Assembly: GCF_012849375.1 (NCBI RefSeq)
Contig: NZ_CP051684.1
Span: 868,001-932,000, forward strand
Length of the DNA stretch: 64,000 bases
Reading direction: 5' to 3'
Source of the DNA: Duganella dendranthematis
Lineage (GTDB): Bacteria > Pseudomonadota > Gammaproteobacteria > Burkholderiales > Burkholderiaceae_D
The notes under the pieces are model-generated. The model was not told where the DNA came from. It did not search any database and saw only the letters and a program-made list of their open reading frames with translations. Within the stretch, counting starts at the first letter, position 1, and the number at the start of each line of letters is the position of its first letter. Made by a program: the position numbers and the translations under genes. Shown here one piece after another: positions 1 to 64,000 of the stretch.

Positions 1-273
1 AAAGCTCTGTCCCAGAAAGGCGTTGGTAATCGCCATCGCATAGGTGGTCACCAGCAGTATCGGCCCCATCCGCAGCCACGACCATTCGCGGCGCCACATG
101 GCCCGCTGCATCAGCGTCAGCGGAATCAGCCACAACAGGCAGGCGACGAAGAACAGCGCACGAAAGGCGATGATATAGCGATTGCTGTAGGCCGGCAGGC
201 CCAGGATGGCCATGCAGACGCACACCGGCAGTGCGGCCAGCACGGGAGCAAGCAAGGGCGTTTCAACTTTCAC
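1..273 (-). CDS. Membrane protein, N-terminal part (possibly a sensor kinase), cut by window edge
   Basis: The frame is open from the window edge to a GTG at 273, preceded by GGAAAG six bases upstream. The 91 visible residues hold two or three hydrophobic stretches (about residues 8-25, 28-46 and 66-85). Short basic Arg/Trp-rich loops lie between the second and third, which suggests a multi-pass inner-membrane segment. The pattern resembles the membrane part of LytS/YehU-like sensor kinases, but no catalytic region is visible, so the function is open. An internal ATG at codon 21 could be the real start, but it would cut off the first membrane segment. Confidence 0.45.
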   Translation of the reverse strand, partial: MKVETPLLAPVLAALPVCVCMAILGLPAYSNRYIIAFRALFFVACLLWLIPLTLMQRAMWRREWSWLRMGPILLVTTYAMAITNAFLGQSF

Positions 274-482
274 GCAGGCTTTCCAAAGATGTAAGGAAGC
301 ATTGATCTTAGGTGAAGGCCGCGTGGCGGTCCAGTCCCATGCGGCGACCCGTGCATTCCTTGCGGCGAGCCGGTCGGCGATTATCCACCCATGGGAATAA
401 ACATTTCGTCTTTAGCGGATTTATTCAACAATCGACTGGCGTTACAGTGGAGTCACTTCAACTTCTTACCGAAAGAAATATC

Positions 483-869
483 ATGAAAAACGCTAACCAA
501 CTGTTGCACGCCTACCTGGCCAATATCCAAACCCCTGCCGCCGCTGCGGCGCTGTTTGCCGACGACGGCGTGCTGGAACTGCCATCGCTGGGCCCGCAAG
601 TGCGCGCGGTCGGCCCCGCCGCGATCGAAAGCTTCATCGGCGGTCTGCTGAAAAAAGTGCCGGACTTCTACTTCAAAGATGTGCAGCTGTTCATCGACAC
701 GGAAGACAAAGTATTCGGCGAATACAGCGTGGAAGCCCTGGTGCCGTCGACCGGCAAAATCTACAAACAAACCTACGCCGGCATGCTGGTGGCCGAAAAC
801 GGCAAAATCAAACACCTGCGCGAAGCCCTCGACACCCTCGCCGCCGCCAAAGCCTTCACGCCAGACTGA
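483..869 (+). CDS. NTF2-like / SnoaL-like small protein
   Basis: This gene encodes a 128-residue protein with the layout of the NTF2-like superfamily (nuclear transport factor 2, SnoaL, ketosteroid isomerase). It has an N-terminal helix with an Ala-rich run, the motif FADDGVLELP near residues 23-32, and then alternating strands ending in GKIKHLREALD. Members form cone-shaped folds that either bind small hydrophobic ligands or act as isomerases or cyclases. No catalytic residues can be assigned here. The ATG at 483 is chosen because the fold begins there; the frame continues upstream without homologous sequence. The gene stands alone between the divergent partial membrane gene and a toxin-antitoxin locus. 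Substrate unknown. Confidence 0.7.
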   Translation: MKNANQLLHAYLANIQTPAAAAALFADDGVLELPSLGPQVRAVGPAAIESFIGGLLKKVPDFYFKDVQLFIDTEDKVFGEYSVEALVPSTGKIYKQTYAGMLVAENGKIKHLREALDTLAAAKAFTPD

Positions 870-935
870 ACAGCTTGCTTGCGACTTCCTCCTGAAAAGC
901 GTAATGTTGACTCACTTTCAGGAGGAGGCGTCATC

Positions 936-1193
936 ATGGCCACAGCCACCTTACCGAGTAGAAAAATCGATCCCAATCTGCCCGACCTGCTGCTGGAAGA
1001 GTGCAGCGACGGGCCAGTGTTTTTGAGCGACGAACATGGCCCTTCGCACGTACTAATGACCATCGCCGACTACGAGCGCATTATTAGCGGCAAGCTGAAC
1101 ATCATCGAAATGTTGTGGATGCCGGGCATGCCGGACATCGACTTCGACCCTGTGCGCTCCATCGAATCGGTGCCCCCAGCCGACCTCTCGTAA
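936..1193 (+). CDS. Phd/YefM-type antitoxin
   Basis: This is a small acidic 85-residue protein of the Phd/YefM (prevent-host-death) type. It would neutralise a PIN-domain RNase toxin by wrapping its C-terminal tail around the toxin, and would repress its own promoter through its N-terminal part. Visible signs are the LSDEHGPSHVLMTIADYERI region (residues 30-49), typical of the DNA-binding/dimer core, and a Pro/Asp-rich C-terminus. The ATG at 936 follows a strong ribosome site (GGAGGAGG at 921-928). The stop codon overlaps the toxin start codon by one base (TAATG at 1191-1195), the coupling expected of such pairs. The antitoxin is intact although the toxin is not. Confidence 0.75.
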   Translation: MATATLPSRKIDPNLPDLLLEECSDGPVFLSDEHGPSHVLMTIADYERIISGKLNIIEMLWMPGMPDIDFDPVRSIESVPPADLS

Positions 1194-1623
1194 TGATTAT
1201 CCTGGATACCAAGTGGTGTCCGAACTGCGCAAAGTCGCACTCGGCAAAGCCAACGTGAATGTCCAAAGATGGGCATCACAGAAGGATGTCGACACGATGT
1301 ACCTGTCAGCCATCACTATTCATGAGCTGGAGGTAGGGATTTGTCGGCTCCAGCGCCGCCGTGACTTCAGCAGCGAAGCCCTGCGCAGATGGCTGGACAG
1401 CTATGTACTAAAAACTTTTTCGGGCCGCATCCTGCCGATAGATACCACAGTGGCACAAAGCAGCGCCGCGCTACATTTTCCGCAGACACGCCCATGGGCG
1501 GATGCGTTTATCGCAGCCACCGCGCTCGTGCATGGCATGGTCGTAATCACACGGAATACACGTGACTTTCACCCCATGGGCGTTACCGTTATAAATCCGC
1601 TTATAACACCTGATTCAGCTTGA
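1193..1623 (+). pseudogene. PIN-domain toxin (VapC/FitB type), frameshifted
   Basis: The partner of the antitoxin encodes a PIN-domain ribonuclease, but the frame is broken. From the coupled ATG at 1193 the sequence reads M-I-I-L-D-T and then leaves the family pattern, reaching a stop after 21 codons. Starting at 1213 the next frame gives V-V-S-E-L, an ITIHELEVGI stretch and the C-terminal W-A-D-A-F-I-A-A-T block with acidic residues. The normal family sequence is M-I-I-L-D-T-N-V-V-S-E-L, so one base is missing near 1211-1213. The two frames together would give about 143 residues, a usual length. It is either an inactivated toxin or a sequence error. A GTG at 1213 could start a shortened protein lacking the first catalytic Asp. 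Confidence 0.8.
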
Positions 1624-1888
1624 GGATCTGGATGTCGGCTTTGCCGCCCATGGCTTTGACCAGGTCCTGGAAGTGCGGCGTGGCTTCGTGCGCGGTCAGC
1701 GCATCCTGGTCGCGCCAGGCTTCCAGCATGACGAAGCTGGCGTGGTTGCCGAGGTCGATATGCAAGTCGTAGCGCAGGCAGCCGGCTTCCGCGCGGCTTG
1801 GCGGCACCACCCGCTCCAGCGCCTCGCGCACCAGCACTTCATTGCCCTCTTTTGCGGTGATGGTGGCGACGACGATCAGATCTTTCAT
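1601..1888 (-). CDS. Antibiotic biosynthesis monooxygenase (ABM) domain protein, YgiN-like
   Basis: This is a 95-residue protein with the ABM dimeric alpha/beta-barrel pattern. It starts with a strand (LIVVATITAK), followed by a helix containing the PPSRAEAGCLRYDLH motif around residues 28-42, the FVMLEAWRDQDALTAHEATPHF block around residues 52-73, and a C-terminal strand. The family includes quinol monooxygenases such as YgiN and cofactor-free oxygenases. Conserved Tyr/His/Glu/Trp positions are present, but the substrate cannot be read from sequence. The gene converges on the broken toxin gene and overlaps its last 23 bases. It is divergent from the DUF72 gene across a 72-bp gap that must hold both promoters. 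Confidence 0.75.
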   Translation of the reverse strand: MKDLIVVATITAKEGNEVLVREALERVVPPSRAEAGCLRYDLHIDLGNHASFVMLEAWRDQDALTAHEATPHFQDLVKAMGGKADIQILKLNQVL

Positions 1889-1960
1889 GGTATATCCCTG
1901 TCTAGGCTAAAAAAACCGATACTATCATCGGCGCCACAACTCGGCAGGAGAGCAGACCAT

Positions 1961-2704
1961 ATGGCAGAGATACGGGCAGGCATCGGCGGCTGGGACTTCG
2001 CACCCTGGCGCGAAACTTTCTATCCCAAGGAAGTGCCGATCAAGAAGCAGCTGGAATACGCCAGCACGCAGGTGACCAGCATCGAAATCAACGGCACCTT
2101 CTACCGCACCGCCAAGCCCGAACACTTCGCCAGCTGGGCCGAGAAGACGCCGGATGACTTCGTGTTCTCGGTCAAGGCCTCGCGCTACGCCACCAACCGC
2201 AAGGTGCTGGCCGAAGCCGGCGAGTCGATCGCGCGCTTCATGGACAGCGGCCTGACCGAACTGGGCGACAAACTCGGCCCCATCCTGTGGCAGCTGGCCG
2301 CCACCAAGCAGTTCGATCCCGACGACCTGGAAGCGTTTTTCAAGCTGCTGCCTACCAAGCTCGGTAAACGCAAGCTGCAGCACGTGCTGGACGCGCGCCA
2401 CGACAGCTTTCTCAACGACGCTTACCTCAAGCTGGCGCGTAAATACAAGGTCGCCACCGTCATCACCGACTCGCCGAAATTCCCCAACTTCACCGAGCTC
2501 ACCGGCGACTTCGCCTACGCCCGCCTGATGGATGCACACAGCGACATCGCAACCGGTTACACCAAGCCGGCGCTGAAGAAGTGGGCCAAGCAGGCGCAGG
2601 CCTGGCAGCAGCAAGCCAAGTCCGGTCAGGTCTACGTCTACTTCATCAACGGCGCCAAGGAGCGGGCGCCGGCGGCGGCGCAACACTTGCTGTCGTTGCT
2701 GTAA
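1961..2704 (+). CDS. DUF72 family protein (YecE-like)
   Basis: This is a 247-residue member of the DUF72/YecE family, which forms TIM-barrel-like proteins of unknown enzymatic role. Diagnostic features are the N-terminal G-I-G-G-W-D-F-A-P-W-R-E-T-F-Y-P-K block (residues 8-24), the V-T-S-I-E-I-N-G-T-F-Y strand, F-V-F-S-V-K-A-S-R and the C-terminal Y-V-Y-F-I-N-G-A-K motif. Its length matches the family. The ATG at 1961 follows GGCAGGAG at a suitable distance; the longer open frame to 1673 covers the divergent ABM gene and is rejected. The gene is complete and probably monocistronic, ending just before a promoter-like sequence for gmk. Confidence 0.85.
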   Translation: MAEIRAGIGGWDFAPWRETFYPKEVPIKKQLEYASTQVTSIEINGTFYRTAKPEHFASWAEKTPDDFVFSVKASRYATNRKVLAEAGESIARFMDSGLTELGDKLGPILWQLAATKQFDPDDLEAFFKLLPTKLGKRKLQHVLDARHDSFLNDAYLKLARKYKVATVITDSPKFPNFTELTGDFAYARLMDAHSDIATGYTKPALKKWAKQAQAWQQQAKSGQVYVYFINGAKERAPAAAQHLLSLL

Positions 2705-2705
2705 A

Positions 2706-2735
2706 TTGAGTACCTCGCGTTGCTCTTGGTAAAAT
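2706..2735 (+). promoter_or_regulatory. Probable sigma-70 promoter for gmk-rpoZ
   Basis: TTGAGT (2706-2711) and TAAAAT (2730-2735) are separated by 18 bases. This lies 52 bases before the gmk start codon, inside the short gap after the DUF72 gene. It matches the housekeeping consensus at four of six -35 and five of six -10 positions. No start site has been mapped. Confidence 0.5.
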
Positions 2736-2787
2736 ACATCTTTGGGCGACGGAAAACGGCGCCCGCTGACGAATTTGAAAGATCAAC

Positions 2788-3426
2788 ATGAGCTCAACCA
2801 AGGCATTTTCGGGCAGCCTGTTCGTGGTGGCGGCGCCGTCCGGCGCCGGCAAGTCGACGCTGGTCAACGCGCTGCTGGCCAAGGAACCGACCATCAAGCT
2901 GTCGATTTCCACCACCACCCGCGCGCCGCGTCCGGGCGAAACCCACGGCCAGCAATACTACTTCACCACGGCGGAAGATTTCGTCGCGCGCGCCGACAAC
3001 GGCGAGTTCCTGGAGTGGGCCGAAGTGCACGGTAATTATTACGGCACCTCGCGCCTGATGGTGGAAGAACAGATGAAATCCGGCACCGACGTGTTGCTGG
3101 AAATCGACTGGCAAGGCGCGCGCCAGGTCAAGAAACTGTTCCCGCAAGCGGCCGGCATTTTCATCCTGCCGCCATCGATCGACGCGCTGGAAGAGCGCCT
3201 GAAAAAACGCGCCACCGATGAACCGCACGTGATCACCAAACGGCTGCTGGCGGCGGGCGGCGAAATCGCCCACGCTCCCGAGTTCGAGTATGCTATTATC
3301 AACGAAGAATTCGACGTCGCGCTGTCGGAATTGACAGCGATAGTCCGAGCGGCCCGTTGCCGGTTTGCGCAACAAGCGGCACGCAACACCTCGCTCTTTG
3401 CCCAGCTGGGCATCCACGCTGAATAA
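2788..3426 (+). CDS. gmk: Guanylate kinase
   Basis: Guanylate kinase transfers phosphate from ATP to GMP, giving GDP for nucleotide synthesis and supplying the (p)ppGpp precursor pool. The 212-residue protein has the P-loop APSGAGKS at residues 16-23, the GMP-binding stretch [11 protein letters not shown] (about 37-47), and the lid and core segments Y-Y-F-T and [11 protein letters not shown]. Length is normal. The gmk-rpoZ-spoT order is the classical proteobacterial arrangement and supports the assignment. rpoZ follows after 25 bases, so the two are probably co-transcribed. Cytoplasmic. Confidence 0.97.
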
Positions 3427-3451
3427 TTACACAAGATTTTAGGAGTTTTAG

Positions 3452-3655
3452 ATGGCCCGCATTACGATTGAAGATTGTCTGAAAAATATACCGAACCGTT
3501 TCCAGCTGACCCTGGCCGCCACCTACCGCGCGCGCCAACTGCTGCAAGGCCACACCCCAAAAGTGGAAGCCAAGGACAAGCCGACCGTGGTCGCCCTGCG
3601 TGAAATCGCAGCCGGCAAAGTCGGTCTGGAAATGTTGAAAAAGGTCCCAATGTAA
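3452..3655 (+). CDS. rpoZ: RNA polymerase omega subunit
   Basis: The omega subunit binds the C-terminal part of beta-prime, helps its folding and forms part of ppGpp-binding site 1 on RNA polymerase. The 67-residue protein begins [10 protein letters not shown], as usual, with the [15 protein letters not shown] core (residues 16-30) and a conserved [13 protein letters not shown] segment. Betaproteobacterial omega is typically 67 residues, so it is full length. An AGGAG-type ribosome site precedes the start. It lies between gmk and spoT, linking a ppGpp sensor subunit with the ppGpp enzyme. Confidence 0.97.
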
Positions 3656-3664
3656 GTTGGGACC
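3643..3664 (+). other. Hairpin overlapping the rpoZ stop codon
   Basis: GGTCCCAA (3643-3650) and TTGGGACC (3657-3664) form a perfect 8-bp stem around the rpoZ stop codon. No T-tract follows, so it is not a standard intrinsic terminator. It may instead protect the gmk-rpoZ transcript 3' end or reduce read-through into spoT. Confidence 0.4.
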
Positions 3665-3737
3665 GCGTTCCCGATCAATGCGAATGTGGTATGTTTTGTA
3701 GCAGCTAGACATTCTCATCGAGACGGAACGCATACGT

Positions 3738-6071
3738 ATGAATCTGATCCCTGCCGATCCGACACTGAGTGACACCCCGCCCACCAGGGCAAAACGGCCG
3801 GCCAAAGCGTCGGCTGTGGTCACGTCTGAGACCAGCGCAGGGGACGCCACTGTCTCCGCCCCACCTGCCCCACCCCCAGTCCCGCCTGTGATTTCCTCGT
3901 CGCCCCTGGCCACGCCTCCTGCCCTGACGGCCGGTGTCGCGTCGGTAACCCATCTCACCGAAAAACTGGCCGAATACATGTCGGCCGCCGATCTCAAAAA
4001 GGTCAAGGAAGCCTATCGCTTCTCGGACGAGATGCACCTTGGGCAATTGCGCAAGTCGGGCGAGCCGTACATCTCGCATCCGATCGCGGTGGCGGAAATC
4101 TGCGCCGACTGGAAGCTGGACGCGCAAGCCATCATGGCCGCGCTGCTGCACGATGTGATGGAAGACCAGGACGTCAAGAAGGACGAGCTGATCGAACGCT
4201 TCGGCGCGCCGGTCGCCAACCTGGTGGACGGCTTGTCGAAGCTGGAAAAAATCGAGTTCCAGAGCCAGATCGAAGCGCAGGCGGAAAACTTCCGCAAGAT
4301 GCTGCTGGCCATGGCCTCGGACGTGCGCGTGATCCTGATCAAGCTGGCCGACCGCCTGCACAATATGCGCACCATGGATGTGATGAAGCCGGCCGCCAAG
4401 GCCCGTATCTCCAAAGAGACCATGGAAGTGTATGTGCCGATCGCGCACCGGCTCGGCCTGAACAACATCTACCGCGAACTGCAGGACTTGTCGTTTGCCC
4501 ATTTGTTCCCGCTGCGTTATCGCGTGCTGGGCAAGGCCGTCAAGGCGGCGCGCGGCAACCGCCGCGAAGTGGTCAAGAAAATCCTGGAGTCGGTCAAGAA
4601 TACGCTGTCCACGGCCAATATCGAGGCCGAAGTATATGGCCGCGAAAAGACCCTGTTCGGCATCTACAAGAAGATGCGCAACAAGCACCTGTCGTTCTCG
4701 CAGGTGCTGGACGTGTACGGCTTCCGCGTGGTGGTCGACAACTTCTCCGAATGCTATGTGGCACTGGGCACGCTGCACCAGCTGTACAAGCCGATGCCGG
4801 GCAAGTTCAAGGACTATATTGCGATTCGCAAGCTGAACGGCTACCAGTCGCTGCACACCACCTTGATCGGCCCGTATGGCACGCCGGTGGAGTTCCAGAT
4901 CCGCACCCAGGAAATGCACCGCACCGCCGAATCGGGCGTGGCGGCGCACTGGCTGTACAAGAACGGCGACGCCAATATGTCGGACTTGCAGCAGCGTACC
5001 CACGCGTGGCTGCAATCGCTGCTGGACATCCAGCAGCAGACCGGCGACTCGGCCGAGTTTTTGGAACACGTCAAGGTCGATCTGTTCCCGGATTCGGTGT
5101 ACGTGTTTACGCCAAAGTCCAAGATCATCGCGCTGCCGCGCGGAGCCACGCCGATCGATTTTGCCTATGCGATTCACACCGGCATTGGCGACCACACGGT
5201 GTCGGTCACCATCAACAACGAACCGGCATCGCTGCGCACCGAGCTGCGCAATGGCGACATCGTCGAGATCGTAACGGATTCGAACTCGCGTCCAAGCCCG
5301 AGCTGGCTGTCGTTCGTCCGCACCGGCAAGGCGCGTTCGGCGATCCGTCACCACCTGCGCACGATTAACCTGCCGGAATCGATCGCGCTGGGTGCGCAAT
5401 TGCTGGCGCATGCGTTGACCTCGCTGGGCATCAGCCCGGATCTGGAAGACCATCTGGTCGAGAGACTGCTGAAGGAATCGAGCGCCAAGTCGCTGGATGA
5501 GTTGTATGCCGATATCGGCGTCGGCAAGCGCATGGCGGCCTTGGTGGCGCGCCATATCTTTGGTCTGCGCGGCGGCGAATCGGCCAGCGCGCCGATCGAT
5601 CACAACAGCGCGGCCGAACTGGACCCGGTCACCATCTGCGGCAGCGAAGGCGTGTCGGTGCAACTGGCGCCGTGCTGCCTGCCGATTCCGGGCGATGCGA
5701 TTATCGGCCAGCTGCGGCGCGATCAGGGTTTGCTGGTGCATACGTCGGATTGCACGCAGGCCAAGCGTCAGCGTGCCAAGGAGCCGGACCGCTGGATCGC
5801 CGTCAAATGGGGGACGGAACTGAACCGCCGTTTCGACAGCCGCATTAAGCTGCTGATCAACAACGAAAAAGGCATCCTGGCGCGCGTGGCGGCGGAGATC
5901 GGCGAATCGGACGCCAACATCACCTACGTCGGCATGGACGAGGACAAGGACAACGTGCTGCACCAGCTGCGCTTCACCGTGCAGGTGAAAGACCGCGTGC
6001 ACCTGGCAGGCCTGCTGCGCAACGTGCGCCGCGTGGCCGGCGTCAATCGCATTCTGCGCGAACGAAACTAG
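3738..6071 (+). CDS. spoT: Bifunctional (p)ppGpp synthetase/hydrolase
   Basis: This enzyme makes and degrades the alarmone (p)ppGpp, setting the stringent response. The 777-residue protein has a Pro/Ala-rich N-terminal extension (about residues 1-70) and an HD hydrolase domain with L-L-H-D-V-M-E-D near 135-143. The synthetase domain starts with Y-G-R-E-K-T-L-F-G-I-Y (about 299) and includes Y-G-F-R-V (327) and Y-Q-S-L-H-T-T (about 369). A TGS domain begins near D-L-F-P-D-S-V-Y-V (447) and a C-terminal ACT domain near 703. Because both HD residues and the synthetase core are kept, it should be bifunctional (SpoT/Rsh rather than RelA). The position after rpoZ is classical. Its last ~58 bases recur downstream as part of a tandem duplication. 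Confidence 0.95.
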   Translation: MNLIPADPTLSDTPPTRAKRPAKASAVVTSETSAGDATVSAPPAPPPVPPVISSSPLATPPALTAGVASVTHLTEKLAEYMSAADLKKVKEAYRFSDEMHLGQLRKSGEPYISHPIAVAEICADWKLDAQAIMAALLHDVMEDQDVKKDELIERFGAPVANLVDGLSKLEKIEFQSQIEAQAENFRKMLLAMASDVRVILIKLADRLHNMRTMDVMKPAAKARISKETMEVYVPIAHRLGLNNIYRELQDLSFAHLFPLRYRVLGKAVKAARGNRREVVKKILESVKNTLSTANIEAEVYGREKTLFGIYKKMRNKHLSFSQVLDVYGFRVVVDNFSECYVALGTLHQLYKPMPGKFKDYIAIRKLNGYQSLHTTLIGPYGTPVEFQIRTQEMHRTAESGVAAHWLYKNGDANMSDLQQRTHAWLQSLLDIQQQTGDSAEFLEHVKVDLFPDSVYVFTPKSKIIALPRGATPIDFAYAIHTGIGDHTVSVTINNEPASLRTELRNGDIVEIVTDSNSRPSPSWLSFVRTGKARSAIRHHLRTINLPESIALGAQLLAHALTSLGISPDLEDHLVERLLKESSAKSLDELYADIGVGKRMAALVARHIFGLRGGESASAPIDHNSAAELDPVTICGSEGVSVQLAPCCLPIPGDAIIGQLRRDQGLLVHTSDCTQAKRQRAKEPDRWIAVKWGTELNRRFDSRIKLLINNEKGILARVAAEIGESDANITYVGMDEDKDNVLHQLRFTVQVKDRVHLAGLLRNVRRVAGVNRILRERN

Positions 6072-6087
6072 ACCCGCACCGCCATGC

Positions 6088-6117
6088 GGGGTCTGACCCC
6101 GCATGGGGTCAGACCCC
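6088..6117. repeat. REP-like palindrome after spoT
   Basis: GGGGTCTGACCCC, the loop GCAT, and GGGGTCAGACCCC form a perfect 13-bp stem with a 4-base loop. It is framed by a second, imperfect outer pairing (CACCGC near 6077 with GCGGTG near 6121). The same palindrome sits at 7130-7159, and a related one at 56554-56583. Its position beside a RAYT gene fits a REP element mobilised by that transposase family. It may also end spoT transcription. Confidence 0.7.
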
Positions 6118-6137
6118 TATGCGGTGAATCATACTTA

Positions 6138-6791
6138 TCACTTACGGTTGCGGGTGGGACGTTGGTGGCTGGCGACAAACGCTGCATCGCCCAGCACCCC
6201 GCTACCATTGCCTGCTGCGCGAATCTGCTCCACCTGCATTGGGGTCAGCGCTTGCTGAAATAGCCGCAAATACGCCTGCCGACGCGCCGATGCATCCCGC
6301 CCCATCCTGTCATACACTAAATGCGGCGTCACCACCCCATCATGCCGCCCTTCCGCGTTCGACCGGTAACTGGACCACTTGTAATTGCCGGGAAACCGCA
6401 CCATTCCCGCCCTTATCGGATTCAGCTCAATATACCGCTGACACGTCAACAAATATCCCTCAGTCTGCACCAGACAACTCTTGTACCGCCCATCCCAAGG
6501 CGATCCTGACGTCCCATGGCATTTATTAAAACGCTGCGCATACCGTTGCCCCACGTTCTTCATCAGCCTCGCCAGTTGTTCCACACCCTCCACGCTCAAC
6601 AACAAGTGCACATGATTACTCATCAGCACATACGCATGAATTCGACACCCGGCAACAACGGCCTCCTCATGTAGCCATTGCCGGTATGCCGCAAAATCCT
6701 CATCCACAAAAAAACAACGCTGCCGATCATGCCCTCGCTGAATCACATGTAACGGAACAGCGGGCAACACAACACGAGAATGGCGTGGCAT
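6138..6791 (-). CDS. REP-associated tyrosine transposase (RAYT, Y1 family)
   Basis: This is a single-strand DNA transposase of the HUH/Y1 family that processes REP palindromes. The 217-residue protein has an N-terminal L-H-V-I-Q-R-G-H-D block (about 14-22), the metal-binding HUH motif M-S-N-H-V-H-L-L-L with His60 and His62, and the catalytic tyrosine in R-Y-I-E-L-N-P-I-R-A-G-M (Tyr120). The ATG at 6791 is chosen because a GGAGGAAA ribosome site lies just upstream and the family sequence begins M-P-R-H-S-R. The frame could extend to 6875 but without homologous sequence. A REP-like palindrome lies just past its stop codon. It appears intact, and a deleted remnant exists in copy B at 7179-7326. 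Confidence 0.9.
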   Translation of the reverse strand: MPRHSRVVLPAVPLHVIQRGHDRQRCFFVDEDFAAYRQWLHEEAVVAGCRIHAYVLMSNHVHLLLSVEGVEQLARLMKNVGQRYAQRFNKCHGTSGSPWDGRYKSCLVQTEGYLLTCQRYIELNPIRAGMVRFPGNYKWSSYRSNAEGRHDGVVTPHLVYDRMGRDASARRQAYLRLFQQALTPMQVEQIRAAGNGSGVLGDAAFVASHQRPTRNRK

Positions 6792-6858
6792 GGCTTTCCT
6801 CCCCAATATCCAGCCAAAATAGCAGGCACCGGGCAGCCATTTACTGAGGTAACACAAA

Positions 6859-7055
6859 CTAGCGCGGCAGATCAAACGGGTCGAACCAGTAGGCTCTGTT
6901 GGACAACGGGGTTTGCGGCGACAGCAGCGGGTTCTCCAGCCGGAAAATGCGGCGTTTGCGCATGCCCACCTTGTCGATCAGCGCATCGTAAAATTGATGG
7001 AACAACTGATCGAAGCGGCCGTCGGCAATCAATAATTGCATACCATATTCCAGCC
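6859..7055 (-). pseudogene. Duplicated 3' fragment of the periplasmic-protein gene
   Basis: This is a copy of the last ~65 codons of the gene at 7356-8291, including its stop codon. It is nearly identical in sequence (for example the R-I-F-R-L-E-N-P-L-L-S-P-Q-T-P-L-S-N block) and ends abruptly at the duplication junction 7056-7062, where spoT-tail sequence begins. It lacks a start codon and signal peptide and cannot make a functional product. The predicted C-terminus differs slightly (F-D-L-P-R against L-D-P-P-R). Confidence 0.85.
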
Positions 7056-7129
7056 GCTGCGCAATGTGCGCCTCGTGGCCGGCGTCCATCGCATTCTGCG
7101 CGAACGAAACTAGACCCGCACCGCCAGGC

Positions 7130-7159
7130 GGGGTCTGACCCCGCATGGGGTCAGACCCC
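7130..7159. repeat. REP-like palindrome, duplicated copy
   Basis: The same 13-bp perfect stem as at 6088-6117 (GGGGTCTGACCCC, GCAT, GGGGTCAGACCCC), carried along by the tandem duplication. The outer flanks have diverged by a one-base deletion. Confidence 0.7.
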
Positions 7160-7178
7160 TATGCGGCGAATCATACTA

Positions 7179-7326
7179 TCACTTGCGGTTGCGGGTGGGA
7201 CGTTGATGGCTGGCGACAAACGCTGCATCACCCAGCCCCCCGCTGCTATTGCCTGCGGCACGAATCTGCTCCACCTGCATTGGGGTCAGCGCTTGCTGAA
7301 ATAGCCGCAAATACGCCTGCCGACGC
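7179..7326 (-). pseudogene. RAYT transposase C-terminal remnant
   Basis: The last ~49 codons of the transposase, including the stop codon, are retained next to the second palindrome. The region with the HUH motif and the catalytic Tyr120 has been removed by the ~542-bp deletion. The join is at 7326/7327, where transposase coding sequence meets sequence that lies upstream of its start codon in copy A. It is non-functional. Confidence 0.8.
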
Positions 7327-7355
7327 ACCGGGCAGCCCTTTTGAGGTAACACACA

Positions 7356-8291
7356 CTAGCGCGGCGGATCCAACGGGTCGAACCAGTAGGCTTTGTTGGA
7401 CAACGGGGTTTGCGGCGACAGCAGCGGGTTCTCCAGCCGGAAGATGCGGCGTTTGCGCAGGCCCACCTTGTCGATCAGTGCATCGTAAAATTGATGGAAC
7501 AACTGATCGAAGCGGCCGTCGGCAATCAATAATTGCATGCCGTATTCCAGCCGCTGCGCCAGGCGCCGCTGTTCGGCGCCGCCCAGGAAGAAGTAGCGCG
7601 GCGACGGCACGTACAGCGCAAAGCTGCGCTCCAGCGCCAGTGTCGGGAAGCCCGGCATATACGCCGCCTGTTCATACACCGCTTCATCTATCGCGCGCGG
7701 AAAGTGCTGGAAGCGCCCCGCCGCCAGCATGCCGTGCAAGCCGGCCGAGGTACTGCCCTCCACCACATGGAATCCGGCCTGCTTGTAGGTGATGGTCAGG
7801 CTCCACTGGCGGCCGGCGCCGAGCGACAGCGCTTTCAACTGCTCGACATTGCGCACCGCGCTGAACAAGTCCTGGTTGCGACCGTCGATCAGCGAGATGC
7901 GGTAGCAGGAGATCCCCTTGTCGAGCGGAATCCGAATCGGGGTCAGCTTTTGCTCCCACTCCAGCGACGTCACCTGTCCGCTCAGGTTGACCAGCTCGCC
8001 CTTGATCATTTCCTGCATCAGCCGGTCGCGCTCCATGCGCAGCTGCGCTATTTTCAGTTCGTATGGCCCGTATTTGGGCCGCGACGCGTCCAGCGCCGCT
8101 TGCAGCAGATGCACGATGTGGCTGTCGCTGTACTGCGATTTGCTGGAATTCATGTCGATGGTATAGACATCGACCGCACACGCCACGCCCTGCCAGCCGG
8201 CCAGCGCCAGCAGGCACAGCCACTTCCCGAACTTAGTCAGCGACCGGCGCAGGATAGCGTACCTCCAGGATGTCCAGTTCTTCGACGCCAT
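7356..8291 (-). CDS. Periplasmic protein, solute-binding-protein-like, function unknown
   Basis: This 311-residue protein has a signal-peptide-like N-terminus: a basic stretch, then the hydrophobic run W-L-C-L-L-A-L-A-G-W-Q-G-V-A around residues 24-37, and a likely cleavage after A-C-A. The mature part has features seen in amino-acid ABC transporter binding-protein-like periplasmic proteins: a paired N-terminal strand, S-D-S-H-I-V-H-L-L-Q-A-A-L, and a C-terminal L-L-I-A-D-G-R-F-D-Q-L-F-H-Q-F-Y-D block. No transporter permease lies nearby, so the role is unknown. The start at 8291 overlaps the end of the upstream greB frame by 59 bases and has only a weak ribosome site, so the exact start is uncertain. 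Its last ~200 bases are duplicated at 6859-7055. Confidence 0.65.
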   Translation of the reverse strand: MASKNWTSWRYAILRRSLTKFGKWLCLLALAGWQGVACAVDVYTIDMNSSKSQYSDSHIVHLLQAALDASRPKYGPYELKIAQLRMERDRLMQEMIKGELVNLSGQVTSLEWEQKLTPIRIPLDKGISCYRISLIDGRNQDLFSAVRNVEQLKALSLGAGRQWSLTITYKQAGFHVVEGSTSAGLHGMLAAGRFQHFPRAIDEAVYEQAAYMPGFPTLALERSFALYVPSPRYFFLGGAEQRRLAQRLEYGMQLLIADGRFDQLFHQFYDALIDKVGLRKRRIFRLENPLLSPQTPLSNKAYWFDPLDPPR

Positions 8292-8798
8292 GCGGCGCCT
8301 GGAAGGTGATGGTGTCGCCTTCGCGCGCCTTGGTCAGCGCGCGCGCCACCGGCGCCACCCAGCTGATCTTGCCGTTCAGCGGGTCCAGCTCGTCGATGCC
8401 GACGATCGTGATGGTGCGTTCCTCGCCGCTCTGGTTGCTGTAGGTCACTGTGGCGCCAAAGAATACTTGATCACTGCCAAAATGCGCGCTGGGATCGACG
8501 ATCGCGGCCGAATCCAGCCGCTTGGTCAGGAAACGGATGCGGCGGTCGATCTCGCGCAGCCGGCGTTTGCCGTAGATGTAATCGCCATTTTCCGAGCGGT
8601 CGCCGTTGGAGGCGGCCCAGTGGACGATTTTCACCACTTCCGGCCGGTCGACGTCGATCAATTGCAGCAACTCTTCCTTGATGCGCTGGTAGCCCTCGGG
8701 CGGATGTAGTTTTTCGAGCCAGCCGGGATCGCCAACGCCAGCGCTGCGGCTTCGTCGTCATCGTCCTGGTCGCTCTCTTTGACAAAGGCTTTATTCAT
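8233..8798 (-). pseudogene. greB: Transcript cleavage factor GreB, frameshifted
   Basis: GreB enters the RNA polymerase secondary channel and stimulates cleavage of backtracked transcripts. The first frame starts at ATG 8798 and gives a normal acidic GreB beginning (M-N-K-A-F-V-K-E-S-D-Q-D-D-D-D-E) up to G-S-K-N-Y-I. It leaves the family pattern at about 8698-8706. The next frame then gives Q-L-I-D-V-D-R-P-E-V, N-G-D-R-S-E-N-G-D-Y (the conserved coiled-coil tip region) and the C-terminal FKBP-like domain. Exactly one base is missing between the two parts. Joined, they give about 188 residues, the usual length. The downstream frame could start at a TTG at 8670, but would lack the first coiled-coil helix. 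Confidence 0.85.
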
Positions 8799-8847
8799 AC
8801 GGGCTATTGTAACGGCTTTCACGTATCATGCTGTCGAAGGAACAACC

Positions 8848-9417
8848 ATGAGAACACTGCACCGCTACCGTCGCTGGCTGTTTGCGCCGCTGGTTTATCT
8901 GGCGGCGCTGTTGCTATTGCTGGAAGACTGGCTGTGGAACCTCGGCGCGCGGGTGATGAACCGGCTGGCCCAGTGGCCGCCGCTGCACCGGCTGGAAGCG
9001 TGGATTTGCCGCCTCGGCCCGAAGGCGGCGCTGGTGCTGTTCGTGCTGCCGGCCACGCTGCTGTTCCCGGTCAAGCTGCTGGCGCTGTGGGCCATGGCCA
9101 ACGGCCACCCGCTGACCGGCGTGACGGTGATCGTGCTGGCCAAGCTGGGCGGCGCGGCCGCGGTGGCGCGGCTGTATCTGCTGACGCGGCCGGTCTTGAT
9201 GACCATCGTCTGGTTCGCCGCGCTGCTGGGCTGGTTCCTGGCGCTGAAGGAACGCTGGATCGAACGGCTGCGCGCCACCCGCGCCTGGCGCAAGGTCGAA
9301 GCGTTGCGCCACGCCTTCCACCACTGGCGCCAGCACGTCGCGCCGCGGCCCGGCAGCTGGCTGGCGCGCTTCCGCCGTCTGCTGAAGCGCTTCCGCCGCC
9401 GCTGGGACACGCGCTAG
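8848..9417 (+). CDS. Conserved membrane protein, unknown function
   Basis: This is a 189-residue, strongly basic protein with at least three hydrophobic segments: residues 11-26, about 57-80 (V-L-F-V-L-P-A-T-L-L-F-P-V-K-L-L) and about 118-138. It ends in a long Arg/Trp-rich cytoplasmic tail. The start ATG at 8848 follows GAAGGA at good spacing; an upstream in-frame ATG at 8779 overlaps greB and is not preferred. It lies 12 bases before the histidine kinase and is on the same strand, so it may share its transcript and could be an accessory membrane component. No family with known activity is recognised. Confidence 0.6.
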   Translation: MRTLHRYRRWLFAPLVYLAALLLLLEDWLWNLGARVMNRLAQWPPLHRLEAWICRLGPKAALVLFVLPATLLFPVKLLALWAMANGHPLTGVTVIVLAKLGGAAAVARLYLLTRPVLMTIVWFAALLGWFLALKERWIERLRATRAWRKVEALRHAFHHWRQHVAPRPGSWLARFRRLLKRFRRRWDTR

Positions 9418-9429
9418 AATGGCGGTCAC

Positions 9430-10626
9430 ATGAGCGCAACCGTCCCCTCCCTTCACGATCCCCTGGCCCTGGCGGCGGAACTGGAACAGGTGCGCGCGCG
9501 CTTTGCCGCGATCGTCTCCAACACGCCCGGGCTGGTGTACCAGTTTGTGCTGCACGCCGACGGCCAGGTCAGCTTCCCCTACCTGAGCGACGGCTGCCAG
9601 GCGCTGCTGGGGCTGACCACGGCCGAACTGCACGCCACGCCGCAGCGCTTTCTCGAACTGATTTTGCCGGATGACCGCCCGTCCTACCTGGACGCCATGC
9701 GCGCCTCGGCGGCGGCGCAGTGGAGCTGGAACTGGGAAGGCCGCATCTGGGTCGACGCCTGGAAGGACATCAAGTGGATCAATCTGCGCAGCACGCCCCA
9801 CGCGCTGGGCGACGGCGCGGTGCGCTGGGACGGCATCATGACGAATATCACCGACAGCAAGCTGGAGCAAATGGAAGTGCGCCACTCACGCGCCCGCCTG
9901 GCCGAGCTGAGCGCGCATACCGACCGCGTCAAGGAACAGGAACGCACCCGCATCGCCCGCGAAATCCACGATGAGCTGGGCGGCAACCTGACCGCGATCA
10001 AGATGGCGGTGGCGATGCTGGCGGCGCGGCTGGAGCACAGCGCGGCCGAGCCGGCGCTGCGCGAGAAGACCGACTATGTCGACCTGCTGGTCGACCGCAC
10101 CATCGAGGCGATCCACCGCATTTCACTGGACCTGCGGCCGCCGCTGCTGGACCTGGGACTGGTGGCGGCGCTGGAATGGCAAACCAAGGAATTCGACAAG
10201 CAGACCGGCATCCACGCCAGTTTCAGCGCCAACCAGCGCGACATCGGCCTCGACACCGACCAGGCCACCGCCCTGTTCCGCATCGCCCAGGAGGCGCTGA
10301 CCAACGTCGCCAAGCATGCGCACGCAACCAGGGTCAGCGTCAAACTGGTCAAGCAGCGCTACCACGTGACCCTGAAAATCAGCGACAACGGCACCGGCAT
10401 CGCCCACGCCGACCGCAGCAAACCGGCCTCGTTCGGCCTGCGCGGCATGGCCGAACGCGCCCGCGCGCTGGGCGGCACCCTGACCCTGAGCCACGCCAGC
10501 GGCGGCGGCACGGTGGTCGCGATCAAGATCAAGCAAGAAATTAAGCCGGACACTGCACAGGATAGCCTCCTGCAGCTCACTGCGGGCGCTACAATAGCGG
10601 AAGAAAACATTTCTTCCGCGAAATAA
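9430..10626 (+). CDS. PAS-domain sensor histidine kinase (NarL-type HisKA_3)
   Basis: This 398-residue two-component kinase has no membrane segment and is probably cytoplasmic. An N-terminal PAS domain (about residues 20-145) begins with F-A-A-I-V-S-N-T-P-G-L-V-Y-Q and includes the W-I-N-L-R-S-T-P and D-G-I-M-T-N-I-T-D-S-K-L blocks. The HisKA_3 dimerisation/phosphoacceptor domain has R-E-I-H-D-E-L-G-G-N-L with His near 180. The HATPase domain has E-A-L-T-N-V-A-K-H-A (about 285) and S-D-N-G-T-G-I (about 318), with a C-terminal G-L-R-G-M-A-E-R-A. Such kinases phosphorylate LuxR-type regulators; one follows 48 bases downstream. The signal is unknown. Confidence 0.9.
   Translation: MSATVPSLHDPLALAAELEQVRARFAAIVSNTPGLVYQFVLHADGQVSFPYLSDGCQALLGLTTAELHATPQRFLELILPDDRPSYLDAMRASAAAQWSWNWEGRIWVDAWKDIKWINLRSTPHALGDGAVRWDGIMTNITDSKLEQMEVRHSRARLAELSAHTDRVKEQERTRIAREIHDELGGNLTAIKMAVAMLAARLEHSAAEPALREKTDYVDLLVDRTIEAIHRISLDLRPPLLDLGLVAALEWQTKEFDKQTGIHASFSANQRDIGLDTDQATALFRIAQEALTNVAKHAHATRVSVKLVKQRYHVTLKISDNGTGIAHADRSKPASFGLRGMAERARALGGTLTLSHASGGGTVVAIKIKQEIKPDTAQDSLLQLTAGATIAEENISSAK
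10597..10619. promoter_or_regulatory. Perfect 10-bp inverted repeat at the kinase/regulator boundary
   Basis: GCGGAAGAAA (10597-10606), the spacer ACA, and TTTCTTCCGC (10610-10619) form a perfect inverted repeat over the last codons of the kinase. A TACAAT box lies immediately upstream (10590-10595), though no good -35 sequence precedes it. It could be an operator for the regulator gene or an mRNA hairpin reducing its expression. There is no T-tract. Confidence 0.4.
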
Positions 10627-10674
10627 TGTGTCGTCACGAACACACGACAGGAAACACAGGGTAAAAGAGAGTTC

Positions 10675-11322
10675 ATGACAGAAAAAGCCATCATCAAGGT
10701 CTTCATCGCCGATGATCACGCCATTGTGCGCGAAGGCTTGAAGCAAATCCTGGCCGAAACGCGCGACATCGTGGTGGCCGGCGAGGCGGAAAACGGCCTG
10801 GACGCCATCAAGCTGTTCCGCAAATCCGAATGCCAGGTGCTGTTGCTGGACATTTCGTTGCCAGATCGCAACGGCATCGAGGTGCTCAAGCAGATCAAGA
10901 AGGAAAAACCGGAACTGGCCGTGCTGATGCTGTCGATGCATCGCGAAGATCAGTACGCGATTCGCGCGCTGAAGGCCGGCGCGTCCGGCTACCTGACCAA
11001 ACAGAGCGCGCCGAAGGAGCTGGTGACGGCGATCCGCCAGGTCGGCGGCGGTCTGAAGTACATCAGTGCGGCGCTGGCGCAGGAACTGGCCAACCACGTC
11101 GGCGACGACCACGAGGCGCCGCTGCACGAGAGCCTGTCCGACCGCGAATACCAGACCCTGACCATGATCGCCTCCGGCAAGACGGTCGGCGTGATCGCCA
11201 AGGAACTGTCGCTGTCGGTCAAGACGGTCAGCGAGTACCGGGCCCGCCTGCTGGTCAAGATGAAACTGAAAAACAGCGCCGAATTGACGCATTACGCCAT
11301 TAAAAATCAACTCATTGAATAA
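10675..11322 (+). CDS. LuxR/NarL-family response regulator
   Basis: This 215-residue regulator pairs with the preceding kinase. The receiver domain has the acidic pair D-D-H near residues 13-15, the phosphoacceptor Asp59 in L-L-L-D-I-S-L-P, the T/S position in L-S-M-H and the conserved Lys in G-Y-L-T-K. The C-terminal LuxR HTH domain (about 145-210) has L-S-D-R-E-Y-Q-T-L-T-M-I-A and the recognition helix L-S-L-S-V-K-T-V-S-E-Y-R-A-R. It should be a DNA-binding transcription regulator activated by phosphorylation. Targets are not visible. The general layout matches the NarL/FixJ family, and its length is normal. Confidence 0.92.
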   Translation: MTEKAIIKVFIADDHAIVREGLKQILAETRDIVVAGEAENGLDAIKLFRKSECQVLLLDISLPDRNGIEVLKQIKKEKPELAVLMLSMHREDQYAIRALKAGASGYLTKQSAPKELVTAIRQVGGGLKYISAALAQELANHVGDDHEAPLHESLSDREYQTLTMIASGKTVGVIAKELSLSVKTVSEYRARLLVKMKLKNSAELTHYAIKNQLIE

Positions 11323-11499
11323 GCCAGAGTAAGATAACAACTCCTGCGCAACGATCGCATCACGCCAACGTTGCCGAAAGGAAAATGGTTAATGCTTTGA
11401 TGAAAGCCACCTTCCCGCCCTTTATTCGGGCAATGCCGGCTGGGCAGCGCGCTTATCATTGCTGTAATTGGTAATCCATACAGAGGTACGCGCGTCATT

Positions 11500-13092
11500 A
11501 TGTCCAGCAAACCCACTACGCCCGAGCAGAATCCGGCCGATATCGCACGCGAGGCGTTCCGTCGCCTGGCGGTGCGCCGCATCGCCCCGACCCCGGAAGC
11601 CTATCGCGAGATTTATAACGAAATTGCCGGCATCGCGCCTGAGCCGGCCCCGGCTACCGCTGCGCCACTGGGCAGCGCCGATCCCGGACCGGAATCGGTG
11701 CTGAGCCAGTTTGCCACCCGCATGACCGAAGGCGCCGGCGAACTGGGCGAGTATGGCCGCCGCTTCAACCGCGCCGTCAAGACGCGCGACTGGGAAGGCT
11801 ATGCGCGCGCCTTGTCGCAACTGGTCGAAAAACACTTTGTCAGCCCGAAAAAAGGCATCGAAGTGGCCGGCATCGGCGGTGAGGAAAGCGAACAGTCGCG
11901 CAGCCTGCGCGACCTGCTGGCGCGCACCCTGACCTTTGCCGTGGCGTCGCTGCTGGCCGGGGCGCCGGTGCTGGCGGCCGAGGCCGAATCGCTGGGCAAC
12001 GCCACCAAGAGCGCCCACAGCGAGGAAGCGCTGGCCGAGATCGCCGTGCGGCTGAAACAGTTGTGCTACCAGATCGAAGTGCGCGGCGGCGACAGCGGCG
12101 AACAGCAGGAGCTGCTACTGCGCCTGTTCCGCCTGCTGCTGGAAAACGTCAGCGAGCTGCTGGACGACGACAGCTGGCTGCGCGGCCAGATCGAGGCGGT
12201 GCAGAACCTGATCGCCGGCCCGCTGGACGTGCGCGCGCTGGAGGAAGCCACCCGCAGCCTGAAGGAAGTCATCTATAAACAGGGGCAGCTCAAGCACAGC
12301 CTGTCGGACGTCAAGCTCACCGTCAAGAATATGATGATGACCTTTATCGACCGGCTCGGCCAGGTGGCCGCGTCGACCGGCGACTTCCACGAAAAAATCG
12401 GCGGCTATTCCGACAAGATCAGCAAGGCCGACAATATCGCCGAACTCAACAGCATCCTCGACGAGGTGCTGAAGGAAACCCGGCTGGTCCAGAGCGAGGC
12501 GCTGAAAGCGCGCGACAAGATGATGCTGGCCAAGCAGGAAGTGCAAGATGCCGAAGCGCGCATCCACTCGCTGGAAGCCAAGCTGCAGCATTTGAGCGAA
12601 CTGGTGCGCGAAGACCAGCTGACCGGCAGCCTCAACCGTCGTGGCCTGGACGATGTGTTCGAGCGCGAGACCGCCCGCTCCGACCGCCGCGGCACGCCGC
12701 TGTGCATCGCCGTGCTGGACCTGGACGATTTCAAGAAGCTCAACGACACCTACGGCCACATCGCCGGCGACGCCGCGCTGAAGCACCTGGTCAAGATCGT
12801 CAAGGACACGCTGCGCTCGATGGACGTGATCGCCCGCTTCGGCGGCGAGGAATTCCTGATCCTGATGCCGGAGACCTCGGTCGAGGCGGCAGCATCGACG
12901 ATGACCCGGCTGCAGCGCGAGCTGACCAAACATTTCTTCCTGCACGATAACGAGAAAGTGCTGATCACTTTCTCGGCCGGAGTGGCGCTGCGCCGTCCCA
13001 ACGAAGAGCAGACCGAGCTGGTCAAACGGGCCGACAAGGCCATGTACACCGCCAAGCAAACCGGCAAAAACCGGGTGGTCGTTGCCGAATAA
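11500..13092 (+). CDS. Diguanylate cyclase (GGDEF domain) with coiled-coil sensor part
   Basis: This enzyme makes cyclic di-GMP from two GTP. The 530-residue protein has a soluble helical N-terminal part (about 1-285) without recognisable membrane segments, then a long coiled coil (about 290-375). The GGDEF domain runs from D-Q-L-T-G-S-L-N-R-R-G-L (about 373) to the end, with the active-site motif GGEEF at about 448-452. An inhibitory I-site R-S-M-D lies five residues before it (439-442), so product inhibition is likely. Its position beside the flagellar genes and upstream of a PilZ-type brake gene (20,996) suggests a role in the switch between swimming and attachment. The start at 11500 follows a weak ribosome site. 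Confidence 0.9.
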   Translation: MSSKPTTPEQNPADIAREAFRRLAVRRIAPTPEAYREIYNEIAGIAPEPAPATAAPLGSADPGPESVLSQFATRMTEGAGELGEYGRRFNRAVKTRDWEGYARALSQLVEKHFVSPKKGIEVAGIGGEESEQSRSLRDLLARTLTFAVASLLAGAPVLAAEAESLGNATKSAHSEEALAEIAVRLKQLCYQIEVRGGDSGEQQELLLRLFRLLLENVSELLDDDSWLRGQIEAVQNLIAGPLDVRALEEATRSLKEVIYKQGQLKHSLSDVKLTVKNMMMTFIDRLGQVAASTGDFHEKIGGYSDKISKADNIAELNSILDEVLKETRLVQSEALKARDKMMLAKQEVQDAEARIHSLEAKLQHLSELVREDQLTGSLNRRGLDDVFERETARSDRRGTPLCIAVLDLDDFKKLNDTYGHIAGDAALKHLVKIVKDTLRSMDVIARFGGEEFLILMPETSVEAAASTMTRLQRELTKHFFLHDNEKVLITFSAGVALRRPNEEQTELVKRADKAMYTAKQTGKNRVVVAE

Positions 13093-13116
13093 ATAAGTTT
13101 CTCAGCTCCAACAACG

Positions 13117-13146
13117 TGCCCGGACCCTGCGCCGGGCATTTTTTTT
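13117..13146 (+). terminator. Intrinsic terminator after the diguanylate cyclase gene
   Basis: TGCCCGG (13117-13123) and CCGGGCA (13132-13138) form a 7-bp stem, followed by eight T residues (13139-13146). This lies 24 bases after the stop codon and separates the cyclase from the flagellin gene. Confidence 0.85.
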
Positions 13147-13257
13147 GCCCGAAATAAATTTTTTTTCGCCCTCAAGTTTCGTTTTCCGGCGTCGTTTAGA
13201 CGCTTAGGCGGGACGAACTTGAGGCCTGATCGTAAAAATTTACCTGCTTTTTGTGCC

Positions 13258-13284
13258 TAAACTTTCCATACGGGAACCCGTTAC
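13258..13284 (+). promoter_or_regulatory. Sigma-28 (FliA) promoter of fliC
   Basis: TAAACTTT (13258-13265), an 11-base spacer, and CCCGTTAC (13277-13284) match the flagellar sigma factor consensus TAAAGTTT/GCCGATAA with the exact expected spacing. It lies about 100 bases before the fliC start codon, giving a long 5' leader, as is common for flagellin mRNAs. FliA itself is encoded at 58,097-58,828. Confidence 0.8.
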
Positions 13285-13385
13285 CAGCAATAACTGCGGT
13301 GTGATTGTCTCGAAACAAGGAGACACACCAAAGGGAACTGAGGCACCCAGCCCACAATATGTAATACCAGTTTTGGAGAAATACC

Positions 13386-14936
13386 ATGGCACAAGTCATT
13401 AATACCAACGTCGCATCGCTGAACTCGCAACGCAACCTGTCGTCCTCGCAAGCTAGCCTGCAGACCTCGCTGCAACGTCTGTCGTCGGGTCTGCGCATCA
13501 ACAGCGCCAAGGACGACGCTGCCGGTCTGGCCATTTCCGACCGCTTCAGCGCGCAGATTCGCGGTAATACCACGGCTGCACGTAACGCCAACGACGGTAT
13601 CTCGCTGGCGCAAACGGCCGAGGGTGGCTTGAGCACCGCCGGCGACCTGCTGCAGCGTATCCGTGAGCTGGCCGTGCAGTCGGCCAACGGCACCAACTCG
13701 GCATCGGACCGTCAATCGATCCAGGGCGAGGTCGCCTCGTTGTCGCAAGAGCTGGACCGCGTTGCCAACACCACCCAGTTCAACGGCCAGAACGTGCTGG
13801 ACGGTTCGCTGACCTCGGCCCAGTTCCAGGTCGGCGCCAACTCGGGTCAGACCATCAACGTCGGCATCCTGTCGGCCAAAGCGACCGATATCGGCAACAA
13901 CACCCTGCAAGCCGACTACGGCGACGCTGCCACCACCGGCGCCGCTGACGCCGCAGTGGCCGGCACGGTCAACAATATCAAGGGCACCCAGACGCTGAAT
14001 ATCACGTCGGGCAACGGCATCTCCACCACCGTCAACATCGCCAATGACGGCGACAGCGCCAAAAAGGTCGCTGCCAACGTCAACGCCCTGAGCGGCAAAA
14101 GCGGCGTGACCGCCACCGCCACCACCAGCGCCACGCTGGCCGGCGTCGGCAACGGTTCGGTACAGTTCAAGCTGCGCGGCGACAACTCGACTGAAGCTGA
14201 TCCAAACTCGGCCGCTGTAACCATCTCGGCCCAGGTGAAGAACAACGACCTGTCGTCGCTGGCCCAGGCCATCAACGCCCAGTCCGGCACCACCGGCATC
14301 ACGGCAGCAATCGAACTCGATTCCAGCGGCGCCAAACAGCTGAAGATGACCAATGCCTCCGGCTCCGACATCCAGCTGGAGAACGTCAACACCGCGCCAG
14401 CGGCCGGCACCACCGATGCCCTGGCAGCCGCCAACCTGCTGGGCACCGACAAGCCTGGTTCGGGTGCGGCTGGCACCGGCGCCGCCACCGGCGCGCCGAT
14501 CCCTGTCACGGCCGGCCTCAGCGCCACCGTCGGCGGCCACCTGAGCTTCTCGTCGGACAGCGGTTTCACCATCACCGACAGCGGTTCCGGCATCCTGACC
14601 GGCACCGCCGGTTCGGACCTGCAATCGGTCGCCAAGATCGACGTCAGCACCGTGGATGGCGCCAACGCGGCGATGAAAACCATCGACTCGGCCCTGGCCC
14701 AGGTGGACAGCAACCGTGCAGCACTGGGTGCGATCCAGAATCGTTTCACGTCGACCATCTCGAACCTGAACACGACCACGGAAAACTTGACCGCGTCGCG
14801 TAGCCGGATTCAAGATACCGACTTTGCAGCAGAAACGGCCAACCTGACCCGCGGCCAGATCCTGCAACAAGCTGGTACCGCGATGCTGGCGCAAGCCAAC
14901 TCGCTGCCGAACGGCGTGCTGTCCCTGCTGCGTTAA
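13386..14936 (+). CDS. fliC: Flagellin
   Basis: Flagellin is the filament subunit, exported through the flagellar type III apparatus and polymerised under the FliD cap. The 516-residue protein has the canonical N-terminal D0/D1 helices ([13 protein letters not shown], the [17 protein letters not shown] motif near residues 32-48) up to about 170, a variable Ala/Thr/Gly-rich central domain (about 180-420), and the C-terminal D1/D0 ([15 protein letters not shown] near 476, ending S-L-L-R). The ATG follows GGAGAA. It is transcribed from a sigma-28 promoter and closed by a strong terminator. Longer than minimal flagellins because of the central domain. Confidence 0.97.
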
Positions 14937-14981
14937 AATCCGGAGCAGCGGTGACCGGCTAACGGTCACGCTGATCGGGGT

Positions 14982-15012
14982 CCCCGGCTGATTTATTCAG
15001 CCGGGGATTTTT
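14982..15012 (+). terminator. Intrinsic terminator after fliC
   Basis: CCCCGGCTGA (14982-14991) and TCAGCCGGGG (14997-15006) form a 10-bp stem, followed by A and five T residues. A weaker hairpin (GTGACCG/CGGTCAC, about 14951-14969) lies just before it. Confidence 0.85.
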
Positions 15013-15027
15013 CACAAAGGAACAATC

Positions 15028-15414
15028 ATGACTATCGACACGATAGGCTCCGCCAGCACGGCGCGCCCCACCGACCGCGCGGTCGGCGGCGACGCCACGC
15101 CGGCCAGCGGCGCTGCGCGCGCCCCGGCCGCCCCCGTCGAGACTGCCAACGCGGTCAAGGCCGCCGAAGCCTTGCCGAGCGAACAGCAAGTCAGCGATGC
15201 GCTGTCCAAGTTGAACAAGACGCCGCAGGCACAAGCCAACAACCTCGAGTTTTCGGTCGACCAGGACACCAAGCGCACGGTGGTCAAGGTGATCGACCAG
15301 AACACCAAAGAAGTGGTGCGCCAGTTTCCGACCAAGGAAGCACTGGCGATCGCCAAGGCGCTCGACGAAGAAAGCAAAGGCAGTCCCGGTCTGTTGATCG
15401 ACCAGACCGCCTGA
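15028..15414 (+). CDS. flaG: Flagellar protein FlaG
   Basis: FlaG proteins influence filament length and are usually next to flagellin and fliD. This 128-residue protein has an unstructured Ala/Pro-rich first half and a conserved second half. The latter includes A-L-S-K-L-N-K, L-E-F-S-V-D-Q-D-T-K-R-T-V-V-K-V-I-D (about 72-89) and E-V-V-R-Q-F-P-T-K-E-A-L, the FlaG hallmark. Its start follows AAAGGA. It lies between the fliC terminator and its own strong terminator, with no clear sigma-28 site of its own, so it probably depends on partial read-through from fliC. Precise molecular function is not established for the family. Confidence 0.9.
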   Translation: MTIDTIGSASTARPTDRAVGGDATPASGAARAPAAPVETANAVKAAEALPSEQQVSDALSKLNKTPQAQANNLEFSVDQDTKRTVVKVIDQNTKEVVRQFPTKEALAIAKALDEESKGSPGLLIDQTA

Positions 15415-15416
15415 AA

Positions 15417-15449
15417 CGGCGCGCACCACCTGGTGCGCGCCGTTTTTTT
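15417..15449 (+). terminator. Intrinsic terminator after flaG
   Basis: CGGCGCGCACC (15417-15427) and GGTGCGCGCCG (15432-15442) form a perfect 11-bp stem with a 4-base loop, followed by seven T residues. It begins three bases after the flaG stop codon. Confidence 0.92.
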
Positions 15450-15562
15450 CTCATCTGTGGCATCCTGTTCCGGGAGCGCCTGCCTGCGGGGTGATCCGCC
15501 CTCCGCACTGGGTTTTTACCCGCTTTCACAGCTTGCGCCAAACAAGCCGGTATTTCCCCCTC

Positions 15563-15589
15563 TCAAGTCCGGTTTGATTCTGCCGATAT
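15563..15589 (+). promoter_or_regulatory. Sigma-28 (FliA) promoter of fliD
   Basis: TCAAGTCC (15563-15570), an 11-base spacer, and GCCGATAT (15582-15589) form a near-consensus sigma-28 promoter; the -10 element matches seven of eight positions. It lies 35 bases before the fliD start codon and would drive fliD, fliS, fliT and perhaps the genes after them. Confidence 0.82.
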
Positions 15590-15623
15590 CAGCTTATATT
15601 ATTGCTTTACTTAGGAGCGCATC

Positions 15624-18298
15624 GTGGGCATTTCATCACCCGGCATTGGTTCAGGCCTTGACGTCAACACCATCGTCAGCAAACTGATGGCCGTGGAGTC
15701 GGCGCCACTGACCGACTTCGACAAGAAGACCGCCAGCTTCCAGGCGCAGGTTTCGGCGTTTGGCGCCATGTCCAGTGCGCTCGGCAATTTCCAGAGCACG
15801 CTGACCAGCCTCAGTTCGATCGCCAGCTTCCAGGCCCTAACCACCACGCCGGGCGACGCGACGGTGGTCACGGCCACCACCACCAGCAGCGCCCAGGCCG
15901 GCAATTACCGGGTCAACATCAGCCAGCTGGCGCAGGCGCAGACGCTGGCGTCGGGCGGCTACAAGAGCAGCACGGCCACCCTCGGCACGGGCGCCAAGAC
16001 CACCATTAGTTTCGCGCTCGGCACGGTGAGCAACAGCGAATTCGGCATCGCCGGCACGGCGCTGGCCAACAGCATGCGCACCAGTGGCCTGACGGCCGGC
16101 TCGGTCAGCATCAACGGCACCACCATCACCACCAACAACACCACCCGCAGCGCGCGCGCGCTGGCCGACGCCATCAACGACAAGACCACCACCACCGGGT
16201 CTCGGCCAAGGCCTCGCCGGCGCTCACCGACAAGGCGCTGTTCAGCACCTTTGGCGACATCGACACCAGCACCGGCGGCAGCTATACGCTGTCGGTTGGC
16301 GGCGTCGACATCGCGGTGCAGGGCGCCAATGTGGCCGGCGGCGCCGGCGTCACCGCCGCCTCGCTGGACGCTGCGCTGAGCGGCGACACCGCCATCTCGC
16401 GCGCCCTGGCCGACGCCAACATCACCGTCACCGGCACCGCTGCCGGCGGCGACCTACAGTTCAGCAACGCCGACGGCAGCAACGTGGCGCTGACCGAAAC
16501 CGTCACCGGGAATGTGACCGGCGGCATCGGCAACACCGCCGGCACCGCCAACATCGGTTCCAGCGTCACCGCGGTCGGCACCATCACGCTGGTGTCGGCC
16601 GACGGCAGCCCGATCACCGTGGGCGGCAGCAACCCGGCTGCGGCCGGCCTGACGGCCGGTGTCGGCGGCAACTATCTGAGCGCCGACTTCAGCGCCGATT
16701 CCACCCGCACCGCCGGCAACATCGTCATCGACAGTACCAACAACACGCTGCAGGGCATCATGGATGCCATCAACAAGGGCAACTTTGGCGTCACCGCGTC
16801 GATCGTCTCGGACGGCAGCACCGGCACCGGCGCCACGCCGAATCACCTGGTGCTGACCTCCAGCTCCACCGGCGCCAACTCGACCATGAAGATCACGCTG
16901 GCCGGTTCCGGCGGCGACCCGGCCGACCCCGACCTGGTCAAGCTGCTGGGCTACGATCCGGGCGGCGACCAGAACCTGAGCCAGAAGGCGGCCGCCGCCG
17001 ATACCCTGGCCACCGTCAATGGCATCGCCGTCACCAGCAGCGGCACCAGCATCACCGGCGCCGTCACCGGCGTCACCTTCAACGCGCTCAAGATCGGCAG
17101 CACCAGCGTCACAGTGGCCAAGGACTCGTCCACCCTGACCAATTCGGTCAACTCCTTCGTCAAGGCCTACAACGACCTCAACACGCAGCTGGCCGCGCTC
17201 GGTTCCTACGACCCCGACACCAAGGCCGCCGGCCCGCTGCTGGGCGACAGCACGCTGCGCAACCTGTCGTCGTCGGTGCGCGCCACGCTCAGCAGTGCGA
17301 TCGCCGGCCTGCAGAGCACCAGCCTGACCAGTCTGTCGCAGATCGGCGTGTCATTCCAGAAGGACGGCTCGCTGGCGGTCGACAACGCCAAGTTGCAAAA
17401 GGCCATCACCAACAATTTCAACGACATCGCCGGCCTGTTTGCGGCGGTGGGCCGCTCGTCCGACCCGGACATCACGTTCAGTAGTTCGTCGACCAAGACG
17501 CAGGCCGGTAGCTACGGCATCAACATCACCCAGCTGGCCACCCAGGGCACGCTGCAGGGCAATGTGCCGCTGCCGGCCGAGACCACCATCGACCAGGACA
17601 CCACCTGGACCGTGACGCTGGACGACACCACGCCGCCAACGCTGGCCAACACCGCCACCATCACGCTGCCAGCCGGCACCTACAATCCGAGCCAGCTGGC
17701 GACGCTGCTGCAATCCAGCATCAACGGCGTCAGCGCGTTTTCCAATGCCGGCGCGGCGGTCACCGCCACGCTGGGCGACGACGGCTCGCTGAAGCTGCAG
17801 TCGGCCTCCTACGGCGCCGCGTCCAACCTGAAGATCACCACCGCCACGGGCACCGATGTCTCGGCCGTGTTCGGCACTGGCAGCGCGGTCGACGGTCTCG
17901 ATGTGGTCGGCACCATCGGCGGTTACAGCGCCACCGGCAAGGGCCAGGTGCTGACCGGGTCGCCCGGCGGCCCGGTCGACGGCCTGAAGCTGACGGTCAA
18001 GGGCGACACCCTGGGCGCGCGCGGCACCTTCGGCTTCTCGCAGGGCTATGCCTACATGCTCAACACGCTGGCGGCCGGCTACCTCGGCAGCAGCGGCACG
18101 ATTGCCAGCCGCACCAAGGGGCTGAATGCGTCGGTAACCGACATCGCCACCCAGCGCGCCAGCTTTGCCGACCGCCTGACCGATATCGAAAAACGCTACC
18201 GCACGCAATATTCGGCGCTCGACACCACCATCGCCAGCATGAACAGCACCCAGCAGTTCCTGACCCAACAGCTGGCGCAACTGGCCGCCAACAGCTAA
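15624..18298 (+). pseudogene. fliD: Flagellar filament cap protein FliD, frameshifted
   Basis: FliD forms the cap at the filament tip that helps flagellin fold into place. The first frame starts at GTG 15624 after TAGGAG and gives the normal N-terminus (I-S-S-P-G-I-G-S-G-L-D-V-N-T-I-V) up to D-A-I-N-D-K-T-T-T-T-G. At about 16197-16200 it leaves the family pattern. Frame -1 then continues V-S-A-K-A-S-P-A-L-T-D-K and runs intact to the C-terminal coiled coil (S-F-A-D-R-L-T-D-I-E-K-R-Y-R). One base is missing, probably in a G run. Restored, the protein would be 891 residues, unusually long, with a large central Thr/Gly/Ala-rich region and a second N-Y-R-V-N-I-S-Q-L-like block (Y-G-I-N-I-T-Q-L-A). 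fliS follows 30 bases downstream. Confidence 0.9.
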
Positions 18299-18328
18299 GC
18301 ACGACCGCACTGAAAAGGAGTAATACGT

Positions 18329-18763
18329 ATGTTCGGATCTCGACAAACTGGCGTCAACGCCTATGCCAAAATCGGCATGGAAACCGGTGTCCTGGCCGCC
18401 AGCCCCCACAAGCTGATCGTGATGTTGTTCGACGGCGCGTTGACCGCGCTCAACGATGCGGCGGCCGGGATCAAAAACAGCGACATCGGCCAGAAAGGCA
18501 AATCGCTGTCGAAGGCGATCATGATCATCGACAGCGGCCTGCGCGCCGCGCTCGACAAGAAAGCCGGTGGCGACATCGCCGAAAGTCTGGATGCGCTGTA
18601 CGAATACATGAGCAACCGGCTGCTGGCCGCCAACGTCAATAGCGACCTCGGCATGGTCGAGGAAGTGCAGCGCCTGCTGATCGAGTTGCGCGACGCCTGG
18701 AACGCCATCGCCGACACCCCTGCCGCAAGCGGCATCCCCCAACCTAACCTCGCGAGCGCCTGA
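18329..18763 (+). CDS. fliS: Flagellin export chaperone FliS
   Basis: FliS binds the C-terminal helix of newly made flagellin, stops it polymerising in the cytoplasm and delivers it to FlhA. The 144-residue protein begins M-F-G-S-R-Q-T-G-V-N-A-Y-A-K and has the conserved P-H-K-L-I-V-M-L-F-D-G-A motif (residues 27-38). It ends with the helical L-D-A-L-Y-E-Y-M-S-N-R-L-L-A-A-N region and a short Pro/Ala tail. Length is normal. It sits three bases before fliT and downstream of fliD, the usual fliD-fliS-fliT order, and is probably transcribed from the fliD sigma-28 promoter. Confidence 0.95.
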   Translation: MFGSRQTGVNAYAKIGMETGVLAASPHKLIVMLFDGALTALNDAAAGIKNSDIGQKGKSLSKAIMIIDSGLRAALDKKAGGDIAESLDALYEYMSNRLLAANVNSDLGMVEEVQRLLIELRDAWNAIADTPAASGIPQPNLASA

Positions 18764-18766
18764 TTT

Positions 18767-19096
18767 ATGATGACGATTCAAGACGTGCTATCCGTGTACG
18801 CCGCCATGGCCGACCTGACCGAACAAATGGTGCAGGCCGCCACGCGCAGCGACTGGGATGCCCTGGTCCTGCTGGAACAGCGCTGCGCCGCCCATGCGCA
18901 AGCGCTGCGCGAACAGGAAACGCTGCAACCGATGCGCGGCGCCGACCGTGAGCGCAAGATCGAACTCATCCGCCAGATGCTGAACGCCGACCGCCAGATC
19001 CGCGACCTGACCATGCCGTGGATGGCCCAGTTGTCCAAGCTGATCAACTCCACCGGCACGGAACGGCGCGTCGTCAACGCCTACGGTAGCGTTTAA
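18767..19096 (+). CDS. fliT: Flagellar protein FliT
   Basis: FliT is the export chaperone for the cap protein FliD and, in enterics, also inhibits FlhDC. This 109-residue all-helical protein begins M-M-T-I-Q-D-V-L-S-V-Y-A-A-M and has the conserved central A-T-R-S-D-W-D-A-L-V-L-L-E-Q-R-C block (about 25-40), followed by the long helix with R-K-I-E-L-I-R-Q-M-L. Sequence conservation in this family is low and the assignment rests partly on position after fliS. Either of two adjacent ATG codons (18767, 18770) may be the start. Confidence 0.85.
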   Translation: MMTIQDVLSVYAAMADLTEQMVQAATRSDWDALVLLEQRCAAHAQALREQETLQPMRGADRERKIELIRQMLNADRQIRDLTMPWMAQLSKLINSTGTERRVVNAYGSV

Positions 19097-19110
19097 CGCC
19101 GGCGCGCGCC

Positions 19111-20658
19111 ATGTTGCCGCGCCTGGACGCCGCTCTCCCGCCGGTTACACCGGCTGACGGCGCTGGCGGCGGCGCGGCGGTTGGCGACAGCCGCCAGGCC
19201 GCGTTCCAGCGCGCGCTGCAAGGCCTCGTTGGACAGACCGTCAGCGCCGAGGTCGTGTCCAAGATGAAGGACGGCAGCTACCTGGTCAAGGTGGCCGACA
19301 ACACCGTGCGCATGGCGCTGCCGGGCGACACCCAGATCGGCAGCAATGTGTCGCTGACCGTGCTCAGCGCCCAGCCCCGTCCCACCTTCCAGCTCGGTAA
19401 CACCACGCCGGGCGCCACGCCGACTCTGGTCACTGCCGAGGGCAGCGTCCCTGACGGCGGCGAACCGGCCGCCACCCTGCCCTCGCAAGGCGCGGCCGTG
19501 TATGTGCCCGGTGGCGGCAAGCCAGCCAGCGGCGCGGCGCCAGGCCAGCCCGCGCTGCCGGGTGGCGCGACCAACGCCGGGCAAGCCGCCGGCGCGGCGC
19601 CGCAAGGCGACGCCGACGCCATTCCCGGCCAAGCCAGACCCGGCGCCGCCAATACGCCCGCCACCGCCACGCCCGCCCGTCCCGGCCTGCCAGCCGGCGC
19701 CGCCGACCTGCCCGCTGCGGCGCTGCCGCAGGCCGGCCGCCCCGTCGTGACTGGCGGCGCCACGCCCAATCCGGCCGCCGCGCTGGCGACGCCGGGCCAG
19801 GCCCCGGTCCTGACACAGGCCCAGGCCGGCGCTGCATTGGCGGCCGGCACGGCTGGCGGCGCCGCCCCGGCCGACGGCGTCAAACCGCAAAGCCTGGCCG
19901 CCACACTGCTGGGCAAGGCGCCGCTGACGCCATCCAGCGAACTGCCCGACCTGAACGCCAGCACGCCGCAGCCGACGCTGAGCAGCGCCGCCCGCGCGCT
20001 GACCACGCTGCTCAGCACCGCCCAGGCCGGCCAGACGGGACAACTGGCCCTGATCGGCAAGACCGCGCTGTTCGGCAACGCCGCGCCGGACACCGCCGAC
20101 CTGGCGCAAAAGCTACAGGACAGCATCTCCAAAAGCGGCCTGTTCTACGAATCGCATGTGGCCGAATGGGTCAAGGGCGACCGTCCGCTGGCCGACCTGA
20201 TGCGCGAGCCGCAAATGCAACGCCTGATGCAGCAAGGCGCCGAAACCGCGCGCGCCGCCACCAACGGTCCCGACCTGAGCGCCGCGCAGATGGTCAATCA
20301 GCAGTTGCACACCCAGGAGCAGAACCGCGTGCTGTGGAACGGCCAGGCCTGGCCGGGCCAGCAAATGCAATGGGAAGTGCAGCGCGACCAGCGCGAAGGC
20401 GGTCGCGGCGGCGAGGCCGACGAACAGGCCGAGCCGATCTGGCGCAGTGGCGTGCGTTTTCGCCTGCCGCTGCTGGGCGCGGTGTCGGCGGCGGTGACGC
20501 TGATCGGCGACCAGGTCCACATTCAGGTCCAGACCGCCAGCGACGGCAGCGCCACCACGCTGCGCGCCTGGTCCGGCCAGCTGGAAAGCGCCATGGCGGC
20601 GGCCGGCGCCCAGTTATCGTCGCTGAGCATCAGCCAGGAGGACGGCGATGCCGGATGA
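19111..20658 (+). CDS. FliK-like hook-length control protein (second copy)
   Basis: This 515-residue protein has a disordered Ala/Pro/Gly-rich first part (about 1-300) and a folded C-terminal domain. The latter has the Flg_hook-like pattern: N-G-Q-A-W-P-G-Q-Q-M-Q-W-E-V (about 411-424), G-V-R-F-R-L-P-L-L-G-A-V and V-H-I-Q-V-Q-T. This is the domain by which FliK contacts FlhB to switch export specificity. A separate, canonical fliK lies in the fliFGHIJK operon at 27,730. This copy starts 14 bases after fliT and overlaps the next gene, an FlhB C-terminal-domain homologue, by 11 bases. The pair suggests a dedicated module acting on the export switch. The exact role is unproven. Confidence 0.75.
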   Translation: MLPRLDAALPPVTPADGAGGGAAVGDSRQAAFQRALQGLVGQTVSAEVVSKMKDGSYLVKVADNTVRMALPGDTQIGSNVSLTVLSAQPRPTFQLGNTTPGATPTLVTAEGSVPDGGEPAATLPSQGAAVYVPGGGKPASGAAPGQPALPGGATNAGQAAGAAPQGDADAIPGQARPGAANTPATATPARPGLPAGAADLPAAALPQAGRPVVTGGATPNPAAALATPGQAPVLTQAQAGAALAAGTAGGAAPADGVKPQSLAATLLGKAPLTPSSELPDLNASTPQPTLSSAARALTTLLSTAQAGQTGQLALIGKTALFGNAAPDTADLAQKLQDSISKSGLFYESHVAEWVKGDRPLADLMREPQMQRLMQQGAETARAATNGPDLSAAQMVNQQLHTQEQNRVLWNGQAWPGQQMQWEVQRDQREGGRGGEADEQAEPIWRSGVRFRLPLLGAVSAAVTLIGDQVHIQVQTASDGSATTLRAWSGQLESAMAAAGAQLSSLSISQEDGDAG

Positions 20659-20980
20659 AACCGCCCGCAAGCCGCTGCAACAGGCGGTGGCGCTGGCCTA
20701 CGACACCGGCCAGCCGGCCCCCAAAGTGGTGGCCAAGGGCCGTGGCCTGATCGCCGAGCAGATCATCCACGTCGCCCAGGAAGCCGGAGTGGCTATCCAC
20801 GAATCCAAGGAGCTTGTCTCGCTGCTCATGGATATTGATCTTGATCAACAGATTCCGCCCATGTTGTATCGGACGATTGCGGAACTATTAGCGTGGCTAT
20901 ATCATATTGAAGCAGCGCAAAAGTCTGGTACGCCACTGCCGCCGGCGCCGGACACCAGCATCCCATTGACCGAAATTTGA
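20648..20980 (+). CDS. FlhB C-terminal-domain protein (FhlB-like export switch homologue)
   Basis: This 110-residue soluble protein corresponds to the cytoplasmic C-terminal domain of FlhB/YscU after the self-cleavage site. Signs are A-L-A-Y-D-T-G-Q-P-A-P-K-V-V-A-K-G (residues 13-29), I-H-E-S-K-E-L-V-S-L-L, and I-P-P-M-L-Y-R-T-I-A-E-L-L-A-W-L-Y. The membrane part and the N-P-T-H cleavage motif are absent, as in the FhlB-type orphans known from other flagellates. In Salmonella, such a protein can partly replace the missing FlhB domain. Here the gene overlaps the second fliK-like gene, so both may tune export specificity. Confidence 0.85.
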   Translation: MPDETARKPLQQAVALAYDTGQPAPKVVAKGRGLIAEQIIHVAQEAGVAIHESKELVSLLMDIDLDQQIPPMLYRTIAELLAWLYHIEAAQKSGTPLPPAPDTSIPLTEI

Positions 20981-20995
20981 CTCGACTGGTAACAG

Positions 20996-21754
20996 ATGTA
21001 CCCACACTTTCAGGATGCGGAATTGGAAAACTGGCATGATTTTGAAGTCGAGTCGCGGCGGGAGATCATCGCCCTGCTGCGCGGCATCGGCGAGAAAAAT
21101 CAGTTAATCCGCATGCTCATCAAGGGCGAGGCCGATGTCTGCGTGACCTCTATTCTGGATGTCGACGAAGCGGCGCAGGCCGTCTACCTCGACTGTTCGA
21201 TCGACCAGGACCAGAACCGGCGGGTGCTGGCGTCACGCCAGCTGTCGTTTGAGACCACGCTGGACAAGGTGCGCATCCTGTTTGCCGCCGAAAACGTCGA
21301 AGCCACCACCTACGAAGGCAATCCCGCCTTCAAGATTGCCATTCCCGCCACGCTGATCCGCTTGCAGCGGCGCGAGTTCTACCGCATCGGCACGCCGGTC
21401 AGCAACCCGGTGCGGGTGCTGATCGCGTTGCCGGCCGAGCTGGGTGGACCGACCAGCTTCCCGCTGGCCGACATCAGCTGCGGCGGCATCTCCATCCTCG
21501 ACAACAAAATGATCCTGGGGAACGCGGTCGGCAAGGAATATCCGGATTGCCGCATCGACTTGCCGGAAGTGGGGGCGGTCGCCACCGCGCTACAGGTGCG
21601 CAATTCGCTGGACCTGACGCTGCTCAACAACAAGAGCAACCGCCGGCTGGGCTGTGAATTCCGCAACATCTCACGCGGCGCGCTGGCAACGGTGCAGCGC
21701 TACATCACCAAGCTGGAACGCGAACGCAACGCCCGCATCGCCGGCCTCAGCTAA
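20996..21754 (+). CDS. ycgR: YcgR-type flagellar brake, PilZ domain
   Basis: YcgR proteins bind cyclic di-GMP and slow the motor by contacting FliG or MotA. The 252-residue protein has an N-terminal YcgR_N domain (about 10-120) and a C-terminal PilZ domain. The PilZ domain shows the c-di-GMP-binding RxxxR motif (R-R-E-F-Y-R, about 125-130) and the D-I-S-C-G-G motif (about 159-164), matching D/N-x-S-x-x-G. The gene lies 15 bases after the FlhB-like gene and ends at a bidirectional terminator shared with fliE. The diguanylate cyclase encoded at 11,500 is one possible source of its ligand. Confidence 0.9.
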   Translation: MYPHFQDAELENWHDFEVESRREIIALLRGIGEKNQLIRMLIKGEADVCVTSILDVDEAAQAVYLDCSIDQDQNRRVLASRQLSFETTLDKVRILFAAENVEATTYEGNPAFKIAIPATLIRLQRREFYRIGTPVSNPVRVLIALPAELGGPTSFPLADISCGGISILDNKMILGNAVGKEYPDCRIDLPEVGAVATALQVRNSLDLTLLNNKSNRRLGCEFRNISRGALATVQRYITKLERERNARIAGLS

Positions 21755-21755
21755 G

Positions 21756-21783
21756 AAAAAAGGAGCCGTAGCTCCTTTTTTTT
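21756..21783. terminator. Bidirectional terminator between ycgR and fliE
   Basis: Six A residues followed by GGAGC (to 21766), the loop CGTA (21767-21770) and GCTCC followed by a T run (21771-21783) form a stem with A- and T-tracts on either side. It can end transcription from ycgR (+) and from fliE (-). It overlaps the last codon of fliE by two bases. Confidence 0.85.
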
Positions 21784-22126
21784 ACACCTGCATATTCATG
21801 ATGTCGTGATAGGCCGACACCAGCTTGTTGCGCACCTGCAGGGTGGCCTGGAAGTTGATACTGGCTTTTTGTTGCGCAATCATCACGTCCGACAGGCTGA
21901 CCGAGTCGTCCCCCATCGCAAATTTCTTGCCCATGCCGTCCGCCTCCATCTGGCTGGCGTTGACTGCGTCCAGCGACTTTTTCAACGCGTCGCCAAAGTC
22001 GGCCTTGGGCGTGGCGGCCGGCTCCGTCTGGATTACCGGCGGCGTCAGGCTCGGCCGTGTGGCGTGGGCTTTCAGCTGCGCGATCATCGACTGAATCTGG
22101 CTGCTGTCGATTCCACCTGTTCTCAT
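21782..22126 (-). CDS. fliE: Flagellar hook-basal body complex protein FliE
   Basis: FliE joins the MS ring to the rod. The 114-residue protein starts M-R-T-G-G-I-D-S-S-Q-I-Q-S-M-I and ends with the conserved C-terminal part S-L-S-D-V-M-I-A-Q-Q-K-A-S-I-N-F-Q-A-T-L-Q-V-R-N-K-L-V-x-A-Y. The ATG at 22126 is chosen over the longer open frame because an AAGAGGAG ribosome site lies just upstream. It is transcribed alone and divergently from fliF across a 184-bp gap, which must carry both class II promoters. It is closed by a terminator shared with ycgR. Confidence 0.95.
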   Translation of the reverse strand: MRTGGIDSSQIQSMIAQLKAHATRPSLTPPVIQTEPAATPKADFGDALKKSLDAVNASQMEADGMGKKFAMGDDSVSLSDVMIAQQKASINFQATLQVRNKLVSAYHDIMNMQV

Positions 22127-22263
22127 TGCTACTCCTCTTGTTACAATAGGGCAAGGCTCTATCAGTGCTGACAGAATACCAAGGGAAAGTCCACCCACCA
22201 GCATCGAGCAGGGCCGTAAAGGGTGCGCTATTCAAGGATTTGAATTTCCCCGTTACAAGTAAT

Positions 22264-22275
22264 AATGGCGCTATT
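22264..22275. promoter_or_regulatory. Candidate regulatory motif upstream of fliF
   Basis: AATGGCGCTATT, 35 bases before the fliF start codon, is close to a palindrome. A very similar word, ATGGCACTATT, lies upstream of flgA at 54908-54918. This could be part of a master-regulator site for class II genes, but two examples prove little. Confidence 0.2.
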
Positions 22276-22310
22276 CCTTCAAGAACCCTCGTATTCGGGA
22301 CCTAATCATC

Positions 22311-24052
22311 ATGGCCGTAGCGGAAGAAATCGATAACGCCACAGCAGGCGCGCCAGACGACGGCGCCGAGAAACTGCCTTTCATCCAGACGCCGATGGGC
22401 AAGATCTTCGTGCGCGCCGCCGGCGCTGCGGCGATCGTCGCCATCCTGATCGGCCTGTGGCTGTGGAACAAACCACCCGAGTACGCGGTGCTGTTCTCCA
22501 ATTACACCGACCGCGACGGCGGCGCCATCACGGCCGAGCTGGACAAGATGAACGTCAAGCACAAGTTTTCGGACAACGGCACCGCCATCCTGGTGCCGGC
22601 CGAGCAAGTGCACGACATCCGCCTGAAACTGGCCGCCCAGGGCCTGCCGAAAGGCGGCAACGTCGGCTTCGAGCTGATGGAGAATCAGAAGCTGGGCGTG
22701 TCGCAATTCCAGGAACAGGTCAATTACCAGCGCGCGCTGGAAGGCGAACTGGCGCGGTCGGTGATGTCGCTGGCGCCGGTCGAAAACGCCCGCGTCCACC
22801 TGGCGCTGCCGAAACCGTCCGTGTTCGTGCGTGACCAGCAGAAGCCGACCGCATCGGTGATCGTCACGCTGCACCCGAACCGCATGCTGGACAAGCAGCA
22901 AACCGGCGCCATCGTCCACCTGGTCGCCTCCAGCGTGCCGGAGCTGTTGCCGGCCAACGTCACCGTGGTCGACCAGGCCGGCAATCTGATTTCCGACCAG
23001 GAAAAGGCCGGCGCCGGCAACGCCAAGCTCGACGAGCAGCAGCTGAAATACGTCAAGGACATGCAAACCCAGGTGATCAAGCAGGTGGAGTCGATCATCA
23101 TCCCGATCGTCGGCGACGGCAATGTGCGCGCCGAAGCGGTGGCCGATGTCGACTTCGCCCAGATCGAGCAAGCCACCGAGAACTACAAGCCGAACTCGCC
23201 GCCGGCCGCCTCCGCCATCCGCAGCCAGCAGACCAGCGAGACCAATGGCAACAACAACGCCGCCAATCCGGGCGGGATTCCGGGTGCGCTGTCGAACCAG
23301 CCGCCGGGCACCGCCACCGCGCCGCTGAACCAGACCGCCGCCGCCAACGGCCCCAACGCGCCGCCCCCGGCACGCCGCCGGGCGCGCTGCCCGCCAGCGG
23401 CGCCGCCGGTTCGCCGTCGCACAAGGAATCGACCACCAATTATGAAGTCGACAAGACTGTGCGCTACGAGCAACGCGGCATGGGCGGCCTGCGCCGCCTG
23501 ACCGTGGCGGTGGTGGTCAATTTCAAGCGCATCGTCGATAAGGACGGCAAAGTCACGGTAAAAGCCTATACTCCTGAAGAGATGGCCAAGATCAATGATC
23601 TGGTCAAGCAGGCCATGGGCTACAACCAGGACCGCGGCGACGCCGTCAGCGTCGCCAACTCGCCGTTCGACGGCGTCGACAAGCCGTTCGAGCGCCCGCC
23701 TGACTGGTGGCGCGATCCGGCCAACTTGCCGATGGCCAAGGATCTGGCGAAGTTCCTGATCACCGCCCTGATTCTGCTGTACATCGTGATGCGCATTGTG
23801 CGTCCGATGATGCGCCCGGTGTTCAAGAAAATCGACGAGATCAATGCGCCCGAGCCGGAGCCGGAAGTGCCGGAAGAAGAGGTCGAGGAAGGTCCGGACG
23901 AGGCCCTCATCGCCGAAGAAGCACTGCGCAAAATGGAAGAGAGCACCGCCCGCGGCTACCGCGAAAACCTGGCCATGGCCAAGAAACTGGCGGTGGAAGA
24001 CCCACGCATTGTGGCCAACGTGATTAAGGAATGGATAGGCGCCAATGACTGA
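22311..24052 (+). pseudogene. fliF: Flagellar MS-ring protein FliF, frameshifted
   Basis: FliF builds the MS ring in the inner membrane, the base of the motor. The first frame (from ATG 22311) has the first membrane segment (A-A-I-V-A-I-L-I-G-L-W-L-W, about 42-54), the YscJ/FliF ring-building domains and the disordered linker up to about residue 350. It then breaks in a run of five C at 23364-23368. The -1 frame restores P-P-G-A-L-P-A-S-G-A-A-G, then V-R-Y-E-Q-R-G-M-G-G, the second membrane segment (F-L-I-T-A-L-I-L-L-Y-I-V-M, near 23,752-23,790) and the FliG-binding C-terminus. One C is missing; joined, the protein would be 580 residues, a normal length. Overlaps fliG by eight bases. Confidence 0.92.
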
Positions 24053-25043
24053 GAATACCGGACTGCAAAAAGCCGCCATCCTGATGCTGGCGATGGGCGA
24101 AACCGAGGCCGCCGAGGTGATGAAATTCCTCGGCCCGCGCGAGGTGCTGAAGCTCGGCGCCGCCATGGCCACCATGAAGAACGTGCCGCACGAGGAAGTG
24201 GTCGGCACGCTCGACAATTTCCGTGACATGGTCGCGGCCGCCTCCACCGTGGGCCTGGATTCGGACGAGTACATCCGCCAGGTGCTGACCAAGGCGCTGG
24301 GCGACGACAAGGCGTCGGTGCTGCTGTCGCGGATTCTGGGCGGCAAGGACGCCTCCGGCATCGAGTCGCTGAAGTGGATGGATTCGCAATCCGTCGCCGA
24401 GCTGATCCGCAACGAACACCCGCAGATCATCGCCACCATCCTGGTCCACCTGGAGCGCGACCAGGCCTGCGAGATTCTCGGCAACTTCACCGACCGCCTG
24501 CGCAACGACGTGGTGCTGCGTATCGCCACGCTGGACGGCGTACAGCCGGCCGCGTTGCGCGAGCTGAACGACGTGCTGACCAAGCTGCTGTCGGGTAACG
24601 AGAACATCAAGAAATCGACGCTGGGCGGGGTGCGCGCGGCGGCCGAGATTCTTAACTTTATGTCCGGCGAGCAGGAAAGCTCGGTCATGGACAACATCAA
24701 GAACTACGACAACGATATGGCGCAGAAGATCATGGACGAGATGTTCGTGTTCGATAATCTGATCGATATCGACGACCGCGGCATCCAGCTGCTGCTGCGC
24801 GAAGTGCAGTCGGAAATGCTGATCGTCGCGCTCAAGGGCGCCTCGCAGGAGCTGCGCGACAAGATCTTCAAGAACATGTCGGCGCGCGCCTCGGAAATGA
24901 TGCGCGAAGACCTGGAGTCCAAGGGTCCGGTGCGCCTGTCGGAAGTGGAAACCCAGCAAAAGCAAATTCTGCAAATCGTGCGCCGCCTGGCCGACGAAGG
25001 CCAGATCGTGCTCGGTGGCAAAGGTGAGGATTCCTTCGTTTAA
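24045..25043 (+). CDS. fliG: Flagellar motor switch protein FliG
   Basis: FliG links the MS ring (FliF) to the C ring and makes torque with the stator. The 332-residue protein has the N-terminal domain (L-Q-K-A-A-I-L-M-L-A-M-G, residues 6-17), the middle domain with the E-H-P-Q motif (N-E-H-P-Q-I-I-A-T-I-L, near 125-135), and the C-terminal domain with charged residues on the torque helix (D-D-R-G-I-Q-L-L-L-R-E-V, about 244-255). Length is normal. It overlaps the end of fliF by eight bases and shares its stop with the fliH start (TAATG). Confidence 0.97.
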   Translation: MTENTGLQKAAILMLAMGETEAAEVMKFLGPREVLKLGAAMATMKNVPHEEVVGTLDNFRDMVAAASTVGLDSDEYIRQVLTKALGDDKASVLLSRILGGKDASGIESLKWMDSQSVAELIRNEHPQIIATILVHLERDQACEILGNFTDRLRNDVVLRIATLDGVQPAALRELNDVLTKLLSGNENIKKSTLGGVRAAAEILNFMSGEQESSVMDNIKNYDNDMAQKIMDEMFVFDNLIDIDDRGIQLLLREVQSEMLIVALKGASQELRDKIFKNMSARASEMMREDLESKGPVRLSEVETQQKQILQIVRRLADEGQIVLGGKGEDSFV

Positions 25044-25798
25044 TGAGTATGCACAGCAAAGACGCGCAGCCGGCCTTCAAACGCTGGGAAATGACCTCGT
25101 TTGGCGACGAACGCCCCAGCACGGTGGCGCTGCGCGAAGCGGAACAGCGCGAGATCGACGCCGAGAACGCCCGGCTGGAAGCCGAACAGCGGGTGCACGA
25201 AGCCTTGCAGGCGCAGCAGCAGCAAATGGAAATGGGGCCGCCGCTGCCGCCGCCCATCGAATACCCCACCGTCGAGGAACTGGAAGGCATCCGCGAGGAC
25301 GCCCGCAAGGATGGCTACCAGGAAGGTCATGAGGCCGGTCACGCCGACGCCATGGAAGTGGCCAAGGAAGCGCTCAAGGGTGAACTGGAGCAAGTGCGCG
25401 TTATCGCCAACAACTTTAGCACCGCACTGCAGGACGCCGACCAGCTGATCGCCAACGAGGTGCTGGAACTGGCGCTGCAACTGGCCAAAGGCATGCTGAA
25501 GAACGCCTTGCAGGTCAAGCCGGAGCTGATCCTGCCGATCGTGCGCGACGCCATCGAATACCTGCCGGTGCTGCAACAACCTGCCCTGCTGGTGCTACAT
25601 CCGGACGACGCCGCCACTGTGCGCGCCGGCATCGGCGAGGAGCTGGACAAGGGCGGCTGGCGCGTGGTCGAAGACCCGTCGGTCGGCCGTGGCGGCTGCA
25701 AGGTCGATACCGCCAGCAACACCATCGACGCCACCGCCGCCGCGCGCTGGCAGCGCCTGAGCCATGCGCTCGGCAAGGAAGTGGACTGGCTGGACTGA
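25043..25798 (+). CDS. fliH: Flagellar assembly protein FliH
   Basis: FliH is the peripheral stalk that binds and restrains the ATPase FliI and brings it to the export gate. The 251-residue protein has a Gln/Glu-rich coiled N-terminal half, the [10 protein letters not shown] segment (about 93-102) that is the family's G-x-x-x-G repeat, and a folded C-terminal domain ([13 protein letters not shown]). Its start codon overlaps the fliG stop by one base. fliI follows after four bases. Normal length. Confidence 0.93.
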
Positions 25799-25802
25799 CG
25801 CC

Positions 25803-27236
25803 ATGGACACCATCGACCGCAGCCCCGCCGGCAACACCGCCCCCGCCGCCAGCCCGCACGCCGGCCGCTGGAAATCCTACCTCAGCGATTGCGCCGCCCT
25901 GACCAGCATGGTCGAGCCGATGCAGATCTCCGGCCGCGTCACGCGCGTGGCCGGGCTGGTGATGGAAGCGGTCGGCCTGCGCCTGGCGGTGGGCGCCGCC
26001 TGCACCATTCCGCTGCCCAACGGCGGCAAGATCGAAGCCGAAGTGGTCGGCTTTGAAGGCGACAAACTCTTCCTGATGCCGCAGTCGGACGTCGAAGGCG
26101 TGGTGCCCGGCACCCGCGTCTTCCCGGTCGAGCCGGCCATTCCGAAACCGGGCAGCGTGGCCCATCCGCGCCGCCGTCCGAGCGACCGCGCGCGCCACCT
26201 GCCGGTCGGCGTCGAACTGCTGGGCCGGGTGGTCGATGCCGCCGGCCGCCCGCTGGACGGCAAGGGCCCGATCAACGCCGTCGACAGCGCGCCGATCAAC
26301 ACCCGCCCGGCCAATCCGCTGGGCCGCGCGCCGATTGTCGAGACGCTGGACGTCGGCGTGCGTTGCATCAACGCCATGCTGACCGTGGGACGCGGCCAGC
26401 GCATGGGCCTGTTCGCCGGCTCGGGCGTCGGTAAATCCGTGCTGCTGGGCATGATGGCGCGCTACACCGAAGCCGACATCATCGTGGTCGGGCTGATCGG
26501 CGAGCGGGGCCGCGAGGTCAAGGAATTCATCGAGCAAATTCTCGGCGAGGATGGCCTGGCGCGTTCGGTGGTCGTGGCGGCTCCGGCCGATACGCCGCCG
26601 CTGATGCGACTGCAAGGCGCGGCCTATTCCACCGCGATTGCCGAGCACTTCCGCGACAAGGGCCAGAACGTGCTGCTGATCATGGATTCGCTGACCCGCT
26701 ACGCCATGGCGCAACGCGAAATCGCGCTGGCCATCGGCGAACCGCCGGCCACCAAGGGCTATCCGCCGTCGGTCTTCGCCAAGCTGCCGGTGCTGGTCGA
26801 ACGCGCCGGCAATGGCGAGCTGGGCGGCGGCTCGATCACCGCCTTCTACACCGTGCTGACCGAGGGCGACGACCAGCAGGACCCGATTGCCGACTCGGCG
26901 CGGGCGATCCTGGACGGCCACATCGTGCTGAACCGCCGCCTGGCCGAAGCCGGCCACTACCCGGCCATCGATATCGAACAGTCGATCAGCCGCGCCATGC
27001 ACTCGATCACCTCGCACGAGCATCAGAGCAAGGCGCGCCAGCTGAAGCAACTGTTTTCGCGCTTCGAGCGCAGCCGCGACCTGATCAGCGTCGGCGCCTA
27101 CGCCGCCGGTACCGACCCGGTGCTGGATCAGGCTATCCAATTGCATGATCGGATAGAAAATTTCTTACAGCAACAAATCACGGAACAGGTCACCATGGGC
27201 GAGAGTTTGGGGCAATTGACCTCTCTATTCGACTGA
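25803..27236 (+). CDS. fliI: Flagellum-specific ATPase FliI
   Basis: FliI is the hexameric ATPase of the flagellar type III export apparatus, related to F1 beta. The 477-residue protein has the Walker A motif G-S-G-V-G-K-S near 206-212, Walker B L-L-I-M-D-S (about 291-296) and the catalytic Glu in G-E-R-G-R-E-V-K-E (about 234-242). The ATG at 25803 is preferred because the preceding frame overlaps fliH. Its C-terminal end carries the helical segment that contacts FliJ. It is located between fliH and fliJ, as in most flagellar operons. Confidence 0.97.
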
Positions 27237-27270
27237 TTGATCTGGCTGGACGTTCCTTATAATTCTCACC

Positions 27271-27711
27271 ATGGCCTCCAAAGCGCAACTTGAAACCCTG
27301 ATGGACCTGGCACGGCGTGAAACCGACGACGCCGCCAAGCGGCTCGGTGCGTCCCTGAAAGCCGTCGACGAGGCCAAGCAAAAGCACGAAATGCTGATCG
27401 GTTTCCGCGAGGAATACATCAAGCGTTTCGAGGCAGCCCAGGCGGCCGGTATCACGCCCATGGCCTACCGCAACTTCGTGGCGTTCATCGACAAGCTGGA
27501 AGTGGCGATCAAGGGCCAGCTGGAAATGATACGGCACGCCCAGCTGCGCAGCGAGCAAGAAAAAGCGGCGTGGCAAGGCAGCGAACGCAAGCGCATGTCG
27601 TATTCCACCCTGAACGACCGGGCCGATGCGGCGGCGCTCAAGCTGGAAAACAAGCGCGACCAGAAGGCCATGGACGAACACGCGGCACGCGGGGCGTACT
27701 ACAAACGATGA
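27271..27711 (+). CDS. fliJ: Flagellar export protein FliJ
   Basis: FliJ is a coiled-coil rod that enters the FliI ring, like the gamma subunit of F-ATPase, and couples it to FlhA. The 146-residue protein is almost wholly helical, rich in Lys/Glu/Ala with heptad-like spacing, and has the conserved R-E-E-Y-I-K-R-F-E segment near 51-59. Assignment rests on length, coiled-coil character and position between fliI and fliK. It starts 34 bases after fliI and ends 18 bases before fliK. Confidence 0.9.
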   Translation: MASKAQLETLMDLARRETDDAAKRLGASLKAVDEAKQKHEMLIGFREEYIKRFEAAQAAGITPMAYRNFVAFIDKLEVAIKGQLEMIRHAQLRSEQEKAAWQGSERKRMSYSTLNDRADAAALKLENKRDQKAMDEHAARGAYYKR

Positions 27712-27729
27712 CACGAGAGAGCGCGTAAC

Positions 27730-29364
27730 ATGCAAAGCAATAACCTCCAGATTCCCAGCCTGAATGCCAATGCAGTGGCCGCGCCCAAAGTCAACCTGAA
27801 CCTGAGTGCGGGCGGCGACAACAGCGCCTTCAAGCAAGCCCTGTCGCGCGAGATCGACCAGCGCCAGGCCAATAACACCAGCAGCAACCAGCCGGCCAAG
27901 GCCGCCGAACGGCCGAACGCATCGCGCGCCTCGGCGCCGAAACAGCAAGCCGCGCCGGCCAGGCAGGCGCAATCGGAGCAGGCCGACGCGCCAGCCAATA
28001 CCAATAACGAAGCCGCCGCCGCGCCAGCTGCCGCGCCGGTGCAGGAAAAAACCGCCGCCAGCGATAGCGACAGCAGTGACAAAGACAGCGCCAACAGCGA
28101 CGCCCAGGCAGCGCAAGCAGCCGATCCGGTAGCCGATATGCTGGCCCTGGTCGCAGCTTTCAATCAGCCTGCCGCGCCTGTTGCCGCACCGGCCGCCACT
28201 GCGGCGGACGCTGGCGCCATTGGCGCCGGTGGTGGCAGCGCCGCCGCGCTGGCCGCCGATGCCGCTGCGGCTGCGGCCGCCCAGGCTGCCGCAAGCGCCG
28301 CTGGCGCCGCCCTGCCCGCCGATCCAGCCACCGCTGCCGATGCCGCCGCACTCGCTGCCGATGCCGCCGCGCTGCAAACCGCCCAGGACCAGGCCGCCGC
28401 TGGCGCGGCCGACTTCAAGAGCACCTTGGACAAGGCCGGCACCGCCACGCAAACCGCCGCCGACGCAGCGACCTTGGCCGCCGCTGCCGCCGTCAAAGCC
28501 GCTGCCGGCAAGGGCGACGGCACCGACAGCCTCAAACCAGTGACCGTCGCCACCACCGTAGCGGGCGATGCTGCTGACAGCACCAAGGCCGCCGCGCAGC
28601 CGGCCGACAACGCCGCCGTGGCCGATGCCGCCGCGCCAAAAACCGGCGCCGACGCCATCAACCACATCGACACCAAGGCCGCGCCGAAGACTGACGCCCA
28701 GCCGCAAGTGTCGCAAACCCAGCAGCAACAGCAGGCGGCCGCCGATCCGGCCCAGCTGGCCGCCGCGCCCAAAGCCACCGCTGCCAACGCCGAGGCCGCC
28801 GCAACGCTGAAAGAACAAGCCAGCATCACCATCGCGCCGACCGCCAGCCATGCGGCGCAGGAGATCGCCAAGGCCACCGCCACCGCCGTGCCGACCGACA
28901 AGCTCAGCAGCCGCGTCGGCAGCCAGGCCTGGGACCAGCAACTGGGCCAGAAAATCATCTTCATGGCCGCCGGCGGCGAACAGAGCGCCACCATGGAGCT
29001 GAATCCGCCAGACTTGGGTCCGCTGCAGGTGGTGTTGAGCGTCAACAAGGACCAGGCCACCGCCGCCTTCAGCTCGGCCGCGCCGGAAGTGCGTCAGGCG
29101 CTGGAAAACGCCTTGCCGAAGCTGAAGGAAATGATGAGCGACGCCGGCATCCAGCTGGGCAGCGCCACCGTCTCGTCCAGCATGTCGGACCAGAGCAACA
29201 GCAGCTTCAGCCAACAAGCCAGCTCGGCGCAGAGCGGCAACGGTGGCGGCAGCGGCCGTTCGGGTGGCAGCTATGGGCGCGATAACAACAACCAGGCCGA
29301 TGCGGCCCGCAGCGCGCCGCCGGTGCGCCGCCTGCCGGCCGGTGCGGTCGATACCTTCGCCTGA
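27730..29364 (+). CDS. fliK: Flagellar hook-length control protein FliK
   Basis: FliK measures hook length while being exported and then contacts FlhB to switch substrate specificity to filament proteins. The 544-residue protein has a long, disordered, Ala/Gln/Asp/Lys-rich ruler part (about 1-390) and a folded C-terminal Flg_hook domain. That domain has the L-G-Q-K-I-I-F-M-A-A-G-G-E-Q-S-A-T-M-E-L-N-P-P-D-L-G-P-L motif (near 414-441), the most conserved part of FliK. It closes the fliFGHIJK operon. A second FliK-like gene is at 19,111. Confidence 0.93.
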   Translation: MQSNNLQIPSLNANAVAAPKVNLNLSAGGDNSAFKQALSREIDQRQANNTSSNQPAKAAERPNASRASAPKQQAAPARQAQSEQADAPANTNNEAAAAPAAAPVQEKTAASDSDSSDKDSANSDAQAAQAADPVADMLALVAAFNQPAAPVAAPAATAADAGAIGAGGGSAAALAADAAAAAAAQAAASAAGAALPADPATAADAAALAADAAALQTAQDQAAAGAADFKSTLDKAGTATQTAADAATLAAAAAVKAAAGKGDGTDSLKPVTVATTVAGDAADSTKAAAQPADNAAVADAAAPKTGADAINHIDTKAAPKTDAQPQVSQTQQQQQAAADPAQLAAAPKATAANAEAAATLKEQASITIAPTASHAAQEIAKATATAVPTDKLSSRVGSQAWDQQLGQKIIFMAAGGEQSATMELNPPDLGPLQVVLSVNKDQATAAFSSAAPEVRQALENALPKLKEMMSDAGIQLGSATVSSSMSDQSNSSFSQQASSAQSGNGGGSGRSGGSYGRDNNNQADAARSAPPVRRLPAGAVDTFA

Positions 29365-29383
29365 GCGGGCTCGGCCACAGCGC

Positions 29384-29417
29384 AAACCGGGACCGGCGCT
29401 CACGCCCTCCCGGTTTT
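29384..29417 (+). terminator. Probable terminator after fliK
   Basis: AAACCGGGA (29384-29392) and TCCCGGTTT (29408-29416) can pair over nine bases around a 15-base loop, followed by a short T-rich run. It separates fliK from fliL. The T-tract is weak, so termination may be partial. Confidence 0.55.
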
Positions 29418-29548
29418 GTTGTCTGTTACACTAGGGAAATGTCAAGCAGCACCGGGAACGCCCCTCTTTTCAGCGCTTCCGTCTGCCTTGGCGCGACTGA
29501 TAATGACATAATGGCGGCGTGAAACACTCCGCAACATGAAGGGCTACT

Positions 29549-30082
29549 TTGAAAGCGAACCCAAAAATGAAAGCCGATCAGAAAGTTGAAGCACCCGCAG
29601 GCGGTGGCAGCAAAAAACTGATCATCATCATTCTGGCCGTGGTATTGGTGCTGGGCGCCGCCGGCGGCGGTGCGGCCTGGTTCTTCCTGCACGGCAAAGC
29701 CGATGCCGAAGAGCACGACGAGGCGCCGTCCAAGAAGAAAAAATCCAAGAAGCCGGCCGGTCCGGCGATTTACGAGCCGGTCGAACCATTTACCGTCAAC
29801 CTGCAACCGGGCGAAAGCGGCGCCGACCAGTATCTGCAAGTGGCGTTCTCGCTGCAGGTGGCGGACGCCGAAACCCAGGAAGAGGTCAAGAAGAACATGG
29901 CCAAGGTGCGCAGCCGCATCCTGTTGCTGCTGTCGGCCAAGCACGCCGCCGACATCAACACGCCGGAAGGCAAGATCCAGTTGGCCAAGGAAATCATCAC
30001 GGCGCTGAAAGAACCGTTTGAAGACCGTGGTTCGCCGCAAGAAATCGAAGACGTATTGTTTACGTCGTTCATCATCCAGTAA
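29549..30082 (+). CDS. fliL: Flagellar basal body-associated protein FliL
   Basis: FliL sits around the stator units and supports torque under load. The 177-residue protein has a short basic N-terminus, a single membrane segment (L-I-I-I-I-L-A-V-V-L-V-L-G, about 24-36), a Lys-rich linker (K-K-K-K-S-K-K near 62-68), and a periplasmic domain with the family pattern E-P-F-T-V-N-L and L-Q-V-A-F-S-L-Q-V. The TTG at 29549 is preferred because GAAGGG lies at correct distance. An in-frame ATG at 29567 is the alternative, six codons later. First gene of the fliLMNOPQR group. Confidence 0.92.
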   Translation: MKANPKMKADQKVEAPAGGGSKKLIIIILAVVLVLGAAGGGAAWFFLHGKADAEEHDEAPSKKKKSKKPAGPAIYEPVEPFTVNLQPGESGADQYLQVAFSLQVADAETQEEVKKNMAKVRSRILLLLSAKHAADINTPEGKIQLAKEIITALKEPFEDRGSPQEIEDVLFTSFIIQ

Positions 30083-30107
30083 GTAGAAAGTAAGCAGAGC
30101 ACACCCC

Positions 30108-31088
30108 ATGGCTGATAATTTTCTATCCCAGGAAGAAGTCGATGCCCTTTTAAAGGGCGTCAACGGCGACCAGGACGATGTCGCGGCGGCGGAAGACGTC
30201 GCGGGCGTACGCACGTACAACCTGGCCACCCAGGAACGTATCGTGCGCGGCCGGATGCCGACGCTGGAAATTATCAACGAACGCTTTGCCCGCCTGCTGC
30301 GTGTCGGCCTGTTCAACTTCCTGCGCCGCAGCGCCGAGGTCTCGGTCGGCTCGGTGCGGGTCTCCAAGTATTCCGAGTTCATCCGTAACCTGGTGGTGCC
30401 GACCAACCTGAATCTGGTGCATATGAAGCCGCTGCGCGGCACCGCGCTGATGGTGTTCGATCCGGGCCTGGTGTTCCTGCTGGTGGACAACTTGTTCGGC
30501 GGCGACGGCCGTTTCCACACCCGCGTCGAGGGCCGCGACTTTACCCAGACCGAGCAGCGCATCATTTTGCGCATCCTGGACATCGTGTTCGAGGCTTACA
30601 CCAAGTCGTGGGAGCCGGTCTATCCGGTCGAGTTCGAATACATCCGCTCGGAAATGAATACCCAGTTCGCTAACATCGCCACGCCGAACGAGGTGGTGGT
30701 GGCGTCGACCTTCACGGTGGAGCTGGGCTCGGTGTCGGGCCAGATCCACTTCTGCATGCCGTACTCGATGATCGAACCGATCCGCGACTCGCTGACCTCC
30801 AGCCTGCAAGGCGAGGCGCTGGAAGTGGACAAGCGCTGGATCCGCCTGATGACGCAGCAGATCCAGATCGCCGAAGTCGAACTGGTGGCCTCGCTGGGCA
30901 CGGCCAAAGTCAATTTCGACGAGATCCTGAATATGCGGGTGGGCGACATCATCCCGCTGTCGATTCCGGAATTCATCTCGGCCACCGTGGACGGCGTGCC
31001 GGTCATGGATTGCAGTTATGGCGTGATGAATGGGCAGTACGCGCTCAAGGTCGAGAAACTGCTGGCCAATGCCGATAACCTTAAATAA
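30108..31088 (+). CDS. fliM: Flagellar motor switch protein FliM
   Basis: FliM forms the middle of the C ring and binds phospho-CheY, which reverses rotation. The 326-residue protein starts with the CheY-binding peptide (F-L-S-Q-E-E-V-D-A-L-L, residues 4-14), has the CheC-like middle domain, including the G-G-D-G-R motif (near 128-132), and a C-terminal SpoA domain like FliN. Length matches the family. fliL is 25 bases upstream and fliN 26 bases downstream. Confidence 0.97.
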   Translation: MADNFLSQEEVDALLKGVNGDQDDVAAAEDVAGVRTYNLATQERIVRGRMPTLEIINERFARLLRVGLFNFLRRSAEVSVGSVRVSKYSEFIRNLVVPTNLNLVHMKPLRGTALMVFDPGLVFLLVDNLFGGDGRFHTRVEGRDFTQTEQRIILRILDIVFEAYTKSWEPVYPVEFEYIRSEMNTQFANIATPNEVVVASTFTVELGSVSGQIHFCMPYSMIEPIRDSLTSSLQGEALEVDKRWIRLMTQQIQIAEVELVASLGTAKVNFDEILNMRVGDIIPLSIPEFISATVDGVPVMDCSYGVMNGQYALKVEKLLANADNLK

Positions 31089-31114
31089 GCAAGTAAATAA
31101 ACCCGGAGAGAATC

Positions 31115-31552
31115 ATGTCGGACAATCAAGACGATCAACCGCTGGACGATGACGATCCATGGGGTGCGGCGATCGCCGAACAGGCGCAGGCCGAAGCGGC
31201 CGCGCTGGAAAAGCAGCAAGCCGCGTCGCAAGCGGCCAGCGCCGCCGTGTTCAAGGATTTTTCCAGCACGCCGAGCAAGACCGAAACCCATAACGATATC
31301 GACTTCATCCTCGACATCCCGGTCCAGCTGACGGTGGAGCTGGGTCGCACCAAGATCGCCATCAAGAACTTGCTGCAATTGGCGCAGGGCTCGGTGGTGG
31401 AACTGGACGGCCTGGCCGGTGAACCGATGGACGTGCTGGTCAACGGCTGCCTGATCGCCCAGGGCGAGGTGGTGGTGGTGAACGACAAGTTCGGTATCCG
31501 CCTGACCGACATCATCACGCCTTCCGAACGTATCCGAAAATTGAATAAATGA
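31115..31552 (+). CDS. fliN: Flagellar motor switch protein FliN
   Basis: FliN makes up the base of the C ring and docks the FliH-FliI complex. The 145-residue protein has a charged N-terminal extension (about 1-60) and a C-terminal SpoA domain with the typical V-Q-L-T-V-E-L-G-R-T-K-I (about 69-80) and G-E-V-V-V-V-N-D-K-F-G-I-R-L. It overlaps fliO by four bases (ATGA), which suggests translational coupling. Confidence 0.97.
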   Translation: MSDNQDDQPLDDDDPWGAAIAEQAQAEAAALEKQQAASQAASAAVFKDFSSTPSKTETHNDIDFILDIPVQLTVELGRTKIAIKNLLQLAQGSVVELDGLAGEPMDVLVNGCLIAQGEVVVVNDKFGIRLTDIITPSERIRKLNK

Positions 31553-32229
31553 AGCACGGACTGATTTCCTCTCTGACGATCGCGGCGGCCTTGGCCGCCG
31601 CGCCTGCGATGGCCCAGCACACTGTGTCGGGCACCATCGGCGGCGCCCATGCGGCCACACCGGCCGCCGCAGCCGCCACCGCGCAAGCCTCCACCGCCGC
31701 CACCGCTGCCACGCCGGCGCCGGCGGACACTGCGCCGACGGCCGGCGGCACGGCCGCTGCGGCGGCCGACAACGCTGCCGCGGCATCTGCCCCGGCCGCA
31801 CCGGCTGTCCCGCTCACGCCAGCCGCGCCTGCCCCATCCGGCGCCATGGCCATGACCATCCCGACGCCGCAACCGGCCGCGCCATCGACCGGCGGCGGCC
31901 TGCTGCAAACCTCGCTGGCGCTGATCTTCGTGATCGGCCTGATGCTCGGCCTGGCCTGGCTGACCAAACGCTTCGGCCCGCGCAACTTCGGCGGCGGCAA
32001 CAGCAACATCAAGCTGGTCGGCACGCTCAGCGTCGGCACGCGCGAGCGCATCCTGGTGGTGGAAGTGGGCGAGCAATGGATCGTGGTGGGCGCCTCGCCC
32101 GGCCGCATGAACGCGCTGGCCACCATGCCGCGCCAGGAAAGCAGCGAACCGTTGCAGACGGTCGCCCTGCCGACCGCCAATTTCGCCGAATGGTTCAAAC
32201 AAACGATCGACAAACGCAATGGCAAATAA
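31549..32229 (+). CDS. fliO: Flagellar biosynthesis protein FliO
   Basis: FliO helps FliP assemble into the export gate. The 226-residue protein has a signal-like N-terminus (cleavage plausible after A-M-A at 21-23), a long Ala/Pro/Thr-rich linker (about 25-115), one membrane segment ([14 protein letters not shown], about 124-137), and a conserved cytoplasmic domain with [18 protein letters not shown]. FliO is the least conserved gate protein; the assignment also rests on its position between fliN and fliP. It overlaps fliP by 11 bases. Confidence 0.93.
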
Positions 32230-32980
32230 GCTGTCCGGCTACATCCCGCCGCTGCTCGCGCTGACGCTGCTGGCGCTGCCGCTGGTGGCCGGCGCCGAAT
32301 CCAATATCGGCATCCCGGCCCTGAACGCGACCCCGGCGCCGGGCGGCGGCACCAATTACACGCTGCCGATCCAGACCATGCTGCTGATGACGGCGCTGAC
32401 CTTCATCCCGGCAGCGCTGTTGTTGATGACCAGCTTCACCCGCATCATCATCGTGCTGTCGCTGCTGCGCCAGGCGCTGGGCACCCAATCGGCGCCGCCC
32501 AACCAGGTGATGGTCGGGCTGGCACTGTTCCTGACGCTGTTCGTCATGGGCCCCACGTTCGATAAAATCTACAACGAAGCCTACCTGCCGCTGCAGGAAA
32601 ACAAGCTCAACATGAGTCAGGCGCTGGACAAGGGCGCCGCGCCATTAAAAACGTTCATGCTCAAGCAAACCCGCGAGGCCGACCTGGCGCTGTTCGTCAA
32701 ATTGTCGCGCAGCCCGGCCTTGCAAGGGCCGGAAGACGTGCCGCTGCGCATTCTGGTGCCGGCGTTCGTCACCAGTGAGCTGAAAACTGCGTTCCAGATC
32801 GGCTTTGCCATCTTCATTCCATTTCTGATTATCGACATGGTGGTCGCCTCTGTACTGATGTCGATGGGCATGATGATGATGTCGCCGGCAGTGATTTCGC
32901 TGCCGTTCAAGCTGATGCTGTTTGTGCTGGTGGACGGCTGGCAGTTGCTGCTCGGCTCGCTGGCCCAGAGTTTCTACTAG
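32219..32980 (+). CDS. fliP: Flagellar export gate protein FliP
   Basis: Five FliP subunits with FliQ and FliR make the export channel. The 253-residue protein has a cleavable-type signal (to about residue 26, A-G-A-E), then four membrane segments. It carries the conserved [16 protein letters not shown] motif (about 72-87) and [16 protein letters not shown] (near 189-204). Length matches the family. fliQ follows nine bases downstream. Confidence 0.97.
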
Positions 32981-32989
32981 GAGGTCGCC

Positions 32990-33259
32990 ATGACACCCGA
33001 AAGCGTCATGACCATGGGCAAGCACGCCATGGAAATCACCCTGATGGTGGCCGCGCCGCTGCTGCTGGTGGCGCTGGTCATCGGCCTGGTGGTCAGCATT
33101 TTCCAGGCCGCCACCCAGATCAACGAACAGACGCTGTCCTTCATTCCCAAGCTGGTCGGGGTGTTTGTGGCGCTGGTGGTGGCCGGCCCGTGGATGCTGT
33201 CCATCATGCTCGACTACATGCGCGAAGTGTTCGGCGGCATCCCCCTGCTGGTGGGATAG
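32990..33259 (+). CDS. fliQ: Flagellar export gate protein FliQ
   Basis: FliQ is a small two-helix membrane protein that winds around the FliP-FliR core. The 89-residue protein has two membrane segments (about 18-40 and 52-75) and the conserved I-F-Q-A-A-T-Q-I-N-E-Q-T-L-S-F-I-P-K (about 39-56). A strong AGGAGG ribosome site lies before the ATG. An 88-bp gap separates it from fliR. Confidence 0.97.
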   Translation: MTPESVMTMGKHAMEITLMVAAPLLLVALVIGLVVSIFQAATQINEQTLSFIPKLVGVFVALVVAGPWMLSIMLDYMREVFGGIPLLVG

Positions 33260-33347
33260 TCACTTTATCAATATGTAACAGTTTCCGATTTAGTAAGCAC
33301 TTGATCTACAATACAAAAGATGCCGGACGGAAATGTAACAGACCCTT

Positions 33348-34199
33348 ATGCTGACCGTCTCTTCTGCCGATATCAATATGTGGATCGCCGGCCTGTTGTG
33401 GCCGCTGTGCCGCATCATGGCGCTGATCGCCGCCTCGCCGCTGCTGGGCAATAGCGCGGTGCCGGCCAGCGTCAAGCTGAGCCTGGGGGTGATGATCGCC
33501 GCCATCGTCGCGCCGGCGGTGCCGGCCTGGCCAGCCACCGACCCGATGTCCTGGGCCGGCCTGCTGATTGTTATGCAGGAAATGTTGATCGGGCTGGCCA
33601 TGGGCTTCAGCATCCGCATTATTTTTGCGGCGGTGGAGATGGCGGGGGAAATTTCCAGTTTGACCATGGGCCTGGGATTCGCCACCTTTTTCGATCCGAC
33701 CACCCAGGGCCGCTCGTCGGCGATCAGCCAGTTTCTGTCGCTGGTGGCGACCATGGCCTTTTTGGCGGTCAACGGCCACCTGGTGCTGCTGTCGGCGCTG
33801 GTGGAAAGTTTTTCCACGCTGCCGGTGTCGGCCATTCCAGTCTACGGCGGCGGTTTCAAGCAGCTGGCCGACTGGGGCGGCATGATTTTCAGCGTCGGGG
33901 TGCAACTGTCGTTGCCGATCGTCGCAGCTTTACTGATTACTAACGTGGCGCTCGGCATCCTGACGCGCGCCGCGCCGCAGCTGAATTTGTTTGGCATTGG
34001 CTTCCCGATAACATTGGGCGTCGGCTTGCTGGTCATCGCCATGACGCTGCCTTACCTGGGAATGCCGATCCAGAATCTGTTTTTGGACGGGATAGAGCGC
34101 GCGCGGCTGATGCCGCGGACCTGGTCGCAGCGACCGCAAGTAGTCAAACCGGCAACCGTTCCGGTTCGGCCAGCGGTGCTGCAACCGATGGCGGAATAG
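33348..34199 (+). CDS. fliR: Flagellar export gate protein FliR
   Basis: FliR closes the FliP5-FliQ4-FliR1 channel. The 283-residue protein has six predicted membrane segments and the conserved E-M-L-I-G-L-A-M-G-F (about 80-89) and M-G-L-G-F-A-T-F-F-D-P motifs (about 106-116). It is longer than enteric FliR because of a 20-30 residue basic/Pro tail. The 88-bp gap after fliQ contains a TACAAT box near 33,309, which could be a secondary promoter. FlhB, usually next, is not here; the giant repeat gene follows instead. Confidence 0.95.
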   Translation: MLTVSSADINMWIAGLLWPLCRIMALIAASPLLGNSAVPASVKLSLGVMIAAIVAPAVPAWPATDPMSWAGLLIVMQEMLIGLAMGFSIRIIFAAVEMAGEISSLTMGLGFATFFDPTTQGRSSAISQFLSLVATMAFLAVNGHLVLLSALVESFSTLPVSAIPVYGGGFKQLADWGGMIFSVGVQLSLPIVAALLITNVALGILTRAAPQLNLFGIGFPITLGVGLLVIAMTLPYLGMPIQNLFLDGIERARLMPRTWSQRPQVVKPATVPVRPAVLQPMAE

Positions 34200-34220
34200 C
34201 CTCATCCATTCGCATTTTGG

Positions 34221-34234
34221 TTTCCTTAAGGAAA
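34221..34234. promoter_or_regulatory. 14-bp perfect palindrome upstream of the giant repeat gene
   Basis: TTTCCTTAAGGAAA is a perfect palindrome. A TATCAT box at 34244-34249 lies ten bases downstream and could be the -10 element of the giant gene, which would put the palindrome over the -35 region. It looks like an operator. No sigma-28 promoter can be read here. Confidence 0.45.
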
Positions 34235-34274
34235 TTTAACGCGTATCATGGCAGCACCCTAGGGAGATCCTGTA

Positions 34275-37200
34275 ATGACTTCGATTATCGCCAACCTCAA
34301 TTCTGACCAAATCGCCGCCATCTCGACCGAGCAGATTGCAGCACTGGCCAGCGAAGACATGCAGGCCCTCACGTCTGACCAGCTGAGCTGGTTCAGCACC
34401 GACCAGGTGCGGGCGCTGACCACCCGCGCCGTGACCCAGCTGACCGCCACCACCCTGGGCGGCCTGAGCACCGACGGCATCCAGGCGCTGCGCACCACCC
34501 AGCTGACCGCGATCCCGACCGCCATCCTGTCCGGCCTGACCTCCGACCAGCTGGTGGCGCTGACCACCCAGGACATGCCGGCCCTGACCACCGGCCAGGT
34601 GAGCGCGCTGTCGGCCGCCCAGTTCGCCGCGCTGGAAACCGACGACCTGCGCGCGCTGCGCACCCAGCAGATCGCCGCTGTCAATTCCAACCAGTTGCCG
34701 GCCCTGAGCACCGACCAGTTCACCGCGCTGAGCACGCTGCAGTTGCGCGCGCTCAGCACCAGCGCCGTGACCACCATGACGTCCGACCAGGTGGCGTCGC
34801 TCAGTTCGCAGGCGCTGCAAGCGCTGCGCACCGACCAGATCAATGCCCTCAACGCCAGCCAGCTGAATACCTTGAACGTCGACCAGATCGCCTACCTGAG
34901 CACGCTCCAGGTCGCCTCGCTGGCGACCGCTTCGGTAGCGGCACTGACCGGCGACCAGGTCGCCGCGCTGGAAACCCGCGACCTGATCTGGCTGTCCAGC
35001 CAGCAGGTCCGCGCGCTCAACGGCGATCAACTGGCCTTCCTCAGCACCGACCAGCTGCATGCGCTGCGCACCAACGAAATCGCCGCCCTGCTGGCCGACC
35101 AGATCAGCGCGCTGAGCACCGACCAGCTGAATGCGCTGACCACGCTGTCGCCGCTGAACTCGGCGCAGATCGGCGGCCTGACGGTGGACCAGATCGTCGG
35201 CCTGACCACCAAGACCATCACCGCCCTCAGCAGCGAGCAACTGGCCGCGTTCAACGCCGACCAGATCGCCAGCCTCAGCACCGACCAGATCGTCGCGCTC
35301 AGCAGCCTGCAAGTGTCGACCCTGACCACCGGCATGATCAGCCAGCTGAGCACCGACCAGCTGGGGGCGCTGGAAACCCGCGACGTGCCGGCGCTGACCA
35401 GCGGCCAGCTGCGCGCCCTCACCTACGACCAATTGGTGGCGCTCACCACCGGCCAACTGGCGGCCTTGTCCAGCGCCATGCTGCCATCGCTGAGCCCGGA
35501 CCAGATCAGCGTCCTCAACACCGACCAGATCGCCGCGCTGAAAAACCTGCTGCTGCTCACCACCGCGCAGTTCGCCGCGCTGACTACCGACCAGTTGGCC
35601 GGGCTGGAAACCCGCGACTTTGTGGCCCTGACCAGCGCCCAGCTGGGCGCGCTGACGGGCGACCAGATCGCCGCACTGAGCACCGACCAGGTGGTGCTGC
35701 TGACCTCAGCCCAGGTCAGCGCCCTGACCACCGCCGTGGTCGGCCAGCTCAGCGCCGCCCAGATCGCCGCGATTGAAACGCGCGACATCCGCGCCCTGAC
35801 CACCGGCCAGATCGGCGCGCTGAATAGCGACCAGCTGGTGGCGCTGACCACCGATCAGATCTACGCGCTGACCACCGACGACGCCAAGGCCTTGCGCCCG
35901 GACCAACTGGCCGTGATGACCACCGCCCAGATCGTCGCGATCAAGACCATCCTGCCGCTGACCACCGCGCAGATCGCCGCGCTGACCACCGAACAGGTGG
36001 CGTCACTGGAAACCAAGACCATCGCCACCCTGACCAGCGCCCAGCTGGCCGCACTCGGCCTGGAGCAGGTGCAGGCACTGACCTCGGACCAGCTGGTGGC
36101 GCTGAGCACCACCCAGATGACCACGCTCGGCACCACGCTGCTGAGCGAACTGACGCCCGTCCAGTTGCAGGTGCTGGAAACCCGCGACGTCGCCGCGCTC
36201 GGCTCGGCGCAGATCGGCGCGCTGTCGGTCGAGCAGCTGACCGCGCTCACCACCGACCAGTTCGGCGCGCTGAGCAGCGCCGCCGAACGCGGCCTGACGG
36301 CCGACCAGATCGCCGCGCTGACCACCGAACAAATCGCCGCGCTGGCATCGCTGGCGCCATTCAGCACGCTGCAAATCCAGGCGCTGACCACGCTCCAGCT
36401 GGTGGGGCTGGAAAGCCGCGACCTGGTGGCGCTGACCAGCACCCAGCTGGCCGCGCTGACCGTCGACCAGATCCAGTCGCTGAGCGCCACCCAGATCGTC
36501 GACCTCAGCACCAACCAGTACGCCAGCATGGGCACCGACATGCTCAACACGCTGACCACCGACCAGCTGATCCTGATTGAAACCCGCGACATCGCCGCGC
36601 TGCGCAGCGCGCAAGTGGCGGCGCTGGCAACTGGTCAATTGTCGTCACTAACCACCGACCAGTTCACCGCGCTCAGCAGCGCCGCCATCGGCGCCCTCAG
36701 CACCGCGCAGATCCAGGTGCTGACCAGCGAGCAACTCAACGCCATGAGCACGCTGGCCGGCATCAGCAGCCGCCAGCTGGCGGCCTTCACCACCGACCAG
36801 ATCAGCACGCTGTCGACGCGCAACCTGACGACGCTGGCCAGCAGCCAGCTGGGTGTGTTGACCTCCGACCAGGTGCAGTCGCTGACATCGGACCAGATCG
36901 TTGCCCTCAGCGGCGACCAGTTCCGCGGTCTCAGTTCGGTCGGCATCGCCGCCCTCACCCCCGACCAGCTGCATGCGATCGAAACCCGCGACATCGCCGC
37001 GCTCAGCACGCAACAGATCACCAAATTCACCACCGACCAGATCGTCGCGCTGCTGACCGAGCAGCTGGCCGCGCTCACCACCGCCGAGACCGCCGCATTG
37101 ACCAGCGACCAGATCGCCACGCTGAACGACGCTCAGCTGGACGCGCTGAGCAATCTCAGCGTGCTGACCACGCTGCAAATCCGCGCCCTCACCAGCGACC

Positions 37201-40200
37201 AGCTCGGCGCGCTCAACACCGACGACCTGGTGACGCTGACCAGCCGCCAGTTGGCCGCCCTCAGCAGCGACCAGTTGCAGGCGCTCGGCACCGCCCAGAT
37301 CGTCGCGCTCAGCACGGCGCAGGTCGCCGCACTGAGCACCGCCGCGATTACCGCGCTCAGCCTGGAAGCGATCGCCGCCATCGAAACCCGCGACATCCGC
37401 GCTATGCGGACCGCCCAGATCGCCCGCCTCAGTACCGACCAGGTGATGGCGCTGACCAGCGACCAGTTGGCCGCGTTCACCACCGCCGAAGTGCGGGCGC
37501 TGACGCCGACCCAGATCAGCGTGCTGACCACCGAGCAACTGACCGTGCTGCAACTGCTGCCGCTGGTCACCAAGCAAATCGTCGCGCTGACCAGCGACCA
37601 GATCTCGCAGATGAGCAGCAGCGACTTCGCCAAGCTGCAAACCGTGCAGCTGGCCGCGCTGTCGGCGGCCCAGGCCGGCGCCATCACCAGCGCCCAGATG
37701 GTGGCGTTGGGCACCGACCAGCTGCGCGCGCTGAGCACCGCCACACTGTCGGCGCTGGCCGATGACCGCATCGTCGCCCTCAGCAACGGCGACCTGGCGG
37801 CGCTGACCACGCGCCAGATCGCCGCGCTGACCAGCGACCAGCTGGCCGCGCTGAGCACGGCCCAGCTGCGCGCGCTGACCACCCAGGAAATCGCCGCGCT
37901 GACGGCGCTGCAATTGAGCGCGATGGTGGATGCCCAGCTCGACGCGCTGCAAACCCTCGGCGCGCTGACCACCCGCCAGTTGCAGGCGCTCAGTACCGAA
38001 CAGGTGTCGCACCTGAACGTGGCCGACCTGCGCTCGCTCAGTACGCGCCAGGTATCGGCGCTCGGCAGCGACCAGGTGGCGGCGCTCAGCACCGCCCAGC
38101 TGGCTGGCCTGCTGAACGAACAGCTGCGCGCCATCAGCACGCGCGCCATCCAGGCGCTCGGCACTGAGCAGCTGACCTCGCTTAGCGGCGCCGCGCTGTC
38201 CAGCCTCAGCACGCGCCAGATCGCGTCGCTGACCACCGACCAGGTGGTGGCCCTGACCACCCAGCAGATCACCGCGCTGACCACGGCCGAAGTGGCGGCG
38301 CTGACGCCGGCGCAAAAATCCGTGCTCAGCAGCGAACAGATCGCCGCCCTGCCGTCGCTGGCCAGCTTCTCGACACTGGCCATCGCTTCGCTGACCACCG
38401 AGCAGATCGTCGCGCTGCCGTTGGCGACGCTGGCCAGCCTGACCACGCGCCAGATCGCCGCCCTGACCACCGAACAGACCAGCGTGCTGACCAGCGCCGA
38501 AATCATCGCCCTCAGCACCGGCCAGGTGCGTGCGCTGAGCACGCTGCAGTTGTCGGCGCTCAGCACCAACCAGATCCAGGCCATCGAGGTGGCCGACCTG
38601 CAAGCGCTGTCGACCAAGCAGGTCGTCGGCCTCAGCACCGACCAGATCAGCAGCCTGACGCTGAGCCAGATCGGCGGCCTCAGCACGCAAGTGATCAGCG
38701 CGCTGACCACCGCCCAGGTGCATGCGCTGAGTACCCGGCAGATGGCGGCGCTGAGCACGCTGGCGCCGCTGACCAGCAAGCAGATCGGCGCCCTCACGAC
38801 CGAGCAGATCGCCAGCCTGTCGAGCATCGCCACGCTGAAGACCAACCAGATCGCCGGCCTCACCAGCGACCAGATCGGCGCGCTGACCAATAGCCAAATC
38901 GTCGCCCTTACCACCGCCCAGGTGCGCAGTCTGAGCGCCAGCGCGCTGGGCGCGCTGTCACTCAGCCAGGTGGCGGCGATTGAAGCGGTCGACATCGGCG
39001 CGCTGACCAGCAAGCAGATCACCGCTTTCACCAGCAGCCAGCTGGGGGCGCTGACGTCATCCCAGTTCGCGGCGCTGCGCACCGCCATCCTGGCCAGCCT
39101 GACCACCCGCCAGGTGGCGGCCCTGTCCAATGACCAGATCGACAGCCTGGCGTCGCTGGCGCCGCTGACCACCAACCAGGTGCGCGCGCTGACCAGCGGC
39201 CAGATCACCAGCCTGCTGCTGCCGCAGATCGGCACGCTGACCACGCGCCAGCTGCGCGCGCTCACCAGCGACCAGCTGCAAACGCTGAGCGAAGACCAGC
39301 TGGTGGCCTTGAGCACCGCGCAGATCCGCGGCCTGGGCGCCGCGCTGGCGCTGCTGACGCCGGACCAGATCGCCGAAATCGCGCTGGACGATATCGCCGC
39401 GCTGTCCACCGCGCAAGTGGTGGCGCTGAACACCGACCAGGTGGCGGCCTTGACGGTGGCCCAGCTCTCGGCCTTCACCTCGCAGGAAATCGCCGCGCTG
39501 ACACCGGCCCAGCTCAGCGTGCTGAGCGATGCCCAGTTCGCCGCGCTCGGCAGCTTGGGCGGGCTCGGCACCAAGCAGATCGCCGCCATGTCGTCGGACC
39601 AGATCATCGCGCTGACGCCGGACCAGATCGCCAACCTGAAAACCAGCCAGATCGCCGCGCTCAGCAGCACCCAGATCCAGTACCTGAGCGTCACGCAGAT
39701 CCCGGCCCTGACCACCGCCCAGATCCGCTCGCTGTCAAACGCCGCCATTGCCGCGCTGACGCCGGACCAGCTGGCGGCGCTGGAAGACGCCGACCTGCGC
39801 GCCTTCAGCACCCGCCAGATCACCGCCCTCGGCAGCGACCAGCTGGCGGCGCTGACGCTGGCCCAGTACGGTGTGCTGACCACCCAGGAAATCGCCGGCT
39901 TCAGCACCCGCCAGATCAGCTGGCTGGACAACACCCAGCTGGCCGCCCTGGCCACCCTGGCAGCGCTGACTAGCAGCCAGGTACGCGCCCTCGGCAGCGA
40001 CCAGATCGGCGGCCTGACGGTCGACCAGCTGACCTCCTTCAAGACCAGCCAGCTGGCGGCCCTGACCGCCGCCCAGGCGGACGGCCTGAGCGCGGCGCAA
40101 CTGATCGCCCTCAGCACCGGCCAGGTGCGCTCGTTGTCCAGCGCGCTGATCGCGCACCTGAGCGACGCCCAGCTGACCGCCATCGAGACCGAAGACTTTG

Positions 40201-43070
40201 CCGCGCTCAGCAGCACCCAGCTGCGCGCGCTGACCACCGACCAGATGGCGGTGCTGCTGACCGAGCAACTGCATGCCCTGAGCAGCGCCAACATCAACGC
40301 CTTCAGCCAGGCCCAGATCGGCGCCCTCAGCGCCGCCCAACTGGCCGCGCTGGGCAACCTGGCCGACTACACCACCACCCAGATCGCCGGCCTGTCGACC
40401 GACCGCATCATGACGCTGACGGCGGACGACCTGGCCCTGCTCAGCACGCGCCAGATCGGCGCCCTGACGTCGGTGCAGACCGGCGTGCTGGACGCCACCC
40501 AGCTGGCCGCCCTGAGCGGCGCCCAGATCGGCGCGCTCAGCATCAAGGGCCTGGCCGGCTTGACGGCCGCCCAGTTGCCGAGCATCGACGCCGACGACTT
40601 CGCTTTCTTCAAATCGGCCCAGGTGGCCGCGCTCACTACCGATCAGTTGGCCGCACTGACCAGCGACCAGTTTGCCGCCCTCAGTACCCAGGGCGTGGCG
40701 GGCCTGAAGGCCGCCGTGCTGCCGTCGCTGAGCGCCGAGCAACTGAACGCGCTGCACATCGTCGGCCTCAGCACGGCGCAGGTGCGTGCGCTGACCAGCG
40801 ACCAGATCACCGGCTTGTCGTCCGACCAGATCGCCGCGCTGAAGACCAACCAGATCGCCGCCCTCAGCAATGCCCAGGCCGCGGCGCTGACCACCGAACA
40901 GATCGTCGCACTGGAAACCGGCGACCTGCTGGCAATGAATACCCGCGCGCTGCAATCGCTGAGCGTGGAGCAGATCGCCGCCATCGAAGGCCAGGACCTG
41001 GTCGCGCTGAAATCGGCGCAGATCGCCGCCCTGACTTCGGCCCAGTTCGGCGCACTGACCAACGACCAGATCAGCTTCCTCAGCACCGCCGCCATGGCCG
41101 GCCTGACCGTGGCCCAGGTGCAGAGCCTGAGTGCCGGCCAGGTGACCGGCCTGACTGGCGGCCAGCTGCGCGCCCTCAGCACCAAGGCCATCGCCGCACT
41201 CGACGCCACCCAGTTCGGCGCCATCGAGGCGGCCGACATGGCGTCGCTGACCACCGCGCAAATCGTTGCGCTGGGCACGGCCGATATCCAGATCATCAGC
41301 AACGACCAGCTGCAAGGCCTGACCTCATCGCAAGTGCGCGCGCTCAGCACCGCCCAGGTCGCCGCGCTGAGTTCCGAGCAGCTAGCCTTGCTGCCGATCG
41401 GCTGGCTGAGCACCCGCCAGCTGCCGGCGCTCAGCACCGACAACTTGAGCGGACTGGACGATAGCCAGCTGGGCAACCTCAGCACGACCCAGATCGCCTC
41501 GCTGTCGAGCAAGCAGATCGCCACGCTGACCGAGCACCAGATCCAGGCGCTGTCGGTGGCGCAATGGCGCGCCATGAGCACCGGCGCCATTCGCGCCCTC
41601 AGCAGCGAGCAGCTAGCCGCGATGGAACAGGAAGACCTGGCCGGCCTCAAGACCAACCAGTTCGCCGCGCTCAGCACCTTGCAGATCAGCCAGCTGAGCC
41701 TCGACCAGATGGGCCAGCTCAGCACCGCCGAGATCGCCGCGATGACGGCGGCGCAGCTCAAGACCCTGACCACCGACCAGCTGGCCGCACTGAACTCGCT
41801 CAATCCGCTGACCACGCTGCAATTCAGCGGCCTGACCAGCGAGCAGTTGCAATCGCTGGACGCGGCCCACATCGCCACACTGAAAACCAGCCAAGTCGCT
41901 GCGCTGACCAAGACCCAGCTGCAGATCCTGGGCACCGATCAGATCATTGCGCTGACCACCGCGCAAACACGGGCGCTGGCGCTGGCCGCGCTGGCCGGCC
42001 TGTCGACCGAACAGATCGCCTTGATGGAAGTGGAAGACGCGGCCGCCCTCAGCAGCGCCCAGCTGGCGATGCTGAACACCACCCAAGTGACGGCATTGAC
42101 GCTGGACCAGTTGTCCAGCCTGAAATCGTCGCAACTGCCGGGCCTGAACGCCGCCGACCTCAAGGCGCTCAGCACCGACCAGCTGAACGCGCTGGTCACG
42201 CTGGGTACGCTGAACGACAGTCAGGTCGCGGGACTGACCGTCGAGCAGTTGGGTGCGCTGGACGACGACAGCTTCCTGTCGCTGCGCTCGGCGCAGATGG
42301 CGGCGCTCAAAGCGGCCCAGGTCGCGGCGCTGTCGACCGACCAGCTGGCCAACCTGACCACCCAGCAGGTCAGCGGCCTGACGCTGACCTACCTGACCAC
42401 CGAGCAGTTCCCGCTGCTGAGCGTGACGGCCATGAGCGGCCTGACTTCGACCCAGATCAGCACGCTGAAAACCACCCAACTGAGCGTGCTGACGGCGACG
42501 CAGCTGAACGCACTGTCGACGCGCACGCTGGCGGCGCTGACGGTTAGCCAGATCAAGGGCTTGACCACCGAGCAGTTGAGCGGCATGAACACGCTGGCTG
42601 GTTTCACCACGCTGCAAATCCCGGGTCTGACCTCGGAACAGGTAGCGGCGCTGTCCGACAGCCTGTTCGACACGCTGAGCACGCGCCAGCTGTCGGCGCT
42701 GGCCACGGCCCAGGTGGCCGGCATGACCACCACGCAGATCGCCACCCTTAGCACCGCCGACCTCGGCGCGCTGTCGGTGGTGGCGCTGAACGCCTTCAAT
42801 TCCGACCAGATCACCGCGCTCGACGCCACCGACATGGCGGCGCTAAAAACCGCGCAGCTGGTCGGCCTGAAGGCGGCCACGGTGGAGCTGTTCAGCGCCG
42901 ACCAGTTCAAGGCGCTGACCACCGGCCAGCTGAAATCGCTGATCTCGACCCAGCTCAAAGCCATCACCACCGACCAGTTGGCGGCACTCAGCATGACCCA
43001 GGCCACCGCCTTGCTGGCCAATCCGGCCAAGGCCTCGCTGTCGACCGACCAACTGGCGGCGCTGACCGCC
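34275..43070 (+). repeat. 24-bp coding repeat arranged in ~402-bp super-repeats
   Basis: At DNA level the octapeptide repeat appears as a degenerate 24-bp unit rich in CTGACCACCGACCAG-like words. The super-repeat of about 402 bp can be followed by the 6-residue breaks, at about 35,145; 35,545; 35,950; 36,345; 36,750; 37,150; 37,555; 37,960; 38,360; 38,765; 39,165; 39,555; 39,960; 40,360; 40,755; 41,395; 41,805; 42,205 and 42,595. The interval 40,755-41,395 is longer. One unit counted in full (from F-S-T-L-Q-I-Q-A near 36,355) has exactly 16 octads plus six residues. The units have diverged at DNA level, so expansion is old. Confidence 0.88.
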
Positions 43071-43838
43071 AGCCCGCTGGTGCTGGATCTGGATGGCCTC
43101 GGCATCAACACGCTGAACATCAACGCCGGCGTCACCTTCGACATCCGCGCCGACGGCACCAAGGTCAACACCGGCTGGGTCGGTTCCGGCGACGGTTTGC
43201 TGGCCCTGGACCGCAACGGCGACGGCCTCATCAACGACGGCAGCGAACTGTTCGGCACGGCGACCGCCAGCAGCAGCGGTGGCAAGACCAGCAACGGCTT
43301 TGCCGCGCTGGCCGACATCGACAGCAACCACGATGGCGTGATCGACAGCAAGGATGCGCAGTTCGGCAACCTGCGCGTGTGGGTGGACGCCAATGCGGAC
43401 GGCGTCAGCCAGGCCGACGAACTGAAGACGCTGGCTTCGCTGAACATCGCCAGCCTGACGGTGGCGGCGCAAGGCGTGAAGAACTTCGACAACGGCAACT
43501 GGATCGGCATGGAGTCGAGCTACACCAGCACCGATGGCAGCACGCATGCGCTGGCCGACGTCTGGTTCCAGGCGGGACGCGCCAGCGATGTCAGTGCGCT
43601 GAGTTCGGCCATCAGCGGTTACCAGAACAGTAGCGCCACGAGCACGACCAGCACGCCGGCGACGAAACTGGACACGACTACTGCAAGCGGCCTCAGCAGC
43701 AGCGTGGCCGCGCTGGCCGGGGAAATGCATCACTACCAGGCCACCACCGCGCTCAGCGGCGTCACCACGGCCACCCGCGACGACGACTGGCTGCGCAAGC
43801 AGGCCAGCGCCAGCCACGGCATCCTGGCGGCCAAGTAA
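34275..43838 (+). CDS. Giant octapeptide-repeat protein with C-terminal EF-hand-like domain
   Basis: This 3,187-residue protein makes up 9.6 kb. Residues 1 to about 2,930 are an unbroken octad repeat, consensus L-(S/T)-(T/S)-x-Q-(I/L/V)-x-A, about 350 copies. About every 134 residues (16 octads plus a 6-residue break such as S-T-L-A-P) the pattern resets; inside each unit the variant L-E-T-R-D recurs. S/T at position 2 and Q at position 5 resemble helix capping boxes. The last ~250 residues start L-V-L-D-L-D-G-L-G-I and have three Ca-binding-loop-like motifs: D-R-N-G-D-G-L-I-N-D-G-S-E-L-F-G, D-S-N-H-D-G-V-I-D and D-A-N-A-D-G-V-S. No signal peptide, membrane segment or RTX nonapeptide is visible. 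The start has GGGAG upstream. It is flanked by fliR and flgL. A secreted surface or filament-associated protein is plausible but unproven. Confidence 0.9.
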   Translation: MTSIIANLNSDQIAAISTEQIAALASEDMQALTSDQLSWFSTDQVRALTTRAVTQLTATTLGGLSTDGIQALRTTQLTAIPTAILSGLTSDQLVALTTQDMPALTTGQVSALSAAQFAALETDDLRALRTQQIAAVNSNQLPALSTDQFTALSTLQLRALSTSAVTTMTSDQVASLSSQALQALRTDQINALNASQLNTLNVDQIAYLSTLQVASLATASVAALTGDQVAALETRDLIWLSSQQVRALNGDQLAFLSTDQLHALRTNEIAALLADQISALSTDQLNALTTLSPLNSAQIGGLTVDQIVGLTTKTITALSSEQLAAFNADQIASLSTDQIVALSSLQVSTLTTGMISQLSTDQLGALETRDVPALTSGQLRALTYDQLVALTTGQLAALSSAMLPSLSPDQISVLNTDQIAALKNLLLLTTAQFAALTTDQLAGLETRDFVALTSAQLGALTGDQIAALSTDQVVLLTSAQVSALTTAVVGQLSAAQIAAIETRDIRALTTGQIGALNSDQLVALTTDQIYALTTDDAKALRPDQLAVMTTAQIVAIKTILPLTTAQIAALTTEQVASLETKTIATLTSAQLAALGLEQVQALTSDQLVALSTTQMTTLGTTLLSELTPVQLQVLETRDVAALGSAQIGALSVEQLTALTTDQFGALSSAAERGLTADQIAALTTEQIAALASLAPFSTLQIQALTTLQLVGLESRDLVALTSTQLAALTVDQIQSLSATQIVDLSTNQYASMGTDMLNTLTTDQLILIETRDIAALRSAQVAALATGQLSSLTTDQFTALSSAAIGALSTAQIQVLTSEQLNAMSTLAGISSRQLAAFTTDQISTLSTRNLTTLASSQLGVLTSDQVQSLTSDQIVALSGDQFRGLSSVGIAALTPDQLHAIETRDIAALSTQQITKFTTDQIVALLTEQLAALTTAETAALTSDQIATLNDAQLDALSNLSVLTTLQIRALTSDQLGALNTDDLVTLTSRQLAALSSDQLQALGTAQIVALSTAQVAALSTAAITALSLEAIAAIETRDIRAMRTAQIARLSTDQVMALTSDQLAAFTTAEVRALTPTQISVLTTEQLTVLQLLPLVTKQIVALTSDQISQMSSSDFAKLQTVQLAALSAAQAGAITSAQMVALGTDQLRALSTATLSALADDRIVALSNGDLAALTTRQIAALTSDQLAALSTAQLRALTTQEIAALTALQLSAMVDAQLDALQTLGALTTRQLQALSTEQVSHLNVADLRSLSTRQVSALGSDQVAALSTAQLAGLLNEQLRAISTRAIQALGTEQLTSLSGAALSSLSTRQIASLTTDQVVALTTQQITALTTAEVAALTPAQKSVLSSEQIAALPSLASFSTLAIASLTTEQIVALPLATLASLTTRQIAALTTEQTSVLTSAEIIALSTGQVRALSTLQLSALSTNQIQAIEVADLQALSTKQVVGLSTDQISSLTLSQIGGLSTQVISALTTAQVHALSTRQMAALSTLAPLTSKQIGALTTEQIASLSSIATLKTNQIAGLTSDQIGALTNSQIVALTTAQVRSLSASALGALSLSQVAAIEAVDIGALTSKQITAFTSSQLGALTSSQFAALRTAILASLTTRQVAALSNDQIDSLASLAPLTTNQVRALTSGQITSLLLPQIGTLTTRQLRALTSDQLQTLSEDQLVALSTAQIRGLGAALALLTPDQIAEIALDDIAALSTAQVVALNTDQVAALTVAQLSAFTSQEIAALTPAQLSVLSDAQFAALGSLGGLGTKQIAAMSSDQIIALTPDQIANLKTSQIAALSSTQIQYLSVTQIPALTTAQIRSLSNAAIAALTPDQLAALEDADLRAFSTRQITALGSDQLAALTLAQYGVLTTQEIAGFSTRQISWLDNTQLAALATLAALTSSQVRALGSDQIGGLTVDQLTSFKTSQLAALTAAQADGLSAAQLIALSTGQVRSLSSALIAHLSDAQLTAIETEDFAALSSTQLRALTTDQMAVLLTEQLHALSSANINAFSQAQIGALSAAQLAALGNLADYTTTQIAGLSTDRIMTLTADDLALLSTRQIGALTSVQTGVLDATQLAALSGAQIGALSIKGLAGLTAAQLPSIDADDFAFFKSAQVAALTTDQLAALTSDQFAALSTQGVAGLKAAVLPSLSAEQLNALHIVGLSTAQVRALTSDQITGLSSDQIAALKTNQIAALSNAQAAALTTEQIVALETGDLLAMNTRALQSLSVEQIAAIEGQDLVALKSAQIAALTSAQFGALTNDQISFLSTAAMAGLTVAQVQSLSAGQVTGLTGGQLRALSTKAIAALDATQFGAIEAADMASLTTAQIVALGTADIQIISNDQLQGLTSSQVRALSTAQVAALSSEQLALLPIGWLSTRQLPALSTDNLSGLDDSQLGNLSTTQIASLSSKQIATLTEHQIQALSVAQWRAMSTGAIRALSSEQLAAMEQEDLAGLKTNQFAALSTLQISQLSLDQMGQLSTAEIAAMTAAQLKTLTTDQLAALNSLNPLTTLQFSGLTSEQLQSLDAAHIATLKTSQVAALTKTQLQILGTDQIIALTTAQTRALALAALAGLSTEQIALMEVEDAAALSSAQLAMLNTTQVTALTLDQLSSLKSSQLPGLNAADLKALSTDQLNALVTLGTLNDSQVAGLTVEQLGALDDDSFLSLRSAQMAALKAAQVAALSTDQLANLTTQQVSGLTLTYLTTEQFPLLSVTAMSGLTSTQISTLKTTQLSVLTATQLNALSTRTLAALTVSQIKGLTTEQLSGMNTLAGFTTLQIPGLTSEQVAALSDSLFDTLSTRQLSALATAQVAGMTTTQIATLSTADLGALSVVALNAFNSDQITALDATDMAALKTAQLVGLKAATVELFSADQFKALTTGQLKSLISTQLKAITTDQLAALSMTQATALLANPAKASLSTDQLAALTASPLVLDLDGLGINTLNINAGVTFDIRADGTKVNTGWVGSGDGLLALDRNGDGLINDGSELFGTATASSSGGKTSNGFAALADIDSNHDGVIDSKDAQFGNLRVWVDANADGVSQADELKTLASLNIASLTVAAQGVKNFDNGNWIGMESSYTSTDGSTHALADVWFQAGRASDVSALSSAISGYQNSSATSTTSTPATKLDTTTASGLSSSVAALAGEMHHYQATTALSGVTTATRDDDWLRKQASASHGILAAK

Positions 43839-43872
43839 GCGGCAGCGACCTGCTACGGCGGGGCGCACAAAC

Positions 43873-43906
43873 AAAAACGGCCAGCTCGCAAGCTGGCCGT
43901 TTTTTT
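43873..43906. terminator. Bidirectional terminator between the giant gene and flgL
   Basis: Five A residues and CGGCCAGCT (43873-43886), loop CGCA, and AGCTGGCCG followed by seven T residues form a strong stem. The A-tract on the other side lets it work for flgL (-) too. Confidence 0.9.
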
Positions 43907-43934
43907 ATGGCGGCGAAAACTGAATGGATATAAC

Positions 43935-45209
43935 TTAGCTGATGTAATTAAACAGCGACAGGCCCGACATCGTGGTGAACGATTTCTGCGCCGCCGTCAG
44001 CGTGGTCTGCTGCTGCGTGAACAGCGAAATCGCCGCCGTGTAATCCAGATCCTGCAGGGTCGACAGCGTGCTGGCGTACTGCAAGCCGGCGTCATCACCC
44101 GAACTGTCCAGATAATCCAGCTCCTTCAGCCGCGCGCCGACCGCAGAGTTGACCGACGACACATTTTCAGCGGCGTTATCGATATTCACCTGCAACTGGT
44201 TCAGCATATTGTTCAGGCTGGCCTGGCCGGCAGGACCGGAACCCGGCTGGCGCAGCTGGTCGATAAAGCTCTGCACCGTGGTAAACACCGACTGCTTGGT
44301 CGATGGCTCGACCGTAAAGCTGTCGCCGTCGGCCGGATCGCCCTGGACATCAAACTGCACGCCGTCGAACGAGATATTCTGGCCGCTGACATACGCCTGC
44401 GGCACGGCCGGCACCGGGGTCGGCGGCACCGGCACCGGGTTGGCGGGATCGGTCATGTCGGTCACTGTGTAGGTGGTGGCCTTGGGCACGCCCGCCGTGG
44501 CCGGCACCACCTGAAAACTGATCTGATAATTGTGTCCCGGCAGCACCTGGGTTGCGTCCTTGACCGAGCCGGCGCTGATGATGCCGCTACCGCCACGACC
44601 GTAGTTGCCCGGGTCCGGCTTGGTGACAAAGGTGCCATTACCGGTCTGGTTGGCCTCGAACACGGAAGAGCCGGAATCGGTGATCGGCACGGTGCGGGTG
44701 GTGCCCACTTGCAGCGAACGCTGTCCCTGGTCGCCCTGGTAGTCGGCGCCGGTGGCGGTCTTGGTGAACGGCAAAGTGGTCGACTTGTAGCCGGAGAACA
44801 CATAGCCGCCGACGCCGTCAGCGGTGTTGGCGATGCCCATCAGGTCGGCGAGCTTGCCTTCCAGCTCGATCGCCACCGACTCGCGGTCGGCGTCGGTGTA
44901 GGTGCCGTTGCCGGACTTCACCGCCAGGTCCTTGATGTCCTGCAGCAGCGACGTGGTGCTGGACAGCGCCGTCGTCTCGATCCCCAGCACGCCCTTGGCG
45001 TTGGAGCGGTTGGTGGCCAGCTGGGTGTTGAGCGACTGTGACTGCGTCACTTCCAGCGCGCGCGAACTGGCGATCGGATCGTCGGCCGCGGTCAGGTTCT
45101 TGCGGCCGGTCGACAGCTGCTGCTGCGTGCGCGCCATGGCCGAACTCAGCGACGTGATCTGCATCGAGCCGGTGTCAAAAATTGTTCTGGTGCTGATGCG
45201 CATAACCAT
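43935..45209 (-). CDS. flgL: Flagellar hook-filament junction protein FlgL
   Basis: FlgL is the second junction protein, between FlgK and the filament. The 424-residue protein has flagellin-like termini: R-I-S-T-R-T-I-F-D-T-G (about 4-14), Q-L-S-T-G-R-K-N-L-T-A-A-D-D-P near 31-45, and a C-terminal helix ending in N-Y-I-S. Its middle part (about 140-320) is a variable Thr/Pro/Gly-rich domain, so it is longer than the ~310-residue enteric form. The ATG at 45209 follows AGGG; an ATG two codons later is equally possible. It lies 16 bases after flgK and shares its sigma-28 promoter. Confidence 0.95.
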   Translation of the reverse strand: MVMRISTRTIFDTGSMQITSLSSAMARTQQQLSTGRKNLTAADDPIASSRALEVTQSQSLNTQLATNRSNAKGVLGIETTALSSTTSLLQDIKDLAVKSGNGTYTDADRESVAIELEGKLADLMGIANTADGVGGYVFSGYKSTTLPFTKTATGADYQGDQGQRSLQVGTTRTVPITDSGSSVFEANQTGNGTFVTKPDPGNYGRGGSGIISAGSVKDATQVLPGHNYQISFQVVPATAGVPKATTYTVTDMTDPANPVPVPPTPVPAVPQAYVSGQNISFDGVQFDVQGDPADGDSFTVEPSTKQSVFTTVQSFIDQLRQPGSGPAGQASLNNMLNQLQVNIDNAAENVSSVNSAVGARLKELDYLDSSGDDAGLQYASTLSTLQDLDYTAAISLFTQQQTTLTAAQKSFTTMSGLSLFNYIS

Positions 45210-45225
45210 AGAGCTACCCTATTCC

Positions 45226-47172
45226 TTAATTGCCGATGCTGAGCAAAGTATCAAATAACTGGCTGGCCACCTGCATCACCTTGCCGCTGGCCTGGTAAGC
45301 CTGCTGGTAGCGCAGCAGATTGGCCGCTTCCTCATCCAGATTAACCCCCGACACGCTTTGCTGCGCGGCGGTGGCCTGCTTGACCGACGCATCGGCGGCG
45401 GTGCTGCTGATCTGCGCCTCACGCGCCTTGGTGCCGACGAAGTTGACCATCTGCGCGTAGCTGGTCTGGAAGGTGGCGGTGCCGTTGTTCATCACGTTCT
45501 TGGTCTGCAGGCCGGCCAGCAGCGCACCGTTACGGCTGTCGCCGACGCCGCTGGTGTTGGGGCCGACCGTGAAGGTGTCCTTGTCGACCGGCGTGCCGCT
45601 GATGGCGAAGTTGACGCCGCCAAAGCTGATGTTGGCGCCGTCGGTATACGGCACCGGCGTGCCGGCCGGGTACACGGTCGGCGTGCCGTTCACGGTGACC
45701 GTCACATCCTGGCCGGCCGGGAAGCCGGACAAGGTGCCGCTGGCGCTGTCGAAGGTCAGCGTGGCGGGCGCCGTCAGCGCATTGCCAGGCGTCAGGTAAT
45801 TCTTGTCGACGCTACCGGCGCTGATCTTGGCGTTGCCGGCGTTGGCGGTCGCGGCAGCGGTGGCGATCGGCGCCGCCAGCGCGATCTTGGTGGTGTCGGT
45901 GATCGCCACCGACAGGCTGGTGGCGGCGTTGTAGGTCGGCCGCACCAGGAAGTTATCGTTCTGCTGCGGCGTGCCGCTGAAGGTGTAGGTGACGCCGTCG
46001 ATTTCCTGCGGCGAGCCGGTCACCGCCGTCACCTGGCCGTCGCTCTTGCGGGTGACGTTGTAATTGGTGCCGTCGTAATCGACGCTGTAATCGCTGGCGG
46101 TCAGCGCCGAGCCATCGGTCACCACCGCCGTCACGTCCGCCGTGCTGGCCGGCGAGTTGTGCGTGTTGGTGCCGACATAGGCCTGAATCGGGTTGAAGAA
46201 ATTGGTGCCCAGGTCGCCGTTCTGGTCCTGCCCCAGCACGTGCTGGGCGTTGAAGGCGGTGGCCAGGCTGGCCGCCACCTGTCCCAGCGCGTTTTGCGCC
46301 TTGTCCAGCGCGCCGTTGCGGAACTCCATCAGGCCGCCCATCTGGCCGCCGGTGAAAGCGCTGTCCGGCAGCGCGCTGAAGTTGCCATTGGACGACTGGT
46401 AGCCGATCGTCACCCGGCTGACATCCGTCGGCGAGGTGGACGTGGTCAGCTGGAACGGCTGGTTGCCCACCACCAGCGGCTGGCCGGTGCCGAACTGCAC
46501 ATTGAGCATATTGTTGTCGCCCGGCGTCACACTGACTTTGACCAGCTTGTTCAGCTCGGTCAGCATCTGGTCGCGCTTGTCCAACAGGTCGTTCGGCGCG
46601 GCCTGGTCGGTGGTCAGGCCGGCGATGGTGTTGTTGATCGCGGCGATCTGCGTGGCGTAGGAATTGATTTCGTTGACACTGGACGTGATTGTCGAATTGA
46701 CGCCGGAGCTGATCTCGGTCAGCTTGGCGCTCATGTCCTGGAAGCGCGACGCCAGTGACTGCGCGTTCGATAGCAGCGACTGGCGCGCGGCGGCCGAGGC
46801 CGGATTGGCGGTGGCGTCCTGCACACCGCTGAAGAAGTCCTGCAGCGCCGGCGACAGGCCGGCGGTCGGATCGGCCAGCAGATTGTCGATCTGGCTGATC
46901 TGGCCGCTATAGGCGTCCAGCGACGCCTGGTTGGCCTCGGCGCCGCGCAGCGAAGTGGCCAGGAAGTTATCGTAATAGCGGCGCACAGCCTGGATTTCGG
47001 TACCCGTGCCCACGTAGCCGAAGCCCTGGTACTGGGTACCGGTATCGCCCTGGATGGCCACCTGGCGGTTGTAGCCGGCCGTATTGGCGTTGGTGATGTT
47101 GTTGCCGGTGGTCGCTAAACCGACCTGGGCAGCCAACAAACCGCTTTTACCGATGCTGAGAAGACTGGACAT
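45226..47172 (-). CDS. flgK: Flagellar hook-associated protein FlgK
   Basis: FlgK is the first junction protein on the hook tip. The 648-residue protein begins M-S-S-L-L-S-I-G-K-S-G-L-L-A-A-Q-V-G-L with the conserved N-N-I-T-N-A-N-T-A-G-Y-N-R-Q (about 23-36), and ends with N-L-D-E-E-A-A-N-L-L-R-Y-Q-Q-A-Y-Q-A-S, as FlgK proteins do. It is somewhat longer than enteric FlgK (about 550) owing to a Thr/Val-rich central insertion. It is expressed from its own sigma-28 promoter in the 54-bp gap after flgJ. Confidence 0.96.
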   Translation of the reverse strand: MSSLLSIGKSGLLAAQVGLATTGNNITNANTAGYNRQVAIQGDTGTQYQGFGYVGTGTEIQAVRRYYDNFLATSLRGAEANQASLDAYSGQISQIDNLLADPTAGLSPALQDFFSGVQDATANPASAAARQSLLSNAQSLASRFQDMSAKLTEISSGVNSTITSSVNEINSYATQIAAINNTIAGLTTDQAAPNDLLDKRDQMLTELNKLVKVSVTPGDNNMLNVQFGTGQPLVVGNQPFQLTTSTSPTDVSRVTIGYQSSNGNFSALPDSAFTGGQMGGLMEFRNGALDKAQNALGQVAASLATAFNAQHVLGQDQNGDLGTNFFNPIQAYVGTNTHNSPASTADVTAVVTDGSALTASDYSVDYDGTNYNVTRKSDGQVTAVTGSPQEIDGVTYTFSGTPQQNDNFLVRPTYNAATSLSVAITDTTKIALAAPIATAAATANAGNAKISAGSVDKNYLTPGNALTAPATLTFDSASGTLSGFPAGQDVTVTVNGTPTVYPAGTPVPYTDGANISFGGVNFAISGTPVDKDTFTVGPNTSGVGDSRNGALLAGLQTKNVMNNGTATFQTSYAQMVNFVGTKAREAQISSTAADASVKQATAAQQSVSGVNLDEEAANLLRYQQAYQASGKVMQVASQLFDTLLSIGN

Positions 47173-47199
47173 AGTATGTTTAACTCTGTGATATGCGTG

Positions 47200-47226
47200 T
47201 TAACGGCAAACCGCCGAAAAACTTGA
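47200..47226 (-). promoter_or_regulatory. Sigma-28 (FliA) promoter of flgKL
   Basis: On the minus strand, TCAAGTTT (47226-47219), an 11-base spacer, and GCCGTTAA (47207-47200) match the FliA consensus at 13 or more of 16 positions. The -35 element touches the flgJ stop codon and the -10 is 28 bases before the flgK start. This lets flgKL be expressed as late genes apart from the flgB-J operon. Confidence 0.85.
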
Positions 47227-48198
47227 TTAGCCGGCCAGCGAGCGCTTGATGATGCTGGTCAGCTTGGAGGCGTAATTCGGATCGGTAGCGTAGCCGGCCT
47301 TCTGCAAGCCCTGGGCAAAGCTGCTGGCGTCGCCTGCGCTGGCCAAGACTTTTTCATAGCGGGGGTTACTCGCAAGCAATTTCCCGTAATCCTTGAAACT
47401 ATCGGCATAACTGTCATAGGCGCGGAAGCGCTCGACCTTGGTCTGCGCCTTGCCGTTGACGTATTCGGTGGTGGTGGCCTCGACCACCTTGCCCTTCCAG
47501 TCGGCGCTGGCCTTGATGCCGAACAGGTTGTGGCTGTTGGTGCCGTCGCGGCCCTTGATCTCGCGCTTGCCCCAGCCCGACTCCAGCGCCGCCTGGCCCA
47601 GCATGAACTTGGCCGGAATGCCGGTGGCCTTGCTGGCCTCTTCCGCGTGCGACGCCAGTTTCTCCTGGAAGCTGCGCACATGCGGCGCCTGCGAACCTTT
47701 ATTGCTGCTGGTGGCGTCGGTGCTGGTGGTGGCGCTCGTGGTGGCGGCGGCATTGCCGCCGGCGGCGGCGATCGCCCGTTGCAGCTTGGCGTCCATCAGG
47801 CTGGCCACGCCGGCAAAGCTGCCGGCGTTGGCGCCGCTGCTGCTGTCGGCCGCCTCGCCGCTGAGCGCCAGCGCTTGCGCTTCGGTCTGCTTGTTGAGCT
47901 GGCGCACCAGCATATCGGCCAGGCCGATGCCCTTCTTGGCGATACTCTGGCTGGTCTGCTGGTCCTGCATGGTCTGGAACATCTTGGTCTGCGCGCTGTC
48001 CGTCAGGCCATCCTGCGGCGTCGCCTCGCGCATGCTCTTCATCATCATGTTGACGAACATGGCTTCGAACTGGGTGGCGGCGGTCTTCAGCGCGGCCGGG
48101 CTGCCGGCGCGGGCCGACTGCTTGAGGCTGCCCATATCGCGCACATCCAGCGCAAACTTGCCGCTCAGGTCGGTATTGGTCGAAGTTGGACTGGTCAT
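47227..48198 (-). CDS. flgJ: Flagellar rod assembly protein/muramidase FlgJ
   Basis: FlgJ caps the growing rod and opens the peptidoglycan. The 323-residue protein has the N-terminal rod-binding domain (F-E-A-M-F-V-N-M-M-M-K-S-M-R-E, about 44-58), a Ser/Thr/Ala linker, and a C-terminal glucosaminidase domain. The latter has the catalytic Glu206 in A-L-E-S-G-W-G, followed by N-L-F-G-I-K and Y-A-T-D-P-N-Y-A. It is the dual-domain form usual in beta- and gammaproteobacteria. Twelve bases after flgI. Confidence 0.96.
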   Translation of the reverse strand: MTSPTSTNTDLSGKFALDVRDMGSLKQSARAGSPAALKTAATQFEAMFVNMMMKSMREATPQDGLTDSAQTKMFQTMQDQQTSQSIAKKGIGLADMLVRQLNKQTEAQALALSGEAADSSSGANAGSFAGVASLMDAKLQRAIAAAGGNAAATTSATTSTDATSSNKGSQAPHVRSFQEKLASHAEEASKATGIPAKFMLGQAALESGWGKREIKGRDGTNSHNLFGIKASADWKGKVVEATTTEYVNGKAQTKVERFRAYDSYADSFKDYGKLLASNPRYEKVLASAGDASSFAQGLQKAGYATDPNYASKLTSIIKRSLAG

Positions 48199-48210
48199 GG
48201 TCGCACCTGC

Positions 48211-49338
48211 TTAAATGATTTCCAGTTCGGCGTGCAGCGAACCTGCCGCCTTCATCGCCTGCAAGATCGACAGCAGGTCCTGCGGCGTCGCGCCGATGGC
48301 GTTAAGCGCCTTGACCACATCGGCCAGCGACGCGCCGCCCTTGACCAGCATCACCTTGCCGCCATCGGCCTTGATGCCGACCTGCGGGTTCTGCGTGACC
48401 ACCGTGCGGCCGCCCGACAACGGGTTCGGCTGGCTGACTGAAGTATCGGCGTTGACCGATACTGACAGATTACCGTGGGAAATGGCGCACGTATCCAGCG
48501 TCACGGCGCGGTTCATCACCACCGAGCCGGTGCGGGCGTTCATGATCACCTTGGCCTGCTGCTCGGCCGGATTGACTTGCATGTCCTGTAGCGTGCCGAT
48601 GAAGGTCACGCGCTGGTCGCTGCTGCTAGGCGCCTGCACGCGGATCACGCGGCTGTCCAGCGCGTAGGCGATGCCGGCGCCGTATTTGTCATTGATGGCT
48701 TCGACCACGCGGCTGGCGGTGGCGAAGTCGGCGCTGTTGAGTTCCAGCTTGATCATATTGCCTTCGCCCAAGTTGGAAGCGACAGCGCGCTCAACCGTTG
48801 CACCGCCGGAAATCTTGCCCACGCTCAGGTGGTTGACGGTCAGCGAACTGCCGCCGCCCCCACCGCCGCCGGCTTGCACGCCGACGCCGCCGACCAGCAC
48901 ATTGCCCTGCGCCATGCCATACACCTGGCCGTCGGCGCCTTTCAGCGGCGTCATCAGCAGCGTGCCGCCGCGCAGGCTCTTGGCGTTCCCCATCGACGAC
49001 ACGGTGATGTCCAGCTGCTGCCCCGGCTGCGCAAACGGCGGCAGCGTGGCCGTGACCATCACGGCGGCGACGTTTTTCAGCTGCAACTGCGTGCCGCCCT
49101 GCGGCAGGTTGACGCCCAGTTGCTGCAACATCGACACCACGCTTTGCACGGTGAACGGCGTCTGCGTGGTCTGGTCGCCCGAACCGTCGAGGCCGACCAC
49201 CAGGCCATAGCCCAGCAATTGGTTGTTCCGCACCCCGGCGATGCTGGCCAGATCCTTGATGCGCTCGGCCTGGGTCAGCGGCGATAACAACGCCAGGCAG
49301 ACCAGGATGGCGGCTTTGAGTGGAGTTTTCATGATCAT
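48211..49338 (-). CDS. flgI: Flagellar P-ring protein FlgI
   Basis: FlgI forms the P ring, the bushing in the peptidoglycan layer. The 375-residue protein has a Sec signal (hydrophobic A-I-L-V-C-L-A-L-L-S-P-L, cleavage after T-Q-A), the conserved R-I-K-D-L-A-S-I-A-G-V-R-N-N-Q-L-L-G-Y-G-L-V-V-G-L-D-G-S-G-D start, and the usual C-terminal I-L-Q-A-M-K-A-A-G-S-L-H-A-E-L. Two in-frame ATGs (49338 and 49332) are possible. The first overlaps the flgH stop (TGATG) and is chosen for coupling; neither has a clear ribosome site. Confidence 0.96.
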   Translation of the reverse strand: MIMKTPLKAAILVCLALLSPLTQAERIKDLASIAGVRNNQLLGYGLVVGLDGSGDQTTQTPFTVQSVVSMLQQLGVNLPQGGTQLQLKNVAAVMVTATLPPFAQPGQQLDITVSSMGNAKSLRGGTLLMTPLKGADGQVYGMAQGNVLVGGVGVQAGGGGGGGSSLTVNHLSVGKISGGATVERAVASNLGEGNMIKLELNSADFATASRVVEAINDKYGAGIAYALDSRVIRVQAPSSSDQRVTFIGTLQDMQVNPAEQQAKVIMNARTGSVVMNRAVTLDTCAISHGNLSVSVNADTSVSQPNPLSGGRTVVTQNPQVGIKADGGKVMLVKGGASLADVVKALNAIGATPQDLLSILQAMKAAGSLHAELEII

Positions 49339-50000
49339 CAGAAAGGCAGCAAGCTTTGGAAGAAGCGCGACGCCATCGACGACAGCTCGGCGCGGTCGAT
49401 ATGGTTGGCGGTGCGGTACTCGACGCGGGCGTCGGCCACGGCGGTCGACTGCACAGTGTTGCCGGTGGCGATGCTGTCCGGATTGATCATGCCGGAGAAG
49501 CGGATGTATTCCGTGCCCTTGTTCATGCCGATCTGCTTTTCGCCGGCGACGATCAGGTTGCCGTTGCCCAGCACTTCCACCACCGTGATGCCCATGGTGC
49601 CGGTGAAGGCGTTGCTGGCGGTCTGGTTGTCGCCGTCGGTGTAGGTGTTGGTGGTGGCGGCAGTCAATGGATTGCCGAAGGTGCTGCTCAGCTTGCCAGG
49701 CAAGGTGGCGCTGACGCTGCCCGACTTGTTGCCGGTGGCGGTGCCAGCCTTGTTGGCCGAGGTGCGCTCGGTGATCACCAGCGTCAGCACATCGCCCACA
49801 TGGCGCGCGCGGCGGTCTTCGAATACCGGACGGAACGCGGCCGGCTGGTAGATGGCGCCGTTGTTCGGCACTGCCTGCATCTGCTCGGTGGTCAGCGGAC
49901 GCGCGGTCATCGGCGCGCTGACGATCGAGGTCGGCGTCGAAGCGCAAGCGCTCAACAGAGCGGCGGCAACAACAGCAACAAAGGGGATGGCGTATTTCAT
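49338..50000 (-). CDS. flgH: Flagellar L-ring lipoprotein FlgH
   Basis: FlgH forms the L ring in the outer membrane. The 220-residue precursor has a lipoprotein signal with lipobox L-L-S-A-C, so Cys is lipidated after cleavage. The mature protein has the family pattern I-Y-Q-P-A, F-E-D-R-R-A-R-H-V-G-D-V-L-T-L-V-I-T-E and a C-terminal F-F-Q-S-L-L-P-F. The ATG at 50000 is preferred over that at 50006 because AAGGA lies seven bases before it; the earlier ATG is only one base away from that site. Overlaps flgI by one base. Confidence 0.95.
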   Translation of the reverse strand: MKYAIPFVAVVAAALLSACASTPTSIVSAPMTARPLTTEQMQAVPNNGAIYQPAAFRPVFEDRRARHVGDVLTLVITERTSANKAGTATGNKSGSVSATLPGKLSSTFGNPLTAATTNTYTDGDNQTASNAFTGTMGITVVEVLGNGNLIVAGEKQIGMNKGTEYIRFSGMINPDSIATGNTVQSTAVADARVEYRTANHIDRAELSSMASRFFQSLLPF

Positions 50001-50010
50001 GATCATGTCC

Positions 50011-50802
50011 TTACATCTGCGACAGTTTTTGCAGCATCTGGTCGGAGGTGGTAATGGCCTTGGAATTGATCTCGTAGGCGCGCTGGGTCTGGATCATATT
50101 GACCATCTCCTCCACCACGTTGACGTTGGAGGTTTCCACATAGCCTTGCAAGATCGTGCCGGTGCCGTTGCTGCCCGGCGTGTTCTGCTGCGGCGCGCCG
50201 GAAGCGGTGGTTTCCACGTACAGGTTCTCGCCCTTCGATTCCAGCCCGGTCGGGTTGATGAAAGTGGCCAGCTGCAAACTGCCCAGCTGCTGGGTGGTGG
50301 TGGCGCCGTTGGTGTTGGCGATGTTGACCGAGACGGTGCCGTCGCGCGCCACGGTGATCGATTGCGCGGTGATCGGGATGGTGATGGCCGGTTGCAGCGC
50401 GAAGCCTTCCGAAGTCACCATCTGGCCGTTCTGGTCGCGCTGGAACGAGCCGTCGCGGGTGTAGGCGGTGGTGCCGTCCGGCAGCAGCACGGTGAAGAAG
50501 CCGCTGCCGTTGACCATGATGTCTTTATCGTTGCCGGTCGACTGCGGATTGCCCTGAGTGTGGATGCGCTCGATGGCGACGGTGCGCACACCGGTACCGA
50601 GCTGCATGCCGGACGGCAGATTGGTCTGCTGCGACGATTGCGCACCCGGCTGGCGGATATTCTGGTACAGCAGATCTTCGAAGACGGCGCGTGACTTCTT
50701 GAAACCGTTGGTGCTGACGTTGGCCAGATTATGGGACGTCACGTCCATCTGCGTCTGCTGCGCTTCCATGCCAGTCTTGGCGATCCATAACGAACGTATC
50801 AT
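50011..50802 (-). CDS. flgG: Flagellar distal rod protein FlgG
   Basis: FlgG builds the distal rod. The 263-residue protein begins [17 protein letters not shown] and has the conserved [14 protein letters not shown] motif (about 31-44). It ends with [20 protein letters not shown], typical of rod and hook proteins. Length is canonical. A GGGAGAAG ribosome site precedes the ATG. Gap of 70 bases after flgF, the longest in this operon. Confidence 0.97.
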
Positions 50803-50872
50803 GATGCTTCTCCCAATGCCGGACGAACATCAAACCTGTTCATCCCATGCAAGCATTATGCGGGAGGGCGCA

Positions 50873-51613
50873 TCAACTCAAAGCGAGGATCTGGGTGGCT
50901 TTTGCGGCGTTATTCTCGGCGTTCTTCATCAGGCTCATTTGCATTTCGAACTGCCTTGCCAGACTGATCATGTTGACCATGGAATCGACCGGATTGACGT
51001 TGCTGCCCTCGACCGCGCCGTCGACCACCCGCACGGTCGGGTCGTTCTGGGCCGGCGTGCCGTCGGCCTGGCGGAACAGACCGTCATCGCCGCGCAGCAG
51101 CGTCTTGGTGTCCGGATTGACCAGCTTGATGCGGCCCAGCACATTGGCCGGGCCAGGCGCGTAGTTGTCGTCGTTGACGCTCACCGTGCCGTCGCTGGAG
51201 ATGGTGATCTTGGTGTCCGGCGGCACCGCGATGGGCCCGCCGTCACCGATCACGTTCTGCCCGCTGGTGGTTTGCAGGATGCCGTTTTCGGTGACTTTCA
51301 GGCTGCCGTTGCGGGTATAGGCTTCGGAACCGTCCGCCGACTGCACCGCGATCATGCCCTGGTCGCGGATGGCGATGTCCAGCGCGCGGCCGGTGGTCTC
51401 GATCGGGCCGGAACGGAAGTCCGTGCCGACCGTGGAGTCGACCACAAAGGCGCGCGTGGGCAAGCCCTCGGACACCACCGGCACCGCCCGGAACGTATCG
51501 AGCTGGGCGCGAAAGCCGGTGGTGGTGGCGTTGGCCAGGTTGTTCGACACGGTGGCTTGCTGCTCCATCACGTGGCGGGCCCCGGTCATCGCGGTGTAGA
51601 CGAGACGGTCCAT
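50873..51613 (-). CDS. flgF: Flagellar proximal rod protein FlgF
   Basis: FlgF is one of the proximal rod subunits. The 246-residue protein starts M-D-R-L-V-Y-T-A-M-T-G-A and has the N-N-L-A-N-A-T-T-T-G-F-R-A-Q motif (about 27-40), with C-terminal V-N-M-I-S-L-A-R-Q-F-E-M-Q. Length is normal. A clear AAGGGA site precedes the ATG at 51613. It lies 23 bases after flgE in the rod/hook operon. Confidence 0.96.
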   Translation of the reverse strand: MDRLVYTAMTGARHVMEQQATVSNNLANATTTGFRAQLDTFRAVPVVSEGLPTRAFVVDSTVGTDFRSGPIETTGRALDIAIRDQGMIAVQSADGSEAYTRNGSLKVTENGILQTTSGQNVIGDGGPIAVPPDTKITISSDGTVSVNDDNYAPGPANVLGRIKLVNPDTKTLLRGDDGLFRQADGTPAQNDPTVRVVDGAVEGSNVNPVDSMVNMISLARQFEMQMSLMKNAENNAAKATQILALS

Positions 51614-51636
51614 AACTTATCCCTTTAACTGCGTCA

Positions 51637-53193
51637 TTAACGCAGATTGACCAGCGTTTGCAGGATCGAGTCCTCGGTCTTGATGGTCTGCGCATTGGCC
51701 TGGTAGACGCGCTGCGCGGTGATCATGTTGACCAGTTCGGCCGTCAGGTCGGTGTTGGAAGTCTCCACCGCCGACGACCGCAGCGAGCCCATCGAGCCCG
51801 CGTTCGGCACGCCGATAGTTGGCGGACCCGACGACGAGCTTTCCGCCCAGGCATTGTTGCCCAGCGGCGTCAGGCCGTCGACGCTGGCGAAGTTGGCCAT
51901 GGCGATCTGGCCCATGGCGCGCGACTTGCCGTTGCTGTACTGGCCCAGGATCACCCCGTTCTCGTCGATCGAATAACGCTGCCAGGAACCGGCCGAGTAA
52001 CCGTTCTGGGTCGAGCCCAGGTCGTTGGTCACGCTGCCGTACTGGGTGGTCTTGTCGAAGGTGGTGGCGACCGTCATCGGCTCTTGCGCGCCGGTGTCCG
52101 GGAAGATTGGCAGCTGGATCTGGAATGGCAGCGTTTGTGGCGGGTCCAGCTGCGCCATGGCTTGCGGGTCCAGCGCGCCGTTCTTGGTGAACAGCAGCGT
52201 GCCGGCCTTGACCGCCGGCACCGTGATGGCGGCGCCCAGCAGGGCATTGATCTGGTCCGGCGTCTTGCCGGTGATCGACTGGCTGCCGCTCGGGTCCAGC
52301 GCGGTGTAGGCGGCGGTCAGCGCATCCAGCTGAGCCTGGCTGGCGGCGGCTGGCGCCACTTGGGCCGCATCAAACATGGTCTGGTAAGCCACGGCAGCAT
52401 AGGCGCCTGCGGCCTGGGCGATGGCGTCGGCATCCGGCGGGGTAGCTTGGACCGCGGCGTTATATGCGGTACGGGCGGCCACCACATCGGCATTGCTGTT
52501 GACGGCGGCGGCCACACTGGCCGACACCACTTCCTTGTTGTCGGCGGCGGCGTACACATCCCAGGTGTTGGCGTCGGTCTTGACGTAATAAGTCGTCATG
52601 ATGTGCGCCGTACCCAGCGAATCGTACACGTTCAGCACGGTCTGCTTGTTGTAGCTGGTCGGATCGGTGGCGTCGAACGGAATCGTGGCCGGCACTTTTT
52701 CCGCCGAGCTCAGGTTCAGCTGGAAGTTGGCTTCGGTGGTTTCCACCGGCGTCAGGTCGGACTTGTCCAAGGTCAGCGGCACTGGCGAACCGAGCTGGAT
52801 CACGCCGGCCGTGTTGGACAGATAACCGGTCAGCTGTGCGCCCTGGGCGTTGACCAGTGTGTGGCTTGCGTCCTCGTGGAACTGGCCGTTACGCGAGTAT
52901 TCCACCGCGCCGTTGACCACCAGGCGGAAGAAACCGCCGCCATTGATCGCCACGTCCAGCGGATTGCTGCTGGTCTCGATATTACCCTGCGTGAATTGCT
53001 GCGCCAGTTTCGACACCGTCACACCAATACCGGCGTTGTTGCCGGACACGCCGTTCAGCGAGTTGGCGTACAAGTCGGCAAACTGCGCTTGCGATGCCTT
53101 GAAACCCACCGTGCTGGCATTGGCAATGTTGTTGCCAATGACGTCCAGCGATTTGGATGCAGCATTCAAGCCGCTCAGTCCTTGTTGGAACAT
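51637..53193 (-). CDS. flgE: Flagellar hook protein FlgE with central insertion
   Basis: FlgE polymerises into the hook, the universal joint. The 518-residue protein has the conserved N-terminus (M-F-Q-Q-G-L-S-G-L-N-A-A-S-K, and N-N-I-A-N-A-S-T-V-G-F-K at 21-32) and C-terminus (A-E-L-V-N-M-I-T-A-Q-R-V-Y-Q-A-N-A-Q). It is about 100 residues longer than common FlgE because of an Ala-rich, probably helical insertion at about residues 222-330, between D-V-Y-A-A-A-D-N-K-E and G-T-L-L-F-T-K-N-G. This may form an extra surface domain. GGGGAA precedes the start. Confidence 0.95.
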   Translation of the reverse strand: MFQQGLSGLNAASKSLDVIGNNIANASTVGFKASQAQFADLYANSLNGVSGNNAGIGVTVSKLAQQFTQGNIETSSNPLDVAINGGGFFRLVVNGAVEYSRNGQFHEDASHTLVNAQGAQLTGYLSNTAGVIQLGSPVPLTLDKSDLTPVETTEANFQLNLSSAEKVPATIPFDATDPTSYNKQTVLNVYDSLGTAHIMTTYYVKTDANTWDVYAAADNKEVVSASVAAAVNSNADVVAARTAYNAAVQATPPDADAIAQAAGAYAAVAYQTMFDAAQVAPAAASQAQLDALTAAYTALDPSGSQSITGKTPDQINALLGAAITVPAVKAGTLLFTKNGALDPQAMAQLDPPQTLPFQIQLPIFPDTGAQEPMTVATTFDKTTQYGSVTNDLGSTQNGYSAGSWQRYSIDENGVILGQYSNGKSRAMGQIAMANFASVDGLTPLGNNAWAESSSSGPPTIGVPNAGSMGSLRSSAVETSNTDLTAELVNMITAQRVYQANAQTIKTEDSILQTLVNLR

Positions 53194-53219
53194 GGTATTC
53201 CCCTATTGGTGATGACTGC

Positions 53220-53918
53220 TTACAGAACTTCTTTGACATCGCTCATGGCGAACTGCCCGAGCGAGGTATTCAATTTGACGCCGCCGCTGCCGGTCGACAC
53301 GCTGGCCACCGCCGCCAGTTGCAATGGCGTGGCGTCGGTCAGCGTGCTGCCGCCGCTGGTGGCGGTGACGGTAAAGGTGTACTTGCCGGCCGGCGCCGCG
53401 GTTTTGTCGTCCTGGGTGCCGTCCCAGGTGATCGGATAGGTGCCGACGTCGGCATTGGTCATGGCCATGGTGCGCACCGTCTTGCCGGTGCTGTCCTGGA
53501 TCGCGATGGTGACGCTCTGCGCCGCCGAGGCCAGATCGATGCCGAACACGCTGGAGCTGGTCTTGGTGCCGTCGTCGGCGGTGCTGGTCGCCAGTTCGAT
53601 GCCCTTGCCCTCCACCAGCACGCCCTTGCCGATCATGCTGATCGCGCTTTGCGACTGCGAACTGGCGATATCGGAGCGCAGCGATTCCAGCGTGGCGTTG
53701 ACCTTGTTGATGCCGGTCACGGTCGACAGCTGGGCCAGCTGGCTGGTCATGGCCGCGTTGTCCATCGGATTCAGCGGATCCTGGTTCTGCAGCTGGGTCA
53801 CCAGCAGCTTCATGAACTTGTCCTGGTCCGCCTGCACGCTGTCGGTCGAGGTGGTGGTCGTGGTGGTCGGAGTACTGTTTACCGCCGCCGGCGTGTCGAT
53901 GATGCCGCTAATGGTCAT
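53220..53918 (-). CDS. flgD: Flagellar hook assembly scaffold protein FlgD
   Basis: FlgD caps the growing hook and is discarded when it is finished. The 232-residue protein has the conserved N-terminal part with D-K-F-M-K-L-L-V-T-Q-L-Q-N-Q-D-P-L-N-P-M-D-N (about 33-54), and a C-terminal FLG_D tudor/Fn3-like region (W-D-G-T-Q-D-D-K-T, about 168-176). Length normal. It lies between flgC (22-base gap) and flgE (26-base gap). Confidence 0.96.
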   Translation of the reverse strand: MTISGIIDTPAAVNSTPTTTTTTSTDSVQADQDKFMKLLVTQLQNQDPLNPMDNAAMTSQLAQLSTVTGINKVNATLESLRSDIASSQSQSAISMIGKGVLVEGKGIELATSTADDGTKTSSSVFGIDLASAAQSVTIAIQDSTGKTVRTMAMTNADVGTYPITWDGTQDDKTAAPAGKYTFTVTATSGGSTLTDATPLQLAAVASVSTGSGGVKLNTSLGQFAMSDVKEVL

Positions 53919-53940
53919 GATGGCCTCTTGTTTCTCTTAT

Positions 53941-54351
53941 TTAGTTTTGACCGATGGTCAGGGTTTTCAACAGCAGCGTTTTCGCCGTATTCATGGTTTC
54001 CACATTGTTCTGGTAGGAGCGCGAGGCCGACATCATGTTGACCATCTCGTCCACGACATTGACGTTCGGCATGGTGACGTAGCCGTTTTCGTCGGCGCCC
54101 GGATGCTTGGGGTCGTACATCATCTTCATCGGCGACTGGTCTTCCACCACCTGCTTGACGCGCACGCCGGTGGAGGCGCCGCCATTGGTTGGCGTCTGCG
54201 CCTCGAACACCACTTGGCGCGCGCGGTAGGCTTCGCCAGTGGCGCTGGTGGCGCTGTCGGCATTGGCCAGATTGGAGGCCACCACGTTCAGCCGCTGCGA
54301 CTGCGCGCTCATGGCCGAACCGGAAACATTAAAAATATTAAACAGTGACAT
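53941..54351 (-). CDS. flgC: Flagellar proximal rod protein FlgC
   Basis: FlgC is a proximal rod subunit. The 136-residue protein starts [17 protein letters not shown] and has [11 protein letters not shown] (about 23-33), [22 protein letters not shown] near 94-115, all canonical. Two bases separate it from flgB. CAGGGAG lies upstream of the start. Confidence 0.97.
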
Positions 54352-54353
54352 GA

Positions 54354-54782
54354 TCAGCTCCCTGACTGGATCGCCGCCAGCATCGACTTGATCTGGCCGT
54401 TGATGGCGGTGATGCCGGCTTCGTAGCGGATGGCGTTGTCGGCAAACTGGTTGCGCTCGACGTCCATGTCCACCGTGTTACCGTCCACCGCGCCCTGGAT
54501 CACGCCGCGGTACAGCAGCGGGGTGCCGTCGGCCAGCGTACCGGCGTCTTGCAGAGGGTTGGGGTAATGCTTGACGGCGGTGGTGGCCAACGATTGCTGG
54601 GCGTTCGGATTGGCCTTGTCCAGCGCGGCCTGCATGGTGGCGCTGAAGTCGATGTCGCGCGCCTTGTAATTCGGCGTGTCCGCGTTGGCAATATTGGAGG
54701 CGAGCACCGACTGGCGCGTGGAACGCAGGCTCAGTGCCGTTTCATTAAAGCGCATGTAATCGTCTAACTTGCTGCCGAGCAT
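54354..54782 (-). CDS. flgB: Flagellar proximal rod protein FlgB
   Basis: FlgB is the first gene of the flgB-J operon and a proximal rod subunit. The 142-residue protein has [31 protein letters not shown] (about 16-46), the family hallmark. The ATG at 54782 is chosen because GGGGAG stands just upstream; the longer frame to 54863 lacks homology. A 154-bp gap separates it from the divergent flgA and must hold promoters for both. Confidence 0.95.
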
Positions 54783-54907
54783 GATGTGCTCCCCTTCCAC
54801 ATTGATGACAGGATCGATGATACGGAGTTGCCCGCCGTAACAATCTGGCGATAAGCACGCCATTTCCCGTCTTATTCAACGCTTCAAGTTCAGACCGCCA
54901 GACTATG

Positions 54908-54918
54908 ATGGCACTATT
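54908..54918. promoter_or_regulatory. Candidate regulatory motif upstream of flgA
   Basis: ATGGCACTATT lies 18 bases before the flgA start and resembles the motif upstream of fliF (22264-22275). It is also in the divergent flgB-flgA gap. The evidence is only the shared word. Confidence 0.2.
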
Positions 54919-54936
54919 GAACGGGAAACCATCACC

Positions 54937-55632
54937 ATGAAACCACGTCTGCTCCTCCCTGCACTGTTAGCCATTGCACTCAGCGCCAGCGCCGCCGCCC
55001 AGCCCGGTCGGCAGGACATCGCCGCCATCAAGCGCACGGTCGAACAATTCCTGCAGGTGCAGGCGGGCGGCTTGCCGGGCCAGGTCACGGTCACGGTCGG
55101 CGCCATCGATCCGCGCATGCAACTGGCCGCCTGCCCCGATCCGCAAGCTTTCTTCATGCCCGGCGCCCGCGCCTGGGGCAAAACCACGGTCGGCGTGCGC
55201 TGTGCGACACCGGCCACGTGGACGGTATATATTCAAGCCAACGTGACCGTGGTGGGCGAATACATCGCCGCCGCCGCCCCGCTGGTGCAGGGCCAGCCAA
55301 TCGACGCCAACCAGCTGACCGTCCTCAAAGGCGATCTGACAATGTTGCCGGCAGGTATAGCTACCGACGCTAGCCAGGTGATCGGCCGCAGCGCCTCGGT
55401 ATCGTTGCCCCCAGGCACTCCTTTGCGTCTGGACACGCTGCGCAGCAAGCCGGTGGTGCAGTCCGGCCAGCTGGTGCGGCTGGTGTCGAGCGGCAGCGGT
55501 TTCAGCGTGTCGGCCGAGGGCCGCGCCATGAGCACGGCCGGCGACGGCCAGGTGGTACAGGTAAAAACCGGCAATGGGCAACAGATTACCGGCATCGCCA
55601 AGACCGGTGGTATGGTCGAGGTGGCATTTTGA
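54937..55632 (+). CDS. flgA: Flagellar P-ring assembly chaperone FlgA
   Basis: FlgA is a periplasmic chaperone for FlgI. The 231-residue precursor has a clear Sec signal (L-L-L-P-A-L-L-A-I-A-L-S-A-S-A-A-A, cleavage near residue 22) and a C-terminal SAF domain with R-S-A-S-V-S-L-P-P-G-T-P-L-R-L-D-T-L-R (about 151-169) and G-Q-V-V-Q-V-K-T-G-N-G-Q-Q-I-T-G. Length is normal. It is divergent from flgB and followed by flgM and flgN, the usual flgAMN cluster. Confidence 0.95.
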   Translation: MKPRLLLPALLAIALSASAAAQPGRQDIAAIKRTVEQFLQVQAGGLPGQVTVTVGAIDPRMQLAACPDPQAFFMPGARAWGKTTVGVRCATPATWTVYIQANVTVVGEYIAAAAPLVQGQPIDANQLTVLKGDLTMLPAGIATDASQVIGRSASVSLPPGTPLRLDTLRSKPVVQSGQLVRLVSSGSGFSVSAEGRAMSTAGDGQVVQVKTGNGQQITGIAKTGGMVEVAF

Positions 55633-55654
55633 GCAATGGCCAGGCAAACCCGGC

Positions 55655-55681
55655 TAAAGTTTACGACCGAATCGCCGTTAC
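55655..55681 (+). promoter_or_regulatory. Sigma-28 (FliA) promoter of flgM
   Basis: TAAAGTTT (55655-55662, perfect -35 consensus), an 11-base spacer, and GCCGTTAC (55674-55681, six of eight) form the best sigma-28 site in the window. It lies between flgA and flgM, so flgM is made both from flgA read-through and as a late gene. Confidence 0.88.
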
Positions 55682-55728
55682 CGACTCAGATCCCGGAGTT
55701 TCGTACTCCTCGCTGAGAAGGAAATGCT

Positions 55729-56046
55729 GTGAAAATTAACGATACATTAAAGAGCACGCCCGGCCTGCCGTCGACGCCTGCTGCAACCAGCTCCACCGCG
55801 CGCGGCGCGGACAAGGCAGCGGAAGCGGCGCCGTCGAATGTGGCGTCGGACAGTGTCCGCCTGTCGCCGCAAGGCCAGGCCATGGCGGCCAGTTCGGCCA
55901 GCGGCGCCAATGCCGTGTTCGACACCAAAAAAGTCGAGCGCATCAAGTTGGCAATTGCCGATGGCCAGTTCCAGGTCAACTCGGAAAAAGTAGCGGATGG
56001 CTTGCTGGATACCGTCAAGGATCTGCTGCACTCAAGAAAACGATAG
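55729..56046 (+). CDS. flgM: Anti-sigma-28 factor FlgM
   Basis: FlgM binds FliA and keeps late genes off until the hook is done, when FlgM is exported. The 105-residue protein starts M-K-I-N-D-T-L-K with GTG at 55729 (AAGGA upstream). It has a disordered Ala/Ser N-terminal half, S-D-S-V-R-L-S-P-Q-G near 41-50, and the FliA-binding C-terminal helix with V-E-R-I-K-L-A-I-A-D-G-Q-F-Q-V-N-S-E-K-V-A-D-G-L-L near 69-93. It has its own sigma-28 promoter. flgN starts seven bases later. Confidence 0.95.
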   Translation: MKINDTLKSTPGLPSTPAATSSTARGADKAAEAAPSNVASDSVRLSPQGQAMAASSASGANAVFDTKKVERIKLAIADGQFQVNSEKVADGLLDTVKDLLHSRKR

Positions 56047-56053
56047 GATAGTC

Positions 56054-56530
56054 ATGACCACCGTCACCCCGCTGAACAGCCTGCGCGAAGAAGAACACAT
56101 CATGTCCACCCTGCTGGATGTGCTGCGCCAGGAACAGCAAATGCTGGTGGCGGCGGATATCGAAGGCCTGCCGGCCGTCACCACCCGCAAGACCGCGCTG
56201 GTCACGCAAATGACCCTGTTGTCCGCGCAACGTCACCGCTCGCTGGGCAAATGCGGCTTTCCTGCAGAGGAAGCCGGCATGGATGCGTGGATCGCCGCCA
56301 GCGGCGAGGCGCGCGCGGAATCGGAAAGCTTGTGGGGGGCGCTGTTGCAGCATACCCGCACCGCCAAGGAACTGAACCTCATCAATGGCGTGCTGATCAA
56401 CAAGCAGATGGGGCAAACCCAGGATGCGCTGCACGCCTTGCGTCCGCAGGGTTCGGCTGGCAATAACTTCTACGGTCCAGGCGGTGTGACCACCACCCTG
56501 CCGCGCAGCCGCGGTTTTCTGGCCGGCTGA
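56054..56530 (+). CDS. flgN: Flagellar export chaperone FlgN
   Basis: FlgN escorts FlgK and FlgL to the export gate. The 158-residue helical protein begins M-T-T-V-T-P-L-N-S-L-R-E-E-E and has the FlgN pattern L-D-V-L-R-Q-E-Q-Q-M-L (about 22-32) and L-N-L-I-N-G-V-L-I-N-K-Q-M near 105-117. The ATG at 56054 is chosen because the preceding frame lies inside flgM. It is followed by a REP-like palindrome acting as terminator. Confidence 0.92.
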   Translation: MTTVTPLNSLREEEHIMSTLLDVLRQEQQMLVAADIEGLPAVTTRKTALVTQMTLLSAQRHRSLGKCGFPAEEAGMDAWIAASGEARAESESLWGALLQHTRTAKELNLINGVLINKQMGQTQDALHALRPQGSAGNNFYGPGGVTTTLPRSRGFLAG

Positions 56531-56553
56531 CGCTCCCCCGCACTGCGCATACC

Positions 56554-56588
56554 AGGGTCAGTCCCCATGCGGGGACTGACCCTTTTTT
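56554..56588. terminator. REP-like palindrome acting as terminator between flgN and motD
   Basis: AGGGTCAGTCCCC (56554-56566), loop ATGC, and GGGGACTGACCCT (56571-56583) form a perfect 13-bp stem with a 4-base loop. It has the same design as the palindromes at 6088 and 7130, and ends in six T residues. It sits between convergent flgN and motD. Confidence 0.8.
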
Positions 56589-56596
56589 GCTGAGGG

Positions 56597-57367
56597 TTAC
56601 TGCGCTGGCAGAGTTGGGACTTCCGTACTCGGATCAGGAATTCCCGACAAGATCGTCACCGCCACGCGGCGGTTGCGCGCGCGGCCCAGTGGCGTGTCGT
56701 TATCGGCCACCGGCTGGTTGGAACTGAAACCCACGGCAGTCAACCGCGTCGGCGCCACGCCGGCATCGATAAACAGCCGCACCACACTGCTGGCGCGCAC
56801 CGACGACAATTCCCAATTGGATGGATAGCGCGGATTGGCGATCGGCTGGTTGTCCGTATGCCCTTCCACCTGCACATCGTGGCCGTCGCTCTTGAGCAGA
56901 TTGGCCACCGCGCGCAGCGCCTCCACCGATTCCGGCATCAGCCTGGCCTCGCCCGGATCGAACAGCACCGAGGCATTGATTTCGACGCTGACGCCGCGGC
57001 TGTTCTGCGTCACCCGCACCTTGCCTTCCTTGACCAGCGGCGCCATGGTCGACAGCAAATCCTGGGCCAGCCGCGTCATCTGCTCTTTTTCCTTGCGCAG
57101 CATCTCGGTGCGGCGCTTCAGGCCGGGATTGGGAATCGGCAGGTTCTGCACCTGCGTATTGACCGGCGTGGCCGAACCCTGGCCGCCGAAGGCATTGCCC
57201 AGCGCATCGGAAAACACCTTGTACTTACCGATATTGACCGCCGAAATCGCATACATCACGACAAAGAACGCGAACAGCAGCGTGATGAAGTCGGCATACG
57301 AAATCAGCCAGCGCTCATGGTTCTCCGGCTCGTCGTCGAACTTTTTGCGGGCGCGACGGTAATACAT
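56597..57367 (-). CDS. motD: Flagellar stator protein MotD (MotB family)
   Basis: MotD is the peptidoglycan-anchored stator subunit that pairs with MotC; together they conduct protons. The 256-residue protein has one membrane segment (about 25-45) with the proton-binding Asp26 in S-Y-A-D-F-I-T-L-L-F-A-F-F. The periplasmic OmpA-like domain has V-E-G-H-T-D-N-Q-P (about 160-170) and R-A-R-N-R-R-V. The ATG at 57367 lies one base after the motC stop codon. The name MotD rather than MotB follows the pairing with motC next to fliA, as in pseudomonads. Another motAB pair may exist elsewhere. Confidence 0.88.
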   Translation of the reverse strand: MYYRRARKKFDDEPENHERWLISYADFITLLFAFFVVMYAISAVNIGKYKVFSDALGNAFGGQGSATPVNTQVQNLPIPNPGLKRRTEMLRKEKEQMTRLAQDLLSTMAPLVKEGKVRVTQNSRGVSVEINASVLFDPGEARLMPESVEALRAVANLLKSDGHDVQVEGHTDNQPIANPRYPSNWELSSVRASSVVRLFIDAGVAPTRLTAVGFSSNQPVADNDTPLGRARNRRVAVTILSGIPDPSTEVPTLPAQ

Positions 57368-57368
57368 C

Positions 57369-58115
57369 TCAATGCTCCCGCAGCAGCGTGGCGATGCGTT
57401 CGTCAATCACCCGCGTGTGGTCGCCGGTGGCGATGTCGTAGAACACCGCCGCGGCAATCTCCTGCTGGTGCACTTCCTGCGTGACGATGGCCTTCAGCTT
57501 ATTGGCGATCGGGTAGAAGAACAGGTTGGCCAGGCCGACGCCGTAAATGGTCGACACGAACGCGATCGCGATGCCGGAACCCAGCTTGCTGGGATCGGTC
57601 AAGTTTTCCATCACATGGATCAGGCCCAGCACCGCGCCCAGGATGCCAATGGTCGGCGAATAGCCGGCCGCCGATTCCCAGATGCGCACCGCCTGCCGTT
57701 CGGCCGTTTCATAGGCGGTGATTTCGGTGTCCAGCAGCTGGCGCAGTTTTTCCGGCGCGATGCCGTCGACGATCAAGCGCAAGCCCTTGACGTTGAACTG
57801 GTCCTTGGACGCCAGCATATAGCGCTCCAGCGACAGCAGGCCGTCGCGGCGCGCCGCCAGGTTCCAGGCGTTGATGTCGCGCGCCAGGGCGGCGCGGGTG
57901 TCCTTGGGCGGCGCAAACACCAGCCGCAGCATGCGCACGCCGCGAACAAAGGTCTTGAAACGGGTCTGCAACAGCACCGCGCCAAACGTGCCGACCACGA
58001 CGATCGCAAACGCCGCGGGTTGCAACAAGGAAGTGAGCTTGCCGCCCTCCATGGTCTGGCCGGCCATGATGCCGGCCAGCGCCAGCAGCACGCCGGCTAC
58101 GCTGGCCCAGTCCAA
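57369..58115 (-). CDS. motC: Flagellar stator protein MotC (MotA family)
   Basis: MotC is the four-helix stator subunit that pushes on FliG. The 248-residue protein has four membrane segments (about 3-18, 32-50, 150-172, 185-205) and the conserved Pro/Gly-rich S-A-A-G-Y-S-P-T-I-G-I-L-G-A-V-L-G-L-I-H-V-M (near 153-174). The cytoplasmic loop between helices 2 and 3 has the charged residues that contact FliG. The start is TTG at 58115 with GGGAG upstream, overlapping the fliA end by 19 bases. Confidence 0.9.
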   Translation of the reverse strand: MDWASVAGVLLALAGIMAGQTMEGGKLTSLLQPAAFAIVVVGTFGAVLLQTRFKTFVRGVRMLRLVFAPPKDTRAALARDINAWNLAARRDGLLSLERYMLASKDQFNVKGLRLIVDGIAPEKLRQLLDTEITAYETAERQAVRIWESAAGYSPTIGILGAVLGLIHVMENLTDPSKLGSGIAIAFVSTIYGVGLANLFFYPIANKLKAIVTQEVHQQEIAAAVFYDIATGDHTRVIDERIATLLREH

Positions 58116-58828
58116 GACCGCTCCCGGAGTGAGGCGCGCAGACGCGCCACGGCCTGCGTATGCAATTGCGATACGCGCGATTCGGATACGCCCATCACGG
58201 CGCCAATTTCTTTCAAGTTGAGCTCCTCTTCGTAGTACAAGCCCATCAGCATCTTCTCGCGTTCCGGCAGCATATCGATGGCATCGATCACGGCCTGGCG
58301 GAAGTCGCCGTCCAGCAGGGAACGCAGCGGATCGGCGTCGTCATCGGCGGCATAGCGGTCGAGGAAGCTGTCGTTGCCGTCGTCGTCATGGAAATCTTCG
58401 TAATACACCAGCTGGTGACCGCCGCCGTCGCCCAGCATTTCCTGGTAGTCGGCCAGCGACAGCTTGAGCGACTTGGCGACTTCCGATTCGCTAGGCGGCC
58501 GCCCCAGGCGCTGCTGCAGCGTCGACATGGCGGCTTCGACCTTGCGCATATTCTGCCGCAGCGAGCGCGGCAGCCAGTCGCTGCTGCGCAGTTCGTCCAG
58601 CATGGCGCCGCGGATGCGCAGCACCGCATAGGTTTCAAATTGCGCGCCGTGGGTTTCTTCGTAACGGCTGATGGCGTCCAACAGGCCGATCATTCCGGCT
58701 TGCACCAGATCGTCGACTTCGACGCTGGGCGGCAGTTTCGCCTTCATGTGGTGGGCCAAGCGTTTCACCAACGGCATATGCTCCGTCAGTAAAGTATCCT
58801 TGTCCGCTTTCCCTTTTACCGTATACAT
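58097..58828 (-). CDS. fliA: RNA polymerase sigma-28 factor FliA
   Basis: FliA transcribes late flagellar genes and is held by FlgM. The 243-residue protein has region 2 (S-V-E-V-D-D-L-V-Q-A-G-M-I-G-L-L-D-A-I near 36-54, and F-E-T-Y-A-V-L-R-I-R-G-A-M-L-D-E-L-R) and region 4 with an HTH (L-N-L-K-E-I-G-A-V-M-G-V-S-E-S-R-V-S-Q). The ATG at 58828 gives the usual start M-Y-T-V-K-G-K; the frame extends to a TTG at 58852 that overlaps the flhG stop. Neither has a clear Shine-Dalgarno site; the leader is AT-rich. Cognate promoters are at 13258, 15563, 47200-47226 and 55655. Confidence 0.95.
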   Translation of the reverse strand: MYTVKGKADKDTLLTEHMPLVKRLAHHMKAKLPPSVEVDDLVQAGMIGLLDAISRYEETHGAQFETYAVLRIRGAMLDELRSSDWLPRSLRQNMRKVEAAMSTLQQRLGRPPSESEVAKSLKLSLADYQEMLGDGGGHQLVYYEDFHDDDGNDSFLDRYAADDDADPLRSLLDGDFRQAVIDAIDMLPEREKMLMGLYYEEELNLKEIGAVMGVSESRVSQLHTQAVARLRASLRERSWTGPA

Positions 58829-58848
58829 TCGAATATTTATTATATTAA

Positions 58849-59649
58849 TCAAGCGCGCAGTTGGTGATCCCCCCCCAGCGCGAAGCGGCCCGCCAATTGG
58901 CGAAACGCGACCGAGGCCCCTGCCAGCGGAAATGCATCGACCACCGCGCGCCCCAAGCGCGCCGCACGTTGCAGGTACTCATCCGCCGGTACCGATCCCA
59001 TCGACACCAAGTTGACGGCCAGGTAACGGCTTGCCGCCTGTGCCATATTATCGTAAACCAACCGCGCTTCGTCTTCAGAGGCGCCGGTGACCAGAATGCC
59101 GAACGGCCGACGGCCCAGTTCCTGGTTCAGGCGCTTAATCATACTGTACGCAGCCTTGATCGAGGTAGCGCTATTCGAGACCTGCACCACAATCTCCGAG
59201 CTGGCCATGATCGGCACCGGGAAGGCTTCGCCGTCGAATTCGCCGTCGACCAGCACCATGCCGGTCTGTTTGGCCAGCACATCGAAGGCCTTGGCCAGGC
59301 GCCGGGTCTCGTCCGGACCGCCGCGCACCGCGCCGCGCGTCATCGACGCCACCGAGAAACCTTGCGGCACCGCGTGGATCACCTGGTTCAGCGCGCATTC
59401 CTGGCGCGCCACGTTCAGCAGGCTGTCGCCGCCGTCGACGCCGAGGCGCGAGGCGACGCCGTGGGCGCTGGCGCAGGCGTCGACGATCAGCACGTCATTG
59501 CCGGCGCGGGCCAGCGAGGCGCCCAGGTTGACCAGCATGGCGCCCTTGTCGTCCTGCGGCGCGGCCGACAAGAAGGTGACGATGCGGGGCTGGGCCCCGG
59601 CCAGCATGCGGCGCAGGCCCTCCGCCTGGTCGAAATTAAAATTAGCCAA
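58849..59649 (-). CDS. flhG: Flagellar number regulator FlhG/FleN with altered P-loop
   Basis: FlhG is a MinD-type ATPase that limits flagellar number and works against FlhF. The 266-residue protein has the MinD fold pattern: a P-loop region at residues 28-42, D-V-L-I-V-D-A-C (about 52-59), V-L-V-D-G-E-F-D-G-E (about 132-141) and a C-terminal membrane-targeting-like helix. The P-loop is unusual: S-A-A-P-Q-D-D-K-G-A-M instead of K-G-G-V-G-K-T, so ATP use is doubtful. Overlaps flhF by eight bases. Confidence 0.85.
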   Translation of the reverse strand: MANFNFDQAEGLRRMLAGAQPRIVTFLSAAPQDDKGAMLVNLGASLARAGNDVLIVDACASAHGVASRLGVDGGDSLLNVARQECALNQVIHAVPQGFSVASMTRGAVRGGPDETRRLAKAFDVLAKQTGMVLVDGEFDGEAFPVPIMASSEIVVQVSNSATSIKAAYSMIKRLNQELGRRPFGILVTGASEDEARLVYDNMAQAASRYLAVNLVSMGSVPADEYLQRAARLGRAVVDAFPLAGASVAFRQLAGRFALGGDHQLRA

Positions 59650-61102
59650 GTTGCACCTCGCGCATGCTGCGGTTGTCTTGGGTTGCGTTGCTCATCAGCA
59701 CAGGCAGCTCCGCATCCTGGTATTGGGTGTTGACGATGTCGCGCTTGAGCTTGAAGGCGCGGTCGATCAGGTAGGCCGGATCGGCCAGGTGCAGATCTTC
59801 CGGCACGCGCTGGCCGTTCGACACGTAGAACAGGTTGAGCTTGTGGCGGATCACCACGTCCAGCGCATTGCCGATCGCGGCCGCTTCGTCGAGCTTGGTC
59901 ATGATGCAGCCGGCCAGGCCGCTGCCCTGATAGGCACGCACCACTTCGCTCAGGGTCTCCTGGGTCGCGGTGGCGTTCAGGCACAGCAGGCGCTTGACGT
60001 TGGTGTCGGCGCCTTGCAGCATCGACACCTGCTCGGTGACCATCTGGTCGCGCTGGCTGACGCCGACGGTGTCAATCAACACGGTATGCTTGTTCTTCAG
60101 TTCTTTCAAGGCGATGCGCAGGTCGGCTTCGTCCTTGACCGAGTGCACCATCACGCCGAGGATCTTGCCGTAGATGCGCAACTGTTCATGCGCGCCGATC
60201 CGGTAGGCGTCGGTGGTGATCAGGGCCAGCTTGTCCGGGCCGTGGCGCATCACGCAGCGCGCGGCCAGCTTGGCGGTGCTGGTGGTCTTGCCGACGCCGG
60301 TCGGACCGACCAGCGCGAACACCCCGCCCTGCTCGATCAGCGCGTCTTCGTTGGCCATGGTTTGCAGGTTGCGCGTGAGGACGGTTTTCATCCAGCGCAG
60401 GCTGTCGGCGGCATCGCGGCCGGCCGGCAATTTTTCTATCAGGTAGCGCGCCAGGCTGGCCGAGAAACCGGCCGCCAGCATTTCGCGCAGCACGGCGGTC
60501 TTCTGCGGTTCGCGCGCTTGCGTGGCGCCCCACGACAGTTCGGCCAACTGGGTTTCCATCATGCCGCGCATGGCGCGGATTTCGCTCATCATGCCGCTCA
60601 TCTCGACGGCGGCCGATTCCTTGGCGCTGGCGACGGCGGCGGTGACCAGGGCGGCGATCTGGTGGGCGTCGATGGCTGGCGCGGCTTTCGGTTGCAGCGC
60701 TGGCGCCGGGGTCGGTGCTGGTGCAGGCGCGGCAGCGGCAACCTTGGTGGCCAGCGACGAATGCGAGGCCACCACGCGGCGTTGCGGCTGCACCGGCAGG
60801 CTGGCTGGACGGGTGTTGGCGACCGGCGGCGACATATGCGGCAATTCATCTTCGAAGCGCGGCTCGACGCGGCCGGCGGCGATCACCGGGGCGTCCAGGT
60901 CCAGCGACGGTGCGGGTTCCGCCATCGGCGAATGCGGCGCCGGCATGGCCAGAGAGGCGGCGTCGTCGTTTGCCAGGGCGAGGATTTCGACGATGCCGTC
61001 GGATTGACGGTTGGACAGGATCACGGCGTCAGGGCCGAGGGATTCGCGGACTTTGCGCAGCGCTTCGCGGGAAGTCGGTGCGGTAAATTTTTTAACGTTC
61101 AT
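59642..61102 (-). CDS. flhF: Flagellar placement GTPase FlhF
   Basis: FlhF is an SRP-type GTPase that places flagella at the pole. The 486-residue protein has an N-terminal basic/disordered B domain (about 1-170), an N domain, and a G domain with G-P-T-G-V-G-K-T-T (about 262-270), D-A-Y-R-I-G-A-H-E-Q-L (about 288-298), I-D-T-V-G-V-S and T-K-L-D-E-A. The order flhA-flhF-flhG-fliA is classical for polar flagellates, but here an unrelated gene separates flhA from flhF. Confidence 0.95.
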   Translation of the reverse strand: MNVKKFTAPTSREALRKVRESLGPDAVILSNRQSDGIVEILALANDDAASLAMPAPHSPMAEPAPSLDLDAPVIAAGRVEPRFEDELPHMSPPVANTRPASLPVQPQRRVVASHSSLATKVAAAAPAPAPTPAPALQPKAAPAIDAHQIAALVTAAVASAKESAAVEMSGMMSEIRAMRGMMETQLAELSWGATQAREPQKTAVLREMLAAGFSASLARYLIEKLPAGRDAADSLRWMKTVLTRNLQTMANEDALIEQGGVFALVGPTGVGKTTSTAKLAARCVMRHGPDKLALITTDAYRIGAHEQLRIYGKILGVMVHSVKDEADLRIALKELKNKHTVLIDTVGVSQRDQMVTEQVSMLQGADTNVKRLLCLNATATQETLSEVVRAYQGSGLAGCIMTKLDEAAAIGNALDVVIRHKLNLFYVSNGQRVPEDLHLADPAYLIDRAFKLKRDIVNTQYQDAELPVLMSNATQDNRSMREVQLG

Positions 61103-61231
61103 GACCGTCTCTCAAGGGAACCAGGTTGAGCCACGCGCCTTTAAAGCAAGACGCCTCGACTCCAATGCTTCCATTATTGACGATGCACTCTGGAAACGAT
61201 CTGATGAACAGGAGCACAAATGGCCCGTATT

Positions 61232-62269
61232 TCAGTCGCGGAAAACCTGGTCTAGGGTACTGGCGTCAACGAAGTTCAGCCCCCATTTGGACAGTTGGTC
61301 AACCTCGGCGTTAGCCAGGCGCGCCACCATGTCAGGAGCGAGCGGGCCGAAGCGCTTGTTCAGTAGCGCCACCAGCAGCTCCGCCCCACCTTCCTTTCGA
61401 CCTTCCTGTCGGCCTTCCTGCAGCCCCTTCTGTCGGCCTTCCTGTAACCCCTTCTGCATTCCCTTCTGCAACCCCTCCTCCAATCCTTTCTGCAACCCCT
61501 CCTGCAGGCCTTTGTTCATACCAATCTCCATCCCTATACGCTCATATGAGGTGACATAAGGCATAGCTCTTCTCCTTTCCAATTCCAGGATTCCATACCT
61601 AAGCCGCTTATCAAGCGACTTGGGCAGACGCATTAGCCAGTCGATCGTGCGGTGCAGATTAATGATACGCCGCTTGTCCCAGTCACGTTGATACAGTAGC
61701 TTGGCCAAACGCCACTTGGCGCGGCGGCGTTGATGAGGGCTGTGTTTGGTTTGCTGCGTCAACAGGTGGGCCGCAGTCACCAGCGCAAACGGATTGGCAT
61801 CAGTCAAAAGCGCGTCCATGCAGCCGGCATAGTCCTGCAGCTTGACCACTGGAAAATTCAAGCGCAACTCGCAGCCCAATAGGGAATACGCGAACGATGC
61901 TGGCCTCCAGCGCGGCCCCGGATCGGCCAGCACCGCCATGCTGGCGACCGGCCTGCGATAGCGGTCATACACGCGGTAGTGATACGTGAAGATGCGTTCG
62001 GCAAAACCGACGTCGCGCCAGCCCTGCACTTCCAGGTGCACCAGCACCCACTGCTCGCCGCCGTGATGCAGATACACGCGCACCAGCTTGTCCAGCAGGC
62101 GCTTGCCCAGCTCGGCACCGGGCGACAGCGCAGACAACTCCTGATCGAGAAAATCATGCGGCCGCGACCAGTCGATCACGGCATGCGCCGAGGGGAAGTA
62201 GAAAGCCATGAATTCAGGGAAGTGATCGGTGATCACGTCCTTCCACGGCGTATCGTAATCGTCATTCAT
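61232..62269 (-). CDS. Rpn-like PD-(D/E)XK nuclease family protein with GLQEG-type tandem repeat
   Basis: This 345-residue protein resembles the Rpn/YhgA-like family of recombination-promoting nucleases. It has the N-terminal D-x-x-x-P-W-K-D-V-I, the P-D-(D/E)xK-like core V-L-V-H-L-E-V-Q-G-W (about 74-83) and a C-terminal DUF4351-type region (A-E-L-L-V-A-L-L-N-K-R-F-G-P-L). Between them, at about residues 247-292, is a repeat of G-L-Q-(E/K)-G units, seven or more in a row. It has no link to flagella and sits between flhF and flhA, splitting an operon normally uninterrupted. A perfect 11-bp inverted repeat overlaps its start codon. Probably a laterally spread gene. Confidence 0.8.
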   Translation of the reverse strand: MNDDYDTPWKDVITDHFPEFMAFYFPSAHAVIDWSRPHDFLDQELSALSPGAELGKRLLDKLVRVYLHHGGEQWVLVHLEVQGWRDVGFAERIFTYHYRVYDRYRRPVASMAVLADPGPRWRPASFAYSLLGCELRLNFPVVKLQDYAGCMDALLTDANPFALVTAAHLLTQQTKHSPHQRRRAKWRLAKLLYQRDWDKRRIINLHRTIDWLMRLPKSLDKRLRYGILELERRRAMPYVTSYERIGMEIGMNKGLQEGLQKGLEEGLQKGMQKGLQEGRQKGLQEGRQEGRKEGGAELLVALLNKRFGPLAPDMVARLANAEVDQLSKWGLNFVDASTLDQVFRD

Positions 62270-62294
62270 GCAGGCAGTCTAGGCTGCCTGCATG
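62267..62294. repeat. Perfect 11-bp inverted repeat at the Rpn-like gene start
   Basis: CATGCAGGCAG (62267-62277) and CTGCCTGCATG (62284-62294) form a perfect stem with a six-base loop. One arm contains the start codon of the Rpn-like gene. It could be an operator, a translation-blocking hairpin, or a terminator-like structure after flhA (no T-tract). Confidence 0.6.
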
Positions 62295-62312
62295 GGAACA
62301 TGACGCGCTAGA

Positions 62313-64000
62313 TCAAGCCGGCTGCTGGCCCACCAGCGCCGTCACGCGGATGGTTTTGCTTTCCGGGATTTCGGCATGCGACAGCACCTTCAGCTGCGGC
62401 AGCGAACGGCGCAGGAAGCGCGACAGCAAGGCCCGCAACGGCCCCGGCACCAGCAGCACCGGCGTCAGGCCCAGCGCCTCCTGCTGCTGCGTGGCGGCCG
62501 CCGCCTGCTGTGCAATGGTATCGGCCAGCCCCGGCTCGATGCCGGCGCCATCCGGACCACTGGCCGCCAGCGCCTGCATCAGCAAGCGTTCCAGGCGATT
62601 ATCCAGCGTCATCACCGACAACTCGCCGGCGCCGGGGAACAGCTGCTGCACAATCGCCCGGCCCAGCGCAATGCGCACCAGCGCCGTCAGGTCGCCGGCA
62701 TCCTGGGTATGCGCGCCATGCTCGGCCAGCGTCTCGATGATGGTGCGCATATCGCGGATATGCACGCCTTCCGTCAGCAGATTCTGCAGCACTTTCTGCA
62801 AGGTCGAGATCGACACCATCTTCGGCACCAGATCCTCCACCAGCTTCGGCGATTCCTTGGCCAGGTGATCCAGCAGCGACTGCACTTCGGAACGGCCCAG
62901 CAGCTCCGACGCATGCGTGGTAATCAGGTGATTCAAGTGCGTCGCCACCACCGTGCCGGCGTCCACCACGGTATAGCCCATGCCCTGCGCCTGGTCGCGC
63001 AGGCTGGCGTCGATCCACACCGCCGGCAGGCCGAAGGCCGGATCGGTGGTCACCATACCCTGCAAGGTGCCGCTCGCCATACCCGGATTAATCGCCAGGA
63101 ACTGGCCATTGAACGCCTCGCCCGCGCCCACTTCCACGCCCTTCAGCGCGATGCGATAGGCCGACGGCTTAAGTTCCAGGTTATCGCGGATATGCACCGG
63201 CGGCGCCAGGAAACCCACCTCCTGCGCGAACTTCTTGCGGATGCCCTTGATGCGCTTGAGCAGCTCGCCGCCCTGGGTCTTGTCCACCAGCGGAATCAGG
63301 CGATAGCCCACTTCCAGCCCCAGTGTATCGACCGGCATGATGTCCTGCCAGGTCGCCTCTTCCTGCTCCGAGGTGGCCGCCGCAGCCGGCGCCGCCGCTT
63401 CCGCCGCAGCCGTCTCCGCCGCGACTTTCTGTACTTTTTTCTTCGACATCAGATAAGCCGAACCGGCCAGCGTGCTGGCCAGCATGATGAACACCAGGTT
63501 CGGCATGCCGGGAATCAGGCCCATGCCGCCGATGATGCCGGCCGTGATGTAAAGCACTTCCGGCTTGGCGAACAGCTCGCCCACCAGTTGCGTACCGATA
63601 TCCTTGTCGCTGGCCACGCGCGACACCACGATACCGGCCGCCACCGAAATAATCAGCGAGGGAATCTGCGCCACCAGGCCGTCACCAATGGCCAGCAGCG
63701 TGTAGTTTTTCAGCGCGTCGGCAAACGGCATGTCGTGCTGAATCAGACCGACCAGCAGGCCGCCGATCACGTTAATCACCGTCACCATGATGCCGGCCAC
63801 GGCGTCGCCGCGAACGTACTTCGATGCACCGTCCATGGCGCCGTAGAATTCGGCTTCCATCGATACTTCGCTGCGGCGCTTCTTGGCCTCCGCCTCGCCG
63901 ATCAGGCCGGCGTTGAGGTCGGCGTCAATCGCCATCTGTTTACCTGGCATTGCGTCCAGGGCGAAGCGCGCCCCCACCTCGGCGATACGGCCCGCACCCT
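62313..64000 (-). CDS. flhA: Flagellar export gate protein FlhA, C-terminal part (window edge)
   Basis: FlhA is the large gate protein, nine copies per motor, which receives chaperone-bound subunits and uses the proton gradient. The visible 561 codons lack the N-terminus. They include the cytoplasmic FHIPEP signature (G-A-G-R-I-A-E-V-G-A-R-F, Q-M-A-I-D-A-D-L-N-A-G), the last membrane segments (I-M-V-T-V-I-N-V-I-G-G-L-L-V-G, and V-L-Y-I-T-A-G-I-I-G-G-M-G), an Ala-rich linker (about 63,380-63,430), and the C-terminal cytoplasmic domain with docking site. The frame stays open to the window edge. Confidence 0.97.
   Translation of the reverse strand, partial: GAGRIAEVGARFALDAMPGKQMAIDADLNAGLIGEAEAKKRRSEVSMEAEFYGAMDGASKYVRGDAVAGIMVTVINVIGGLLVGLIQHDMPFADALKNYTLLAIGDGLVAQIPSLIISVAAGIVVSRVASDKDIGTQLVGELFAKPEVLYITAGIIGGMGLIPGMPNLVFIMLASTLAGSAYLMSKKKVQKVAAETAAAEAAAPAAAATSEQEEATWQDIMPVDTLGLEVGYRLIPLVDKTQGGELLKRIKGIRKKFAQEVGFLAPPVHIRDNLELKPSAYRIALKGVEVGAGEAFNGQFLAINPGMASGTLQGMVTTDPAFGLPAVWIDASLRDQAQGMGYTVVDAGTVVATHLNHLITTHASELLGRSEVQSLLDHLAKESPKLVEDLVPKMVSISTLQKVLQNLLTEGVHIRDMRTIIETLAEHGAHTQDAGDLTALVRIALGRAIVQQLFPGAGELSVMTLDNRLERLLMQALAASGPDGAGIEPGLADTIAQQAAAATQQQEALGLTPVLLVPGPLRALLSRFLRRSLPQLKVLSHAEIPESKTIRVTALVGQQPA

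Follow-up and report, generated by a model that had tools for sequence, protein, structure and literature searches.

The window analysed here, a 64,000-nucleotide stretch of the Duganella dendranthematis genome, carries within its flagellar genes a single giant gene (Table 1). It starts 75 bp past fliR and on the same strand, with flgL downstream on the opposite strand, so that its placement between fliR and flgL in the initial annotation is correct. The frame opens with ATG and runs for 3,187 codons with no internal stop, giving an acidic protein (327.5 kDa, pI 4.3) that contains no cysteine and for which no N-terminal signal peptide was seen by eye.

Table 1. Features in and around the fliR-flgL interval, in window coordinates.
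Feature	Position	Strand	Basis or remark
fliR, neighbour	33348..34199	+	upstream
conserved non-coding element, candidate promoter or operator	34219..34250	+	inverted repeat and -10-like TATCAT
giant ALTTAQ (PF20080) octad-repeat protein	34275..43838	+	ORF and profile match
octad array, about residues 8-2929, ~134-residue super-repeats	34296..43061	+	segmentation, alignment, AlphaFold2 of residues 428-695
FrpC self-processing-module-like domain (residues ~2934-3100), Ser in place of the scissile Asp	43074..43574	+	sequence homology, Foldseek
C-terminal tail, low confidence, ends GILAAK; candidate type I secretion signal (inferred)	43575..43835	+	tail similarity
flgL, neighbour, convergent	43935..45209	-	downstream

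Segmentation with a position weight matrix yields 337 octads, 335 of which begin before residue 2935; their consensus is L-[TS]-[TS]-x-Q-[ILV]-x-A. The gaps between runs hold more 8-residue units that score below the threshold, for a total of about 340-350, and the ~350 octads in one unbroken 9.6-kb frame first reported are therefore a fair count. The consensus reported with them is likewise borne out by the position frequencies (position 1 L 85%, 2 T/S 72%, 3 T/S 72%, 5 Q 75%, 6 I/L/V 86%, 8 A 62%). Ser or Thr occupies position 2 in 243 and position 3 in 241 of the 335 octads, and there are 691 Ser/Thr within residues 1-2,930. Two features are absent from the initial annotation: the separate C-terminal domain and tail from residue ~2934, and an element of 5-6 residues (e.g. 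LASLAP) that resets the register about every 16 octads and so creates a super-repeat of ~134 residues. When windows of two super-repeats are compared, 15 more align to the first over 268 columns with 38-51% identity.

The array matches the Pfam 'ALTTAQ repeat' (PF20080) in 107 stretches with 1,660.5 bits and an E-value of 0, where the curated cut-off is 26.4 bits. On the sequence evidence, this match and the open frames of nine orthologues, the array is not a product of chance. The profile search that had been proposed for the octad thus leads to a described repeat family, for which no known role was found; indeed, there is no mention of 'ALTTAQ' or 'PF20080' in the open-licence literature searched, and hence no function for the repeat was found there. 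Fibrillar adhesins are defined by a repeated stalk and at least one adhesive domain (PMC8286594). Of these, the giant protein has a stalk-like array, as modelled by AlphaFold2, and no adhesive domain was recognised in it by Pfam search.

The AlphaFold2 model of residues 428-695 (pLDDT 89) is a solenoid with one short helix per octad, and this prediction backs the earlier proposal that a short helix starts at each octad and that the helices stack. Octad positions 1 and 5 are the best conserved between orthologues, with identities of 0.81-0.98 in the seven orthologues tabulated, and position 4 is the least conserved (0.38-0.79), followed by position 7; the peak at positions 1 and 5 is the pattern expected from a solenoid core with Q capping. 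The best Foldseek match of the array model is mesothelin (E 1.1e-4), in which 24 short helices make up a right-handed solenoid (PMC10035497), and the predicted fold resembles that of mesothelin and of ARM-like superhelices.

The C-terminal domain is homologous to the self-processing module of Neisseria FrpC (PDB 6sjw/6sjx), both in sequence (E 1.9e-40) and in predicted fold, its own model matching 6sjw by Foldseek with E 2e-17 and TMt 0.76 at a pLDDT of 64 overall, weak outside the core. FrpC is a type-I-secreted RTX protein; its module takes up four calcium ions on folding and cleaves the Asp-Pro bond at its edge, Asp414-Pro415 (PMC7078468). The acidic calcium-loop residues of FrpC are retained in the alignment, while the residue preceding the first Pro in the domain of the giant protein is Ser. 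Of 66 ALTTAQ frames in the fetched stretches, 43 could be read at this position (L023 and the D. alba locus L079 being one gene, and the other 23 being cut or without the motif), and they have Thr in 27 cases, Ser in 16, and Asp in none. Ser or Thr also precedes Pro at 9/9 sites in database ALTTAQ proteins (one of them P0001), and Asp does so at 27/168 FrpC-module-like sites of non-ALTTAQ giants. A Ser or Thr at the scissile position would mean that this FrpC relative is not expected to clip. The two also differ in placement, the module being internal in FrpC and C-terminal in the giant protein. Outside the host's family, the FrpC-like domain was found in only one (G563) of 11 genomes having an ALTTAQ frame past the octad count. 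The tail of the giant protein resembles the tails of relatives linked to type I secretion genes; a Pfam search of the protein did not find RTX nonapeptide repeats (PF00353), which were looked for as a mark of type I substrates. Giant exoproteins often have FrpC-module-like sites, and 141/168 of those in the non-ALTTAQ giants have no Asp before Pro.

Downstream of fliR, the spacer ahead of the gene contains a block, TTTGGTTTCC...GCAATTT...GCGTATCATGG, that is common to ten sequences (the window counted) with single departures and that occurs once in the host genome at up to 2 mismatches. The consensus promoter scan called no promoter at this element, despite the -10-like TATCAT, and scanning the spacer for sigma-28-like sites found none. 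The conservation of the element suggests that the gene is under its own control, although read-through from the fli operon is possible.

fliR and flgL are convergent in 38 of the 39 family loci fetched, no flgL being seen in the other. Eighteen of these 38 loci have more than 1 kb between the two genes, owing to ALTTAQ in 5; in the others the intervening sequence is, for example and as identified by eye, a C1-peptidase-hydrolase, an RHS-like protein, or a TonB receptor. ALTTAQ is in the fliR slot in the window genome, G089, G144, G166, G188, and G171, the last from another genus, which amounts to 6 of the 20 family genomes with ALTTAQ that were read (window counted) and none of the 20 without, where the former loci were picked for ALTTAQ and 8 of 28 ALTTAQ-containing genomes were left out. 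A fliR-linked copy in the same slot and strand is present in Duganella levis, D. margarita, D. aquatilis, D. alba (the gene of G188), Duganella sp. 1224, and Duganella sp. OV510, these being six of 15 loci examined. These loci, and the identity of L023 with the D. alba gene, are the basis on which the window's genus in the genome sample is taken to be Duganella. A tree of 26 C-terminal domains places nine fliR-linked rows from Duganella in one group (89/95), the four rows linked to a GT41 glycosyltransferase in another (97/95), and seven of the eight type-I-linked rows, along with two others, in a third (89/87); the G171 row did not resolve, one duplicate was dropped, and rows including the D. 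levis copy were dropped by the motif filter. The fliR-linked rows are thus an orthogroup within Duganella.

The same loci and the window hold other items. A papain-like peptidase plus hydrolase-like protein of 698-773 aa occupies the fliR/flgL slot of three genomes (L016:6369, L017:15347, L018:10832), and in G089 it is there together with ALTTAQ. In G001 (L024:6253) fliR is followed by an exported-looking Ig-like giant of 2,200 aa, and in a genome of the window's genus (L038:12988) a VgrG-like gene adjoins flgG within the flg genes; all of these identities are by eye. A 12/24-bp tandem repeat is present near the right end of the window (61388-61513).

A slot with such varied cargo raises the possibility that the gene is a passenger, a selfish or neutral repeat expanded by slippage in a tolerated hotspot and without constrained function. 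The protein does evolve faster than its neighbour (66% identity to Duganella sp. OV510, against 88% for fliR), and one paralogue, described below, consists in part of near-identical 217-aa tandem units. Against this, the frame is open over 2,819-3,343 aa in the nine orthologues, the length is held at 3,182-3,205 aa in six of ten (window included), dN/dS is 0.25-0.80 and so below 1 in all nine comparisons, and octad positions 1 and 5 are conserved far beyond position 4, all of which makes a passenger highly improbable.

The host genome itself has at least five genes matching PF20080, the window copy and four at 2.08-2.21 Mb. One of these, a 1,923-aa paralogue, has an HlyB-like ABC gene and an HlyD gene directly downstream in the same orientation; the HlyD product scores 315.5 bits, above the cut-off of 208.65, and the ABC product has HlyB as its best model at 640.7 bits, below its cut-off of 725.55. 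Several near-identical tandem units of 217 residues are seen in this type-I-linked paralogue (L010/L011, G000:C1:2104405-2110227), a sign of recent expansion. The gene after another paralogue, 3,251 aa long, encodes a 1,150-aa protein that combines TPRs with GT41 (8e-85) and methyltransferase domains. The stretch between these two paralogues contains GT2, DegT, hexapeptide, and FdtA genes, and a set with FdtA, DegT, and acyltransferase genes may point to an amino-deoxy sugar. No secretion or glycosylation genes are beside the window copy in the 64-kb window, and the surroundings of the two 2.20-Mb copies showed none either; the ABC/HlyD adjacency seen for one paralogue and many relatives is absent at the window copy.

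Linkage to these genes recurs across genomes. Among the matches listed, ALTTAQ is present in at least 28 of 195 sampled family genomes, own genome included. An ABC protein (E <= 1e-250) is present in 23 of the 195 and GT41 (E <= 1e-100) in 42, at limits chosen by us. Again among the matches listed, the ABC protein is in 20/28 genomes with ALTTAQ and 3/167 without (Fisher p 5e-18), and GT41 in 26/28 and 16/167, respectively (p 3e-19), p values that overstate significance because the genomes are related. At the stricter limit of E <= 1e-200 for GT41, ALTTAQ is in 16 of 18 genomes, and within the genus of the window (12 genomes) the ABC protein is in 9/9 with ALTTAQ and 0/3 without, both among the matches listed. 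At the chosen thresholds, 8/28 genomes with ALTTAQ have no close ABC protein and 2/28 no GT41. The three genomes with the ABC protein and no listed ALTTAQ are two drafts (80% and 68% completeness) and one complete genome, and absence from drafts is soft since many contigs break within repeats.

The fetched stretches, annotated with a longest-frame script and BLAST against the window and own-genome proteins, include 37 genomes with an ALTTAQ frame; ABC or HlyD is within 6 kb in 25 of them and GT41 in 12, rates that are biased since some stretches were chosen around ABC/HlyD or GT41 genes. For G583 and G563 the ABC/HlyD genes match weakly (31%; 23-24%) and lie on the opposite strand. In one genome (L075) the order ALTTAQ-ALTTAQ-GT41-ABC-HlyD is found on one strand, and two more genomes (L108, L109) have GT41-ABC-HlyD on one strand. 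ALTTAQ is also in at least 21 of 398 sampled genomes of the phylum, own genome included; from 12 of the other 20, 16 stretches were fetched. Here ABC-HlyD-ALTTAQ occur in a row in four of the eight genomes of family f47 examined, the 5,432-aa ALTTAQ gene of G563 is followed by a GT41 relative of 52% identity, and a GT41 relative follows ALTTAQ at one of two loci in G542. ALTTAQ arrays in database proteins are also joined to other export-linked domains (PF05860, PF13018), and having the repeat is therefore not in itself a sign of type I export. It appears to be a module used by exported giants in general.

These distributions bear on the proposal in the initial annotation that the gene encodes a new flagellar component, which is not supported: the array belongs to a described family (with no role found) and four further copies are scattered at 2.08-2.21 Mb. 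The synteny is mixed, in that two of the scattered copies are near type I secretion or glycosylation genes, while the linkage to fliR itself does hold in six Duganella species with names and once in a genome from a second genus, so that flagellar co-regulation is possible. Nor is the gene conserved with flagella, fliR being present in 167/195 family genomes against at least 28/195 for ALTTAQ, which is in the fliR slot in 6/40 genomes read. The fact that the fliR/flgL junction accepts various cargo means that position within the flagellar cluster is weak evidence for flagellar function.

A looser link to the flagellum, with the fliR-linked orthogroup being a surface fibre of the flagellar regulon or a filament-associated glycoprotein, for example one tethering swimming cells, is kept as a rival in view of the conserved slot and of three other loci. 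In G001 (L025, another genus) fliC is followed ~0.6 kb on by ALTTAQ-ABC-HlyD; 12.8 kb of a betaproteobacterial MAG (L088) include ALTTAQ together with a GT41 relative (37%), a partial fliC, and a gene weakly matching fliD (29%); and in the database protein P0124 hook-type domains, FlgE_D2 and FlgD_ig, are fused to an ALTTAQ array. The occupancy of the slot in 6/20 against 0/20 genomes and the clustering by locus of the fliR- and GT41-linked copies in the tree are in keeping with this, and there is a precedent in FrhA of Vibrio cholerae, a flagellar-regulated RTX adhesin (PMC10865825). Against it are the other cargo in the slot, the many genomes with fliR and no ALTTAQ listed, and a spacer that has its own conserved element and no sigma-28-like site; P0124, which has no NCBIfam match, is known from a single 8.0-kb contig. 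A flagellum-linked fibre of this kind is possible, although we consider it unlikely. The flagellar type III apparatus encoded in the same operon might instead export the protein, given a start so close behind fliR on the same strand and the lack of a visible signal peptide, but the C-terminal domain and type of tail are common to the type-I-linked relatives and distant genomes have ABC-HlyD-ALTTAQ in a row, so that this route is very unlikely.

That relatives lie beside an export pump or a sugar-attaching enzyme points instead to a probable exported, sugar-coated surface fibre rather than a part of the flagellum. The reading that we favour, with some confidence, is that the giant protein is a type-I-exported, probably glycosylated fibre, a solenoid of mini-helices that is extracellular or on the cell surface. 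From the computed fold prediction, homology, linkage, and co-occurrence we infer export, glycosylation, calcium-driven folding, and an adhesive role. The protein would be kept unfolded in the cytosol, where the ~690 Ser/Thr of the array, a large number of them at octad positions 2 and 3, would probably be O-glycosylated before export by the cytosolic GT41 encoded next to the paralogue. A type I system (ABC/HlyD) recognising the C-terminal region would then export it in one step. Outside the cell, calcium would fold the C-terminal domain that resembles the FrpC module, and the octads, ~350 in all, would form a long, acidic, Cys-free solenoid of mini-helices, the product being a glycan-covered fibre for attachment, matrix, or surface protection. 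For the window copy, pump and glycosyltransferase would act in trans, since they are encoded ~1.2 Mb away. The fliR/flgL interval would be an insertion slot between convergent operons, with the upstream element providing the gene with its own regulation. Glycosylation by GT41 is probable from gene linkage and co-occurrence, with GT41 found also in 16 family genomes without ALTTAQ; the GT41 family includes Asn-glucosyl and O-fucosyl transferases. The full combination, in which an unfolded octad giant, sugared at hundreds of Ser/Thr by a cytosolic GT41, leaves through a dedicated type I pump to become a glycan-clad fibre outside and the Duganella orthogroup is made together with the flagellum and carried by swimming cells, is doubtful. 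No description of a GT41, type I, octad-fibre exoprotein system was found in the open-licence literature searched.

On the fibre reading, a named repeat family with no function found can be given a fold by prediction, a likely way out of the cell, and an enzyme that probably modifies it, and known systems share parts of this. HeliScrew4 (PDB 9zem) shares the octad sequence pattern with the array (E 4.8e-27). A cytosolic GT41-type glycosyltransferase paired with a giant exported adhesin is known from HMW1-HMW1C. HMW1 is exported by two-partner secretion and carries Asn-linked hexoses, whereas for the ALTTAQ giant type I export and modification of Ser/Thr-rich octads are proposed. The giant type I adhesins of the SiiE, MpAFP, and FrhA type are likewise giant repetitive proteins with a calcium-binding type of domain, and ABC/HlyD genes adjoin ALTTAQ relatives as well. 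The octad protein differs from them in its GT41 partner and in having no recognised adhesive domain. If the reading is true, a predicted alpha mini-helix solenoid stalk with a GT41 partner would be distinct from the Ig-like beta stalks of these known giant adhesins.
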